From Bacteroidota bacterium (lineage in GTDB: Bacteria > Bacteroidota > Bacteroidia > UKL13-3): a DNA stretch of 49,344 nt. The notes below the pieces were generated by a model that had not been told where the DNA came from, did not search any database, and saw only the letters and a list, made by a program, of their open reading frames with translations. Position 1 is the stretch's first letter; every line of letters starts with the position of its first letter. The position numbers were made by a program, and so were the translations under genes. Location of the stretch: positions 1 through 49,344 of the forward strand of contig JAAFJM010000022.1 of assembly GCA_013298895.1 (NCBI GenBank), given 5' to 3'. Shown here piece by piece: positions 1-49,344 of the stretch.

Positions 1-295
1 ATTGAAAAGCTAGCCAATGTTGTTTTTGCCAATCCTCTTCATAATTTATTTTAACATCTTTAACTGTTTGTTTGGTATTATGAATTTTAACAACAGGAAT
101 ACTCAATACTTGTATTCCGTTTGCACCTAGTATTTTGCATCTGTTGGTATAAGTTTGTTTGAGGTAGTTCTGACAAATTTCAACCACTATTTCATCAGCC
201 AAAAGTACTTGTTTTATGTAGGTTAAATTAGGCAAATAATTGCAAGGGAGAATTATGGAAGAATTCAGGCTTTTAGCTTCTAGCTGCAGGCTCAT
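1..295 (-). CDS. WbqC-like family protein, N-terminal part (cut by window edge)
   Basis: The reading frame is open from an ATG at 295 down to the left window edge, giving about 98 residues. The translation carries the features of the WbqC-like family: an early Leu-Pro-x-x-Tyr segment, then ADEIVVE, NYLKQTYTNRC, a GANG turn followed by LSIPVVK, and KDVKINYEEDWQKQHW. WbqC-like proteins are linked to O-antigen or cell-surface polysaccharide loci in some bacteria, but the biochemical role is not firmly known. No Shine-Dalgarno precedes the ATG, which is normal for Bacteroidota. The gene lies downstream of the superoxide dismutase on the same strand with a 77-bp gap. The C-terminus is outside the window, so length cannot be judged. 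Confidence 0.8.
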   Translation of the reverse strand, partial: MSLQLEAKSLNSSIILPCNYLPNLTYIKQVLLADEIVVEICQNYLKQTYTNRCKILGANGIQVLSIPVVKIHNTKQTVKDVKINYEEDWQKQHWLAFQ

Positions 296-372
296 TAATG
301 AAAAAAATTTACGTTAAAAATTATACTTCGCTAAAATAATATTGATGAAATAAATACGGTAATAAGAAGAAC

Positions 373-1095
373 CTAACCTAATAATTCGCCTACTTTATCC
401 CAATTCAAAACACTCCAAAACGCAGCTACATAATCAGCTCGTTTGTTTTGGTATTTTAAATAATAGGCATGTTCCCATACATCAAGCGCTATAATTGGAG
501 TACCTAAATCTTTGACAATTCCTTTCATTAGTGGATTATCTTGATTTGGAGTGCTTACTATTTTTAGTTTACCATCTTGTCTTATTAACCAAACCCAACC
601 ACTACCAAAAGTACCCATAGCTGCTTTTGAAAACTGTTGCTTGAAGTTTTCTAGGTTTTCAAAGTTTTCACCAATTGCTTTTAGTGTTTTTTCACTAGGC
701 TGAGTGTTGGTTTTTAATAGACTCCAAAATAAAGTATGGTTATAATGACCACCTGCATTATTGCGCACAGCTGCTTTTAAATCGTTTGGAACTGCGTTTA
801 AATTTCCTAACACATCTTCTATGTTTTTAAATTTCCATGAAGTGATTTTTGCCTTAGCTTCATTCAGTTTGGTTACATAAGCATTATGATGCTTGGTGTA
901 ATGAATTTCCATTGTTTGTTTATCAATAAATGGCTCCAAGGCATCAAAACTATAGCCAAGTGGCATTAACATAAAATCGTTATTAAGCTGTGCCAAAACA
1001 TTATTTATTTTTGCTTCAGTTTTTTCAGAATTTAACAAGGTAGCACCTGCCAATAATGCTGCCGATTTTACAAATGATTTACGTGATAATTTCAT
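373..1095 (-). CDS. Superoxide dismutase, Mn/Fe family, Mn-type signature, exported
   Basis: This enzyme disproportionates superoxide to oxygen and hydrogen peroxide. The 240-aa product aligns by eye with E. coli SodA at a constant offset of 39 residues. The metal ligands are H65 (EIHYTKHH), H120 (GGHYNHTLFW), and D205 and H209 (DVWEHAYY). G116 and Q185 (in NQD) match the Gly/Gln pair typical of Mn rather than Fe enzymes. The extra N-terminus has a basic start, SRKSFVK and a hydrophobic stretch (residues 10-21). It resembles a Tat signal with Arg-Lys in place of Arg-Arg, so the enzyme is probably exported to the periplasm or envelope; this is inference. A TACATTCG element lies at 1109-1116 upstream. 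It follows a MacB-type permease after 51 bp. Confidence 0.95.
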   Translation of the reverse strand: MKLSRKSFVKSAALLAGATLLNSEKTEAKINNVLAQLNNDFMLMPLGYSFDALEPFIDKQTMEIHYTKHHNAYVTKLNEAKAKITSWKFKNIEDVLGNLNAVPNDLKAAVRNNAGGHYNHTLFWSLLKTNTQPSEKTLKAIGENFENLENFKQQFSKAAMGTFGSGWVWLIRQDGKLKIVSTPNQDNPLMKGIVKDLGTPIIALDVWEHAYYLKYQNKRADYVAAFWSVLNWDKVGELLG

Positions 1096-1146
1096 AATAA
1101 TAAAAAAACGAATGTATTGTTATTTGAAGAATAAAAATTAAAAAAA

Positions 1147-2403
1147 TTATTTACTCCTAATTGCATCTACAGGATTTAACTTACTGGCGCTTAATGCTGG
1201 TAAAAAGCCCGAAATAACACCTATACAAACACTAGTTAAAACTCCAATTATTATGTTTTTTAAACTTAAAAAAAACACCACCTTAAAAACTGCTCCCAAT
1301 ACAGCAATGATACCCCAAACCAATAACAAACCTATGATACAGCCTAATAAACACAATATAACTGCTTCAATTAAAAATTCGATGAGAATAAAATAATTTT
1401 TAGCCCCTAAACTTTTTTGTATTCCTATTTGATTGGTGCGTTCCTTAACACTTACAAACATAATATTGGCAATACCAAAACCACCCACTAGCATGGCAAA
1501 TAAACCAATAATCCAACCCGCTATATTTACTGTTTTAAATGTTTGATCTAATTGTTGGGTTATGAGTGTAATTTTATTCAAGGCAAAATTTTCTTCTTGT
1601 CCTGGTCGTAACTTACGCTGACTGCGCATGATTCCATTGAGTTCTTGCTCTAAGGCTGGAACACCCGCCATACCAGCTTTTACATGTATTTTACTATTTA
1701 CATCATCACTATTAATTCTAACAAATTTTGCGGCAGCATTTATTGGAATGATAATGGCATTATCCAAACTGTTTCCTAATAAACTTTCTCCCTCTTTGGC
1801 AAAAACACCAACCACACCAAATTTAGTTCCTGAAATTTTAATGCTTTTATTTACAGCACCCACATTTGGAAACAATGTTTGGGCCAAGTTATAACCTATC
1901 AAACATATTAAATTTCCATTTTCCGATTCATTCTCGGTAAAATAACGACCATCAAATAAATTAAAGTTACGTACCAAATAATAATCATGAGTAACGCCTT
2001 GAATATCTATTCCTGTAGCGCTGTTCAGTCCATTTTTAATAGTTTTACCTCCAATGTTAATGGTCAACATTTCAGCACTAGACAATACCGATTTTTGCTC
2101 TATTGATTTTAACTCACTTAATGAAGCATTAGGGCGGCTAATATATTTCCACCATTTATAACCAGGACCAAATGTCCAAGGCATTTTTTCAATAAATACC
2201 ACATCATTACCCAAACTTTCTACACTTTGATGCAAGTTATTTTCAAAACTTTCAACTACTGCTAATACTGCTATGATACAAAAAATTCCGATAGTTATAC
2301 CTAAGGTAGAAAGCAACGTACGAACCTTATTTACATACATAGTATGCAGCGCAGCTATGGCACTTTCTTTTATTTGTGTAAATATTATCCTAAAGTTTTT
2401 CAT
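1147..2403 (-). CDS. ABC transporter permease, MacB/FtsX family
   Basis: This 418-aa inner-membrane permease has the MacB layout. One transmembrane helix lies near residues 28-52, followed by a periplasmic MacB-type core domain (about 55-275, with a conserved GYNLAQTLFP segment). Three C-terminal helices of the FtsX domain (about 290-415) follow, with KERTNQIGIQKSLGAK between them and the ending LNPVDAIRSK. Such permeases work with a separate LolD-like ATPase and often an HlyD-like periplasmic adaptor. Neither partner is next to this gene in the window, so the substrate is unknown. It lies 73 bp downstream of xseB and 51 bp upstream of the SOD gene on the same strand, so co-transcription is possible. 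Confidence 0.9.
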   Translation of the reverse strand: MKNFRIIFTQIKESAIAALHTMYVNKVRTLLSTLGITIGIFCIIAVLAVVESFENNLHQSVESLGNDVVFIEKMPWTFGPGYKWWKYISRPNASLSELKSIEQKSVLSSAEMLTINIGGKTIKNGLNSATGIDIQGVTHDYYLVRNFNLFDGRYFTENESENGNLICLIGYNLAQTLFPNVGAVNKSIKISGTKFGVVGVFAKEGESLLGNSLDNAIIIPINAAAKFVRINSDDVNSKIHVKAGMAGVPALEQELNGIMRSQRKLRPGQEENFALNKITLITQQLDQTFKTVNIAGWIIGLFAMLVGGFGIANIMFVSVKERTNQIGIQKSLGAKNYFILIEFLIEAVILCLLGCIIGLLLVWGIIAVLGAVFKVVFFLSLKNIIIGVLTSVCIGVISGFLPALSASKLNPVDAIRSK

Positions 2404-2476
2404 TTGAATGAATTGTCAAAAATGAACTTTATATAATCAATAAAAAAGTTATTTTGATAAAAGGAAATTTTAAGCG

Positions 2477-2653
2477 CTATTTTTCAATACTATCCTCAAT
2501 ATTCCTTAGTTTAACTTCGCATAACTTTACCAAAGCCTTGGCTTCTACTAGTTTTTGCGAAAGTGTTTCTAAATCTATTTCATTGTTTTCCATTTGCGCT
2601 ACCATTTCCTCTAATTTTTGTTGCGCTTGGCTGTATGTTATTTCTTGTGACAT
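2477..2653 (-). CDS. xseB: Exodeoxyribonuclease VII small subunit
   Basis: This 58-aa frame begins MSQEITYSQAQQKLEEMVAQ and ends NIEDSIEK. It has the usual XseB pattern: an N-terminal Y-x-x-A-x-x-x-L-E-x-(I/M)-V segment, a middle E-N-N-E-I-D-L-E-T-L turn, and a second helix (LVEAKALVKLCEVKL). XseB subunits bind the large subunit XseA to form the single-strand-specific exonuclease VII. The length is slightly short for the family (60-80 aa). XseA, usually the adjacent gene, is not found in the 570 bp upstream. A perfect TAnnTTTG element (TACTTTTG) lies at 2739-2746, and an A/C-rich repeat run lies between it and the ATG. Confidence 0.85.
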   Translation of the reverse strand: MSQEITYSQAQQKLEEMVAQMENNEIDLETLSQKLVEAKALVKLCEVKLRNIEDSIEK

Positions 2654-2655
2654 TG

Positions 2656-2710
2656 TTTATTTATTGATTTTTGATTTGGTGATTTGGTGATTTTTTGATT
2701 TTATTGTTGG
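2656..2710 (-). repeat. A/C-rich 7-8-mer repeat run upstream of xseB
   Basis: On the minus strand this is a G-poor run of degenerate AAATCAC/AAATCAA units that ends a few bases before the xseB ATG. Similar runs lie upstream of proS, prmC, hutH and a tiny ORF in this window. Confidence 0.6.
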
Positions 2711-2738
2711 ATAATTGGATTATTTATTGTAAGCGCTG

Positions 2739-2746
2739 CAAAAGTA
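2739..2746 (-). promoter_or_regulatory. Candidate Bacteroidota -7 element for xseB
   Basis: The minus-strand sequence is TACTTTTG, an exact match to the TAnnTTTG -7 consensus of Bacteroidota sigma factors. It would give a leader of about 80 nt carrying the repeat run. No clear -33 TTG was seen. In so AT-rich a sequence this motif arises often by chance. Confidence 0.35.
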
Positions 2747-3049
2747 TTACTTAACTATAAGTTCATGCTCTTTTTTATGGTTGAATTTTAACAATATAGA
2801 ACAAAATTTTTGAAACAAAATTTTCAGATAAGTTTAAACAAATATAAGACTTTTAGTTTTCTTATGGTTTAGTTTTCTGTTAAGTAAAAACTCTAAAAGC
2901 AGAGTTACAAGCTCTTGTCTATTTAAATCTTTAGGCCCTATATTCGATTATTTTAATAGAGAATGTAGATGAAAAGTATGTATATTTTGAACTACCAACT
3001 TATAAATCAATTGTAAAATTTGGGTTTCAGTTTTTCCCATTAACTAAAA

Positions 3050-3071
3050 CGGTCGGTAAAAATACCGACCG
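3050..3071. repeat. Perfect 9-bp intergenic palindrome
   Basis: The arms CGGTCGGTA (3050-3058) and TACCGACCG (3063-3071) are perfectly complementary around an AAAA loop. It is far more GC-rich than its surroundings. On the minus strand it is followed by TTTTAGTT, so it might also end transcripts from the LruC gene 155 bp away. It resembles dispersed intergenic palindromes rather than a compact terminator. Confidence 0.6.
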
Positions 3072-3226
3072 CAGGCAAAATTTTATCAAATGCGGTTTGC
3101 AAAACAAAACTCGCTACTAAAAGCTGCAAATCCAAACCAGATGAATAGAAATTCCGACAACATAAGCTATCTGCAAATGAATACCCAGAATTAAATGTTT
3201 AAATAAACTAAATTTTTACAATTAAT

Positions 3227-5242
3227 TTATGGTTTTACATAAAGTTTAGGTGCATCTCTGTAACCTGCAAGGTTTTTATACCAATCAGAATAACTACTAC
3301 CACCACTTTGAGCCCAAGAAGCAAACCTTATATGTGCTAAAACTATTTGTGTTTTTTCCCAAGGATAAACAAATCGTTCAGGCACTGCAATAGCAAATGG
3401 AAGGTTATTTTTTGTTTTATAATAAATTCCTTTAGCTGGTGTGGTTGCATCAGAATTAGTTCCGAAAATTGCTGTATTTACCAATGAAGTTGGCGCTTGT
3501 CCACTTAAATGAATCTCATATCCTCTTCCTTTTCCGGCCTCATCAACAAAAATAAATGGATTGAAATTTCCTAAAGATATACTTTTCGAGTTAGTTAATG
3601 TAACTGTGCTAGTAATTGTATCTGTTTCAATGTATTTTACTCCAGCCAAAGTATTGTAACTAGAAAGAATCGATTTAGAATTATTAAAAACCTTAAGTAT
3701 TGCTTTAGTTGCGCCTGCTTCCAAACCAAGTGAATTTCCTGTAACAGAAGAAACTTCAGAAACATTAAATGGCATTTCTACACTAAATCCATTTTTATAA
3801 ACTCCACCTGCTGCTCTTAATTTATATTTGGCCTTGATATCTTTTGTTTTATTCGATGCATCATTTACAGCCTGATATTGAAAATCAACCACAACATCAT
3901 TCAAATCATAATCGCCTTTGCTAGGCCATGAATCTTCAAAGGCAACTGTTGCAAAAGTATTTTGATTTGGATAGTAAACATTATAAGCTCTAGAAGCATC
4001 ATTTGGGTACTCATCAAATAAATCATCTACAGAGTCTCCGTCTGAGTCCTTAGCTTGAGTTGTTGGAACAAAATTGTCTATTGTAACTGCTTTAACAGGA
4101 TTTGCACTAGCATAAATAACACAATCGTTAAAGTCATCGTCAGAACTATTACCACTTCTATATAAATCCTCAAAACCAATCAGGAATCTTTCTGAGGGAT
4201 TGTCGTAAAGTAATACTACATGTTCAGCTTTTAAAGGATTGGCCTCCGGATTCAATTCCTTAATTGTTGTATACAAGTTAGAACCCATTCCTACTTTTTT
4301 GGTTGTTGAATTCCAACCTCTTGTAGTGATAGCAAATCCAATACAAGTATCTGCACCAAATCTTCCTAAATAAACTTTATCCCCAGATGTCATAGCTCCT
4401 CCGCTATTATTAAACGAGGCATTTGGAAAAATATGATAAAATGAATCAATTTGGGAAATGTTTGTTGGTTTATTGTTTTTATTGTAAATAAAAAACATCA
4501 AAGCATTTTGATTTCCGGTTCCTTCAGCAACAAATGTCACCCAAACATCACATAATTCTTTTAGGATTAAATTTCTTTCTTTAGTACTCGATAAATATTC
4601 AGGATTGAAAGATGGAACGGGCCTTCTTTCCGGTAAAGAAACATTTACATTTTTCAAGAATGCAGATGAAACAACATCTCTTGTTGGGAGCAAATAATTT
4701 GGTTTTCCATTATTGTCCCAGGTTCCTAATTTGCTAGAAAATTTATTCGCATTTTTTCCTAGAGGAAAACTCAGCAATTGCGATTTAGTATCAGCACTAT
4801 AAAGTTTTTGAGGAACACTTCCTCCAATTACTGCCAGTAATTGATCTCCTTGAATATTTCCAACTAAATTATTTGGTAATCCTATAAAATCTGTATTGAT
4901 TATGATTTCCTTAAGATAGGATGGAAGTTCTTTGGTAATATTCACATTCCCGTTTTCATCACTTATTCCCGTTGCTAAAACATTACCATCTTCTTCTGGA
5001 GTTTTATCCATAAAATCTACACGAATTCCTTTTATAGGCTCGTCATTATTGGTTAATAACTGAACTTTAAAATTGATGTTTTTTGTAGTTTTATAGTCAA
5101 ATCCATCAGGTACAACCATTTCATTGATATCGCTAACAAATTCAGGAATAATGGTATTGCCGTCATTAACGTTATTATCTAATGATTTTTTACACGACAC
5201 ATAACTAAAAGCAATGATAAGAATTAAAATTATTTTTTTCAT
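3227..5242 (-). CDS. LruC domain-containing lipoprotein
   Basis: This 671-aa protein starts with a lipoprotein signal (MKKIILILIIAFSYVSC, lipid-anchored Cys17). A carboxypeptidase-regulatory-like or Ig-like beta segment follows (about 50-110, IKGIRVDFMD). The rest has the LruC-domain hallmarks. These are an acidic stretch SGNSSDDDFNDCVIYASA (about residues 365-382), a DSDGDSVDDLFDEYPND calcium-loop-like motif, and AFEDSWPSKGDYDLNDVVVDF (about 427-447). LruC proteins are exported proteins common in Bacteroidota and some proteobacteria; their function is not established. The Asp-rich loops suggest Ca2+ binding. The gene is transcribed away from the DUF6029 operon. Confidence 0.85.
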   Translation of the reverse strand: MKKIILILIIAFSYVSCKKSLDNNVNDGNTIIPEFVSDINEMVVPDGFDYKTTKNINFKVQLLTNNDEPIKGIRVDFMDKTPEEDGNVLATGISDENGNVNITKELPSYLKEIIINTDFIGLPNNLVGNIQGDQLLAVIGGSVPQKLYSADTKSQLLSFPLGKNANKFSSKLGTWDNNGKPNYLLPTRDVVSSAFLKNVNVSLPERRPVPSFNPEYLSSTKERNLILKELCDVWVTFVAEGTGNQNALMFFIYNKNNKPTNISQIDSFYHIFPNASFNNSGGAMTSGDKVYLGRFGADTCIGFAITTRGWNSTTKKVGMGSNLYTTIKELNPEANPLKAEHVVLLYDNPSERFLIGFEDLYRSGNSSDDDFNDCVIYASANPVKAVTIDNFVPTTQAKDSDGDSVDDLFDEYPNDASRAYNVYYPNQNTFATVAFEDSWPSKGDYDLNDVVVDFQYQAVNDASNKTKDIKAKYKLRAAGGVYKNGFSVEMPFNVSEVSSVTGNSLGLEAGATKAILKVFNNSKSILSSYNTLAGVKYIETDTITSTVTLTNSKSISLGNFNPFIFVDEAGKGRGYEIHLSGQAPTSLVNTAIFGTNSDATTPAKGIYYKTKNNLPFAIAVPERFVYPWEKTQIVLAHIRFASWAQSGGSSYSDWYKNLAGYRDAPKLYVKP

Positions 5243-5571
5243 ATGTATTTATTATTTACAGAAATCGATCCAAAGTATAAGACTATGTATAACAGTTTAT
5301 TATAATTAAACTAGGCCAATTTTGGGACTTTTTATTAAATTTTTTCCCATTTTGAAATCTAGGTCAACTTAATTGCTACTATTATTCAGATTTAAAATCA
5401 ACTTTTTTCATGTCATTGATAAACAAATATAATAATTAAATTATAAAAATAACAAACCTAGGAGTCTTAGTGTAATATTGAAAATTACAGAGTCTGAATA
5501 AATTTCCATTACTTAAAATCCAATATTTTACAGTTTTTTTTATTGCCTCACAATTATAATATTGCAATCGC
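5243..5571. other. Divergent intergenic region
   Basis: This 329-bp AT-rich gap separates the divergently read LruC lipoprotein and DUF6029 genes, so it should carry both promoters. A near-consensus -7 element (TAATATTG, one mismatch) lies at 5557-5564, just before the DUF6029 start. A small inverted repeat, TGTAAT (5471-5476) with ATTACA (5484-5489), is visible. No gene was seen. Confidence 0.5.
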
Positions 5572-7254
5572 ATGAAAAAAGTACTACTTACCTTATTTAC
5601 TTCCTTATCTTGCCTTGCTTATATGAGCGCTCAGGAGGGCGATAATAAAAAAGACAAGGGCGAATTTTCGGGGAACTTTCAAAACACCAACCAATTTTAT
5701 GTAAATGACCCAAAAATTGGAACCAACACCACTCAGTATAAACGCGAATTATCAAGTTCTGATGCTTGGCTTTATTTAAACTATAAATTGAAAGGGTTTA
5801 ATTTTAACTTGCGATACGATGTGTTTAACAACTCGCCATTATTTAACCCAAGTGAAGCTTACACCAAAAGTGGAATTGGAATATGGAGCGTTAGTAAAGA
5901 TATTGATAAATTCAATATAACGGTAGGTTATTTTTACGACCAGTTTGGTACAGGTATGGTTTTTAGGGCTTTTGAAGATAGAAACTTAGGTTTAGATTTT
6001 GCCATAAATGGTGCAAGGGTTATATACACACCCAATGAAAACACGCAAATTAAAGCCTTTACAGGTTTACAAAAATTTAGGTTTGATGTGCGCCCAGAGG
6101 TAATAAAAGGGGTAAATATTGAACACAGAATTGAAGTGAATGATAATTTGAATTTTCAGTTAGGTGCAAGCGCTGTAAATAGAACAATCGACCAAAATAC
6201 AATGAATACCATAGTAGGTGCAATTAACAATTATGAATTAAAGAATAGATTTATACCAACTTATAATGTGTATTTGGGTAATGTGTACAATACTTTAAGT
6301 TATAAAAAATTCAGCTTATACACCGAGTATTGCCAAAAAAGTGAAGAGGCAATTTTTAATCCAATATTAGACAGAATGGAGCTAAGAGATGGCCGTGTTT
6401 ATTATACAAGTTTATCTTATTCAACCAAAGGTTTAGGTATTAATGCGCAATACAAACGCATAGAAAGTTTTTCACTTAGAACATCGCCACTAGAAAACTT
6501 AAACTTAGGTATGATTGCTTATTTACCAAGTTTAACCCGTCAGAATACTTATCGATTATTGGCTCGTTACAATGCAGTGGTTCAGGAGTTAGGCGAAAAT
6601 GCAATTGGTATGGAGTTTACTATTAAACCACAAGGAGCTTATTTTAAAAAGCATCAAACCACCATCAATATAAATACCAGTGTAGTAACAGCCAAAGATA
6701 ATTTCGATTCAAAAAGTTTAAATCCTTTTGATTTTGAAAAAGATACTGCTCGTTATTTTAGAGAGCATTATATTGATGTATCACATAAGTTCAATAAAAA
6801 GTTCAAAGCCATGTTAGGTTTTCAATACATAAACTATAACCAACAATTATTTGAATTAAAACCTAAAAACTATGATTATGTAACTGCCAAAACATATTTT
6901 GGAGAAATTACTTATAAACTAACTTCTACTCGCTCATTAAGAGTAGAAGCACAATACCTTGAAACCAAACAAGATTTAGGAAGTTTTATAAATGGAACGG
7001 TGGAGTTAAATATTGCTCCTCATTACTCATTTAGTGTAGGCGATATGGTAAATGTAAATCGGGTTATTAGAGATGCCAATGCCAGCCAAGATTTAATTCA
7101 TTATTGGAATGTGTTTGGTAGTTATACTTATAAAACAACAAGGTTAACTGGTGGTTATATAAAACAAGTAGAGGGAGTTAATTGTACAGGTGGTGTATGT
7201 CGTGTAGAGCCGGCATTTAGTGGAGTTAGGGTTACTTTACAAACTAATTTTTAA
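5572..7254 (+). CDS. DUF6029 family protein, probable outer-membrane beta-barrel
   Basis: This 560-aa protein has a Sec signal peptide (residues 1-20, cleaved after MSAQ) and a body of alternating amphipathic beta strands rich in Tyr, Phe and Asn. It ends in a strand with a terminal Phe (TLQTNF), as expected for an outer-membrane barrel. I recognise it as the DUF6029 family of Bacteroidota, whose function is unknown. It is the first gene of a tight plus-strand operon: the Omp28-like gene starts 10 bp after its stop, and a DUF1684 lipoprotein overlaps that gene. The context suggests an envelope complex, perhaps a barrel served by two periplasmic lipoproteins; this is inference. Confidence 0.75.
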   Translation: MKKVLLTLFTSLSCLAYMSAQEGDNKKDKGEFSGNFQNTNQFYVNDPKIGTNTTQYKRELSSSDAWLYLNYKLKGFNFNLRYDVFNNSPLFNPSEAYTKSGIGIWSVSKDIDKFNITVGYFYDQFGTGMVFRAFEDRNLGLDFAINGARVIYTPNENTQIKAFTGLQKFRFDVRPEVIKGVNIEHRIEVNDNLNFQLGASAVNRTIDQNTMNTIVGAINNYELKNRFIPTYNVYLGNVYNTLSYKKFSLYTEYCQKSEEAIFNPILDRMELRDGRVYYTSLSYSTKGLGINAQYKRIESFSLRTSPLENLNLGMIAYLPSLTRQNTYRLLARYNAVVQELGENAIGMEFTIKPQGAYFKKHQTTININTSVVTAKDNFDSKSLNPFDFEKDTARYFREHYIDVSHKFNKKFKAMLGFQYINYNQQLFELKPKNYDYVTAKTYFGEITYKLTSTRSLRVEAQYLETKQDLGSFINGTVELNIAPHYSFSVGDMVNVNRVIRDANASQDLIHYWNVFGSYTYKTTRLTGGYIKQVEGVNCTGGVCRVEPAFSGVRVTLQTNF

Positions 7255-7264
7255 AACATAAATT

Positions 7265-8176
7265 ATGAAAAATATATTTAAAATTTTTGCCGTAAGTTTA
7301 TATTTACTTTCAGCATGTAAAGAGGAAATTCCTACTGGGTTAAATTTAACGCCTGAACGAAGTGTATTCGATACCACTTATATTACCAACACCATTCCTG
7401 CACCTCAGCCTGCAAATGTTTATATTGAGGATTTTACTGGCGTTAAATGTCCAAATTGTCCCAGAGCCCAAGCCACTGCAAAAAATATAGCTAATGCAAA
7501 TCCTAATAGAGTTGTGGTAATGGCTATTCATCCTGGGCCAAATATTCTCAATTTTTTTGTAAGCCCTTTTAAAACTCCTGGCGATGACCATGACAGTAAA
7601 TATGACTTTAGAAGCAAAGAAGGTGGCGATATTTTTAATATTTTAGGAAGCTCAAGCTCGTTGCCTATTGGAGCCATTAATAGGATAAAATTTTCAAGTG
7701 AAAATGTATTGATTGATGACACTAAATGGAATAATTACACCAATTCTATTTTGGCAAGTAATTCAAAAGTAAATATTGATACATTTGGTACTAAAGGCGT
7801 ATATTTTGTAGAAGCTAATAAAATTAGAATAAATACGAAAGTCACCTTCACTACCAATATAATTGATTCGCAATATGTAAGTATAGCAATTATTGAAAAT
7901 GGTTTAATTGATTTTCAGAAAAGTGGTGGAAAAGTAATTGAAGATTACGAACACGAACATGTGCTAAGAAGAATGATTACACCTTCGACAGGAAGCCAAT
8001 TAAAAGCACAAATTATAGCAGGTAGGGTTTTTGAGAAAACTTTTGATTATGAAATAGCTATTGAAGAAAAGTGGAATACGAAAAATTTAAAGGTAATTAT
8101 TTTTGTACATAATGGACCTGGAGGAACAGAACCGTATAAAGTTTTACAAGTTAAAGAATATAAAATTAACGAATGA
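7265..8176 (+). CDS. Omp28-related lipoprotein with thioredoxin-like CxxC
   Basis: This 303-aa protein has a lipoprotein signal with SAC at the lipobox (Cys18). The segment VYIEDFTGVKCPNCPRAQ (about residues 52-69) has the thioredoxin-like start of Omp28 proteins, with the CPNC pair at C62 and C65. A C-terminal beta-rich region follows (about 180-303). Omp28 was first described as an outer-membrane protein of Porphyromonas gingivalis; the CxxC suggests thiol-disulfide chemistry, but this is not shown here. It lies 10 bp after the DUF6029 gene and overlaps the next gene by 4 bp (ATGA), a sign of translational coupling. Confidence 0.85.
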   Translation: MKNIFKIFAVSLYLLSACKEEIPTGLNLTPERSVFDTTYITNTIPAPQPANVYIEDFTGVKCPNCPRAQATAKNIANANPNRVVVMAIHPGPNILNFFVSPFKTPGDDHDSKYDFRSKEGGDIFNILGSSSSLPIGAINRIKFSSENVLIDDTKWNNYTNSILASNSKVNIDTFGTKGVYFVEANKIRINTKVTFTTNIIDSQYVSIAIIENGLIDFQKSGGKVIEDYEHEHVLRRMITPSTGSQLKAQIIAGRVFEKTFDYEIAIEEKWNTKNLKVIIFVHNGPGGTEPYKVLQVKEYKINE

Positions 8177-8763
8177 AAATAAGAAGTTTTGTTATTTTAT
8201 ACTTATTGGTATTATACTCTTGCAATGGAATTGATCAAGCTTATTTAGATTCCATTTTAGCGCATAGAAACAGTACCAACCACACTTTTTTTGATACTCA
8301 GACTACTCCACTTGATACCAATAAATTGAAAACATTTACTGGTTTAAAGTTTTTTGAAGTAAACCCAAATTATAAGGTAAATGCTACTTTAACCAAGTAT
8401 GCCGATATGCCTCATTTTGAATTGCCTCACTCGCATAATAGCAGTAAGCCCTATAAGCAATATGGTAAAATTAGTTTTACTTTAAATGGTAATAATTACG
8501 AGCTTACAGTTTTAGAAGCAGTCAATAAAAAAGAGGAATATAAAAACTACTTACTGATTTGTTTTACTGATTTAACTACAGGAAGTGAAACCTATGGTGG
8601 AGGCCGCTATTTAGATATAGAAATACCTAAAAACAACTTGGTAAATATTGATTTCAACTTGGCTTATCATCCATACTGTTTGTATAACAGCAATTATACT
8701 TGTCCAATTCCTCCTAAAGAAAATTTTATAAATGCTAGAATTGAAGCTGGCGAAAAACTTTAA
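8173..8763 (+). CDS. DUF1684 family lipoprotein
   Basis: This 196-aa protein has a lipobox YSC with Cys17. The body contains the conserved DUF1684 blocks: KQYGKISFTLNG, LLICFTDLTTGSETYGGGRYLDIE, then IDFNLAYHPYCLYNSNYTCPIPPKENF and a final IEAGEKL. The family is of unknown function and is widespread in Bacteroidota and Actinobacteria. Its start overlaps the stop of the Omp28-like gene. The last codons and stop form the left arm of a 13-bp terminator stem. It is the third and last gene of the envelope operon. Confidence 0.85.
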   Translation: MKIRSFVILYLLVLYSCNGIDQAYLDSILAHRNSTNHTFFDTQTTPLDTNKLKTFTGLKFFEVNPNYKVNATLTKYADMPHFELPHSHNSSKPYKQYGKISFTLNGNNYELTVLEAVNKKEEYKNYLLICFTDLTTGSETYGGGRYLDIEIPKNNLVNIDFNLAYHPYCLYNSNYTCPIPPKENFINARIEAGEKL

Positions 8764-8800
8764 AATAGAAAAGTTTTTCGCCAACAATTTATTTTTTATC
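8749..8800 (+). terminator. Strong hairpin terminator of the DUF6029-Omp28-DUF1684 operon
   Basis: The arms 8749-8761 and 8770-8782 are perfectly complementary over 13 bp around an 8-nt A-rich loop, followed by an AT-rich tail with a TTATTTTTT run. The left arm contains the last codons and first stop base of the DUF1684 gene. Confidence 0.8.
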
Positions 8801-8812
8801 AATCACAATTCA

Positions 8813-10900
8813 CTAATCTTTTAAATACTTTCCCAACCATTCAAAGAATACACGTTGCCAAAGCACGCTATTTTGAGGCTTGGTAACCCAATGGTTTTCG
8901 TCAGGGAAGTATAAAAATCTACTTGGAACTCCTTTTATTTGTGCTGCAGTAAATGCTTCCATTCCTTGTCCTAGCGGTACTCTAAAGTCCTTTTCATTAT
9001 GTATTACTAAAATAGGTGAATCCCAGTTTTTAACAAACTTATGTGGGGATGCATCAAAGTTATTAGGATGATCAGTTTGACTCCAATAGGGTCCCTTATT
9101 ATCGTTATTAGCAAAATACATTTCTTCGGTAGTTCCATACCAACTTTCCATGTTAAACATTCCACAATGGGCTATAAACGTTTTAAATCTTTTGTTATGA
9201 TTACCTGCTAACCAATAAACAGAAAAGCCACCAAAGCTTGCTCCTACTGCGCCTAGCTTATCTTTATTTACGTATGGCTCACTACTTATATCATCAATGG
9301 CACTTAAATAATCTTTCATACATTGTCCACCATAATCGCCTGTAATGGCATCATTCCAATCACTTCCATGTCCTGGCATTCCGCGTCTATTAGGTGCAAT
9401 AACAATATAACCATTAGCGGCCATTAATTGAAAATTCCATCGGTAACTGAAAAACTGAGTCAATGCACTTTGAGGTCCACCTTGACAATAAAGTAAAGTT
9501 GGATATTTTTTAGTAGCGTCAAAGTTTGGCGGATAAATAACCCAACTCAGCAAGTCTTTACCATCAGTAGTTTGAGTGATTCTTTTTTCTACTTTACCCA
9601 TTTTAACTTCATCTAAAATAGCCTTGTTGGTAAAAGTAATTTGCTTTTCTGTTTTACTTTTTGGATCAATAACAAAAAGTTCTGTAGGCAATGAAATGCT
9701 CATTTTACTGATTACAAAACTTGTTTTTTTATTGTTTATAATTGTACAAAATGAACCATAATCAGTTTCCATATTCGAAATTTTAGTAATGTTATCTTGA
9801 CCTTTTTTAACTGTTAAACTGTATTCAAATAATTGTTTAGTTCCTTTGTATGGAGCAGTAAAATAAATGCTTTTGTTATCGTTGCTCCATTGGAAATTTT
9901 CTACAGGATAATCAAAATTTCTTTTGCCAGTTATTTCAATAATTGGTGCTTTTGAGTAACTGATTTCTTTAGGATTTGAAATATCCAAACAAACCAATCT
10001 GTTCAAATCACTTTCGTTTCCTTTGCCTTGCATACTTAACCAAAGTATTTTATTACCATCGGGCGAAAACTGCGGGTTTCTGTCATACCCTTCATTGATT
10101 GATGAAATATTTGAAGTTTGTTTTGAAATCAAATAATAAATATAAATATCACTATTGGTTGAAATGGCCTCAGCAGTTCCAGTTAATTTCCTGCTATTGT
10201 AAGCCAATTTTGTTCCATCAGGACTCCAATTAAATTCATCATCATCACCATGAGGTTGTAAAGGACAATCAAATTTTTCATCCTTCATAATATCTAATGC
10301 ATCGCCATTGGTTTCTCCATTTGAATAAGGTATAATAAATAAATGACTGTATGCATAATCATGCCAACTATCCCAGTGGCGGTAAAATAATCCATCAATA
10401 ATTCTTGCATTGCATTTATCCAAATCAGGGTAAATTTCTTTTACTTCTTTATCTAATTTTACATCGGCAGTAAAGGCTATGTGTTTCATTATAGGTGAAT
10501 ACTTATAACCACTTATTCCTCCATTAAAATTACTGACTTTGGTTTTATTACTTCCATCCAAATTCATTTCCCAAAGTTGCACATCGCCACTTTTAGCACT
10601 CAAAAAACTAATTTTATTTCCATTAGGAGTGAATCGTGCACCAAATGCATTGAAATCGCCATCAGTCAATGCTGTTTTATTCTCCCCATTGATGGTAATA
10701 CTGTAAATGATGTTAATGCTTTTATTGGTTTTAATACTGTAATTTCTTACACCATAAATCACGGTTTTTCCATCATTCGAAACTTGAGCATCAGCCACAC
10801 GACCTAGCTGCCAAAGGTTGTCAATAGTAAGGTTTTGTTGTGCCATAGCAGTATATACGCTACAAAAAAGAAATAAAAATTTAAAAATAGATTTTATCAT
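8813..10900 (-). CDS. S9 family peptidase (prolyl oligopeptidase / DPP-like), exported
   Basis: This serine peptidase of 695 aa has a Sec signal (1-20, ending AMA). Residues about 25-430 form a beta-propeller built of WD40-like/PD40 repeats (SPDGTKLAYNSR, FSPDGNKILWLS). Residues 440-695 are the alpha/beta-hydrolase catalytic domain. The triad reads Ser555 in GASFGGF, Asp638 in HNEKDFRVP and His670 in DENHWV, with the oxyanion region at YCQGGPQSAL. Family members remove dipeptides or acyl-amino acids from short peptides in the periplasm. The start comes just after the maoC terminator, so it probably has its own promoter in that gap. Confidence 0.93.
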   Translation of the reverse strand: MIKSIFKFLFLFCSVYTAMAQQNLTIDNLWQLGRVADAQVSNDGKTVIYGVRNYSIKTNKSINIIYSITINGENKTALTDGDFNAFGARFTPNGNKISFLSAKSGDVQLWEMNLDGSNKTKVSNFNGGISGYKYSPIMKHIAFTADVKLDKEVKEIYPDLDKCNARIIDGLFYRHWDSWHDYAYSHLFIIPYSNGETNGDALDIMKDEKFDCPLQPHGDDDEFNWSPDGTKLAYNSRKLTGTAEAISTNSDIYIYYLISKQTSNISSINEGYDRNPQFSPDGNKILWLSMQGKGNESDLNRLVCLDISNPKEISYSKAPIIEITGKRNFDYPVENFQWSNDNKSIYFTAPYKGTKQLFEYSLTVKKGQDNITKISNMETDYGSFCTIINNKKTSFVISKMSISLPTELFVIDPKSKTEKQITFTNKAILDEVKMGKVEKRITQTTDGKDLLSWVIYPPNFDATKKYPTLLYCQGGPQSALTQFFSYRWNFQLMAANGYIVIAPNRRGMPGHGSDWNDAITGDYGGQCMKDYLSAIDDISSEPYVNKDKLGAVGASFGGFSVYWLAGNHNKRFKTFIAHCGMFNMESWYGTTEEMYFANNDNKGPYWSQTDHPNNFDASPHKFVKNWDSPILVIHNEKDFRVPLGQGMEAFTAAQIKGVPSRFLYFPDENHWVTKPQNSVLWQRVFFEWLGKYLKD

Positions 10901-10910
10901 AACGTGAATT

Positions 10911-10988
10911 TATTTATAAAAAAACAAACCGCTTAATAACAAAATATTCAATACTTAAGCAGTATTATTTTATGTTATTAAGCGGTTT
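10911..10988 (-). terminator. Intrinsic terminator of the MaoC gene
   Basis: A perfect 16-bp stem (10926-10941 with 10973-10988) encloses a 31-nt loop. On the minus strand it is followed by GTTTTTTTATA. It lies 25 bp beyond the MaoC stop codon and separates that gene from the S9 peptidase gene. Confidence 0.8.
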
Positions 10989-11013
10989 AGAATTAATAAT
11001 TTGGACTTTTTAT

Positions 11014-11430
11014 TTACCAAACATATTGTAATTTATTCATTAATAAGGCCTCTCCTACCAAAGTATCTGCACCTGTAGCCACATCAACAATTTTGGTTTC
11101 GTAAAGTACTCGGTTTTTTTCAGGGAAAATTTCTTTTACGGTAACTACAGCTTGGTAATCAGTATCAACAAACATTGGTTTTAAAAAAGTATTATTTTGT
11201 TTCATGTAAATATGTCCTTCGGCATAATACAATGCGCCAAATATTTTAGTAAACACACTTGCACTAAAATGTCCATGAATAATATTACGACCAAAAATAC
11301 TTGCTTTTCCTGCCTCAGGATTGGTGTGTAATGGGTTGGTATCGCCACTAATTTGTGCATATAAATTTACTTGCTCTTGTGTGTATTTAATATTGTGTGT
11401 AAATACATCGCCTACATTTGGTGCTGCCAT
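11014..11430 (-). CDS. MaoC family dehydratase ((R)-specific enoyl-CoA hydratase-like)
   Basis: This 138-aa hot-dog-fold protein has the hydratase-2 signature in SGDTNPLH, with the catalytic pair Asp30 and His35. It is followed by IIHGHFSASVFTKIFG, the substrate-channel helix. Enzymes of this type add water to trans-2-enoyl-CoA to give (R)-3-hydroxyacyl-CoA, or do the reverse. The substrate here is unknown. It is a compact single-domain protein without a signal peptide, so it should be cytoplasmic. It has its own terminator downstream and a 120-bp gap to the MFS gene upstream, so it may be transcribed alone or by read-through. Confidence 0.9.
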   Translation of the reverse strand: MAAPNVGDVFTHNIKYTQEQVNLYAQISGDTNPLHTNPEAGKASIFGRNIIHGHFSASVFTKIFGALYYAEGHIYMKQNNTFLKPMFVDTDYQAVVTVKEIFPEKNRVLYETKIVDVATGADTLVGEALLMNKLQYVW

Positions 11431-11550
11431 AATTTTGAATATTTTTAGTTAAATTTTGTACTGCAAAATATTTATTTTTTTGAAATAACAAGCCTGTAAA
11501 TAATTTATTTCTTTATCAGTTTTGGTTTAAACTTTTATTTTATCGTTCAA

Positions 11551-12771
11551 TTATTTGCTAAGCCTATGTTTAGACAAGGTTTTGAAAGCAAAATAACCAC
11601 TAATTAAAATTAATAAAGCTGCTAAAAAAAATGGAGCTCCTGGCAAAAAGAATAAAGAATCTTTAGCAGTAGTATAGGCAAACAAATTGGTCATAACCAA
11701 AGGACCAATAATTGAAGTTAAGCTAATCAAACTGGTTAATGCACCCTGTAATTCGCCTTGTTCGGTAGGTGGCACTTGGTTCGAGATTAATCCTTGTAAA
11801 GCAGGACCAGCAATTCCACCTAAACAATATGGAATCAAGAAAACAAACATCATCCATTCTTTCCAAGCTAAACCAAATAAGACCAAACCAAGTGCATATA
11901 AAAATAATCCTAAATAAATAGATTTATTCTGACCTAACTTGGGGTTAATTACCCTAATTAAATAGCCTTGAACTAATGAAACCAATATACCTACAAATGC
12001 CAATGAATAGCCCACCATTTGTGCATCCCAATTAAATTTGTAAATGGTAAAGTAACTCCAATTCGACTGTACTGCATGAGAAGCTATGTAAATTAATACT
12101 AAAGAAACAATTAATCCTGAAACAACAGGGTACTTGCGTAAGTGCTTTAATGAACCTATTGGATTGGCTCTCTTCCATTCAAATTTTCTGCGGTTTTCCT
12201 TTAATAAAGATTCAGGTAATACAAAATAACCATATAATAAATTCAATAGCGTTAAGGCAGCCGCTACTAAAAAAGGAACATTTGCTCCCCACTGAGCAGA
12301 TAAGCCGCCAATTACAGGACCAATAATGAATCCTAATCCAAAAGCAGCCCCTATTAGTCCAAAATTTTGTGCGCGTTTTTCTGGTGTACTGATATCTGCT
12401 ATGTAGGCAGTAGCCGTGGTATAGCTTGCGCCCATCACTCCCGCAATCAATCTTCCTATAAAAAGCCAAGTTATAGAAGGAGCATAAGCATGCAAAATAT
12501 AATCTAAACCCAAACCTAAAAGAGAAATTAATAAAACTGGTCTTCGGCCAAATTTGTCACTTAATCCACCCAAAACGGGTGAAAACAAAAATTGCATAAT
12601 AGCAAAACAAAAAACCAACCAACCTCCATAACGAGATGCCTCTGAGATTCCTTCACCTGTTAATTGTTCAATTAATTTAGGAACAACTGGAATAATAATT
12701 CCAAGACCTATAACATCAACTAGAATCGTTATAAATATAAATCCTAAGGCCGCATTACGTTTTACTGTCAT
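11551..12771 (-). CDS. MFS efflux transporter, TetA (TCR)-like
   Basis: This is a 12-helix major facilitator of 406 aa. It has motif A between helices 2 and 3 ([14 protein letters not shown]), an antiporter-type helix 5 ([19 protein letters not shown]), and the LPESL end of the N-terminal half seen in tetracycline-resistance type transporters. It probably exports a small molecule in exchange for protons. Chromosomal homologues are common and need not give tetracycline resistance. I chose the ATG at 12771 ([10 protein letters not shown]). The longer frame from 12795 would overlap a perfect TATGTTTG -7 element at 12793-12800. Confidence 0.88.
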
Positions 12772-12792
12772 ATTTGAGGGGTATATAAAAAG

Positions 12793-12800
12793 CAAACATA
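12793..12800 (-). promoter_or_regulatory. Candidate -7 element for the MFS gene
   Basis: The minus strand reads TATGTTTG, an exact TAnnTTTG match 21 bp before the ATG at 12771. It supports the shorter start for the transporter. No convincing -33 TTG was seen. Confidence 0.4.
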
Positions 12801-12862
12801 AATGTAATTATCAGTTAATAAAATAATCAAATTCAGTTTAATAATTTACTTTTAAATTTGAC

Positions 12863-12892
12863 TTGAAAAATCAATTATGAAGCGTACATTTG
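12863..12892 (+). promoter_or_regulatory. Bacteroidota-type promoter (-33 TTG, -7 TACATTTG)
   Basis: A TTG at 12863-12865 and a perfect -7 element TACATTTG at 12885-12892 are separated by exactly 19 bp, as in Bacteroidota sigma-ABfr promoters. The expected transcript start near 12899 lies after the ATG at 12877. Translation must therefore begin at the ATG at 12916, which has a lipoprotein signal. Confidence 0.65.
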
Positions 12893-12915
12893 CGGCTCAA
12901 AATTTTATAAAAAAA

Positions 12916-13854
12916 ATGAAAAATACATTTAAATTATTAAGCGCATTTATTTTTGCAAGCATTATTGCATTGACTTCATCTTGCTCAAAAGATGATGCAA
13001 CTACTACAACCGTTGACGCAACCTCTATTACTTTAACAGACAGTTTAGGTAAAAATGAAATTGGAAACAAAAACGCTATTGCTTATGTAAAAATTAACAT
13101 AAAACTAGCTACTGGAACCACTGTTAAAACTGCTAAATTAGAAAGAAAAATTGGTACAGGTGCCAGTGAAGTATTAATTGAAAATGACAAAATTGATACA
13201 GTTACTGACTTTACTTTATCTGATTTATTTACAGATGAAATTGTTTCGAGTAATTTAACTATGGGCACCAAAGTAGTTTATACAGCTACTATTACAGATT
13301 CAAAATCGAAAACTGCTACAGGAAGTCTAACATACACAGTAGTTAGAGGAAATGGAATCTTAGTATCTGAAATTATTGAATTAGGTGCACAATCTGATAC
13401 AATAAGAGAATACAAGTTTTTAGGACTAGCTAACAGTTTCGCTACTTATACTGCAGGCGATAAAGGTACTGCAAGAACTAATTCTGAAAAAATTGACTTT
13501 GTTTATTACTACGGTCAAAATGATAAAAACACTTTTGCATCTCCAAGTAATACAGATGGTGCTCAAGTTATTTGGGGTAACGAAATTACAAGTTGGACAA
13601 CTAAAAATGTAACTTTATTCAGCACTAATGTAATAAATGCAGCTACTTTTGAAACAATTAAAGCTTCTAAAGTAGATGATGCATTTTACAACATTGATTT
13701 TACAAAAAATACCACTGAGAAATACATCAACTTTGGTGTTAACAAAGTGGTGGCATTTAAAACCGCTGGTGGTAAAATTGGTTTAGCTAGATTTTTACTT
13801 GGTGCAAATTCAGCATCCGAGTCAATGAAAGTACAAATTATTTGTCAAGACTAG
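12916..13854 (+). CDS. Hypothetical lipoprotein
   Basis: This 312-aa protein is not assigned to a named family. With the start at 12916 it has a clear lipoprotein signal (MKNTFKLLSAFIFASIIALTSSC, lipid Cys23) followed by a KDD sorting region. The mature part is Thr/Ser/Lys-rich beta sequence. An Ig/PKD-like first half (about residues 35-145) is followed by a C-terminal half (about 155-312) with FVYYYGQNDKNTFASP and ASKVDDAFYNIDFTKN. An upstream ATG at 12877 lies inside the promoter and is rejected. The gene ends in a terminator and stands alone beside the T9SS adhesin. A surface or periplasmic role is likely; nothing more specific is supported. Confidence 0.75.
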   Translation: MKNTFKLLSAFIFASIIALTSSCSKDDATTTTVDATSITLTDSLGKNEIGNKNAIAYVKINIKLATGTTVKTAKLERKIGTGASEVLIENDKIDTVTDFTLSDLFTDEIVSSNLTMGTKVVYTATITDSKSKTATGSLTYTVVRGNGILVSEIIELGAQSDTIREYKFLGLANSFATYTAGDKGTARTNSEKIDFVYYYGQNDKNTFASPSNTDGAQVIWGNEITSWTTKNVTLFSTNVINAATFETIKASKVDDAFYNIDFTKNTTEKYINFGVNKVVAFKTAGGKIGLARFLLGANSASESMKVQIICQD

Positions 13855-13872
13855 AAGTATAAAAAATAAAAA

Positions 13873-13905
13873 AACGCCTATCAAAATTTGATTAGCGTTT
13901 TTTTT
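13873..13905 (+). terminator. Intrinsic terminator of the lipoprotein gene
   Basis: An imperfect stem starting AACGC and ending GCGTT, with two internal mismatches and an A/T-rich loop, is followed by eight T residues on the plus strand. It lies 19 bp after the lipoprotein stop codon. Confidence 0.75.
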
Positions 13906-13945
13906 GAAATATAACTAAATAAATTAACATCCAGGATACCAAATA

Positions 13946-13980
13946 AAAGCCATTTCAAATTACTTTGAAATGGCTTTTTT
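13946..13980. terminator. Bidirectional terminator between lipoprotein and adhesin genes
   Basis: The arms 13946-13959 and 13964-13977 form a perfect 14-bp stem with a TTAC loop. It runs into TTTTTT on the plus strand and TTTTATTT on the minus strand. Its position 22 bp after the adhesin stop makes it mainly the terminator of that minus-strand gene, with a backup role for the plus strand. Confidence 0.85.
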
Positions 13981-14001
13981 GTTAACTAACATTTTAAATA
14001 T

Positions 14002-17000
14002 TTACTGCTTAACAAACTTTCTAGTTAAGCTATAACCATTATTATCCGTTACCTTTATTAAGTAAATTCCACTTGTTAAATCATCAACAGCTATTGTGTT
14101 ATTGGTTAATACTGCATTTTTAACCAAAGAACCTGACAATGCAAATATTTGAATATCAATTATCTCTACGTTTTTTTCAATACTTAAAGTTTTAGCAACA
14201 GGATTAGGATAAATAGTAAATATAAATGGATTTAAGGTTTCTAAACCTACATTTTGAATTACCAATGTATTGCTAGTTGCTTCGCAATTGGTAGCATCTT
14301 TTACTTTTACAATATAATCGCCATTGGCAACCGCAGTATGATTTGCATTAATAGCTCCTGCAATTATTACATTATTTAAATACCATTGGTATTTGTTAAA
14401 GCCAGCCGTAGCAGTTAAGGTATTTTGATTGTTATTTATACTAACAGTTAATGGTGCATTTACGGTTAAGTTTAAAGTTATTATTGAATCGCATCCTACA
14501 GCGTTACTTGTTGTATCAATGTAAGTTCCTGATTGAGTTAAAGTATTACCTTTAAAAGTAAATGTTTCGCCATTACAAATGGTTTTATTAAAGTTAAAAA
14601 CCGATTTTGCCTTAACCGAAACGGCTGCAATAGTTGAATTTACTGTTCCGCAGCTTGATGTAACTTCACAAATATAGTTACCAGCATCGCTGTTTGATAA
14701 ACTATTAAAGTATAGCGTATCATTATTTGAATTAGCGACAGCAGTCCCGTTTTTAAACCAAGTATAATTATTGTTATTGCCAGAGGCAACCAAACTTAAA
14801 TAAGAAACTGTGCCTTGGCATGAATTAACTGCACTTGGCTGAGTTAAAATATTTATACTATTAACTATGCTTAATTTAACTACAGATGAATTTTGGCTAC
14901 CGCAAGTTCCTGAAATTGAAACTGTATAATTACCAGAATCGGCAGCATTAACTAAAGTTTTGCTAAAAGTACTGCTATTTGCTCCAGCAATATTATTGCC
15001 ATTTAGCTTCCATTGGTATTTTAAACTATCGCCTGCTGCTGTCACACTAAAGTTAAAACCTTGGCTTGTGCATACCGTTTGTGAAACTGGCTGTGAAGTA
15101 ATTTGGGTAGAATTACTTATTGATAAAGTTACTGTATTAGAAATAACATTTCCACACGTATAATTCATAATTACCCTATAGTTAGCTGCATCGGCAGTAG
15201 TAACATTGGTTAATAACAAAGAATCATTATTACTATTTGGAATACTTACCCCATTTTTTTGCCAAACATAAGTTGCATTTTGTCCGTTTGTTTTTATTAC
15301 AAAAAGTGCATTTGCATTGGGACATATATTTAAATTAGTGGGCTGACTTGTAATTTGAAGTGCATCTATAAATTTCACCAAAGCAACATTTGACAATATA
15401 CTAGAACAACCATTTGAAACCATCACTGTAAATGAATCATTATTGACTACATTAGCAATATTTACACCATATATTGAGTTAAAAGCATTTGGTATATTTA
15501 TTCCATTTTTTTTCCATTGATATGTTAAATTTGAACCAGTGGCAGTTACTTGAAATGAGATAAATTGATTTTCTTGAAGTGGACAAATGTTTTGATTGTT
15601 AGGATGCGAGGTAATAGCTAAATTACTCTGAATAATACTTAAATTAATATTGGTAGAATATACACCTGCACAAGCTGTAGACAATCCAATTAAACATGAA
15701 TAGCTTCCAGTATCAGTGGCCTGTACATTATTAACGGTATATGTAGCAGCATTTGCTCCTTGAATTGGGCTACCATTTTTTAGCCATTGGTAGGTTACAT
15801 TTGACCCTGCGGTTACATTAACTGAAGCTGAAGCAGTGCTTCCTAAACATACAGCTCCAAAACCCGAAATGCTATTGAATTCAGCCATTTGGAATAAAGC
15901 ACTTACCTGTGTAGCTGTTAAAACAGAACTGTAAATACGTATTTCATCAAATGTTCCTTTAGCGCCATTGGTATTATAAATAGGAGCTGTATTTCCAAAA
16001 CGATTGATTTGGGTATTACTTGCACCACTTCCCATAACAGGTGGGGCAACAATAGTAGTTGGAATGGTAATATTATTTCCATCAAGATAAATCTTAGTTG
16101 TAGTTCCTGCTTTGGTTACCACAAAATGATGCCAGCCATTGGTAACGGTAACTCCTAAAGATTGAAAACCAGAACCACCAACTTGGTAACCCAAAATACC
16201 AGAACCATTTATAAATAACATATCGCCATAGTTTGCGCTATTACTGCCAATAATAGCTTCACCTGAAGAATTAGCAACACGTTTATACCATAATGAAACG
16301 GAAACATTATCGGTGGTTACAGGACTTGCCAAAACCAATGCATTATTTGTGGCTGTCAGCATAACGGCTTTGTTGGTGATATTTGCTCTATCGGTTGTAT
16401 ATGCAAAACTGGTATTTGTTGGCGTAAAAGTATTAGTACCAACAGTTGGAGTCAAGTTATTGTCAAACTTCCAATAGCTAACTAAATTAGTTGTAGCAAA
16501 ATTAGTCGTAATGGTAAATGTAGCAGCGCCACTAACAAGGACATTGTTTGAACAACCAGTAATTTCGCAAGTGTAATTGGCTACATCGCTGCTTTGTACC
16601 GAATTGATAAACAAAGTATCGTTATTAGAATTTGGAATATTTACATTGTTCTTTTTCCATTGATATGATGCCGCATTTTGAGCACCCACAAAAAAATAAA
16701 CACTGCTACCCAAACAAACCAAACTATTTGAAACTGTGGTATTAGTTGTAATAGTTGCTGCTGCTGCTGTTAATGTTGCTGCATTTGAATTAATTATAAC
16801 ACTGTTACAACCTGTAACTTCACAAGTATAGCTTGTAAAATCAGAAGTGGTAATATTTGTTAAAATTAATGTATCGTTATTTGAATTTGGAATAACCACC
16901 CCATTTTTTTTCCAAACATAACTTTGTCCTCCTGCTACATTAATAGTAAACATGGCTGTTTCTCCAACACATGCAGTTTGATTCAATGGTTGGTTTACTA

Positions 17001-19710
17001 TAGTACTATTTAAAATACCAGTCAAATTTAGATTATAATAATCAACCGAATTGCAAAAATTATCAGTAATGGTATTACGTAAACTCATATCGGTTGAAGG
17101 CATGGAGTTAATGGTTAAAGCATTGGTTTTAACGCCAGAATAACTTACCCCATCAGCCAAAGCCGTGAAAGTACCCTTTGATGGTTGATTATACCATTGA
17201 TAACTTAAACCACTATTACCAACTATAACTTGCACTGTGGTTGAAACACCAGCGCAAATAGGCACCGCACCCGAACTGCTAGCCGCAGGTAATTGCCCAT
17301 AAATTTTTATATCGTTGTATAGTTGAAGTACATTACCTGCTTTTAAGGTTGAAGTAATTCTAACATCATCTATTAATCCTTCAAAAAACTGGTTATTTCC
17401 AGTAGTATTTACGTTTTGCAAAGTTGTGTTTAAATAACCATTTCCAATTTTAAAAATATTAGATGTACCTATTTGCAATGCTGCTGAGGTCATACTTCCC
17501 ACTTCTACTCCATCAAGGTAAATAATTTGTTTACCCAAAGCTGCACTATATGTCCAAGCTGCATGATGCCAATTGGTATCCATAACAATACCTGAAGAAT
17601 AAATAGGACCGCCACTTCCAGGATAAACATAACCTGATAAACGACCTGTTGAATCCAAGTATAAAATTGGATTCCATGAACCAGGACTTGCTATTTGAAA
17701 ACCAATCAAGCTCATGGCTTTTTTATTTAAATTAGCTCTTTTAAACCAAACCGATACACCATTATTGTTGCCTGAAATCATACTACCAGTAACTTCAATA
17801 ACGGATGATGTACCATTGAAAACGGCCGCTTTGTTATTTACACCATATCTATCTTTTCCATAAGTAATTGCGGTTGCAACACCATTTTGAGTAGTTGCAA
17901 GTTCATTTAAAACATTGCCATCTAATGGATAACTAAAGTTTGTGGTATAACCAGTTAATGTAGTTAAAGTAATTTTCTTAGACCATTTTTCACCACAACT
18001 ATTTGAAACTTTGCATTGATAAATACCCGCTGTAGTATTATTAATATTATTGAAGGTATCGGCTACCAACAACACGCCATTTCTATACCATTGGTATTTT
18101 AAAGGCATGGTTAACGATGTAGCAACTGCAGTTACATTTATTTTACAGCTTTCAATATTATCAGCACTATTTATGTTTAAGTTAATAATACATGGTTCAC
18201 CAACATATCTAGCTAATACTGTATTGGTAGCAGTGGCATTTAATAAAGGCAAATTAGGACTCAATTTTGTGCTATCTATATTATGCGTGCTAACATAAGT
18301 TCCAGCAACATAAACTGAGGTTGAATCAGTTGACACAATTCCTGTAAAACCATCACTGCTGTTAGCTGTATTTTGAAAAACACCCGCATACTCTAAATTT
18401 AAATCAGTGTTATATTTTGCAAAGTACGAATCGAAAGTAGTAGCAACACGAATATAAGTTGAAGTAGGATTTCTATCAAAATCAAAAGTTCCATTGGCAG
18501 CACCAGAAAAATAATAACCATTCTTTTTATCAATATAGAAACCATTTACATACATGTTTGGATAACCATCAATGCTATCAATAACCATTCTAGGCTGCTT
18601 GTTTCCTGCAATTAAAGTACCATTTGTTGCATTATAATGAGCTAAATACACACTATACAAACCAGTAGGTAAACGTTTTGAAATAAAACTATAAACACCT
18701 AGTGGATGAGGATCTAAATCAACATTGGTAGCCCAATTAGATTGATAAGCTACAGCTAATTCGTTATTACTGTTAAATGCTAAACGCATATTTGAATTAG
18801 TAGTTCCCACTGCAAGTGGACAAGTCCATAATACATTAAAGTTTGTTGCATTATAAGTTACTATACATTGAGGACCAGTTTCGTTAAAAGCAGTACTATT
18901 GCCTTGGTTAAAGTTTGTTGAACCATTTAACTCTACTGCCCAATACAAGGTATCATTACGCATTTTCATATCCCATGAATTACCAATTAAGCCGCCACCT
19001 ATAAATCTGTGGTTCAGGTAAGTTAAGTTTGCGGTAAGTCTAACCAAATAGTCAGCAGTTCCGCTTGAAGAACTATAGGTAGTTGGTGCTTGAAAACCTG
19101 TTGCAGGGTCTAAATCAATGCTACGTAAAATAGAACCGGTTACACCAAAACGACCACGAACAACCACATTTTCATTTCTATCAAATACGCAACTGAGCAT
19201 ATCGTTAGCTACCGAACCTCCGTTATTTCCATCGTTTGGCAAACTGTAAGAATTTAACAAAGTTCCATTGTTATTAATAGTTGCCATATATCCCCCACCT
19301 GAACCCGCAAATAAAGTACTGCTGGTATAACCTCCAACCAAAACTACTTTTCCTCCTGCTGATACATCAAAAAAATTACAAGTTCCTGCCGAAATAGAAG
19401 TAACCCAAACCAATTCTTTATTAGGAGTGTATTTAGCAATATAAATTCCTATTGGGGTGGTTGAAGTTGTTGCACTTGGATCAAAATCGGCATTGCCACC
19501 CGTTTGACCAACCATGTAAAGATTGCCTAAACTATCGGTTTTTACACCTTTGTTTAAAGCATTAATAAGGCCAAAACTCCATGCATGTTCTGGTGTTTTT
19601 GATTGCGCTATTAAACCATTAAAGTTAAAAATAGCATAAAGTATAAAGGCAACTTTTATGGCTTCATACTTTATTTTTAGTTTGAAATTTGTTCTGTTTA
19701 TATTGTTCAT
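14002..19710 (-). CDS. Giant Ig-like/LamG surface protein with T9SS sorting domain
   Basis: This 1902-aa protein starts at the ATG at 19710; the in-frame upstream TTG is less likely. It has a long N-terminus with a Sec signal ending LIAQ. Order of parts: an SBBP-like beta-propeller region (about 35-500, with GNLYMVGQTGG and KTPEHAW repeats); an Ig-like domain; a LamG/concanavalin-like domain (about 590-800); three Ig-like domains; a second LamG (about 1070-1275); then five more Ig-like domains with the typical YxWKKNG...NNDTL...YxC pattern. An ICNGETFTFKGNTL repeat, a further Ig-like unit and a T9SS type-A sorting domain (last 70 residues, from IYPNP to KFVKQ) complete it. It is probably exported by T9SS and displayed on the cell surface as an adhesin. 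Confidence 0.9.
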   Translation of the reverse strand: MNNINRTNFKLKIKYEAIKVAFILYAIFNFNGLIAQSKTPEHAWSFGLINALNKGVKTDSLGNLYMVGQTGGNADFDPSATTSTTPIGIYIAKYTPNKELVWVTSISAGTCNFFDVSAGGKVVLVGGYTSSTLFAGSGGGYMATINNNGTLLNSYSLPNDGNNGGSVANDMLSCVFDRNENVVVRGRFGVTGSILRSIDLDPATGFQAPTTYSSSSGTADYLVRLTANLTYLNHRFIGGGLIGNSWDMKMRNDTLYWAVELNGSTNFNQGNSTAFNETGPQCIVTYNATNFNVLWTCPLAVGTTNSNMRLAFNSNNELAVAYQSNWATNVDLDPHPLGVYSFISKRLPTGLYSVYLAHYNATNGTLIAGNKQPRMVIDSIDGYPNMYVNGFYIDKKNGYYFSGAANGTFDFDRNPTSTYIRVATTFDSYFAKYNTDLNLEYAGVFQNTANSSDGFTGIVSTDSTSVYVAGTYVSTHNIDSTKLSPNLPLLNATATNTVLARYVGEPCIINLNINSADNIESCKINVTAVATSLTMPLKYQWYRNGVLLVADTFNNINNTTAGIYQCKVSNSCGEKWSKKITLTTLTGYTTNFSYPLDGNVLNELATTQNGVATAITYGKDRYGVNNKAAVFNGTSSVIEVTGSMISGNNNGVSVWFKRANLNKKAMSLIGFQIASPGSWNPILYLDSTGRLSGYVYPGSGGPIYSSGIVMDTNWHHAAWTYSAALGKQIIYLDGVEVGSMTSAALQIGTSNIFKIGNGYLNTTLQNVNTTGNNQFFEGLIDDVRITSTLKAGNVLQLYNDIKIYGQLPAASSSGAVPICAGVSTTVQVIVGNSGLSYQWYNQPSKGTFTALADGVSYSGVKTNALTINSMPSTDMSLRNTITDNFCNSVDYYNLNLTGILNSTIVNQPLNQTACVGETAMFTINVAGGQSYVWKKNGVVIPNSNNDTLILTNITTSDFTSYTCEVTGCNSVIINSNAATLTAAAATITTNTTVSNSLVCLGSSVYFFVGAQNAASYQWKKNNVNIPNSNNDTLFINSVQSSDVANYTCEITGCSNNVLVSGAATFTITTNFATTNLVSYWKFDNNLTPTVGTNTFTPTNTSFAYTTDRANITNKAVMLTATNNALVLASPVTTDNVSVSLWYKRVANSSGEAIIGSNSANYGDMLFINGSGILGYQVGGSGFQSLGVTVTNGWHHFVVTKAGTTTKIYLDGNNITIPTTIVAPPVMGSGASNTQINRFGNTAPIYNTNGAKGTFDEIRIYSSVLTATQVSALFQMAEFNSISGFGAVCLGSTASASVNVTAGSNVTYQWLKNGSPIQGANAATYTVNNVQATDTGSYSCLIGLSTACAGVYSTNINLSIIQSNLAITSHPNNQNICPLQENQFISFQVTATGSNLTYQWKKNGINIPNAFNSIYGVNIANVVNNDSFTVMVSNGCSSILSNVALVKFIDALQITSQPTNLNICPNANALFVIKTNGQNATYVWQKNGVSIPNSNNDSLLLTNVTTADAANYRVIMNYTCGNVISNTVTLSISNSTQITSQPVSQTVCTSQGFNFSVTAAGDSLKYQWKLNGNNIAGANSSTFSKTLVNAADSGNYTVSISGTCGSQNSSVVKLSIVNSINILTQPSAVNSCQGTVSYLSLVASGNNNNYTWFKNGTAVANSNNDTLYFNSLSNSDAGNYICEVTSSCGTVNSTIAAVSVKAKSVFNFNKTICNGETFTFKGNTLTQSGTYIDTTSNAVGCDSIITLNLTVNAPLTVSINNNQNTLTATAGFNKYQWYLNNVIIAGAINANHTAVANGDYIVKVKDATNCEATSNTLVIQNVGLETLNPFIFTIYPNPVAKTLSIEKNVEIIDIQIFALSGSLVKNAVLTNNTIAVDDLTSGIYLIKVTDNNGYSLTRKFVKQ

Positions 19711-19898
19711 AATAATTGTATTACTGCACAAATATTTATGGTTAGCTTTTAAGCACTTCCAACTATTTTAGTAGTTTATACTAATGCCTTTTTTGATTTG
19801 ACAAAACCTTATTTGAAAGTTTTACAAATAGTACCTACATTAATAAACATTACATAACATCTTTATTTATAAACTTATACAATAGTTATAAAAATAAA

Positions 19899-19926
19899 AA
19901 AGCCCAACCTTTTCGGTTGAGCCTTT
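19899..19926 (-). terminator. Intrinsic terminator of the 503-aa LamG/T9SS gene
   Basis: On the minus strand a GGCTCAACC / GGTTGGGC stem, with one G-T pair and a short A-rich loop, is followed by TTTTTTATTTT. It lies 24 bp past the stop codon. Nearly the same hairpin follows the neighbouring paralogue at 21587. Confidence 0.8.
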
Positions 19927-19950
19927 TATATGAAAACGAACTACTAACTT

Positions 19951-21462
19951 TTACTCTTTAATAAATTTATTGGTGTATAAATTTCCAAAAACATCCTTGG
20001 TTTGAAGTATATAAATACCTCCTAATAAATTACCAATTTCTATTGAATTATTTTTTATATCAACTTCGATAATTTGTCCTAAATTATTTATTATAACTGC
20101 TGTTTTAACTTCCTTTTCACTAATTATTTGCAAAATAGTACTTGCAGGATTTGGGTAAACACTTACTTTGTTTATTGTTAATTCATTAATACTTGTTGTT
20201 TTGGCAGCAATTGTGAACTCAACGGTATCAGCGCAAGTTAGTCTTGTTTCTGGACCATCTTTTGGTATGCCTATTGGTGTTATAATGGCTTTATATTTAC
20301 CTGCACATAATGCAGCAATGCTATCGGGATTTCTGGCAAATGTTCCAAAATTGGTTGGTCCTTCTAAATACATTAATTCTAAACGGCCTGTAAATCTAAC
20401 AGGCTGACCTTGAACAGATACTGATACACTTAATTTCACCTTACCATTACAACTATTTAATGAACTGGCATCAAAAGTTTCAATAGTAGTTGTTAAGTCT
20501 ACATCGCATGGTGGTGGAGGCTGCACACCAATTGTAAATGATTTAGATTCAGAACAACCACTAACGCCCACCAAACTCAATGTATAATTTCCTGCTTCTA
20601 AACTATCAATAAAAAAGTTATTTGCATTATTAATGGTAAATTGTTTTGGAATTGTTGAATTAGGAACAGTTAAATTTGCTATAATTGGATAAACTGGACC
20701 ACTGATAGAAAACATAGCTTGTCCATCATTTTTGCCAGCAACACTCACATTTGTTGAATTTCTAAAGAAAAAGAAGTAATTGTTACAACTACTTCCAGTG
20801 TTAGCTAATTGCGTTTTTTCTACTCCTGATAAAACACGATTATAAAAATACAAATCATCAATTAAACGTTCACTATCTGAATTAAAGAATCCATCAATTC
20901 CACAAAATAATTTCAACATATTTCCACTGGTCTTTAAATTAATGGTAAAAGCATCAATCATAGTATTACCTTCATAAATTTGAAGCTCACTTCCATTGTA
21001 GGTTAATATGATATGGCGCCATTTTCCATTACCAGTTGTAGTATATGCTGATCTTGAGGCTAATTTAAAATCTGCAATAATTTGATTATTGTTAGTACTA
21101 ACTATAAATGCTTTGTCTGAAGAATCGCTTCCAAAACTAAACCATGTAACATTATCGCCAGGGCGGCAATACATCCAAAAAGAAATGGTAAAAGATGAAA
21201 TTCCTTGAGGAATATTTGTTGAATTTCCAATACCACTAACCGATGGTCCATTACCATAAATACTGTACAAAGCACCATTGGCATTTCCAAATCTGTCTCT
21301 TCCAAAATGAACATATTCGTTTGAATCTAAATCAACCCCTGTTGAAATTTCATTGTTTAAATTTCCATCAAAATTCCACCTGTTAACAAGACCAATTGTT
21401 GGTACTTGCGCAAAGGATTGTAAAGTTACTAAAAGCAATATTGCTATAAAATTTTTTTTCAT
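19951..21462 (-). CDS. LamG-domain protein with T9SS C-terminal sorting domain
   Basis: This 503-aa exported protein has a Sec signal (1-18, ending SFAQ). A LamG/concanavalin A-like lectin fold follows (about 24-225: LVNRWNFDGNLNNE at its start and WRHIILTYNGSELQIYEG in its centre). Next come an SprB-like or PKD-like beta region (about 235-320) and a second beta domain (325-425). The T9SS type-A sorting domain covers about 433-503 (SVYPNPASTILQI to NKFIKE). It is probably secreted or surface-anchored. It is a paralogue of the next gene, with which it shares LamG and sorting regions and a nearly identical 3' end including terminator. The ligand is unknown. Confidence 0.85.
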   Translation of the reverse strand: MKKNFIAILLLVTLQSFAQVPTIGLVNRWNFDGNLNNEISTGVDLDSNEYVHFGRDRFGNANGALYSIYGNGPSVSGIGNSTNIPQGISSFTISFWMYCRPGDNVTWFSFGSDSSDKAFIVSTNNNQIIADFKLASRSAYTTTGNGKWRHIILTYNGSELQIYEGNTMIDAFTINLKTSGNMLKLFCGIDGFFNSDSERLIDDLYFYNRVLSGVEKTQLANTGSSCNNYFFFFRNSTNVSVAGKNDGQAMFSISGPVYPIIANLTVPNSTIPKQFTINNANNFFIDSLEAGNYTLSLVGVSGCSESKSFTIGVQPPPPCDVDLTTTIETFDASSLNSCNGKVKLSVSVSVQGQPVRFTGRLELMYLEGPTNFGTFARNPDSIAALCAGKYKAIITPIGIPKDGPETRLTCADTVEFTIAAKTTSINELTINKVSVYPNPASTILQIISEKEVKTAVIINNLGQIIEVDIKNNSIEIGNLLGGIYILQTKDVFGNLYTNKFIKE

Positions 21463-21586
21463 GTTTTTGCTGTTTTAAAGCCACAAATTTGAAAAACATA
21501 ACTTTTTATTTGCTGTAATTTTTTACAAAACACAGTTTTGATTTGACTAAAAGCAAAATTTCATGAGCAATAATTATTAAACAAAA

Positions 21587-21613
21587 AAAGCCCAACCTTT
21601 CGGTTGAGCCTTC
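21587..21613 (-). terminator. Intrinsic terminator of the 320-aa LamG/T9SS gene
   Basis: The same GGCTCAACC / GGTTGGGC hairpin as at 19899, with a loop one base shorter, runs into TTTTTTT on the minus strand about 25 bp after the stop codon. Confidence 0.8.
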
Positions 21614-21637
21614 TATATGAAAACGAACTACTAACTT

Positions 21638-22600
21638 TTACTCCTTAATAAATTTACTGATATACATTTTCCCTAAATTATCTATTGCCTGAAAGGTATA
21701 AACACCTGTATTTAAGGCACTAATTTCTACAGTATTATTTTTTATATCAACCTCAGTAATTTGACCTAAATTATTGATGATAACAGCTGATTTTATTTCA
21801 TTATTGCTTACTATTTGCAATACATTTTGAGCAGGATTTGGATAAATTTTAAAACTATTTACAGGATTAGTTTTCGTAACTGATGTATTACCTGTAGTAG
21901 CCGTAAATAACTGCGTAATTTCTGTTGTACTTAAAGCTTTATTGTAAATAGCCAAATCATCAAAAAGCCCATTGTAATCAGATCCATAAACTTGTTCTGT
22001 GTTTGCTTTAGAAAAATCAATTACACCCACTTTAGTTTTACTTTCTAATAAAGTATTATTCATAAATAATTTTATATCCGTTCCATCATAAGTTAAAACC
22101 AGATGTGTCCAAACATTATTAATCAAGGCCAAATCAGTTAACTTACCAACTTTATAAATAACACCATCAATTCCTATTTGACCATACACTTCAGACTTTA
22201 AAGGATTATCTTTATTGTTAACCAAACCCAGTGTAAATGCATTAAAAGTGTTATCTAAATTTCCTTGTTTAGCCAAAATTGGATAATATCCACAATTAGC
22301 AATATTGGGCATAATCCAAACACTAATTGAAATGTTATTGGGCTTAGTTGCTGGATAGGTTGATGCATCTAAAGAAAGTTTTAAAGCGCCATTTATATTA
22401 AATGCACTTTCTGACCTATCTTGTCTATCAGAAACAAAACTACCAACTTCTATATCCGATCGAGTTAAAGGAATATTATTATTTGATAAGAAACTACTTT
22501 CAAATCCCCAAAATCCAACCAAACCGTTAGTTGGATAATTTTGCCCAAAAAGGCTTGCTGATGCACAAATTGCAAATACTGTTGTAATTATTTTTTTCAT
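21638..22600 (-). CDS. LamG-domain protein with T9SS C-terminal sorting domain
   Basis: This 320-aa protein has a signal peptide (1-19, ending LFGQ) and one LamG/concanavalin A-like domain (about 24-235; GLVGFWGFESS at the start, NNVWTHLVLTYDGTDIKLFMN in the core, LFDDLAIYNKALS near its end). A short linker leads to a T9SS type-A sorting domain (about 250-320, KIYPNPAQNVLQI to SKFIKE). It is the minimal form of the surface proteins in this island. Order on the minus strand is this gene, the 503-aa paralogue, then the giant adhesin; each has its own terminator, so they are transcribed separately. Carbohydrate or protein binding is inferred from the fold. Confidence 0.87.
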   Translation of the reverse strand: MKKIITTVFAICASASLFGQNYPTNGLVGFWGFESSFLSNNNIPLTRSDIEVGSFVSDRQDRSESAFNINGALKLSLDASTYPATKPNNISISVWIMPNIANCGYYPILAKQGNLDNTFNAFTLGLVNNKDNPLKSEVYGQIGIDGVIYKVGKLTDLALINNVWTHLVLTYDGTDIKLFMNNTLLESKTKVGVIDFSKANTEQVYGSDYNGLFDDLAIYNKALSTTEITQLFTATTGNTSVTKTNPVNSFKIYPNPAQNVLQIVSNNEIKSAVIINNLGQITEVDIKNNTVEISALNTGVYTFQAIDNLGKMYISKFIKE

Positions 22601-22846
22601 TTTTTTATTTTTTTATGATGCAAAGTTGTTACAAATGCGGTTGTGAATTTTTATATAATTTACTAACTCTTTTTTTGATTTGACAAAACCTTAAATGGTC
22701 AAATAAAAACACAAATAACTGAAATTCAATTTACTACAAAATAACAAAACCATTACTTTACTTTTATTTATGCAATTCCTATACTTTACATTTTACTAAA
22801 GCGCCTTTTCATTTTACCAAATATTATGGTTACTGATAACAAATTG

Positions 22847-22854
22847 TACATTTG
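22847..22854 (+). promoter_or_regulatory. Candidate -7 element of the sensor kinase gene
   Basis: TACATTTG, an exact TAnnTTTG match, ends 8 bp before the kinase ATG at 22863. The transcript would have a very short leader or none. No clear -33 TTG was found. Confidence 0.45.
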
Positions 22855-22862
22855 AAATACTA

Positions 22863-25763
22863 ATGAAAATTAAGTATTGCATATTTTATATTTTATGTTG
22901 TGTAGCTAAATTCAATTTTGCACAACAACCAGTATTTAAGCACATAAATAAATACAATGGCCTTCCTTCAAATACCATTTATGATATGAAAGAAGACAGC
23001 AATGGATTTATATGGCTAGGGACTGAAAAGGGCTTGGTTCGTTTTGATGGTAAAAACACAGTGGTTTATACCCATTCAAAAATGAACGGAACAGCAGTTT
23101 CTAATTTAATAATTGATGGAATTGGACGAATTTGGTGTCAAAATTTTAATGGTCAACATTTTTATGTATTAAACGATTCGATGGTTTATCCTGAACTAAA
23201 AATTACAGGGACTTTTAACCTAACTTACATAAACGAACAAAATGATATTTTTTTAACTTCTAATAATATGTTGTTCATTTACGACAAAAACTTAAGGTTA
23301 AAAGATAGCATTGTTATTAACAATTTTGCCAATTCGTTTTTATTTAAAAACAACTACTACGTTGTTGAAAATAATAAATTAATGAAACTATCTCAGAAAA
23401 AAAAAATAACAATAAAAGTATTTGATAATAGAAATGGTAAATCAGGAGCTGTTTTTGCAATAAATAAAAACCACGCTTTTGTTATTAATAAATCAAGCGA
23501 AGAAGCCAAGTTAATTCAATTATTTCCAGCCTATACCGAAACAAAATTATTTAAACAAACTGCTATTATACAAACTGCAAATATTACCAACGACTCGTTG
23601 CTTTGGATTAACACTACAGCTGGTTGCTATATTTACAATTTGCAATTAAAGCCATTACAATTTGACCAACCTTTATTTAAAAAAAACAGCATTTCAGCAG
23701 TAATTAAAGATAGAAATGGAGCTTATTGGATTAGTACTACCAATAACGGAATTTATATTATAGAAGATTTACATAGCAAACAATTTAACTTTAATAACGA
23801 AAACATAACTGCTATTAATAATATAAACCACCAAATTGTAGTAGGAACTAGTTCTGGAATGGTTGGTCAACTCAATTCAAAACACCAAGATTTTAAACAA
23901 ATATTTAAAGCCGATATTTTACATAGAGTAAATTTTATTAAATTCGATTCAATTAACAATAGATATATTATTGGGGCCGATAAAGTATACGGGTTACGTG
24001 ATGGGAATAAAGATTTCAATTTTAGTTTAGCTGTTAAAGACTTTTGCATAGGCCAAAACAATGAATATTTATTAGCCACATCATCTTCGTTGGCTAACAT
24101 AATTATACATAAACAGCAAAGTAATTGGAGTAATTATTTTATAAGTAAAAATAAAAGTAATGATTTTATTTCAGAAATTTTTGATTTAAAGGAATTTACC
24201 TCACGCACTAAAGCCATTGAAATTTCAACTGATTTTTCAACCATTTATACAGCAAGTGCAAAAGGCTTATTAAGCATTACCCAACAAAAAATTTCAGAAA
24301 TACAATTAAATGGTTCGCCTATTTCGGCTAGCGATTTATTTATACATAAAGACACTTTATATGCCAGCACATATAACCAAGGTGTACTAATGATTGTAAA
24401 TAATAAAGTGATAAAAACTTGGAATAATACCAATAGTATTATCAATCAAACCATTAGTAGAATTAGATACTGGCAGGGAAAATTATGGCTTATAAGCGAT
24501 AATAACTTATATACCATTAACCTATCAAATTTTGAACTTAAAAATCATTTTAAATCAAATTCTTTCTTTTACAATGAACTAAATGATATAGCCTTTAATA
24601 ATAATTTTTTATATGTAGCTAGTAATGAAGGTATTATACAGTCGCCTATTAATCAGGAACTTACAACACCTAGAGTACCTAACTTATTTATTGAAAGTAT
24701 AAAAGTTAATGATAAAGTACTTACTCAAACTGTACTTAATGATTTAAAATACAACCAAAACAATATAACCATTAACTTTGCTACACCTTGGTTTTCGAGC
24801 GAAAACAGACTCCAAATATTTTATAAAATTAATAATAGCGATTGGCAAGTATTTGAGAAAAGTGCTCGCTTGTTATCTCTTTCATCATTATCGCCAGGTA
24901 ATTATTTTATACAGTTTAAAACTTGTATAGATGGTCAATATTTTTCACCTATTGCCCATGTAACTTTCCAAATTTCGTATCCTATTTGGCAGCAAGTGTG
25001 GTTTTTACTCATTGTGTTTTTATTGTTAGCTGCTTTATTTTTTACAATTTATAAATACCGTTTAAAGCTTATAAACAGGCAGAGTAAACTAATTATTGAA
25101 AAAAATAAATTAGAAACCGATTTACAAAAATCAATGCTTTCTTCCATCAAATCGCAAATGAATCCTCATTTCATATTCAATGCGTTAAATACCATCCAAT
25201 CATATATTTACCTAAACGATAAAGAAAATGCTTCTAATTATTTGGCCCAATTCTCCATGTTAACCCGTAAAATATTGGATATGAGCAATAATGAAACAGT
25301 AACTTTGTCTGATGAAATTGAAACACTACAACTATATTTATCGCTCGAAAAAATGCGTTTTGAAGACAGTTTAAATTATGAAATAACCATTGCACCAACT
25401 TTAAAAGTTAACGATGTAAAAATTCCTTCTATGTTAATTCAACCCTACGTAGAAAATGCTTTAAAACACGGATTGTTGCATAAAAAAACAAATAGAAACT
25501 TAAGTATTACTTTTGAACAAGATTCTCAATTTTTAATAATAAAAGTGGAAGATAATGGAGTAGGACGAAAAAAAGCCAATGAACTGAACTCAATTAAAGA
25601 CCACAAGTTCAATTCCTTTTCGACCGAAGCTAACCAAAAAAGATTGACATTATTAAATAAACAAACTACTGAAATTGGAGTAAACACCATTGATAAATTT
25701 GATAAAAATGGCATTGCAGAAGGTACTTTAGTAATCCTAAAAATACCATTAACTGTTTTGTAA
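22863..25763 (+). CDS. Beta-propeller sensor histidine kinase (LytS-type)
   Basis: This 966-aa membrane kinase has a signal peptide (1-20, NFAQ). Its long periplasmic sensor is made of two-component-regulator propeller repeats (for example YDMKEDSNGFIWLGTEKGLVRFDG without a break at about 40-64) over about 30-640, then a Y_Y_Y-like beta domain (645-703). One transmembrane helix lies at about 712-735, then a coiled-coil linker. The LytS-type His_kinase domain has the phospho-acceptor His769 in SQMNPHFIFNA, and an HATPase domain has PYVENALKHG and VEDNGVGR. It lacks a separate HisKA dimerisation domain, as is usual for this class. Its partner is the LytTR regulator 67 bp downstream. Confidence 0.92.
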   Translation: MKIKYCIFYILCCVAKFNFAQQPVFKHINKYNGLPSNTIYDMKEDSNGFIWLGTEKGLVRFDGKNTVVYTHSKMNGTAVSNLIIDGIGRIWCQNFNGQHFYVLNDSMVYPELKITGTFNLTYINEQNDIFLTSNNMLFIYDKNLRLKDSIVINNFANSFLFKNNYYVVENNKLMKLSQKKKITIKVFDNRNGKSGAVFAINKNHAFVINKSSEEAKLIQLFPAYTETKLFKQTAIIQTANITNDSLLWINTTAGCYIYNLQLKPLQFDQPLFKKNSISAVIKDRNGAYWISTTNNGIYIIEDLHSKQFNFNNENITAINNINHQIVVGTSSGMVGQLNSKHQDFKQIFKADILHRVNFIKFDSINNRYIIGADKVYGLRDGNKDFNFSLAVKDFCIGQNNEYLLATSSSLANIIIHKQQSNWSNYFISKNKSNDFISEIFDLKEFTSRTKAIEISTDFSTIYTASAKGLLSITQQKISEIQLNGSPISASDLFIHKDTLYASTYNQGVLMIVNNKVIKTWNNTNSIINQTISRIRYWQGKLWLISDNNLYTINLSNFELKNHFKSNSFFYNELNDIAFNNNFLYVASNEGIIQSPINQELTTPRVPNLFIESIKVNDKVLTQTVLNDLKYNQNNITINFATPWFSSENRLQIFYKINNSDWQVFEKSARLLSLSSLSPGNYFIQFKTCIDGQYFSPIAHVTFQISYPIWQQVWFLLIVFLLLAALFFTIYKYRLKLINRQSKLIIEKNKLETDLQKSMLSSIKSQMNPHFIFNALNTIQSYIYLNDKENASNYLAQFSMLTRKILDMSNNETVTLSDEIETLQLYLSLEKMRFEDSLNYEITIAPTLKVNDVKIPSMLIQPYVENALKHGLLHKKTNRNLSITFEQDSQFLIIKVEDNGVGRKKANELNSIKDHKFNSFSTEANQKRLTLLNKQTTEIGVNTIDKFDKNGIAEGTLVILKIPLTVL

Positions 25764-25815
25764 AATCAAAAAACGCCTAAGTAAAACGTGCCTAAATTTT
25801 AATATACTTTGATTT

Positions 25816-25823
25816 TATATTTG
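25816..25823 (+). promoter_or_regulatory. Candidate -7 element of the LytTR regulator gene
   Basis: TATATTTG is an exact TAnnTTTG match ending 7 bp before the ATG at 25831. It suggests that the regulator can also be transcribed apart from the kinase, with a leaderless or nearly leaderless mRNA. Confidence 0.4.
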
Positions 25824-25830
25824 AAACCTA

Positions 25831-26571
25831 ATGAAAGCCATAATAATTGACGATGAAAACAAAGCAAGACAATTGCTAACAGCTATGCTTGCTAATTACT
25901 GCGCAGATGTAGAAATTTTGGCTGTTTGCGATGATTTACCAAATGGTGTTAAAGCCATAAAAAAACACCAACCAGAATTGGTATTTTTAGATATAGAAAT
26001 GCCAGGACATAGTGGATTAGAATTGATAGATTTTTTTGAGGCAGATGAAATAACCTTTGATATAATTTTTACTACTGCTTATAATCAATATGCCATTGAT
26101 GCATTTAAGTTACAAGCAGTTGATTATCTTTTAAAACCTATTATGTTTCAGCACTTAATTGATGCTGTAAACAGAGCAAAAAGTAAGCAAGAAAAAAATA
26201 ATTATACCTACCAATTACTAAAACACCAGTTGAGCAAAGAGGGTGCAAAAAAAATTGGTATTCCGCAGATGAATGGCATTAGGTTTTTAGAACCGGCTGA
26301 AGTTATTTATTTTAAAGGAGATAGAGCTTATACTGAAATTTATTTAAAAGATGGTTCTCAAATTTTAGCTAGTAGGAATTTAAAATATTTTGAAGACGTG
26401 TTAGCCAATCATTTGATGTTTTTTAGATGCCATAAATCGTATATTGTTAATACCAATTACATAACAGAGTATATTAAGTCGGATGGAGGCTATTTAGTAG
26501 TAAATAAAAACATACAAATAGGCGTATCAGGCGAAAAAATTAGCACTTTACTAGAAATGATTAATGCCTAG
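25831..26571 (+). CDS. LytTR-family response regulator
   Basis: This 246-aa protein has a receiver domain (1-120) with acidic residues D7/D8, phospho-acceptor D54 in LVFLDIEMPG, Thr82 and Lys102 in LLKPI. A LytTR DNA-binding domain covers about 140-243 (IRFLEPAEVIYFKGDRAY, then FFRCHKSYIVNTNYI). It is the expected partner of the propeller kinase just upstream. LytTR regulators bind direct repeats upstream of target promoters. The adjoining T9SS/LamG genes are possible targets, but no binding sites were identified. Confidence 0.93.
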   Translation: MKAIIIDDENKARQLLTAMLANYCADVEILAVCDDLPNGVKAIKKHQPELVFLDIEMPGHSGLELIDFFEADEITFDIIFTTAYNQYAIDAFKLQAVDYLLKPIMFQHLIDAVNRAKSKQEKNNYTYQLLKHQLSKEGAKKIGIPQMNGIRFLEPAEVIYFKGDRAYTEIYLKDGSQILASRNLKYFEDVLANHLMFFRCHKSYIVNTNYITEYIKSDGGYLVVNKNIQIGVSGEKISTLLEMINA

Positions 26572-26619
26572 TTACTAAAAAACTAAAGGCTTTTATTTTA
26601 TATTAGCCATAAAATAATG

Positions 26620-26627
26620 TACATTTG
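26620..26627 (+). promoter_or_regulatory. -7 element of the small RNA
   Basis: TACATTTG, an exact -7 match, ends 5 bp before the first base of the closing stem of the structured RNA at 26633. That is the spacing expected for a Bacteroidota transcription start. Confidence 0.6.
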
Positions 26628-26632
26628 CCCTT

Positions 26633-26822
26633 GAAAGGTCGGTGTAATATTTGAAAAAAATTAATACTAATTTTATTACAGCTGAACCGCTTTGCCAAAA
26701 CCAGGCTTTTTTACCCTAGTGGGATTTTTAGTAACTTGTTATTAAAGACGTTAGAAGGTTGCGGCTCCTGTGGAGGCTAAATCCTATTCATTTACGGATT
26801 TTTATCAAAAGCCGGCCTTTCT
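26633..26822 (+). ncRNA. Candidate structured small RNA (about 190 nt, 6S-like size)
   Basis: There is no coding frame here, but strong structure. The ends GAAAGGTCGG (26633-26642) and CCGGCCTTTC (26812-26821) pair over 10 bp with one G-U. Inside are a long AT hairpin (TGTAATA near 26643 with TATTACA, plus AAATTA/TAATTT), a CCGC/GCGG pairing across the centre, CTCC-TGT-GGAG, and AAATCC/GGATTT near the 3' end. A perfect TACATTTG element lies just upstream. The size and closing stem recall 6S RNA, but the side hairpins differ from the classic rod, so the identity is open. It lies between the LytTR regulator and a converging broken gene. Confidence 0.6.
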
Positions 26823-26854
26823 ATTTCATCAGTCCAAGCAATGTCAAGAACTGC

Positions 26855-26888
26855 CATAATATTAAAAAAATTAAATTTTAATATTATG
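26855..26888. repeat. Perfect AT-rich 13-bp palindrome
   Basis: The arms 26855-26867 and 26876-26888 are perfectly complementary around an 8-nt loop. It lies between the small RNA and the converging broken gene, where it might act as a weak two-way terminator. No long T-run follows on either strand. Confidence 0.5.
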
Positions 26889-26951
26889 ATTCACTTTTAA
26901 TATTTACTAGTTTTTGAATTCGCAAGTTCTTTCAACAATATTAAAACATTA

Positions 26952-27394
26952 TCATTTTAACTTACCCAATTGCCTTAATTTTTGAGCTAATTCCTTGCCA
27001 TACATATCAAAATTAGAAGTGTTTATAGAAATAACTTTGCCTTCAGCAAAATAAATTTGCCTTCAGCAAAATAAATTTTTAAATACAATCTCGACTTGAA
27101 CGTTGTTTTAGTCTCTCTTACTGCTTCAATTTTACTAATTTGTTCCCATTTAAAACTGCCATATTGGTTTAAAGTAATTTGTTCTTCATCTGCCTCAATC
27201 GCATATTTCTCTGACTTGTTGTATTTTACAAGTGCCAAAACAATCAACACATAAACCAAACATGTAATCACAACTCCCCATACATAGCCACAATAATTAC
27301 TAAAAAACATAAATATGAATGGAAACATGGCTATCAATAAAAACAATGCCACGTAATTTGAAGTGTCCTTAACTTGAATTTTGTTTGTCGTCAT
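26952..27394 (-). pseudogene. Small membrane protein gene, frameshifted by a 20-bp tandem duplication
   Basis: The frame from the ATG at 27394 encodes two membrane helices (about residues 15-56) and a soluble domain that looks PH-like (YAIEADEEQITLNQYG, FKWEQISKIEAV). A 20-bp unit at 27036-27055 is repeated exactly at 27056-27075 and shifts the frame, so the product now ends at 27023 with a foreign tail (FILLKAKLFL). With one copy removed, the frame continues to a stop at 26952 with a natural amphipathic ending (VISINTSNFDMYGKELAQKL and on to LRQLGKLK), giving 143 aa. The function is unknown. The ATG lies just after the acyl-CoA dehydrogenase terminator. Confidence 0.75.
27036..27075. repeat. 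Exact 20-bp tandem duplication
   Basis: The unit at 27036-27055 (TTTGCC at its start, AATAAA at its end) recurs without change at 27056-27075. Since 20 is not a multiple of three, it breaks the reading frame of the small membrane protein gene. The identity of the copies suggests a recent event. Confidence 0.95.
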
Positions 27395-27401
27395 TTTATA
27401 C

Positions 27402-27434
27402 AAAAAAAGCTACTCCAATAATTGAAGTAGCTTT
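27402..27434 (-). terminator. Intrinsic terminator of the acyl-CoA dehydrogenase gene
   Basis: A perfect 9-bp stem (AAAGCTACT 27406-27414 with AGTAGCTTT 27426-27434) has an 11-nt loop, with TTTTTTT following on the minus strand. It lies 23 bp past the stop codon and only about 8 bp before the ATG of the next gene. Confidence 0.85.
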
Positions 27435-27457
27435 AGTTTTATATCGTACTATAAATT

Positions 27458-28603
27458 CTAGTCTTTTAATACACTTCTGGCAATAACTAGCTTTTGAATT
27501 TCGCTAGTTCCTTCGCCAATGGTACATAATTTTGAATCTCTGTAAAATTTCTCTACCGGGAAATCTTTGGTATAACCATATCCGCCAAATATTTGAATAG
27601 CTTCAGTTGCAGCCCATACACATACTTCCGATGCATAATATTTAGCCATAGCACTTTCTTTGGTCATTGGTAAACCACGCATTTTTAAATCGGCAGCTTG
27701 TAAAGTTAATAACTCAGCCGCTTCAATTTTTACAGCCATGTCTGCTAATTTAAATGCAATGGCTTGAAAATTAGAAATGGGTTGACCAAACTGGTGACGC
27801 TCTTTCGAGTATTTTAAAGCAGCTTCGTAACTTCCTTTAGCTATTCCTAAACTTAGTGAGGCAATCGAAATTCTACCACCATCTAATATTTTCATGGCTT
27901 GTTTAAAACCATCACCAACATTTCCTAAAACTTGGTCTTTGTGTATGCGGCAATCTTCAAAAATCATTTCAGCAGTTTCGCTGGCGCGCATACCTAATTT
28001 GTTTTCTTTTTTACCACCTTTAAAGCCCGGAGTTCCACGTTCTACCACAAAAGCAGTAATTCCATGCGAATCTAATAACTCGCCAGTACGCGCTAAAACT
28101 ACAGCTACATCGCCAGTAATTCCATGTGTAATCCAGTTTTTCGAACCGTTTAATACCCAGTAATCACCATCTTGTTTAGCTACACATTGCATACGCATGG
28201 CATCACTACCTGTATTAGCTTCGGTTAAACCCCAAGCACCTATCCACTCGCCAGTAGCCAATTTAGGTAACCAACGCTTTTTTTGTTCTTCGTTTCCAAA
28301 TTGTAAAATATGGCCAGTGCATAAACTGTTGTGTGCAGCCATACTTAATCCTACCGAACTACAAACTTTAGTAATTTCAACTATTGCAGTTATGTATTCA
28401 AAATAACCTAATCCAGCTCCACCGTATTCTTCAGGTACTAACACTCCTAATAAACCCAATTTACCCATTTCTTGCATGGTTTCTTTAGGGAAAATTTGCG
28501 CTTCGTCCCATTCCATTACGTATGGGCGAATGTGTTTTTCTGCGAAATCGCGCGCCATTTGCGCTACCATTATTTGATTTTCTGTTGGCTCAAAATTAAG
28601 CAT
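27458..28603 (-). CDS. Acyl-CoA dehydrogenase
   Basis: This FAD flavoenzyme catalyses alpha,beta-dehydrogenation of acyl-CoA in beta-oxidation or branched-chain amino acid breakdown. With the ATG at 28603 ([10 protein letters not shown]) it is 381 aa, the normal family length; a longer upstream frame adds an unrelated 34 residues. Visible signatures are [11 protein letters not shown] (125-135), [10 protein letters not shown] (152-161), the [12 protein letters not shown] substrate/FAD region, IQIFGGYGY, and the catalytic base Glu364 in IGEGTSEIQ, where short- and medium-chain enzymes have it. The chain length is not predictable. It has its own terminator; the upstream region is shared with the divergent aminotransferase operon. 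Confidence 0.95.
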
Positions 28604-28916
28604 AAGTAATTCTTTTTTAGTTTTTAAGTTTTGGCAATGATACTTAATTAAAGTAGAAATTAGAATGATTTTTAGTTTAAGAGTAACCAATATAAAAAAA
28701 ATCATTTATAAAAACTCCAACATGGTTAAATAAGCGTTTGAAAAACTTATAACAAACCGGCTCAATCAATAAAATTTATTAACAAAATATTGTTATTTAA
28801 ATGAATTGAAAACCAAATTAAATAAAATAAATTGCAACCTAGATAAATTATTTTATAAATAAAGAAAACAAAGTATTTAAAGAATTAGTTAGTACTACTA
28901 TTAAATAAAGTTATTT
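28604..28916. other. Divergent intergenic region
   Basis: This 313-bp, very AT-rich gap lies between the acyl-CoA dehydrogenase and aminotransferase starts. I see no gene and no perfect TAnnTTTG element at a suitable distance from the aminotransferase ATG. A one-mismatch form (TATCATTG on the minus strand) lies upstream of the dehydrogenase. The promoter of the aminotransferase operon is therefore not identified. Confidence 0.4.
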
Positions 28917-30083
28917 ATGTTTACCAATCAGGACGTTAACTTAACAATTTTACAGAAAAGAGCATTTAATTTACGTTGGGCTTCAGTACCTGAGGGTGTA
29001 ATTCCATTAACTGCCGCTGATCCAGATTTTCCATGTGCCCCTCAAATAGGTGAAGCAATAAGTAAATATGCCAAAGAACGGTATTTTTCATATGCGCCAT
29101 CCGAAGGGTTTGATTATTTTAGGGAAGCTGTAGCTAATTTCCACTCTTTAAAACGCAATGTAATCACTAATCCTGATTTAGTTTTAGCTGTTGATAGCGC
29201 TGCTTATGGTATTTTCATGGTTTGTAAAACATTTTTGAAGCCAAATGAGGAGGCAATTGTGTTTAATCCAGTTGATTTTTTGTTTAAATATTCAGTGGAA
29301 GCCATGCAGGGAAAAGCAATACCTTTTGCAGTTCCGTTAAATCCAAATGAAAGTTTAAACACTGCTGAATTAGAAAAACTAATAACTCCACAAACTAAAC
29401 TTATTTGTTTGTGCAATCCTATCAATCCAACCGGACGTGTTTTAACTAAAGAAGAACTTACAATAATTGGCAACATTGCAGTAAAACATAATATCATAAT
29501 TCTTTCAGATGAAATTTGGAGTGATATTGTATTTGAACCAAATACATATACCAGCATAGCTTCGATTAATGAGAGTATTGCTCAACAAACAATTATTGTT
29601 ACTGGATATAGTAAATCATATGGTTTGGCAGGATTAAGAGTAGGCTCAGTGATTGCACCCAATCAAACTTTATATAACTTACTTTTATTAAAATCAGAAC
29701 ATCTTTCAACTGTTCATGGCTGCAATGTTTTAGCTCAAGTTGCAGTTACAACTGCCTTAAACGAGTGTCAAGATTGGTTATCAAATTTTGTAACACACTT
29801 AACAAAAATGAGAGATTTGTGTGTTACAGAATTAAATAAAATAAATGGTATTGAATGTCTTGTTCCACAAGGTTGCTATTTAGTTTTCCCAGATATTTCC
29901 AAAACAGGTATGGATGCCCAAACTTTGCAAACAATTTTATTAGAAAAAGCAAAAGTAGCTGTAGTACCTGGGCTTGGCAAATGGTTTGGAGAAAGGGCTC
30001 AAGGCCATATAAGACTAAGTTTTGCAACTTCTGAAGATATTTTAAAAGATGGTTTATATAGAATTTCAAAAGCATTGAACTAA
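28917..30083 (+). CDS. PLP-dependent aminotransferase, class I/II (MalY/PatB-like possible)
   Basis: This fold-type I PLP enzyme has 388 aa and no signal peptide. The cofactor site is clear: NPINPTGR (167-174), the Asp198 that holds the pyridine nitrogen in ILSDEIW, the Schiff-base Lys233 in TGYSKSYGLAG, and Arg241 in LRVG. The start, RWASVPEGVIPLTAADPDFP, resembles aspartate-aminotransferase-like and MalY/PatB enzymes, so both transamination and C-S lyase activity are possible. It is the first gene of a two-gene operon: the next gene, a monooxygenase-DsbA fusion, starts 2 bp after its stop. The pairing suggests a shared amino-acid-derived substrate, as inference only. Confidence 0.9.
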   Translation: MFTNQDVNLTILQKRAFNLRWASVPEGVIPLTAADPDFPCAPQIGEAISKYAKERYFSYAPSEGFDYFREAVANFHSLKRNVITNPDLVLAVDSAAYGIFMVCKTFLKPNEEAIVFNPVDFLFKYSVEAMQGKAIPFAVPLNPNESLNTAELEKLITPQTKLICLCNPINPTGRVLTKEELTIIGNIAVKHNIIILSDEIWSDIVFEPNTYTSIASINESIAQQTIIVTGYSKSYGLAGLRVGSVIAPNQTLYNLLLLKSEHLSTVHGCNVLAQVAVTTALNECQDWLSNFVTHLTKMRDLCVTELNKINGIECLVPQGCYLVFPDISKTGMDAQTLQTILLEKAKVAVVPGLGKWFGERAQGHIRLSFATSEDILKDGLYRISKALN

Positions 30084-30085
30084 TC

Positions 30086-32014
30086 ATGAAAGTGGTAATA
30101 ATTGGTAGTGGTATTGCTGGTTTAGCATTAGGAACTATATTAAGTCAAAATGGATATACCATCTCCATAAATGAGAGAGATAGTGAGCAGATTAGAAATG
30201 GTCATGCCTTTTTAATGCATCCTGATGCAATGGATGTATTGAATATCATTTCAAACTACCACCCACAATTCGAAATACCTGGTCAGGTTATTGATAAAAT
30301 TGTATTGAAACGTCCTGATGATAGCATCATCCAATCTACTGATTTAGAATCTTGGATCTGTATGAAGAGGGTGGATATTATAAAATACTTAAGTTCCTTT
30401 TTAAAGGAAAACGAACTTCATTACAATAGAAATTTTTCGCATTTTATTTATGAAAATAATAAAGCCGTAGCTGTACAATTTTTAAATGGAGACATTGAAT
30501 ACGGAGATATTTTTATAGGTGCGGATGGCGCAAAATCAAATGTAAGAAAAGCACTTTTTGGAGAAGTAACTTTCACTCCAGTAGAAGTTAAAGAAATTGT
30601 TGGAGTTATTAATAATCCTTCTTTAGTAGCTAAACTACCAAGTACATTTACAAAATATATGAGTGCTGATAAAGGCTTAGCTGTTGGGCTTATACCTTGT
30701 TCGGATACCGAAATGGTTTGGTTCATGCAGTATGATGTAAGACTTCAAACACAAATAGAATTTTCGCCAGAATGCTTAAAAGCACTAAGTTTTGATTTAT
30801 TACAAAACTTTCCAGAAGAAGTACAAGAAGTGCTTCAATCTAATAATTTTACCAATAATTTTGTATGGTATTCAACCGACTTTGATTTGTTGCCAACATT
30901 TCATAAAGGCAATATAGCGTTGATTGGAGATGCGGCTCATGTGGCATTACCTTTTACAAGTGCAGGTACTACCAATGCCTTAATTGATGCTCATAAAATG
31001 GCAGAATTACTTTTAGAAAACCCTAATTTTGATTTTGTATGCAATATGTTTTACAATGACAGAGCAAAACAGTTAAAGGAACATATCAATTTAGGTAGGG
31101 AAATAAAAAATAATTTTCTTAATGCATCAAAAGGTAAAATTAAATTACCTCTCATAAAACAGTTAAAGGAAACAGATAAAATAATTGAACCTAAAATAGA
31201 AATTCTTTATTTTACTGACCCTATCTGCTCCACTTGTTGGTTAGTACAACCTCAATTAAGAAAACTTTCATTACTGTATGGTAAATATTTTGAAATAAAA
31301 TACCACATGGGTGGATTGCTTCCCAATTGGGATGTTTTAAAAAACAAAAAGGGTAAAATTACACAACCAAGTGAAGCTGCAGAACATTGGCAAGAAATAT
31401 CAGAATTACACGAAATGCCAATTTCACCAGATGTATGGTTAAACTCGCCTTTAGCCTCTTCTTTTCCTCCTTCGATAGCTATTAAAGCGGCACAAATGCA
31501 AAACAAAATTAAAGCTTTTCATTACCACAGGAGAATCAAAGAACTATTATTTGTAGAAAGTAAGAACATTACAGATATTGAACTACTTTTTAATACCGCC
31601 ATGGAGGTGGGACTTGATGTAGAAAAACTTAAGAACGATATCAATAAAAGCGCAATTGTTAAATTTGAGGAGGATTTACAATATGCTGCACAATTAAATA
31701 TTAAAGTACTTCCAACATTTATTCTTTCGAACGAATTCAATGAAAAAATAATACTCAATGGTTACCAAGAATATGATATTATGGAAAAAGCCATCTTGGA
31801 TTTATACCCACTGGCTCAAAAAGATATAACTATTAGGAAACCTTTGGAGCTTTTTCAAATATACCTGAGTATGACAACTCACGAGTTTTCGTACTTAATG
31901 GATATAGATAAAATGGAGGCAGAAAATATTTTGAAAAATTTAGCACATTCAGGATTAGTAAACAGAAAAAAGAACAATACTGGCACCATTTGGAAACTAA
32001 ATTACAGTAACTAA
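30086..32014 (+). CDS. FAD-dependent monooxygenase - DsbA/FrnE-like - winged-helix-like fusion protein
   Basis: This 642-aa cytoplasmic protein has three parts in one uninterrupted frame. Residues 1-345 form an aromatic-hydroxylase-type FAD domain: GxGxxG at G7-G12, GADG at 145-148 and the second FAD motif GDAAH at 281-285. Residues 368-575 are a DsbA/FrnE/SpxH-like thioredoxin (Thioredoxin_5): DPICSTCW with C381 and C384, HMGGLLPNWD, AAEHWQEISE, SFPPSIAIKAAQMQ and the cis-Pro543 in VLPTF. Residues 585-642 look like a short winged helix (FSYLMDIDKMEAENILKNLA). The last two parts occur together in stand-alone DsbA-family proteins; joining them to a flavin monooxygenase is unusual. The aminotransferase gene ends 2 bp upstream. 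Confidence 0.88.
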   Translation: MKVVIIGSGIAGLALGTILSQNGYTISINERDSEQIRNGHAFLMHPDAMDVLNIISNYHPQFEIPGQVIDKIVLKRPDDSIIQSTDLESWICMKRVDIIKYLSSFLKENELHYNRNFSHFIYENNKAVAVQFLNGDIEYGDIFIGADGAKSNVRKALFGEVTFTPVEVKEIVGVINNPSLVAKLPSTFTKYMSADKGLAVGLIPCSDTEMVWFMQYDVRLQTQIEFSPECLKALSFDLLQNFPEEVQEVLQSNNFTNNFVWYSTDFDLLPTFHKGNIALIGDAAHVALPFTSAGTTNALIDAHKMAELLLENPNFDFVCNMFYNDRAKQLKEHINLGREIKNNFLNASKGKIKLPLIKQLKETDKIIEPKIEILYFTDPICSTCWLVQPQLRKLSLLYGKYFEIKYHMGGLLPNWDVLKNKKGKITQPSEAAEHWQEISELHEMPISPDVWLNSPLASSFPPSIAIKAAQMQNKIKAFHYHRRIKELLFVESKNITDIELLFNTAMEVGLDVEKLKNDINKSAIVKFEEDLQYAAQLNIKVLPTFILSNEFNEKIILNGYQEYDIMEKAILDLYPLAQKDITIRKPLELFQIYLSMTTHEFSYLMDIDKMEAENILKNLAHSGLVNRKKNNTGTIWKLNYSN

Positions 32015-32049
32015 TAATGAAATGATGTTAATTTCAAAAGGTTAAATAA

Positions 32050-32943
32050 TTATTCTATTACACCATAAATTTTTATTCGGTTTAATATGGAATCATTAAT
32101 TACTTTAATTTTTAACAAGTCATTGAAATTACTAAACCTACCGTGTTGGTTTCTATAGTTTACCAATATGCGAGCCAATTTGTATTTAAAATATGGATGC
32201 GTTTTCAGTTCGTTTTCAGATACAGTATTTAGGTTAATGCGATTGGCTTTATTGGCATCTACATATATTTTACCTTGTAAATCAAATAAAATATCTTCAT
32301 CAAAACCCCAAATTTCATTCAATTGATTTAGGTTTAAAAAACCACCTAATTGTTTTCTGTAAGCAATAATTTTGGAGGCCAATGTTGGACCAATTCTATA
32401 CAATTTAACCAAGGAAACTGAATCAGCGGAGTTCAATTCCAATGGTTCAACTATTTTTTTCTTTTCAACTTTTGCAGAATCAGCAAACGATTTTTTGCTT
32501 TGAAAACTATTTTCAATTTGAATATAACTAGATAACTTGTTGACTAAACTAGTATCTATTCCATATATTTTTTTCAGGCCTTCAATTGATTTTATTTTAC
32601 CACCTTTACTCAAATAGTTTTTAAGTGTGGCAATATTTTTATCAGAAAAACCTAATTGCTTTAATTCATTATCAGTTGCAGTATTGGGATCAAAAACAAA
32701 TGGTTCTAAAGTAGTATTTTCAGATTTACTATATCCAACATTTTTACTTAGCGAATCAAGTTCAGCTAACTGATTGATGGTTATTTTTAAATCATTTCTA
32801 GGCTTTAAATATCGATATAAACTTGGAGCAAAAATTATCAAAACTAATATTCCGGATAGCAGAATAATTCCTTTACGTTCACTTGGTGAAAAGTAAAAGT
32901 ACATTTTAATAAATTTTTCAAACCTAAGTTTAGTATTCTTCAT
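32050..32943 (-). CDS. Helix-hairpin-helix (ComEA-like) membrane-anchored protein
   Basis: This 297-aa protein has one transmembrane helix near the N-terminus (about 24-45, GIILLSGILVLIIFAPSLY). Three helix-hairpin-helix units follow: FDPNTATDNELKQLGF (about 83-140), LNSADSVSLVKLYRIGPTLASKIIAYRKQLGGF (split over 168-215), and LNTVSENELKTHPYFKYKLARILVNYRNQHGRF (238-290). ComEA-like HhH domains bind double-stranded DNA without sequence specificity and may act in DNA uptake. Bacteroidota homologues with this layout are common, but their role is not proven. It is the last gene of the proS operon and overlaps the small membrane gene by 14 bp. Confidence 0.87.
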   Translation of the reverse strand: MKNTKLRFEKFIKMYFYFSPSERKGIILLSGILVLIIFAPSLYRYLKPRNDLKITINQLAELDSLSKNVGYSKSENTTLEPFVFDPNTATDNELKQLGFSDKNIATLKNYLSKGGKIKSIEGLKKIYGIDTSLVNKLSSYIQIENSFQSKKSFADSAKVEKKKIVEPLELNSADSVSLVKLYRIGPTLASKIIAYRKQLGGFLNLNQLNEIWGFDEDILFDLQGKIYVDANKANRINLNTVSENELKTHPYFKYKLARILVNYRNQHGRFSNFNDLLKIKVINDSILNRIKIYGVIE

Positions 32944-33124
32944 CTCTTCTGCGTTGGCGTGGAGGATTTATTTTAGGGTTTTTTATAAAAAAAATATATA
33001 GCATTAAAAAAACAAATGCACCGCCAAATGCCTCACAAATAAACCAAAACCAAAAACTTGATTGTTCGGGTTCTGAAGCTAATTTAGGAGCTTCGGCCTG
33101 CAATAAAATTAATAAATTTAGCAT
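32930..33124 (-). CDS. Small single-pass membrane protein
   Basis: This 64-aa product has one strong membrane helix (about residues 24-47, FWFWFICEAFGGAFVFLML and on) and a basic, Arg/Pro-rich tail (NPPRQRRRDEEY). No family was recognised. It is taken as real because it sits in an unbroken operon, 9 bp after the RmlD-like gene and overlapping the HhH gene by 14 bp. The tail would face the cytoplasm by the positive-inside rule. Confidence 0.6.
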   Translation of the reverse strand: MLNLLILLQAEAPKLASEPEQSSFWFWFICEAFGGAFVFLMLYIFFIKNPKINPPRQRRRDEEY

Positions 33125-33133
33125 CTGTTCAAT

Positions 33134-34042
33134 TTAATTAGTCTGTTGTTTTAACTGTTCATTTAATATTGCCAAGCCTTGTTCAAAAGTGTGCGGATTA
33201 TAACCAAGTTCTTTGCGTGCTTTATCTAAAATAAAACCAGTTATTGGCGGACGTTTAGCAGGTTGTTTAATACCCTCACTCGTGCTCATGTTTAACAAGT
33301 TTTTATCTAATTTCCAAAAATCAGCCACTTTATAAACCAAGTCATATATACTCATAAAATCACTACCACTGATATTAAATACACCTTGTGCTTTTTTATC
33401 AGCAGCTAATTTACAACCCATTGCTAAATCTTCTGCTAAGGTTGGTGTTCTAAATTGATCAGACACTACATTAATCGATTTACCACTTTCTAATGCACCT
33501 TTAGCCCAAAGTACTATATTACTTCTACTCATATCACTCACAATTCCATATACCAAAACAGTACGTAAAATACTCCAGCTTTTTGCATTATTTATAACCT
33601 CTTCTTCACCCCTTAACTTCGACAAGCCATAATAACTTACGGGATTAGGTTTTTCGGTTTCTAGCAAAGGCCCATGTGTTCCATCAAAAATAAAATCCGT
33701 TGAAACTTGTACAAAATGAACATTATAAATATTACAAGCGTTTACCAAATACTTAACTGCATCTATATTTAATTGATCACAAGCCTCTTTTTCACTTTCG
33801 CAAATATCTACATTGGTCATAGCAGCAGTATTGATTACTACTTCAGGTTGGTGCTTTGCAATAATTTGAGCCACTTCTTCAGCATTAGTTATATCTAAAC
33901 TTTCGTATGTATAACCATTCTTATCCGAATACCTATTTTCCCCTCGTGCAGTAGCAATCAACTCATATTCGCTATTATTTTTATATAAATCAATTAACTT
34001 TTGACCTAATAAACCATTGCTTCCTGTTATTAATATTTTCAT
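33134..34042 (-). CDS. RmlD-like sugar-nucleotide reductase (extended SDR)
   Basis: This 302-aa extended short-chain dehydrogenase has the Rossmann motif GSNGLLG (G7, G10, G13) and the catalytic pair Tyr138 and Lys142 in YYGLSK. VSTDFIFDG is typical of dTDP-4-dehydrorhamnose reductase (RmlD) relatives. It probably reduces a nucleotide-activated keto-sugar for surface polysaccharide, using NAD(P)H. The rest of an rml cluster is not nearby, so the exact substrate is open; SDRs of this type also occur as stand-alone proteins. It lies 21 bp after proS and 9 bp before the small membrane protein gene, in one operon. Confidence 0.85.
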   Translation of the reverse strand: MKILITGSNGLLGQKLIDLYKNNSEYELIATARGENRYSDKNGYTYESLDITNAEEVAQIIAKHQPEVVINTAAMTNVDICESEKEACDQLNIDAVKYLVNACNIYNVHFVQVSTDFIFDGTHGPLLETEKPNPVSYYGLSKLRGEEEVINNAKSWSILRTVLVYGIVSDMSRSNIVLWAKGALESGKSINVVSDQFRTPTLAEDLAMGCKLAADKKAQGVFNISGSDFMSIYDLVYKVADFWKLDKNLLNMSTSEGIKQPAKRPPITGFILDKARKELGYNPHTFEQGLAILNEQLKQQTN

Positions 34043-34063
34043 TTGTACAATTGTTGGTTATAA

Positions 34064-35548
34064 TTAATAAGCTTTTGCGAACAATACTCTTTGAGTAGAA
34101 GGTTTGCCTGTTAACACACAAACTCCATCTTCTTGAACATTATTTAATGGCACACAACGAATGGTGGCTTTGCTCAAGTCTTTAATCTTATCTTCAGTTT
34201 CGCCAGTTCCATCCCAATGTGCGCTTACAAAACCAGTTTTATTTTCAATGGCATCCATAAATTCATCCCAATTATTTACGGTATGAATATGTGAATTTCT
34301 GTACTCCAATGCTTTATTATAAATGCTATTTTGAATTTCTTCCAATAAACTGCTAATAGTTTCAGGTAAATTTTCTGCACTTATAATTTCTTTGGTTTTG
34401 GTATCGCGTCTTGCTAATTCTACATTTCCAGCAGCCACATCTCTTGGGCCAATTGCTATGCGCAAAGGCACACCTTTTAACTCATAATCTGCAAATTTAT
34501 AACCAGGCGACATATTATCTCTATCGTCTAATTTTACTAAAATGCCTTTGGCTTTTAAAGCCGTAAAATACTCGCGGGCTTTATCTAAAACCAATGCTTT
34601 TTCATTTTCTTTTTTACCAGTAATTGGAACAATTACAACTTGAATTGGTGCTAATTTTGGAGGTAAAACCAATCCTTCATCATCGCTATGGCTCATAATT
34701 AATGCACCCATTAAACGAGTAGAAACTCCCCAACTGGTAGCCCAAACGTAATCTTTAACGTTTTCTTTGCTTACAAATTTTACATCAAATGCTTTGGCAA
34801 AATTCTGACCTAAAAAGTGACTGGTTCCCATTTGTAATGCTTTTCCATCTTGCATCAATCCTTCTATACAAAAAGTTTCATCAGCACCGGCAAAACGCTC
34901 ATTTTCGGTTTTTACACCTTTTACCACAGGTACTGCCATGATGTTTTCAGCAAAATCAGCATAAACTTCTAGCATTTGGCGGGTTTCATCCAATGCTTCT
35001 TCTTTGGTTGCATGTGCTGTGTGTCCTTCTTGCCATAAAAACTCAGATGTACGCAAAAATAAACGCGTACGCATTTCCCAACGCACTACATTAGCCCATT
35101 GATTAATTAAAATAGGTAAATCGCGGTAACTTTGAATCCAATCACGGTATGTATTCCAAATAATAGCCTCACTAGTTGGGCGAACTATCAATTCTTCTTC
35201 TAGTTTTGCTTCAGGGTCAACTATTAATTTGCCTTTATTATCAGGGTCGGTTTTTAAACGATAATGGGTAACAATGGCACATTCTTTAGCAAAACCTTCC
35301 GCATTTTTTTCTTCAGCTTCAAATAAACTTTTGGGCACAAATAATGGAAAATAAGCATTTTGATGACCAGTTTCCTTAAACCTTCTATCTAACTCGGCTT
35401 GCATTTTTTCCCAAATGGCATAACCATAAGGCTTAATTACCATACAGCCTTTTACTGCTGAGTGTTGCGCTAAATCTGCTTGTTCCACTAAATTATTATA
35501 CCACGCTGAATAGTTTTCGCTGCGTTTTACTTTTTTAAATTCTGCCAT
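34064..35548 (-). CDS. proS: Prolyl-tRNA synthetase, type 3 (archaeal/eukaryote-like)
   Basis: This class II synthetase charges tRNA-Pro. With the ATG at 35548 ([20 protein letters not shown]) it is 494 aa, normal for the short ProRS type that lacks the bacterial editing insertion. Motifs seen are [16 protein letters not shown], the motif 2 region [33 protein letters not shown] and motif 3 near [20 protein letters not shown] (split by position), followed by an anticodon-binding domain. It ends in a C-terminal Tyr (LFAKAY) as in archaeal and eukaryotic ProRS. A TACATTCG element (35566-35573) lies upstream. It heads the operon with the RmlD-like, small membrane and HhH genes. Confidence 0.96.
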
Positions 35549-35577
35549 AATTGTTAATCGAGGCGCGAATGTAATAA

Positions 35578-35615
35578 TGATTTTTGATTTTTGATGGATG
35601 ATTTGTGATATCAAC
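35578..35615 (-). repeat. A/C-rich repeat run upstream of proS
   Basis: Read on the minus strand it is a run of AATCA-type units without many G residues. It resembles the runs upstream of xseB, prmC, hutH and the tiny ORF at 36387. Confidence 0.5.
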
Positions 35616-35626
35616 AGCAAATGTAA

Positions 35627-35681
35627 GGGGCAGACCTATGTGTCTGCCCAAATGTTTAATGCAGACACATAGGTCTACCCC
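35627..35681. repeat. Long intergenic palindrome (21-bp arms)
   Basis: The arms 35627-35647 and 35661-35681 are complementary at 20 of 21 positions around a 13-nt loop. Each arm is itself a smaller imperfect palindrome (GCAGAC...GTCTGC). It is GC-rich in an AT-rich gap. It resembles REP-like or MITE-like elements dispersed in Bacteroidota genomes. No T-run follows, so it is not a simple terminator. Confidence 0.75.
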
Positions 35682-35962
35682 ATGCGTGTTTACCCCTAAA
35701 TGGAGAAATGAATAAAAAAATCATTGTTTTTTTTGTTTGCTTGGTATTGTATATCCGTGTAAAGACTTTTAATTAAACGTCTATACCATGTAAACAGAAA
35801 ACCATTTGAACATTTAAAAATAATAGGTATGTTTGAAATAGAAACCTTTCTAAAACACAACAAATTTGATGAATTGGAGTAGGTTATATTAAAATAGCCG
35901 TAATAAATTAGGTTGTAATAAGTATAACTACCTCTCTTTATCTAAAATGTAATAAAACCAAA

Positions 35963-36313
35963 ATGAAAAGATATTTGATTTTTGTTTTTCTATTTGTCAC
36001 TTTTGGTTGTATGCAGGTAAACCACGATGAAAAAGTGGTTTTTAATAGGAAAGAATGGCTAAATGGAAATGAAAGAATACGAGGAAAAATGATAGATAAT
36101 ATTATTAATGATAGTATTCTTATTGGCAAATCTAAAATTGAAGTTTTAAACCTATTGGGTGACCAAGGAGATACAGTTGGGAATTTAAGTTATCAAGTTG
36201 ACTTAGGTTTAAAATCTGGAATAATGGGCTTTGGTGGAGCATGGTTGTTTAACTTGAACATTCATTTTGATACTATCCAAAATAAAGTATTTGAGGTGAA
36301 GTGCAATGACTAA
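35963..36313 (+). CDS. Small lipoprotein, BamE/SmpA-like fold possible
   Basis: This 116-aa protein has a lipoprotein signal (MKRYLIFVFLFVTFGC, Cys16). The mature part contains ILIGKSKIEVLNLLGDQGD (about 50-68), reminiscent of the helix-turn segment of SmpA/BamE-like proteins, then a beta hairpin. The resemblance is weak and no BAM role is claimed. It is a monocistronic plus-strand gene in a repeat-rich region. Confidence 0.65.
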   Translation: MKRYLIFVFLFVTFGCMQVNHDEKVVFNRKEWLNGNERIRGKMIDNIINDSILIGKSKIEVLNLLGDQGDTVGNLSYQVDLGLKSGIMGFGGAWLFNLNIHFDTIQNKVFEVKCND

Positions 36314-36345
36314 AACAGGACTTAAATAACTAAACTTAATAAACT

Positions 36346-36386
36346 TCATTAACCAATCAACAAATCACACCATCAACCTAACAACC
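36346..36386 (+). repeat. A/C-rich repeat run before a tiny ORF
   Basis: A G-poor run of AACCAATCAAC / AAATCACACC type units ends directly at the ATG at 36387. It is the plus-strand counterpart of the runs upstream of xseB, proS, prmC and hutH. Confidence 0.45.
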
Positions 36387-36470
36387 ATGCAAACACAAAC
36401 ACTCCAACAACTTTACAATTTTGAAATAGATAACTTAGCCAAAGAAATCAATAAATATTTAAATAGTTAA
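36387..36470 (+). CDS. Tiny ORF or gene remnant (27 aa)
   Basis: The frame encodes 27 residues starting MQTQTLQQLYNFEIDNLAKE. It is amphipathic and helical in character, with no recognised family. It is listed because an A/C-rich run like those before real genes in this window ends exactly at its ATG. It may be the preserved 5' end of a deleted gene or a genuine small protein. Confidence 0.25.
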   Translation: MQTQTLQQLYNFEIDNLAKEINKYLNS

Positions 36471-36575
36471 AACCTCAAGATTATTGATAAGAATACAACC
36501 AATTAGTTGGTAACAATTAAGTTCAGTTTGAAAGCAAAAATATTGGGAAGCAAAAATGAAAAGTAATGGTAACAA

Positions 36576-37706
36576 CTACCAATTCTTATGTTGTTTTTTT
36601 AGTAAACCAATAGTTCCAAAAATGTAAATATAGCACACAAACAAAAAATCTAATAGTATCAAAAACCACGTTAAATTTTGGTATTTTAATTTTTTAAAAG
36701 CCATAAAATAAACTACGGATTGGCATATTAATTTAAACAAATAAACACCTAAAAGTATTTTCCAAAAATTGATATCATTAACCAACAATGCAATAATAGA
36801 GATATAAAAAAATAAGTTTGAGGCGTAAAAACCACCTAACAATATTTTATGAATAGGTTTATAAAACTTCCCTGTGCTGTTGTGTCTCGATTTTTGGCGA
36901 GTCCACTCACTAAAAGTTTTTTTACTTTCTGTATAAACAAAACTATCAGGATTTAATTGAATTGCAACATTACTGGCATTAGCAGCTCTATTTACAAACA
37001 AATCATCATCACCACTCAGTATATGTTGGTGCCATGCAAAACCTTTTTGTTTAAAAAACAACTCGCGGGTGTATGCTAAATTACGCCCAACGCCCATAAA
37101 AGTATTTTTATTGATTGCTGCTGAAAAATAAAACATACCTGTAATGGCACTTTCAAAACGAGCCAATAAGTTTACAAAACCTTTTTGAGCTATATAAGGC
37201 GAAAATCCTAATACCAATTGTTTATTATTTTCAAACTTGCTAGCCATCAAACTCAACCATTGATTACTCGCAGGTTTACAGTCGGCATCAGTAAATAGCA
37301 TGTTTTCAAATTGAGCTGCTTTGATACCAATTGTTAATGCAAATTTTTTACCTGTTGGATATTTTTCTTGCTCTTTAAGTTGGCTAATTTTTAAATGAGG
37401 ATATACTTCTTGATAATATTCTAACAGTTTTTGACTTTCATCCCAACTGCAATCATTCACTACAATTACTTCAAAATTAGGGTAATCTTGCTCTAGTATT
37501 GATTTCAAGTTTTTCTCTAAATTTTTGTATTCATTTCTTGCAGCAATAATTATTGATACTTTTGGTTTATTATTATTAACTGATGCATTAGGCTTATATG
37601 TTCCTAATTTTAGAAAGTAAAAAAAGTAATAATACAAAAGCACACAAGTGCTTAGTAACAAAATGATTAGTATTAATATATTGATGTAATTGAATGTAAT
37701 ATTCAT
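36576..37706 (-). CDS. Family 2 glycosyltransferase, membrane-bound
   Basis: From the ATG at 37706 the product has 376 aa: an N-terminal helix (about 9-33), a GT-A catalytic domain starting VSIIIAARNE, and two or three C-terminal helices (about 290-365). Catalytic features are VVNDCSWDES, the metal-binding DAD at 140-142 (FTDADCK), GDDD at 232-235 and the R-QKSRH stretch at 270-275, which corresponds to the (Q/R)xxRW acceptor motif. The likely role is adding a sugar to a lipid or polysaccharide. A perfect TACATTTG at 37713-37720 lies only 6 bp before the ATG, implying a leaderless mRNA. The in-frame upstream TTG is rejected. Confidence 0.9.
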   Translation of the reverse strand: MNITFNYINILILIILLLSTCVLLYYYFFYFLKLGTYKPNASVNNNKPKVSIIIAARNEYKNLEKNLKSILEQDYPNFEVIVVNDCSWDESQKLLEYYQEVYPHLKISQLKEQEKYPTGKKFALTIGIKAAQFENMLFTDADCKPASNQWLSLMASKFENNKQLVLGFSPYIAQKGFVNLLARFESAITGMFYFSAAINKNTFMGVGRNLAYTRELFFKQKGFAWHQHILSGDDDLFVNRAANASNVAIQLNPDSFVYTESKKTFSEWTRQKSRHNSTGKFYKPIHKILLGGFYASNLFFYISIIALLVNDINFWKILLGVYLFKLICQSVVYFMAFKKLKYQNLTWFLILLDFLFVCYIYIFGTIGLLKKQHKNW

Positions 37707-37712
37707 AAAGCA

Positions 37713-37720
37713 CAAATGTA
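37713..37720 (-). promoter_or_regulatory. -7 element of the glycosyltransferase gene
   Basis: The minus strand reads TACATTTG, an exact consensus match, followed by six bases and then the ATG. Transcription would start at or near the start codon itself. TTTG sequences lie about 14 bp upstream, a shorter spacer than usual. Confidence 0.5.
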
Positions 37721-37792
37721 ATGGTGCACAAATCCAAATACATTCTAATTTTTAAACAATGTGTTGATTGTTCTTTTTGTTTAAAATAAAAA

Positions 37793-37818
37793 CGCCACAT
37801 CAAATAAATGAAGTGGCG
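37793..37818 (-). terminator. Intrinsic terminator of the M16 peptidase gene
   Basis: On the minus strand CGCCAC pairs with GTGGCG, extended by three more pairs after one mismatch, and is followed by GTTTTTATTTT. It lies 29 bp past the stop codon and ahead of the glycosyltransferase promoter. Confidence 0.8.
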
Positions 37819-37846
37819 CTTTTTATGAATTGGTTTGGTTAATTTT

Positions 37847-40801
37847 TTAGTAACCAAAAATATCGGTAATGCTTACCTCAACCAATTTACCATATTTGCT
37901 CAAATCTTCCATTTTTACTTTGTCTTTTGATGCTACAATAGAGTAAAAATAAGGTTTGCCGGTATAATTAGTTTTATAAAAATTATTGATGCTTTCAAAA
38001 TTTAAATTGTCAATTTGTTCGTATACATCTTTTCTTAAATCGTGGTGAACGCCCAATTTTTGATTGTTTACATAATTAAAAATAATTGACTCATCGTTGA
38101 TACGCTCTGTTTCGATACTGTTTTTAATAGAAGCTTTTGCGTTATCAATATTGGCTTCGTTTTTAGGTAACGAGGTTAACAATTCATTCATTGCAGGAAT
38201 GGCTTCATTGATTTTATCTGCTTGTGTGCCTACATATGCTATGGTGTAGTATGGGTCAGTATTCTTACTTGGTGTTTGATAATACGAATAAGTTGAATAG
38301 GCTAAAGCCTTACTTTCGCGTATGGTTTGAAACACAATGCTACTCATGCCTCCACCAAAATATTCATTAAACAATTGCAAAGTTGGAACCGAGGTTGAAT
38401 CAAAGTTTTTATCAGATTTGTTAATCCACGAAACTTCAGCTTGAACCATTTTATAATCAGTAAAATAAACGGTGTTTTCTTTGGTTTCGTTTCTTGTAAA
38501 TTTAACCGCAGCAGGATATGCTAACTGTTTTGAAGGTATAATATGAAACTGTGCTAACGATTTTTTGAAATCAGCAACTGGGCGAGGACCAAAGTAATAA
38601 ATGGTGTGTTTGTATTGGTTAATTTTTTTGATATAATTATCAACTAAATCTTTTGCATTTAATGCACGTAATTCAGCTTCGGTTAAATTATAAGTAGTAG
38701 GATTTTTTGCACCATACATGGCATAAGCCATCAATGCACTTCTAATGGCACCTTTGCTTAATTTAGCATCAGCTCTTCCTTTTAAAATACGCTCTACTAA
38801 ATTGTTCAAAGCTTCAGCATCAGGTTTTGCATTGGCTAATAATGTTTCAAATAATTTTACAGCCGGTTCAAAATTTTCGTTTAAACCACTTAATGTTACA
38901 TACACTTGCTCATTGCTGGTCGATACGTTAAAATCGCAAGCCAGTTTAAAAAACTCTTTGCTTATTTGCTCACTAGTCATTTTATCAGTTCCTAAATATT
39001 GCAATAAATTAAAAGCTATCGGTAATTTTAAATCGTTAAATTTACCCATATCTAAAACGTAATACAATTGGAACAAATCATTGTCTTTATTTTGCACGTA
39101 ATAAATAGGTGCTTTTCCACCAAAATTATCAATGGTTAAATCTCTTTTGTAATCAATAAAACAAGGTTTGATATTTTCACTTGGTGTATCTTTAATTTTT
39201 GATACAAATGGCGAAACATCATCTCTATTTACATCAACCGGAGTAATAGCAGGTTTTGGAACTTTGGTAATATTTTTATCCTCCCCTACTTTTTTATTTA
39301 CAACCACGTAATCGTTGGTAAAATATTTATTGGCAAATGCCACAATTTCGGCTTTGGTAATTTTGTTTAAATCGTCAACCATGCTAACTGTGCTAGCCCA
39401 ACTGCGGTGCAAAGTAAAAGCATCTAACATGGCGTAAGCACGGCCTTGGTTGCTTTTTTGTTCTTCTATTTTGCCAATTTTTAAATTAGCAATAATGGCT
39501 TTTAAAATACTTTCTTCAAACTCACCTTTTTTAATAATGTCGATTTGATTTAACAATAATTGGCGAACTTCATCTAAAGATTGTCCCTTTTTAGGTTTTC
39601 CTGTTAAAAATAAAATACTGTAATCGTGGTTTATCCAAGGACTTGATGATGCAGCCAAAACAGCTTGTTTTTTGATTAAGTTTAAATCAATTAAACCCGC
39701 TTTTGAATTAGCCAAAATCATATCGCACATGGTTAACAGTTTTTCTTCTTGAGTTCCTGAACCTGGCAATCTGTAACCAATCATTAAATTTTCGGCATCA
39801 GGACCATAAATATCAACCACAGTTGGCTCGTTTCTTGGAGTTTCTACTGGACTGTTAAATGCAGGAACTGGTTTGATTTGCATATAACTGAATTTTTCGT
39901 CAATTAAAGATATCAATGCATCTGGATCAAAATCACCACTTAATATAATGGCCATATTATTAGGCACGTAATAAGTATTGTAAAAATTACGAATTTTAAC
40001 CAACGAAGGATTTTTTAAATGCTCCACGGTTCCAATGGTGGTTTGAGTTCCATAAGGATGGCTTTTAAATAAATTACTCAATAGAGCCTCGTAAACCTTA
40101 CGGCCATCATTATCTAAACTGATATTTTTTTCTTCGTATACTGCCTCTAACTCAGTATGAAACAAACGTAAAACGGGCGCTCTGAAACGCTCAGCTTCTA
40201 TGCTTAACCATTTGCCTAATTGGTTTTGCGAAATATCGTTTACATACACAGTTTGTTCTAAACTGGTAAAAGCATTAGTTCCTTGTGCACCAATGGCAGT
40301 CATCATTTTATCGTACTCGTTTGCAATAGCAAATTTACTAGCCACACCACTTACCGAATCAATTAAATGGTAAATTTGAGTGCGTTTTTTTTCGTCAGTT
40401 GTTTTATTGTACTGTTCGTACAATTCATCAATTTTATCTAATTGTTCTTTTTCTTTCTGCCAATCTTTGGTGCCATACACATTGGTTCCTTTAAATAGCA
40501 TATGTTCTAAATAATGCGCCAAACCTGTATTATCATCTGGATCGTTTTTACTACCTGCATTGGTAGCAATAAAAGTTTGAACACGAGGTTCTTTTTTATT
40601 TACACTCATCATTACCGTTAAACCATTGTTTAACTTGTAAGTACGCACTCCTAAAGGATCGTTGGTAACAGTGGTGTACTTGTACTTTCCATTACTTGAA
40701 ATATTTTCAACAGTTGAAAAAGGAAAAACATTAGCAGTTTTTTTCTGAGCATTTACATGCAAAGCCGCTAATACACAAAGTGAAAGGAAAAAATTTTTCA
40801 T
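37847..40801 (-). CDS. M16 family zinc metallopeptidase (insulinase-like), exported
   Basis: With the ATG at 40801 the product is 984 aa with a Sec signal (MKNFFLSLCVLAALHVNAQ). The inverted zinc motif HYLEH is at 96-100 (H96, E99, H100), and the downstream Glu ligand is in AVYEEKN. It has the full two-repeat form: an active N-terminal half and an inactive C-terminal half that close like a clamshell. A conserved RESKALAYSTYSYY segment lies in the second half. Family members degrade peptides and misfolded fragments in the periplasm. The longer frame from 40831 places extra residues before a good signal peptide and is rejected. Confidence 0.93.
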   Translation of the reverse strand: MKNFFLSLCVLAALHVNAQKKTANVFPFSTVENISSNGKYKYTTVTNDPLGVRTYKLNNGLTVMMSVNKKEPRVQTFIATNAGSKNDPDDNTGLAHYLEHMLFKGTNVYGTKDWQKEKEQLDKIDELYEQYNKTTDEKKRTQIYHLIDSVSGVASKFAIANEYDKMMTAIGAQGTNAFTSLEQTVYVNDISQNQLGKWLSIEAERFRAPVLRLFHTELEAVYEEKNISLDNDGRKVYEALLSNLFKSHPYGTQTTIGTVEHLKNPSLVKIRNFYNTYYVPNNMAIILSGDFDPDALISLIDEKFSYMQIKPVPAFNSPVETPRNEPTVVDIYGPDAENLMIGYRLPGSGTQEEKLLTMCDMILANSKAGLIDLNLIKKQAVLAASSSPWINHDYSILFLTGKPKKGQSLDEVRQLLLNQIDIIKKGEFEESILKAIIANLKIGKIEEQKSNQGRAYAMLDAFTLHRSWASTVSMVDDLNKITKAEIVAFANKYFTNDYVVVNKKVGEDKNITKVPKPAITPVDVNRDDVSPFVSKIKDTPSENIKPCFIDYKRDLTIDNFGGKAPIYYVQNKDNDLFQLYYVLDMGKFNDLKLPIAFNLLQYLGTDKMTSEQISKEFFKLACDFNVSTSNEQVYVTLSGLNENFEPAVKLFETLLANAKPDAEALNNLVERILKGRADAKLSKGAIRSALMAYAMYGAKNPTTYNLTEAELRALNAKDLVDNYIKKINQYKHTIYYFGPRPVADFKKSLAQFHIIPSKQLAYPAAVKFTRNETKENTVYFTDYKMVQAEVSWINKSDKNFDSTSVPTLQLFNEYFGGGMSSIVFQTIRESKALAYSTYSYYQTPSKNTDPYYTIAYVGTQADKINEAIPAMNELLTSLPKNEANIDNAKASIKNSIETERINDESIIFNYVNNQKLGVHHDLRKDVYEQIDNLNFESINNFYKTNYTGKPYFYSIVASKDKVKMEDLSKYGKLVEVSITDIFGY

Positions 40802-40966
40802 TAAATTGTCTATTTTAAAATTAGGAAGCAATAATAAAACTAAAGTTCATAATCTAATAATGATTTATTTAAAAGGCTTTAATAGCTTTTAATAAATGTC
40901 TAACTTAAACAAAATTAATCCAAACATTCAATACAAACATTTTGTTAGGGAAAACAACAACAATTA

Positions 40967-41824
40967 TCATTTCTTGACCAAAACCATTCTATCGTTTTGG
41001 TTAATATCTTTTAACAGTTTTATATTTAAAAATCCTTTTTCTTGTAGCATATTTACCGTTTGGTTGCCAAACTGTTGGTTAATTTCAAAAAACAAATAAC
41101 CATTAGGTTTTAAATACATTAAAGCATAATTGGTTATGGCCTCGTAAAATAAAAGTGGTTGATTGTTGGCTACAAAAAGTGCTTGGTGAGGTTCAAAAGC
41201 AAGTACATTTTCGTGCATATTTTCTTGCTCGTTTTCTAAAATATAAGGTGGATTACTTACTATGATATCGAAAAATTGCGCGGTTTCGGCTTGGTTCATA
41301 TTTAAAATATCATCTTCAATAAACTGAATTTGAGCATTTAACTCTTTGGCATTTTGCTTGGCAATGGCTAATGCAGCCGAACTTTTATCAAGTGCCCAAA
41401 CGTGTGCATGAGGCAAGTTTAATTTTAACGAAATAGCTATACAACCCGAACCTGTTCCAATATCTATAATTTTAGGATTTGAGCTAAGTGAACCCTCTTG
41501 GTTAGCAACGGTATTTAAAATCAATTCTACCAATTCTTCGGTTTCGCTGCGCGGTATCAAAGTATCAGGGGTAACTATAAATTTATTGCCATAAAACCAC
41601 GCATTTCCTAAAATATACTGCATGGGTTCGTGCTTGAACAATCGGTTTAAAATATCCATTAAGTTAGCCTCTTCCCCATCAGATAAAGGCTTATTCAGCA
41701 TTTTAATTTGATGTGGTTTTACCATCAACACCTCCTCAAAAACCTGATTGGTTATGGCTTGTGCTTCATCTAAAGCATAAATGGTTTGAAGTTTTTCAAG
41801 GTAAAATTGGTAAGCAGTGTTCAC
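40967..41824 (-). CDS. prmC: Release factor glutamine methyltransferase
   Basis: PrmC (HemK) methylates the Gln of the GGQ motif in release factors RF1 and RF2 with S-adenosylmethionine. The 285-aa product has a helical N-terminal domain, the SAM-binding motif DIGTGSGCIA (121-130) and the catalytic NPPY at 191-194 (VSNPPYI). The characteristic IPRSETEELVE (90-100) is also present. Length is normal. It is preceded by an A/C-rich repeat run that reaches to the start codon. Confidence 0.95.
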   Translation of the reverse strand: MNTAYQFYLEKLQTIYALDEAQAITNQVFEEVLMVKPHQIKMLNKPLSDGEEANLMDILNRLFKHEPMQYILGNAWFYGNKFIVTPDTLIPRSETEELVELILNTVANQEGSLSSNPKIIDIGTGSGCIAISLKLNLPHAHVWALDKSSAALAIAKQNAKELNAQIQFIEDDILNMNQAETAQFFDIIVSNPPYILENEQENMHENVLAFEPHQALFVANNQPLLFYEAITNYALMYLKPNGYLFFEINQQFGNQTVNMLQEKGFLNIKLLKDINQNDRMVLVKK

Positions 41825-41827
41825 AAT

Positions 41828-41902
41828 TGTTGATTTGGAGATTTAGGGATTGGGAGATTGAGAGATTGGGAGATTGAGAGATTGGGAGATTGGGAGATTG
41901 GT
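41828..41902 (-). repeat. 8-mer tandem repeat run upstream of prmC
   Basis: On the minus strand this is about eight degenerate copies of CCAATCTC/TCAATCTC, ending a few bases before the prmC ATG and beginning next to the stop codon of the upstream outer-membrane protein gene. The copy number may vary by slippage. Confidence 0.85.
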
Positions 41903-41905
41903 TGA

Positions 41906-42427
41906 TTAAAAATTACGTCCCAAACTAACGCCAAACCAATTAATTACTTTGTCATCGCGGTAGTGAGGAGTATAAACTATGCGCAGTAACGTTCCATTAT
42001 TATCAACCACTCTAAAACCTAAAGCAGCAGTTGGAAAAACCTCACGTTCTATAAAATTTTTGGTGGCCAAAGTATAACCGGCTCCTATTTCTAACTTTTC
42101 TTTGCGTTTACCCAATACCAAACTGGTAGTAAACGGCATGGCTACTGAGTTTTTTTCTAAATAAACGCTATTCAATAATCTATAATCGAGTGGACAAAAA
42201 CCAAAACCAACTCTGCCTGTCCAGGTTAATGATTTGGTTTGATTTTGATATAAATATTTTTCGTAATTGGCACTCCAAAACAATGCTGCGCCACCTAACT
42301 CCACAAACCAATTATTGGTTCCTTTGGGTTCCACGTATGGCTCTACAAAATCATCATTGTATTGAGCTTGTAAATTATTTATGCTGATGATAAATAATAA
42401 TAAAATTATGAATTTTAAACGTAACAT
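41906..42427 (-). CDS. Putative small outer-membrane beta-barrel protein
   Basis: This 173-aa exported protein has a signal peptide (1-21, NLQAQ) and alternating beta strands (NWFVELGGAALFWSANYEKYL, in several pieces; LTWTGRVGFGF; LEIGAGYTL; ALGFRVV), with the C-terminal Phe of outer-membrane barrels (VSLGRNF). It fits an eight-stranded barrel. No named family is assigned; similar short proteins are common in Bacteroidota. Its start is 14 bp from the divergent membrane-protein gene. Confidence 0.65.
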   Translation of the reverse strand: MLRLKFIILLLFIISINNLQAQYNDDFVEPYVEPKGTNNWFVELGGAALFWSANYEKYLYQNQTKSLTWTGRVGFGFCPLDYRLLNSVYLEKNSVAMPFTTSLVLGKRKEKLEIGAGYTLATKNFIEREVFPTAALGFRVVDNNGTLLRIVYTPHYRDDKVINWFGVSLGRNF

Positions 42428-42441
42428 TTGTGCAAGTATAA

Positions 42442-43266
42442 ATGAAGTTAAGCAGGCTAAAAAAAATAATTTACTTTTTACATTGGGGTAGTTTCGATAT
42501 TTGCCTTGGTGTTATCAGTTTAATGCTGCCACTGTACTTTCAAATTCCCATAAAACCAACCTTAGCTTGGTTCTTTATTTTACCTAGTTCTGTTTGGCTT
42601 ATTTATTTTTTCGATCATTTATTAGATTCAATGAAATTGAGCAATGCGATTAGTGAACGACATGTTTTTATTCAAAAACATCAATTTGTTTTCAAAATAA
42701 TCGCGGTACTCATTATGATAATAAATGCAGTGTTGGTATTAAAATATTTTAGCTTTCATCATTTAACTAAAAGCCTATGGATATTGTTGGTTTGCATTAT
42801 TTATTTTCTGCTTAATTATTTTAAAATAAAATGGTTCATTAAAGAATTTTTTGCAGCCTCAATATACGCTGTTGGTATTTGTTTTTATCCATATATTATT
42901 AATGAAAGCAATTTTTTTTCTCAAGTTTTCATCATTGCATTTTGTATGCAATTATTTGTGTTAGCATTCATTAATTTACTTCAAATATCCATTCGGGAAA
43001 CCAATACTGACAAGGATTTACAGTTAAAAAATATTTCAAATGTTATTGGGCAAAATCTTTCTAATTTATTGCTAATTTCACTCTATTTTTTAGCAGGATA
43101 CATGCTTTTTAAATTCCAGTTTTCAGCATCAATCACCATTGGATTTATTAGTTGCCTTGCCATTCACTTAATTCATTTTACCAAACTCACCAATCAAACA
43201 TATAGATTAATAACCGAATACAGTTTTATGCTAATTGGTTTGATTTATTTAATATTTAAAACCTAA
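42442..43266 (+). CDS. Polytopic membrane protein, distant UbiA-like prenyltransferase
   Basis: This 274-aa protein has about eight membrane helices. FFDHLLDSMK (D58, D62) after the second helix recalls the first Asp motif of the UbiA superfamily (NDxxDxxxD), and a second acidic loop, RETNTDKDLQLKN, lies at about 196-208 where the second motif is expected. The assignment is tentative because the motifs are weakened. UbiA enzymes transfer prenyl groups to aromatic acceptors. The stop codon overlaps that of the convergent GreA-like gene. Confidence 0.6.
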   Translation: MKLSRLKKIIYFLHWGSFDICLGVISLMLPLYFQIPIKPTLAWFFILPSSVWLIYFFDHLLDSMKLSNAISERHVFIQKHQFVFKIIAVLIMIINAVLVLKYFSFHHLTKSLWILLVCIIYFLLNYFKIKWFIKEFFAASIYAVGICFYPYIINESNFFSQVFIIAFCMQLFVLAFINLLQISIRETNTDKDLQLKNISNVIGQNLSNLLLISLYFLAGYMLFKFQFSASITIGFISCLAIHLIHFTKLTNQTYRLITEYSFMLIGLIYLIFKT

Positions 43267-43712
43267 TTTATTTGCTCAATGGCAAATTGTTTTTTGTTTA
43301 ACTCAAGAACATCTCCTACTTTTTTCCCTAACATCAATTGTGCTAAAGGTGCCTTTGGCGATAACACTGTTACTTGCATTCCATTAAAATCAATAACGCC
43401 AAGGCCTACAGCTATGTAAAAAACTTTACCATTAGCCATTACCACACTTCCTTGTACTATGGTTTTATCGGTTTTGGTATTTTCTAGTTTGAGTAAATTG
43501 GTTAATTCTTGCTTGTTTTCAAAAACCTGTTTAGCACTCATATCTCTCGCCAATTGACTCATGGCTCTGCCAGTTTCGTACTTATCCCCCATACTACTTT
43601 TCTCTTCTGAGTTGGCCGCTTCTTGTGCGTCTAACATGGCCTTTTCACCATCTGCGATGCGCTGCAAAAGCATGTTTTTACATGCTTCAAATAATGTTTT
43701 TTTATCAATCAA
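43263..43712 (-). CDS. GreA/GreB C-terminal-domain protein
   Basis: This 149-aa protein has a helical N-terminal half (about 1-75, with an Ala/Glu-rich QEAANSEEKSSMGDKYETGR) and a C-terminal FKBP-like GreA/GreB domain (about 80-149: VQGSVVMANGKVFYIAVGLG; VTVLSPKAPLAQLMLGKKVGD). The MGDKYETGRAM segment is typical of the Bacteroidota proteins that databases often mislabel as '3-oxoacyl-ACP synthase'. A role at RNA polymerase is plausible but not shown. It is 21 bp downstream of the esterase gene. Confidence 0.8.
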   Translation of the reverse strand: MIDKKTLFEACKNMLLQRIADGEKAMLDAQEAANSEEKSSMGDKYETGRAMSQLARDMSAKQVFENKQELTNLLKLENTKTDKTIVQGSVVMANGKVFYIAVGLGVIDFNGMQVTVLSPKAPLAQLMLGKKVGDVLELNKKQFAIEQIN

Positions 43713-43733
43713 TTTATATAAAATTAGGTGTGG

Positions 43734-44651
43734 TTACTTTTTCAACAAAAATAACAAAGGAATATGCAATCGCCTGCGCCAAGCCACTTCTGAATGATTT
43801 TCGCCTTCAAACTTTTGCGTCTTCCAATTATTATGGTTGAACGAATAACCTTTGCTAATCATGATACTATCAACCTGTAATTGAAAAGGTTCGTACATGG
43901 CATCAAGGGTTTCTGTGCCGTAATCAAAATATATTTTATGGTTTTTAGCCTTCGGCAAATTAGCCTTTAGATACGCTTGCATAGCCTTTGGAAACGGATT
44001 ATCAGACTTAAAAATTCCAGGCCAATGAGTAGACAAACAAGCTGTTCCTCCAAACACATTTGGGTACTCGCAAAGCGCATAAATAGATATTAAACCACCC
44101 ATACTTGAACCTGCAATGAAAGTGGCGTCCGGTGTTTTATAAGTGCTAAAATTTTTATCAATAAATGGTTTTAATTCATTTACCAAAAACTTTAAATAAT
44201 TATCTGATTGCACTCTAACACTAAAAACTGAATTTCCATTTAGCCTATTTGCAGCATACAAAGTATCTTGCTCTGTTCTGCTTAAAGCTTCAAAAGGTTT
44301 TTGAGGAAAATAATCTATGTGACGGTTTTTACCACTATTCCAAATTCCAACTACAATACAATCTTTAATTTTATTTTCTGTTTTTAGTTGAGTTATGGTT
44401 TCATCTACGCCCCACTCCTGCTTATTCCAAGTTTGGGTTGAATCAAAAAGCATTTGCCCATCGTGCATGTAAAGCACAGCGTTTTTTTTGTTTTTATTGT
44501 AACTAGCCGGCAACCAAACATCCACATTTCTAGCATCCACAAAAGCCGATTTAAAATCTTGATACCTTACTACTTTTCCGGCAGATACATTTACCTGTGC
44601 ATTTGCAAAAAAACTCGCAAAAAGAAACAAAGTCATCAATTTTTTTTTCAT
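43734..44651 (-). CDS. Alpha/beta-hydrolase esterase (esterase D/Fes-like), exported
   Basis: From the ATG at 44651 the product is 305 aa with a signal peptide (MKKKLMTLFLFASFFANAQ). It is of the putative-esterase (esterase D) family: YMHDGQMLFD (61-70), the nucleophile Ser183 in GSSMGG, and a C-terminal His in GENHSEVAW. Relatives hydrolyse esters such as ferric-siderophore lactones or carbohydrate esters; the substrate cannot be told here. It is 49 bp downstream of hutH and 21 bp upstream of the GreA-like gene, so the three may be co-transcribed. Confidence 0.88.
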   Translation of the reverse strand: MKKKLMTLFLFASFFANAQVNVSAGKVVRYQDFKSAFVDARNVDVWLPASYNKNKKNAVLYMHDGQMLFDSTQTWNKQEWGVDETITQLKTENKIKDCIVVGIWNSGKNRHIDYFPQKPFEALSRTEQDTLYAANRLNGNSVFSVRVQSDNYLKFLVNELKPFIDKNFSTYKTPDATFIAGSSMGGLISIYALCEYPNVFGGTACLSTHWPGIFKSDNPFPKAMQAYLKANLPKAKNHKIYFDYGTETLDAMYEPFQLQVDSIMISKGYSFNHNNWKTQKFEGENHSEVAWRRRLHIPLLFLLKK

Positions 44652-44700
44652 ACAATAATTCATTATAAGTTTAACCGACAAAAAAGATGTTTTAATGATT

Positions 44701-46191
44701 TTATATGATTGTATCGTTCAAAAACAAAATACTGTTTTCAATATCATCATGTAAAAATCTATCCTTGGTAACAAATGGAACTTTTTCGCGGTAAGCGGCT
44801 ATATAAGTTTCAATTTTCGAGGCACTTTTTAGCGGACGTCTGAATTCCAAAGCTTGGCTTGCATTTAATAATTCAATAGCCACAATTCTTTCCAAATTTT
44901 TAACCACACGTAAGCATTTGGTAGCTGCATTTGCGCCCATACTTACATGGTCTTCTTGTCCATTACTACTTACAATCGAATCAACTGATGCTGGCGTACA
45001 TAATTGTTTATTTTGACTAACAATACTTGCTGCTGTGTATTGCGGAATCATAAAGCCTGAGTTTAAACCAGGATTGCTTACCAAAAACGCTGGTAAATTC
45101 CTTTGTCCTGAAATTAATTGATAAGTTCTGCGCTCAGAAATACTGCCTAATTCAGCCAACGCAATGGCTAAAAAATCTAAATGAATGGCCAAAGTTTGTC
45201 CATGAAAATTACCTCCAGAAAGTATCAAATCTTCATCAGCAAATACATTTGGATTATCGGTTACTGAGTTTATTTCGGTTGTAAAAATTTTATTGATGTG
45301 CTCAATGGCATCTTTGCTTGCGCCATGCACTTGTGGAATACACCTAAATGCGTATTGATCTTGTACTTGAACCTTTGGTTGTTTTGCAATTTCTGAGTCT
45401 GCTAAATTGGCCAATATGTTTTTGGCTGTATTTATTTGTCCTTTATGCGGACGAACATCATGCAATAAATGATGGAAAGGCTCCAATCTGCAATCGAAAG
45501 CATCGATAGAAATACTTGCTATAAAATCGGTTTTAGTTAAAAGTTGGTTGGCTTTTATCAAACAATAAACACCATAAGCACTCATAAATTGTGTACCATT
45601 GATTAAGGCTAAACCCTCTTTCGATTTAAGTTTTATTGGATTAAGTTTATGTGATTCCAAAATTGACTTCGAACTTCGAACTTCAAACTTCGAACTTTCT
45701 AAAACGTAAACGTTTCCCTCTCCAATTAAAGGCAAACTTAAATGGGCCAATGGAGCTAAATCACCACTGGCGCCTAAAGAACCTAATTCAAAAACTACAG
45801 GTAAAATATTGTTGTTAAAGAAATAAATCAATCTTTCAACAGTTTCTAATTGTGCTGCTGAATGGCCATAGGCCAATGATTGCACTTTTAGCAACAACAT
45901 GATTTTGATGATTTCATGTGGCACTAAATCGCCAGTTCCGCAAGCATGACTAAGCAACAAATTTTCTTGTAATTGAACCAAGTTTTCGTTGCTTATTTTG
46001 GTGCTATGCAATGAACCAAAACCAGTGTTTATTCCATAAATAGGTTTTTCGTTATTGGCTAATTTTTCATCTAAATAAGTTCTGCATTTTACAATGCGTG
46101 CTTTAGCCTCATCACTTAATTTGATTTGCTTGTTATTTGCAATGATATCTTGAATTTCTTCAATGCTTATTTGGGTGCTTATTTCGTACAT
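44701..46191 (-). CDS. hutH: Histidine ammonia-lyase
   Basis: HutH deaminates L-histidine to urocanate, the first step of histidine breakdown. The 496-aa protein has the Ala141-Ser142-Gly143 triplet that forms the MIO cofactor (GSLGASGDLAPLAH), Tyr52 in YGINTGFG, the Ser-His pair in LLLSHACG expected of HAL rather than TAL or PAL, and QEDHVSMG near the C-terminus. The other hut genes are not in the window. Residues about 166-175 (SSKFEVRSSK) are a low-complexity insertion encoded by a heptamer repeat at 45668-45695. It is in a surface-exposed position before KLKSKEGLALINGTQ, so the enzyme may still be active. Confidence 0.94.
   Translation of the reverse strand: MYEISTQISIEEIQDIIANNKQIKLSDEAKARIVKCRTYLDEKLANNEKPIYGINTGFGSLHSTKISNENLVQLQENLLLSHACGTGDLVPHEIIKIMLLLKVQSLAYGHSAAQLETVERLIYFFNNNILPVVFELGSLGASGDLAPLAHLSLPLIGEGNVYVLESSKFEVRSSKSILESHKLNPIKLKSKEGLALINGTQFMSAYGVYCLIKANQLLTKTDFIASISIDAFDCRLEPFHHLLHDVRPHKGQINTAKNILANLADSEIAKQPKVQVQDQYAFRCIPQVHGASKDAIEHINKIFTTEINSVTDNPNVFADEDLILSGGNFHGQTLAIHLDFLAIALAELGSISERRTYQLISGQRNLPAFLVSNPGLNSGFMIPQYTAASIVSQNKQLCTPASVDSIVSSNGQEDHVSMGANAATKCLRVVKNLERIVAIELLNASQALEFRRPLKSASKIETYIAAYREKVPFVTKDRFLHDDIENSILFLNDTII
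45668..45695. repeat. TTCGAAC heptamer array inside hutH
   Basis: Four heptamers (three TTCGAAC, one TTCAAAC) stand in tandem within the hutH coding frame. They encode the SSKFEVRSSK stretch, which has no counterpart in the HAL core. Confidence 0.9.
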
Positions 46192-46198
46192 TTTTTTA

Positions 46199-46232
46199 GT
46201 TCTTAGTTTATAGTTCTTAGTACTTAGTTTCG
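46199..46232 (-). repeat. Repeat run upstream of hutH
   Basis: On the minus strand ACTAAGAACTA-type units recur in the 40 bp before the hutH ATG. They are G-poor and unstructured, similar in kind to the runs before prmC and xseB. Confidence 0.5.
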
Positions 46233-46264
46233 GTCACTGGGCGAAGTCCGATAGCAACTGGCGG
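46231..46264. repeat. Intergenic GC-rich element, Bacteroidota-type dispersed repeat
   Basis: A GC-rich stretch with GGTCACTGGGCGAAGTCC (46232-46249) and a second ACTGGCGG stands in the AT-rich gap between hisS and hutH. It resembles the GTCACTGAGCGAAGTCGAAG element I know as a frequent intergenic sequence in this phylum. Only one copy was seen here. Confidence 0.4.
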
Positions 46265-46310
46265 TTTGTTTTAAAATTTATAATAATTAACTTAATAACT
46301 CGTCAACTTA

Positions 46311-47696
46311 TCAACCTTTCAACTTTTCAATTATCTCCTCCATACTCAACTCCTCCTGAAAACCGGTTTCTAAATTTTTGAGTTTTAAAGTTTCGTTTTC
46401 GGTATAAATAATTGCATAAGGAATTTTTTTACTGCTAGCATATTTAATAGGCTTTTCCAAAGGTTTTTTAACATTAATTTTTTCGGTATATAATTCCGAT
46501 GCAATGCCATTATTTCTTAGCTTACTTAACAGTTGTAACACAGGAGAAAGCTCAATATTTTCAATAGAATTATTGGCACAAATTAATACTTTGCTACTAC
46601 CTTGTGATAACGTTTCAGGAAACAGTTTCAATTCTTCTAACACATCATAAATTCTATCTAAACCAAAAGAAATCCCTACACCAGAAACACCATCTAATCC
46701 AAAAATTCCTGTAAGATTATCATATCTTCCACCACCGCCAATGCTGCTTCTTAATGAACCTTTTATAGCTGCAACTTCAAATATGCAACCTGTGTAATAA
46801 GAAAGGCCACGTGCTAGTGAGAAGTCGGTTTTTAAGTTAGTAGGTTCATTGGTTGATTTGTTGATTAGGTTAAAAATAAATTCCAATTCTTCAATACCTT
46901 TCAAACCTTCTTGTGAACTTTGTAATTTTATTTTCAAAGTTTCAAGCATTTCTGATTCATTGCCTTTTATGGTTATAATATCAAAAAGTTTTTCAATTTC
47001 TAAATCAGAAAAACCAAGTTCTGATAATTCTTTGCTTACACCATCTTTGCCAATTTTATCTAGTTTATCAATTGATACCGCAATGGTGTTCAAGTGTTCA
47101 CTTCCTTTAACAACTTCGGCTATTCCTGCCAAAACTTTACGGTTATTTATTTTTATTTCAACTTCAATACCTAAACCCTTAAAAACTTCACTATAAATGT
47201 TTATTAAATCTAATTCGTGCAATAAACTATCGCTTCCAACCACATCTGCATCGCATTGCCAAAACTCACGGTAACGCCCTTTTTGAGGTCTATCGGCTCG
47301 CCATACAGGTTGCATTTGGTAACGCTTAAAAGGAAATGTAATTTCGTTTCTGTTCATTACCACATAGCGCGCAAAAGGAACTGTTAAATCGTAACGAAGG
47401 CCCTTTTCTGCTATTAAATTATTAAATTCATTTTGATTTCGAATTTCGAATTTCGAATTTCGAATTTTTTCAAAAGTTTCACCTGAATCTAAAATTCTAA
47501 ACAATAATTTATCACCCTCATCACCATACTTGCCAGTAAGCGTGCTTAGGTTTTCCATGGTGGGTGTTTCTATTGGCATAAAGCCATATTTAATAAAAAC
47601 TTTTTCAATGGTGTTTAAAATATATTTTCGTTTAGCTACTTCTTGTGGCCCAAAATCGCGGGTGCCTTTAGGAATGCTTGGTTTTTCTTTTGCCAT
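46311..47696 (-). CDS. hisS: Histidyl-tRNA synthetase
   Basis: This class II synthetase charges tRNA-His. Its 461 aa contain GTRDFGPQE near the start, motif 2 in the RADRPQKGRYREFWQCDAD region, the histidine-binding LARGLSYYTG, and motif 3 in GGGGRYDNLTGIFG through GVGISFGLDR. A C-terminal anticodon-binding domain follows. Residues about 76-90 (EKIRNSKFEIRNQNE) are a low-complexity insertion between DSGETF and FNNLIAEKGLRYDLT, encoded by a heptamer repeat at 47438-47467. It should lie in a loop before the conserved RYDLT. It is 78 bp downstream of queA. Confidence 0.96.
   Translation of the reverse strand: MAKEKPSIPKGTRDFGPQEVAKRKYILNTIEKVFIKYGFMPIETPTMENLSTLTGKYGDEGDKLLFRILDSGETFEKIRNSKFEIRNQNEFNNLIAEKGLRYDLTVPFARYVVMNRNEITFPFKRYQMQPVWRADRPQKGRYREFWQCDADVVGSDSLLHELDLINIYSEVFKGLGIEVEIKINNRKVLAGIAEVVKGSEHLNTIAVSIDKLDKIGKDGVSKELSELGFSDLEIEKLFDIITIKGNESEMLETLKIKLQSSQEGLKGIEELEFIFNLINKSTNEPTNLKTDFSLARGLSYYTGCIFEVAAIKGSLRSSIGGGGRYDNLTGIFGLDGVSGVGISFGLDRIYDVLEELKLFPETLSQGSSKVLICANNSIENIELSPVLQLLSKLRNNGIASELYTEKINVKKPLEKPIKYASSKKIPYAIIYTENETLKLKNLETGFQEELSMEEIIEKLKG
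47438..47467. repeat. TTCGAAT heptamer array inside hisS
   Basis: Four perfect TTCGAAT heptamers (47438-47465) plus TT lie in the hisS coding frame and encode KIRNSKFEIRN. The same kind of array, TTCGAAC, lies in hutH 1.8 kb away. Confidence 0.95.
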
Positions 47697-47774
47697 AATT
47701 TAATGGTTACAAAGTAAAGTGAGTGTAGGCATGTTTCCAACCTATTAGTTATCAGTCAAAATAGTTTTATTGAA

Positions 47775-49004
47775 CTATCTAAAAAGAATTGAGCTATCAC
47801 CATAACTTAAAAACCTAAAATTATTATTCAACGCATAGTAATAAACATCGCTCCAATCCTCGCCAATAAAGGCAGAAACCAATAAAAGCAATGTGCTTTC
47901 AGGTTGATGAAAATTAGTAATGATGGCACTTGCCAATTTTATTTCATAAGGTGGAGCAATCATAATTTGAGTAGTACCATGAATTTGAGTAACTTTTTTA
48001 AATTCAATCCAATCTAAAACGGTTTTTAAAACTTGTGCATTAGAAATTGGTTTAAACTCAGTTTCGTATGGTTCCCATTGGCTAACTTCCATTTTATTAG
48101 TATTTTGCCAATCACTTTTGTTATGGAATAATTTTATACCAAACCAATATAAACTTTCTATAGTTCTGAGCGAGGTAGTTCCTACTACAATTATTCTATT
48201 TTTATTTTCAATACAATCAAATAAATTTTGAACCAATGTTTTTTCAATAATTACATGTTCTTCATGCATTTGATGTTCAACCATTACCTCCGCTTTTACA
48301 GGCTTAAATGTACCTGCTCCCACATGTAAAGTAACAAAATCTGTTTTTACTTTTTTCTGGGTTAGTTTTTCAAAAACTTGCTGTGTAAAATGTAAACCTG
48401 CGGTTGGAGCAGCCACAGAACCTTCAAATTTTGCATATACTGTTTGATAACGATTTTCATCTTCTTCATCAGCCTCTCTATCCATATAAGGAGGTAATGG
48501 CAAAAGACCAGCATAATAAATTACATCGGCAAAAGTATAACCTCCATTCCAAGTAAATTTAATTAAATAGGAATCTAAATGCTGCTTTACACGTTCAGCA
48601 ATTAATGTTATTTGTTCTCCATTAATTTCAAAAGTTTTACTTAATAAGCCTTCTTTCCATTTTTTATTATTACCTACCAAAGCGGCCCATTGGCAAGTTT
48701 CGGTTTGCTTAAAACAAATAGCTGTATCGCTTGGATTAAAAGGTTCTAAGCACATTATCTCTATGCGTGCTCCGCTTTCTTTTTGAAATAAAATACGTGC
48801 ATGTACTACCTTAGTATCGTTAAAAATCAAACAATCGTTTTCATTTAACAAACTTGGTAATTTATTAAAAACCGTTTCGGTTATTTGTCCATTTTTATAA
48901 ATTAATAATTTACTTTTATCTCTTTCTTTTAAAGGATGTTGAGCAATTTTTGATTCAGGTAAATGATAAGTAAAATCGGCAATTTTTAGTTCTTTGGCGT
49001 TCAT
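47775..49004 (-). CDS. queA: S-adenosylmethionine:tRNA ribosyltransferase-isomerase
   Basis: QueA transfers and isomerises the ribosyl part of SAM onto preQ1 in tRNA to give epoxyqueuosine, the penultimate step of queuosine synthesis. The 409-aa protein has the family motifs LIFNDTKVVHARI, VAAPTAGLHFT and LHVGAGTFKPV, then TSLRTIES and FHQPESTLLLLVSAF. It is longer than the usual 340-360 aa because of extra segments in the middle, as in many Bacteroidota. It follows ssb on the same strand. Confidence 0.95.
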   Translation of the reverse strand: MNAKELKIADFTYHLPESKIAQHPLKERDKSKLLIYKNGQITETVFNKLPSLLNENDCLIFNDTKVVHARILFQKESGARIEIMCLEPFNPSDTAICFKQTETCQWAALVGNNKKWKEGLLSKTFEINGEQITLIAERVKQHLDSYLIKFTWNGGYTFADVIYYAGLLPLPPYMDREADEEDENRYQTVYAKFEGSVAAPTAGLHFTQQVFEKLTQKKVKTDFVTLHVGAGTFKPVKAEVMVEHQMHEEHVIIEKTLVQNLFDCIENKNRIIVVGTTSLRTIESLYWFGIKLFHNKSDWQNTNKMEVSQWEPYETEFKPISNAQVLKTVLDWIEFKKVTQIHGTTQIMIAPPYEIKLASAIITNFHQPESTLLLLVSAFIGEDWSDVYYYALNNNFRFLSYGDSSILFR

Positions 49005-49019
49005 GTAAATTATATAAAA

Positions 49020-49044
49020 AAAGCAGGATTAAAAACCCTGCTTT
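49020..49044 (-). terminator. Intrinsic terminator of ssb
   Basis: A perfect 8-bp stem AAAGCAGG / CCTGCTTT (49020-49027 with 49037-49044) is followed by TTTTTTT on the minus strand. It lies 24 bp past the ssb stop codon and 15 bp before the queA ATG. Confidence 0.85.
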
Positions 49045-49050
49045 CTGCTA

Positions 49051-49058
49051 CAAATGTA
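49051..49058 (-). promoter_or_regulatory. Candidate -7 element for queA, upstream of the ssb terminator
   Basis: The minus strand reads TACATTTG, an exact match. A transcript started here would carry the ssb terminator hairpin in its leader before queA. It could be coincidental. Confidence 0.3.
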
Positions 49059-49068
49059 ATTTTATTTT

Positions 49069-49344
49069 TTAAAAAGGTAAATCATCGCTCATGCTATCAT
49101 TTTGAAGTGGAGCAGAAGTATTAGTTGTTGAATTATTGTTATGAGGAGGCATTGGCGCACCACCTTCATTGTTGTTTTTGGTTCCACCCAATAGAGTAAA
49201 GTTCTGAACACGAACTTTCAATCTCGATTTTTCAATTCCTTCTTTGTCTTTCCAAGTTTCGGTTTTTAATTTACCTTCTATGTATACTTGGCTTCCTTTT
49301 TTTAAATACCTCTCAGCAATTTTTGCTTGGTTATCCCACATTTC
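49069..49344 (-). CDS. ssb: Single-stranded DNA-binding protein, C-terminal part (cut by window edge)
   Basis: The frame is open to the right window edge, so only the last 92 residues are visible; the internal Met at 49341 is not the start. The OB-fold end is recognisable from AKIAERYLKKGSQVYIEGKL (split over residues 6-27) and KSRLKVRVQNFTLLGG. A flexible Asn/Pro/Gly-rich linker and the acidic tip SDDLPF follow; the tip binds partner proteins of replication and repair. SSB coats single-stranded DNA. Confidence 0.93.
   Translation of the reverse strand, partial: EMWDNQAKIAERYLKKGSQVYIEGKLKTETWKDKEGIEKSRLKVRVQNFTLLGGTKNNNEGGAPMPPHNNNSTTNTSAPLQNDSMSDDLPF

Follow-up and report, generated by a model that had tools for sequence, protein, structure and literature searches.

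The locus studied here raises the question of why a flavin hydroxylase and a thiol protein of the DsbA family should be encoded as one polypeptide, and what the thiol part could contribute to the enzyme. The window, meaning the whole 49,344-nucleotide stretch of Bacteroidota DNA that was analysed, carries on its plus strand a single uninterrupted ORF of 642 aa (30086-32014) with an ATG start and no internal stops, as the first-pass annotation had read it. The parts of this protein and the gene preceding it are listed in Table 1.

Table 1. Features of the fusion locus, in window coordinates.
Feature	Residues	Coordinates	Strand	Basis or remark
PLP enzyme, fold-type-I, 388 aa		28917..30083	+	Pfam Aminotran_1_2; upstream of the fusion, ends 2 bp before it
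FAD monooxygenase domain, class A (FMO)	1-346	30086..31123	+	FAD motifs, Pfam, fold
Linker	347-370	31124..31195	+	AlphaFold2 confidence low in second half
DsbA-like thioredoxin domain (Thioredoxin_5)	371-573	31196..31804	+	Pfam, phmmer, AlphaFold2, Foldseek
CxxC motif C381-S-T-C384	381-384	31226..31237	+	translation, alignment
Pro543, thioredoxin-fold cis-Pro position	543	31712..31714	+	'cis' by homology
Winged-helix-like C-terminal segment	586-638	31841..31999	+	homologous to YjbH C-terminal domain

Domain architecture and the coupled PLP-enzyme gene

Pfam matches to FAD_binding_3 (E 3.3e-19, best stretch 143-310) and to Thioredoxin_5 (E 4.5e-44, residues 375-567), the latter accompanied by DSBA (E 1.8e-11), together with the 20 full-length copies described below, bear out the original proposal that a flavin hydroxylase is truly fused to a DsbA-family thiol protein. 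The chain contains GSGIAG (7-12), GADG (145-148) and GDAAH (281-285), which we take to represent the GxGxxG, DG and GD FAD motifs of class A flavoprotein monooxygenases, and translation and alignment placed these motifs, C381/C384 and Pro543 exactly where they had first been assigned. Of the 20 full-length forward fusions, 18 have a CxxC pair (17 CSTC and 1 CSSC) and the other two have CSAS, whereas PT occupies the Pro543 position in every copy.

The SpxH/YjbH-type part of the window protein spans residues 371-638. Residues 370-637 aligned in a single stretch to Geobacillus YjbH (PDB 6ghb_B; phmmer E 1.1e-39), and the SpxH domain alone gave E 2.8e-40 against the same chain, again as one alignment stretch through residue 637. 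The winged-helix segment searched alone yielded weak MarR/TrmB scores below the cut-off. The first-pass annotation had counted this tail as a third module, a reading that we rejected, as one YjbH chain (6ghb/6gho) covers both the thioredoxin domain and the winged helix; according to PMC7253607, this YjbH consists of a thioredoxin domain, interrupted by a helical insertion, and a C-terminal winged helix. The fusion thus has the DsbA-like thioredoxin domain, the winged helix and the CxxC in common with SpxH/YjbH of Geobacillus kaustophilus (6ghb/6gho) over a continuous alignment, whereas it differs in carrying the FMO and in showing 27–29% identity (Foldseek). On these alignments and the predicted model, the window protein is an FMO followed by one complete SpxH/YjbH-type protein and joined to it by a short linker.

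The AlphaFold2 model of the fusion, computed from a 38-row alignment, had a mean pLDDT of 88.1 and a pTM of 0.57, with the domain orientation lacking a confident prediction; owing to this low pTM, no contact between the FMO and SpxH domains is predicted. A helix at 315-346 closes the FMO domain in the model, residues 358-366 form the sole stretch of at least three residues with pLDDT below 50, and the linker between FMO and SpxH is probably flexible. Foldseek aligned the model to 6gho_B over 276 columns with a TM score of 0.90 by target length, and matched its N-terminal half to Tet(51), NicC and HpxO (E 4e-24 to 3e-25). The window FMO shares the FAD motifs and the PHBH-type fold with these three class A flavoprotein monooxygenases, but is 17–21% identical to them (Foldseek) and adds the SpxH extension. 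It did not reach the cut-off of any listed NCBIfam model; assignment as a tetracycline destructase was rejected (75.7 bits against a cut-off of 550) and the gene is not filed as a resistance gene. As a separate observation, Cys92 of an FMO motif W-x-C-x-K-R (window 30359-30361), near Arg95, is conserved in all but one of the 20 full-length forward fusions.

A homologue of the PLP-enzyme gene occupied the same upstream position in each of the 21 forward-fusion loci examined (the 20 full-length copies and one contig-end copy), and its end was separated from the fusion start by a 2-bp gap or overlapped it by 1 or 4 bp (4 bp in G018, for example; the G624 contig ends within the gene, whose 5' part is missing there). 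The PLP gene and the fusion therefore probably form the same operon. The window PLP enzyme scored highest with PatB C-S lyase (223.5 bits), nearly as high with GntC (222.2 bits, cut-off 415) and about equally with aminotransferase models, and among its solved relatives aromatic and aspartate aminotransferases outscored C-S lyases. PatB membership was rejected, as the score falls short of the NCBIfam cut-off of 340. The enzyme shares the fold-type-I PLP architecture with PatB-type C-S lyases and class I-II aminotransferases but lies below the listed specific-family cut-offs, and since the FMO and the PLP enzyme both stay under the curated NCBIfam cut-offs, no substrate is supported for the pair.

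Distribution and history of the join

Genome samples of 58 relatives, 395 phylum members, 64 family members and 395 class members, which overlap, were searched for the fusion. Twenty full-length forward fusions were identified in 20 genomes belonging to seven family groups and none contained an internal stop; a C-terminal fragment at a contig edge (G004) and two contig-cut copies (G461) were excluded from this count, one partial G461 copy being kept in the motif and gene-spacing tables. Eight other aligned fusion copies were 44–97% identical to the window copy, and its nearest named records were metagenome-assembled Bacteroidetes. At E 1e-30, the family sample gave matches in 16 of 64 genomes, of which 13 had the fusion (including G461 with its two cut copies), three had stand-alone SpxH and none had both, and the phylum sample gave 24 of 395 (two fusions, 20 with SpxH alone and two with FMO alone). 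In the class sample the FMO matched in 14 of 395 genomes at E 1e-50; 11 of these were forward fusions, one was reversed and two, whose FMOs fall inside the fused clade, lacked the SpxH half, so that homologues are not always encoded as two genes with a stop near residue 350, the outcome that would have spoken against a fusion. No place covering 80% of the fusion was found in any of 114 matching plasmid records, and a Pontibacter plasmid match consisted of two separate genes.

Ten pairs of fusion copies were used to calculate dN/dS for the two domains separately. In the four pairs with dS below 1 in both domains, three of which come from the trio G000/G006/G009, values were low, ranging from 0.031 to 0.110 for SpxH and from 0.085 to 0.136 for FMO; pairs with dS above 1 or undefined were left out of this range, as were G544/G760 (0.30 and 0.53), whose dS was only 0.028 and 0.006. 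Linker dN exceeded that of both domains in nine of the ten pairs, the tenth (G544/G760) being too alike to judge. The join between FMO and SpxH is real and maintained.

Several genomes carry natural variants of this arrangement. In G629 the order is reversed, SpxH preceding FMO in one 657-aa frame with the PLP gene downstream. A profile built from the G264, G319 and G629 FMOs matched five of 395 genomes in the phylum sample, to which G629 does not belong, and none was both new and fused; no further reversed fusion was found in 10 genomes of the G629 family and order. G264 and G319 encode FMO followed by the PLP gene, unfused, and no SpxH was found in either genome at E 1e-15, demonstrating that the pair can exist without SpxH. 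G557 has an FMO frame that terminates within the linker region, then a decayed SpxH remnant (L095 4000-4440), with an intact, convergent stand-alone SpxH gene adjoining the locus, and G720 has an FMO reaching only as far as the linker, its SpxH being on another contig. G544 and G760 have the full fusion with the CSAS active site, adjoined by a cytochrome c-type gene and a stand-alone SpxH of the kind seen in G557. Four fusion genomes also contain a stand-alone SpxH gene, which lies beside the fusion in G544 and G760, at a distance of about 15 kb within the same contig in G620 and on another contig in G629.

Two side observations concern these loci. A fragment of the PLP gene is also present at the contig start in G557 (L095), and a tryptophanase-cluster gene precedes the FMO-PLP pair in G264 (L061 5978-9917) and G319 (L062 8236-12174), the first of which was scanned.

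G544 and G760 belong to different families and have in common a 4,876-bp block of 93% identity (L102 4267-9133; L103 5569-10435) that holds the cytochrome c-type gene, the stand-alone SpxH, the FMO-SpxH fusion and most of the PLP gene, with no match apart from short repeats in the rest of the 10–11 kb stretches compared. The nearly identical FMO-SpxH and stand-alone SpxH genes, the far more diverged PLP gene (dS 1.5) and the unlike flanks together suggest that part of this locus was recently transferred.

The FMO tree placed G557 (100/100) and G720 (a 92/94 branch, not starred) inside the forward-fused clade, with G264/G319 and the long branch of G629 outside it. G557 and G720 are therefore probable losses of the fused SpxH half, less certainly so for G720. 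Forward-fused SpxH domains were set apart from 21 stand-alone rows by a 98/99 branch; when G629 was added, its SpxH, on a very long branch, grouped with them (99/99), and a clade of the forward copies alone was not rejected (p-AU 0.256). Two independent fusions, one forward and one reverse, are thus no more than a possible reading of these trees.

Stand-alone relatives of the SpxH domain

Stand-alone Bacteroidota SpxH-type proteins have the same layout as the fused SpxH part and were 38–45% identical to the window protein in 19 of 21 rows (31–32% in the other two). Nearer stand-alone rows carry CSSCWG[IA]EP, in comparison to mostly CSTCW[LVIM][VI]QP in forward fusions. Thirty distinct TDPxCxxCW sequences without a long N-terminal part were collected, corresponding to 29 stand-alone relatives and the G629 fusion. 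A lipobox-like N-terminus was recognised in 17 of the 29 relatives by a simple rule, which is not a trained predictor and misses similar-looking sequences such as L012 and L045, and a CX6C motif (e.g. PLLCDPxTGxC) precedes the domain in 26 of 29. Such lipobox or CX6C N-termini upstream of TDPxCxxCW were seen among L010–L014, L041–L055, L079, L091 and L102.

The fused copies begin directly with the flavin Rossmann strand and have no recognisable signal peptide, in agreement with what had been noted for the window copy, and this start is the one basis on which we place the fusion in the cytoplasm. Judged from these N-termini, the fused SpxH is probably a cytoplasmic branch of an often exported group.

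One gene cluster recurred beside stand-alone SpxH in 11 of 25 loci, its two scanned members being HxlR proteins. A divergent helix-turn-helix gene lies beside a Spirosoma copy, and the DsbA-family relative on the Pontibacter plasmid comes after a Mn-catalase gene. DoxX-like and SDR neighbours were recognised by eye in a few stand-alone loci. Taken together, the HxlR, helix-turn-helix, DoxX-like, SDR and Mn-catalase neighbours give a hint that the context of the stand-alone relatives is oxidative or electrophile stress.

Possible roles of the tethered thiol domain

The reading we favour, to which we give slightly less than an even chance as a whole, is that of a cytoplasmic hydroxylase tethered to a CxxC thiol oxidoreductase beside a coupled PLP aminotransferase/lyase gene. 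The PLP enzyme and the flavin domain would act one after the other on a single metabolite, aromatic or derived from an amino acid, the flavin domain hydroxylating it to products that may be oxidised and thiol-reactive, and the SpxH domain would provide CxxC-dependent thiol-disulfide chemistry at the hydroxylase site, for example by keeping enzyme or partner thiols reduced during hydroxylation. Historically, an SpxH from the often exported-looking Bacteroidota group would have fused once to an FMO to give rise to the forward family, which may later have lost or damaged its SpxH half in a few genomes. Genomes with a lost or damaged SpxH still keep an open FMO frame, an indication that hydroxylation and the thiol part can be separated, and FMO-PLP pairs without SpxH speak against an obligatory role of the thiol domain.

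It is possible, albeit doubtful in our estimation, that the SpxH domain acts as a covalent thiol-redox partner, reducing or trapping quinone- or sulfenyl-type products, or partner disulfides, from the flavin site; such a partnership would have arisen in two domain orders and could pass to a separate SpxH gene.

Alternatively, SpxH may act on the metabolite itself, the PLP enzyme being a C-S lyase, the flavin domain oxidising an intermediate that bears sulfur or a quinone and the CxxC handling the thiol or disulfide of this intermediate. The top NCBIfam score of the PLP enzyme and the solved C-S lyases among its relatives are consistent with this, but the score lies under the family cut-off, GntC and aminotransferase models score alike, solved aromatic and aspartate aminotransferases rank above the lyases and the winged helix stays unexplained, all of which makes this alternative unlikely.

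Control of turnover through Spx and ClpXP, raised by the first-pass annotation, was weakened by the present results and is retained here as a distinctly unlikely alternative, in which the SpxH half would be a protease adaptor that brings ClpXP to the fused enzyme, to the PLP partner or to an Spx-like regulator and so controls its amount, with the cysteines sensing redox state or aiding binding. The best solved relative is indeed a YjbH–Spx complex, in which YjbH was matched along its length, winged helix included, and a Bacteroidota stand-alone relative carries the NCBI name 'ClpXP adapter SpxH family protein'. The two PF03960 (ArsC-family) matches in the fusion's own genome (98.6% complete), however, have CDTM and CGKS at the Spx motif position and no CxxC there, a CxxC being what we take as the mark of Spx, although either may still have an Spx-like role; the second ArsC-family ORF has other CxxC pairs in an N-terminal extension. 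In addition, ClpXP would not act where the lipoprotein-like stand-alone relatives are expected to lie. PMC7253607, a paper of 2020, presents SpxH/YjbH as an adaptor for ClpXP in Firmicutes for which thioredoxin activity was yet to be shown, and its CXXC as variable even within the family. According to the same paper, the CXXC is required for function and SpxA1 binding in Listeria, which suits an adaptor, but Spx degradation in B. subtilis and S. aureus does not depend on the cysteines, which would leave the CxxC conservation unexplained. Given this species-dependent need for cysteines, conservation of the CxxC in most fusions does not decide between adaptor and oxidoreductase.

The fusion could also be a passive accident that aids folding or co-expression with no joint function, as the SpxH half is absent or damaged in four genomes that still have an open FMO frame. 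We consider this improbable, since SpxH dN/dS was not above that of FMO in the four usable pairs, a fusion of opposite order exists and the fusion is held by seven family groups. An assembly or annotation artefact, to which metagenome-assembled sources might point, is already refuted by the 20 full-length copies with the same junction region in separate assemblies, and the junction is accordingly no assembly join.

Both halves belong to known families; what is new to us is their combination, the coupled gene and the two domain orders, and among the matches listed no earlier description of an FMO-SpxH fusion was seen in the open-access literature, in line with the first impression that the layout had not been described. 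A fusion with natural copies lacking the CxxC or the entire SpxH provides a ready comparison for the chemical role of the SpxH fold, and this comparison set includes a genome where no CxxC protein at the Spx position was found. The label 'ClpXP adapter' may mislead for lipoprotein-like Bacteroidota relatives.

The surroundings of the fusion were surveyed in 25 clustered stretches, which gave no substrate clue and no widely recurring neighbour besides the PLP gene. A promoter scan was at chance level (19 found, 19.4 expected) and gave no terminators. In four loci, from G012, G450, G454 and G720 (L029, L096, L104 and L105, of which L096 is that of G720), members of a histidine-kinase cluster and of a single receiver-domain cluster lie on the same strand directly upstream of the PLP gene; the scanned members, those of L096, proved to be a histidine kinase with a PAS domain and a receiver-domain protein. 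Two loci have an amino-acid permease cluster nearby, one member of which was scanned. Elsewhere in the window, the minus strand carries at 14002-19731 a 1909-aa ORF with immunoglobulin-like and laminin-G-like domains and a Por secretion tail.
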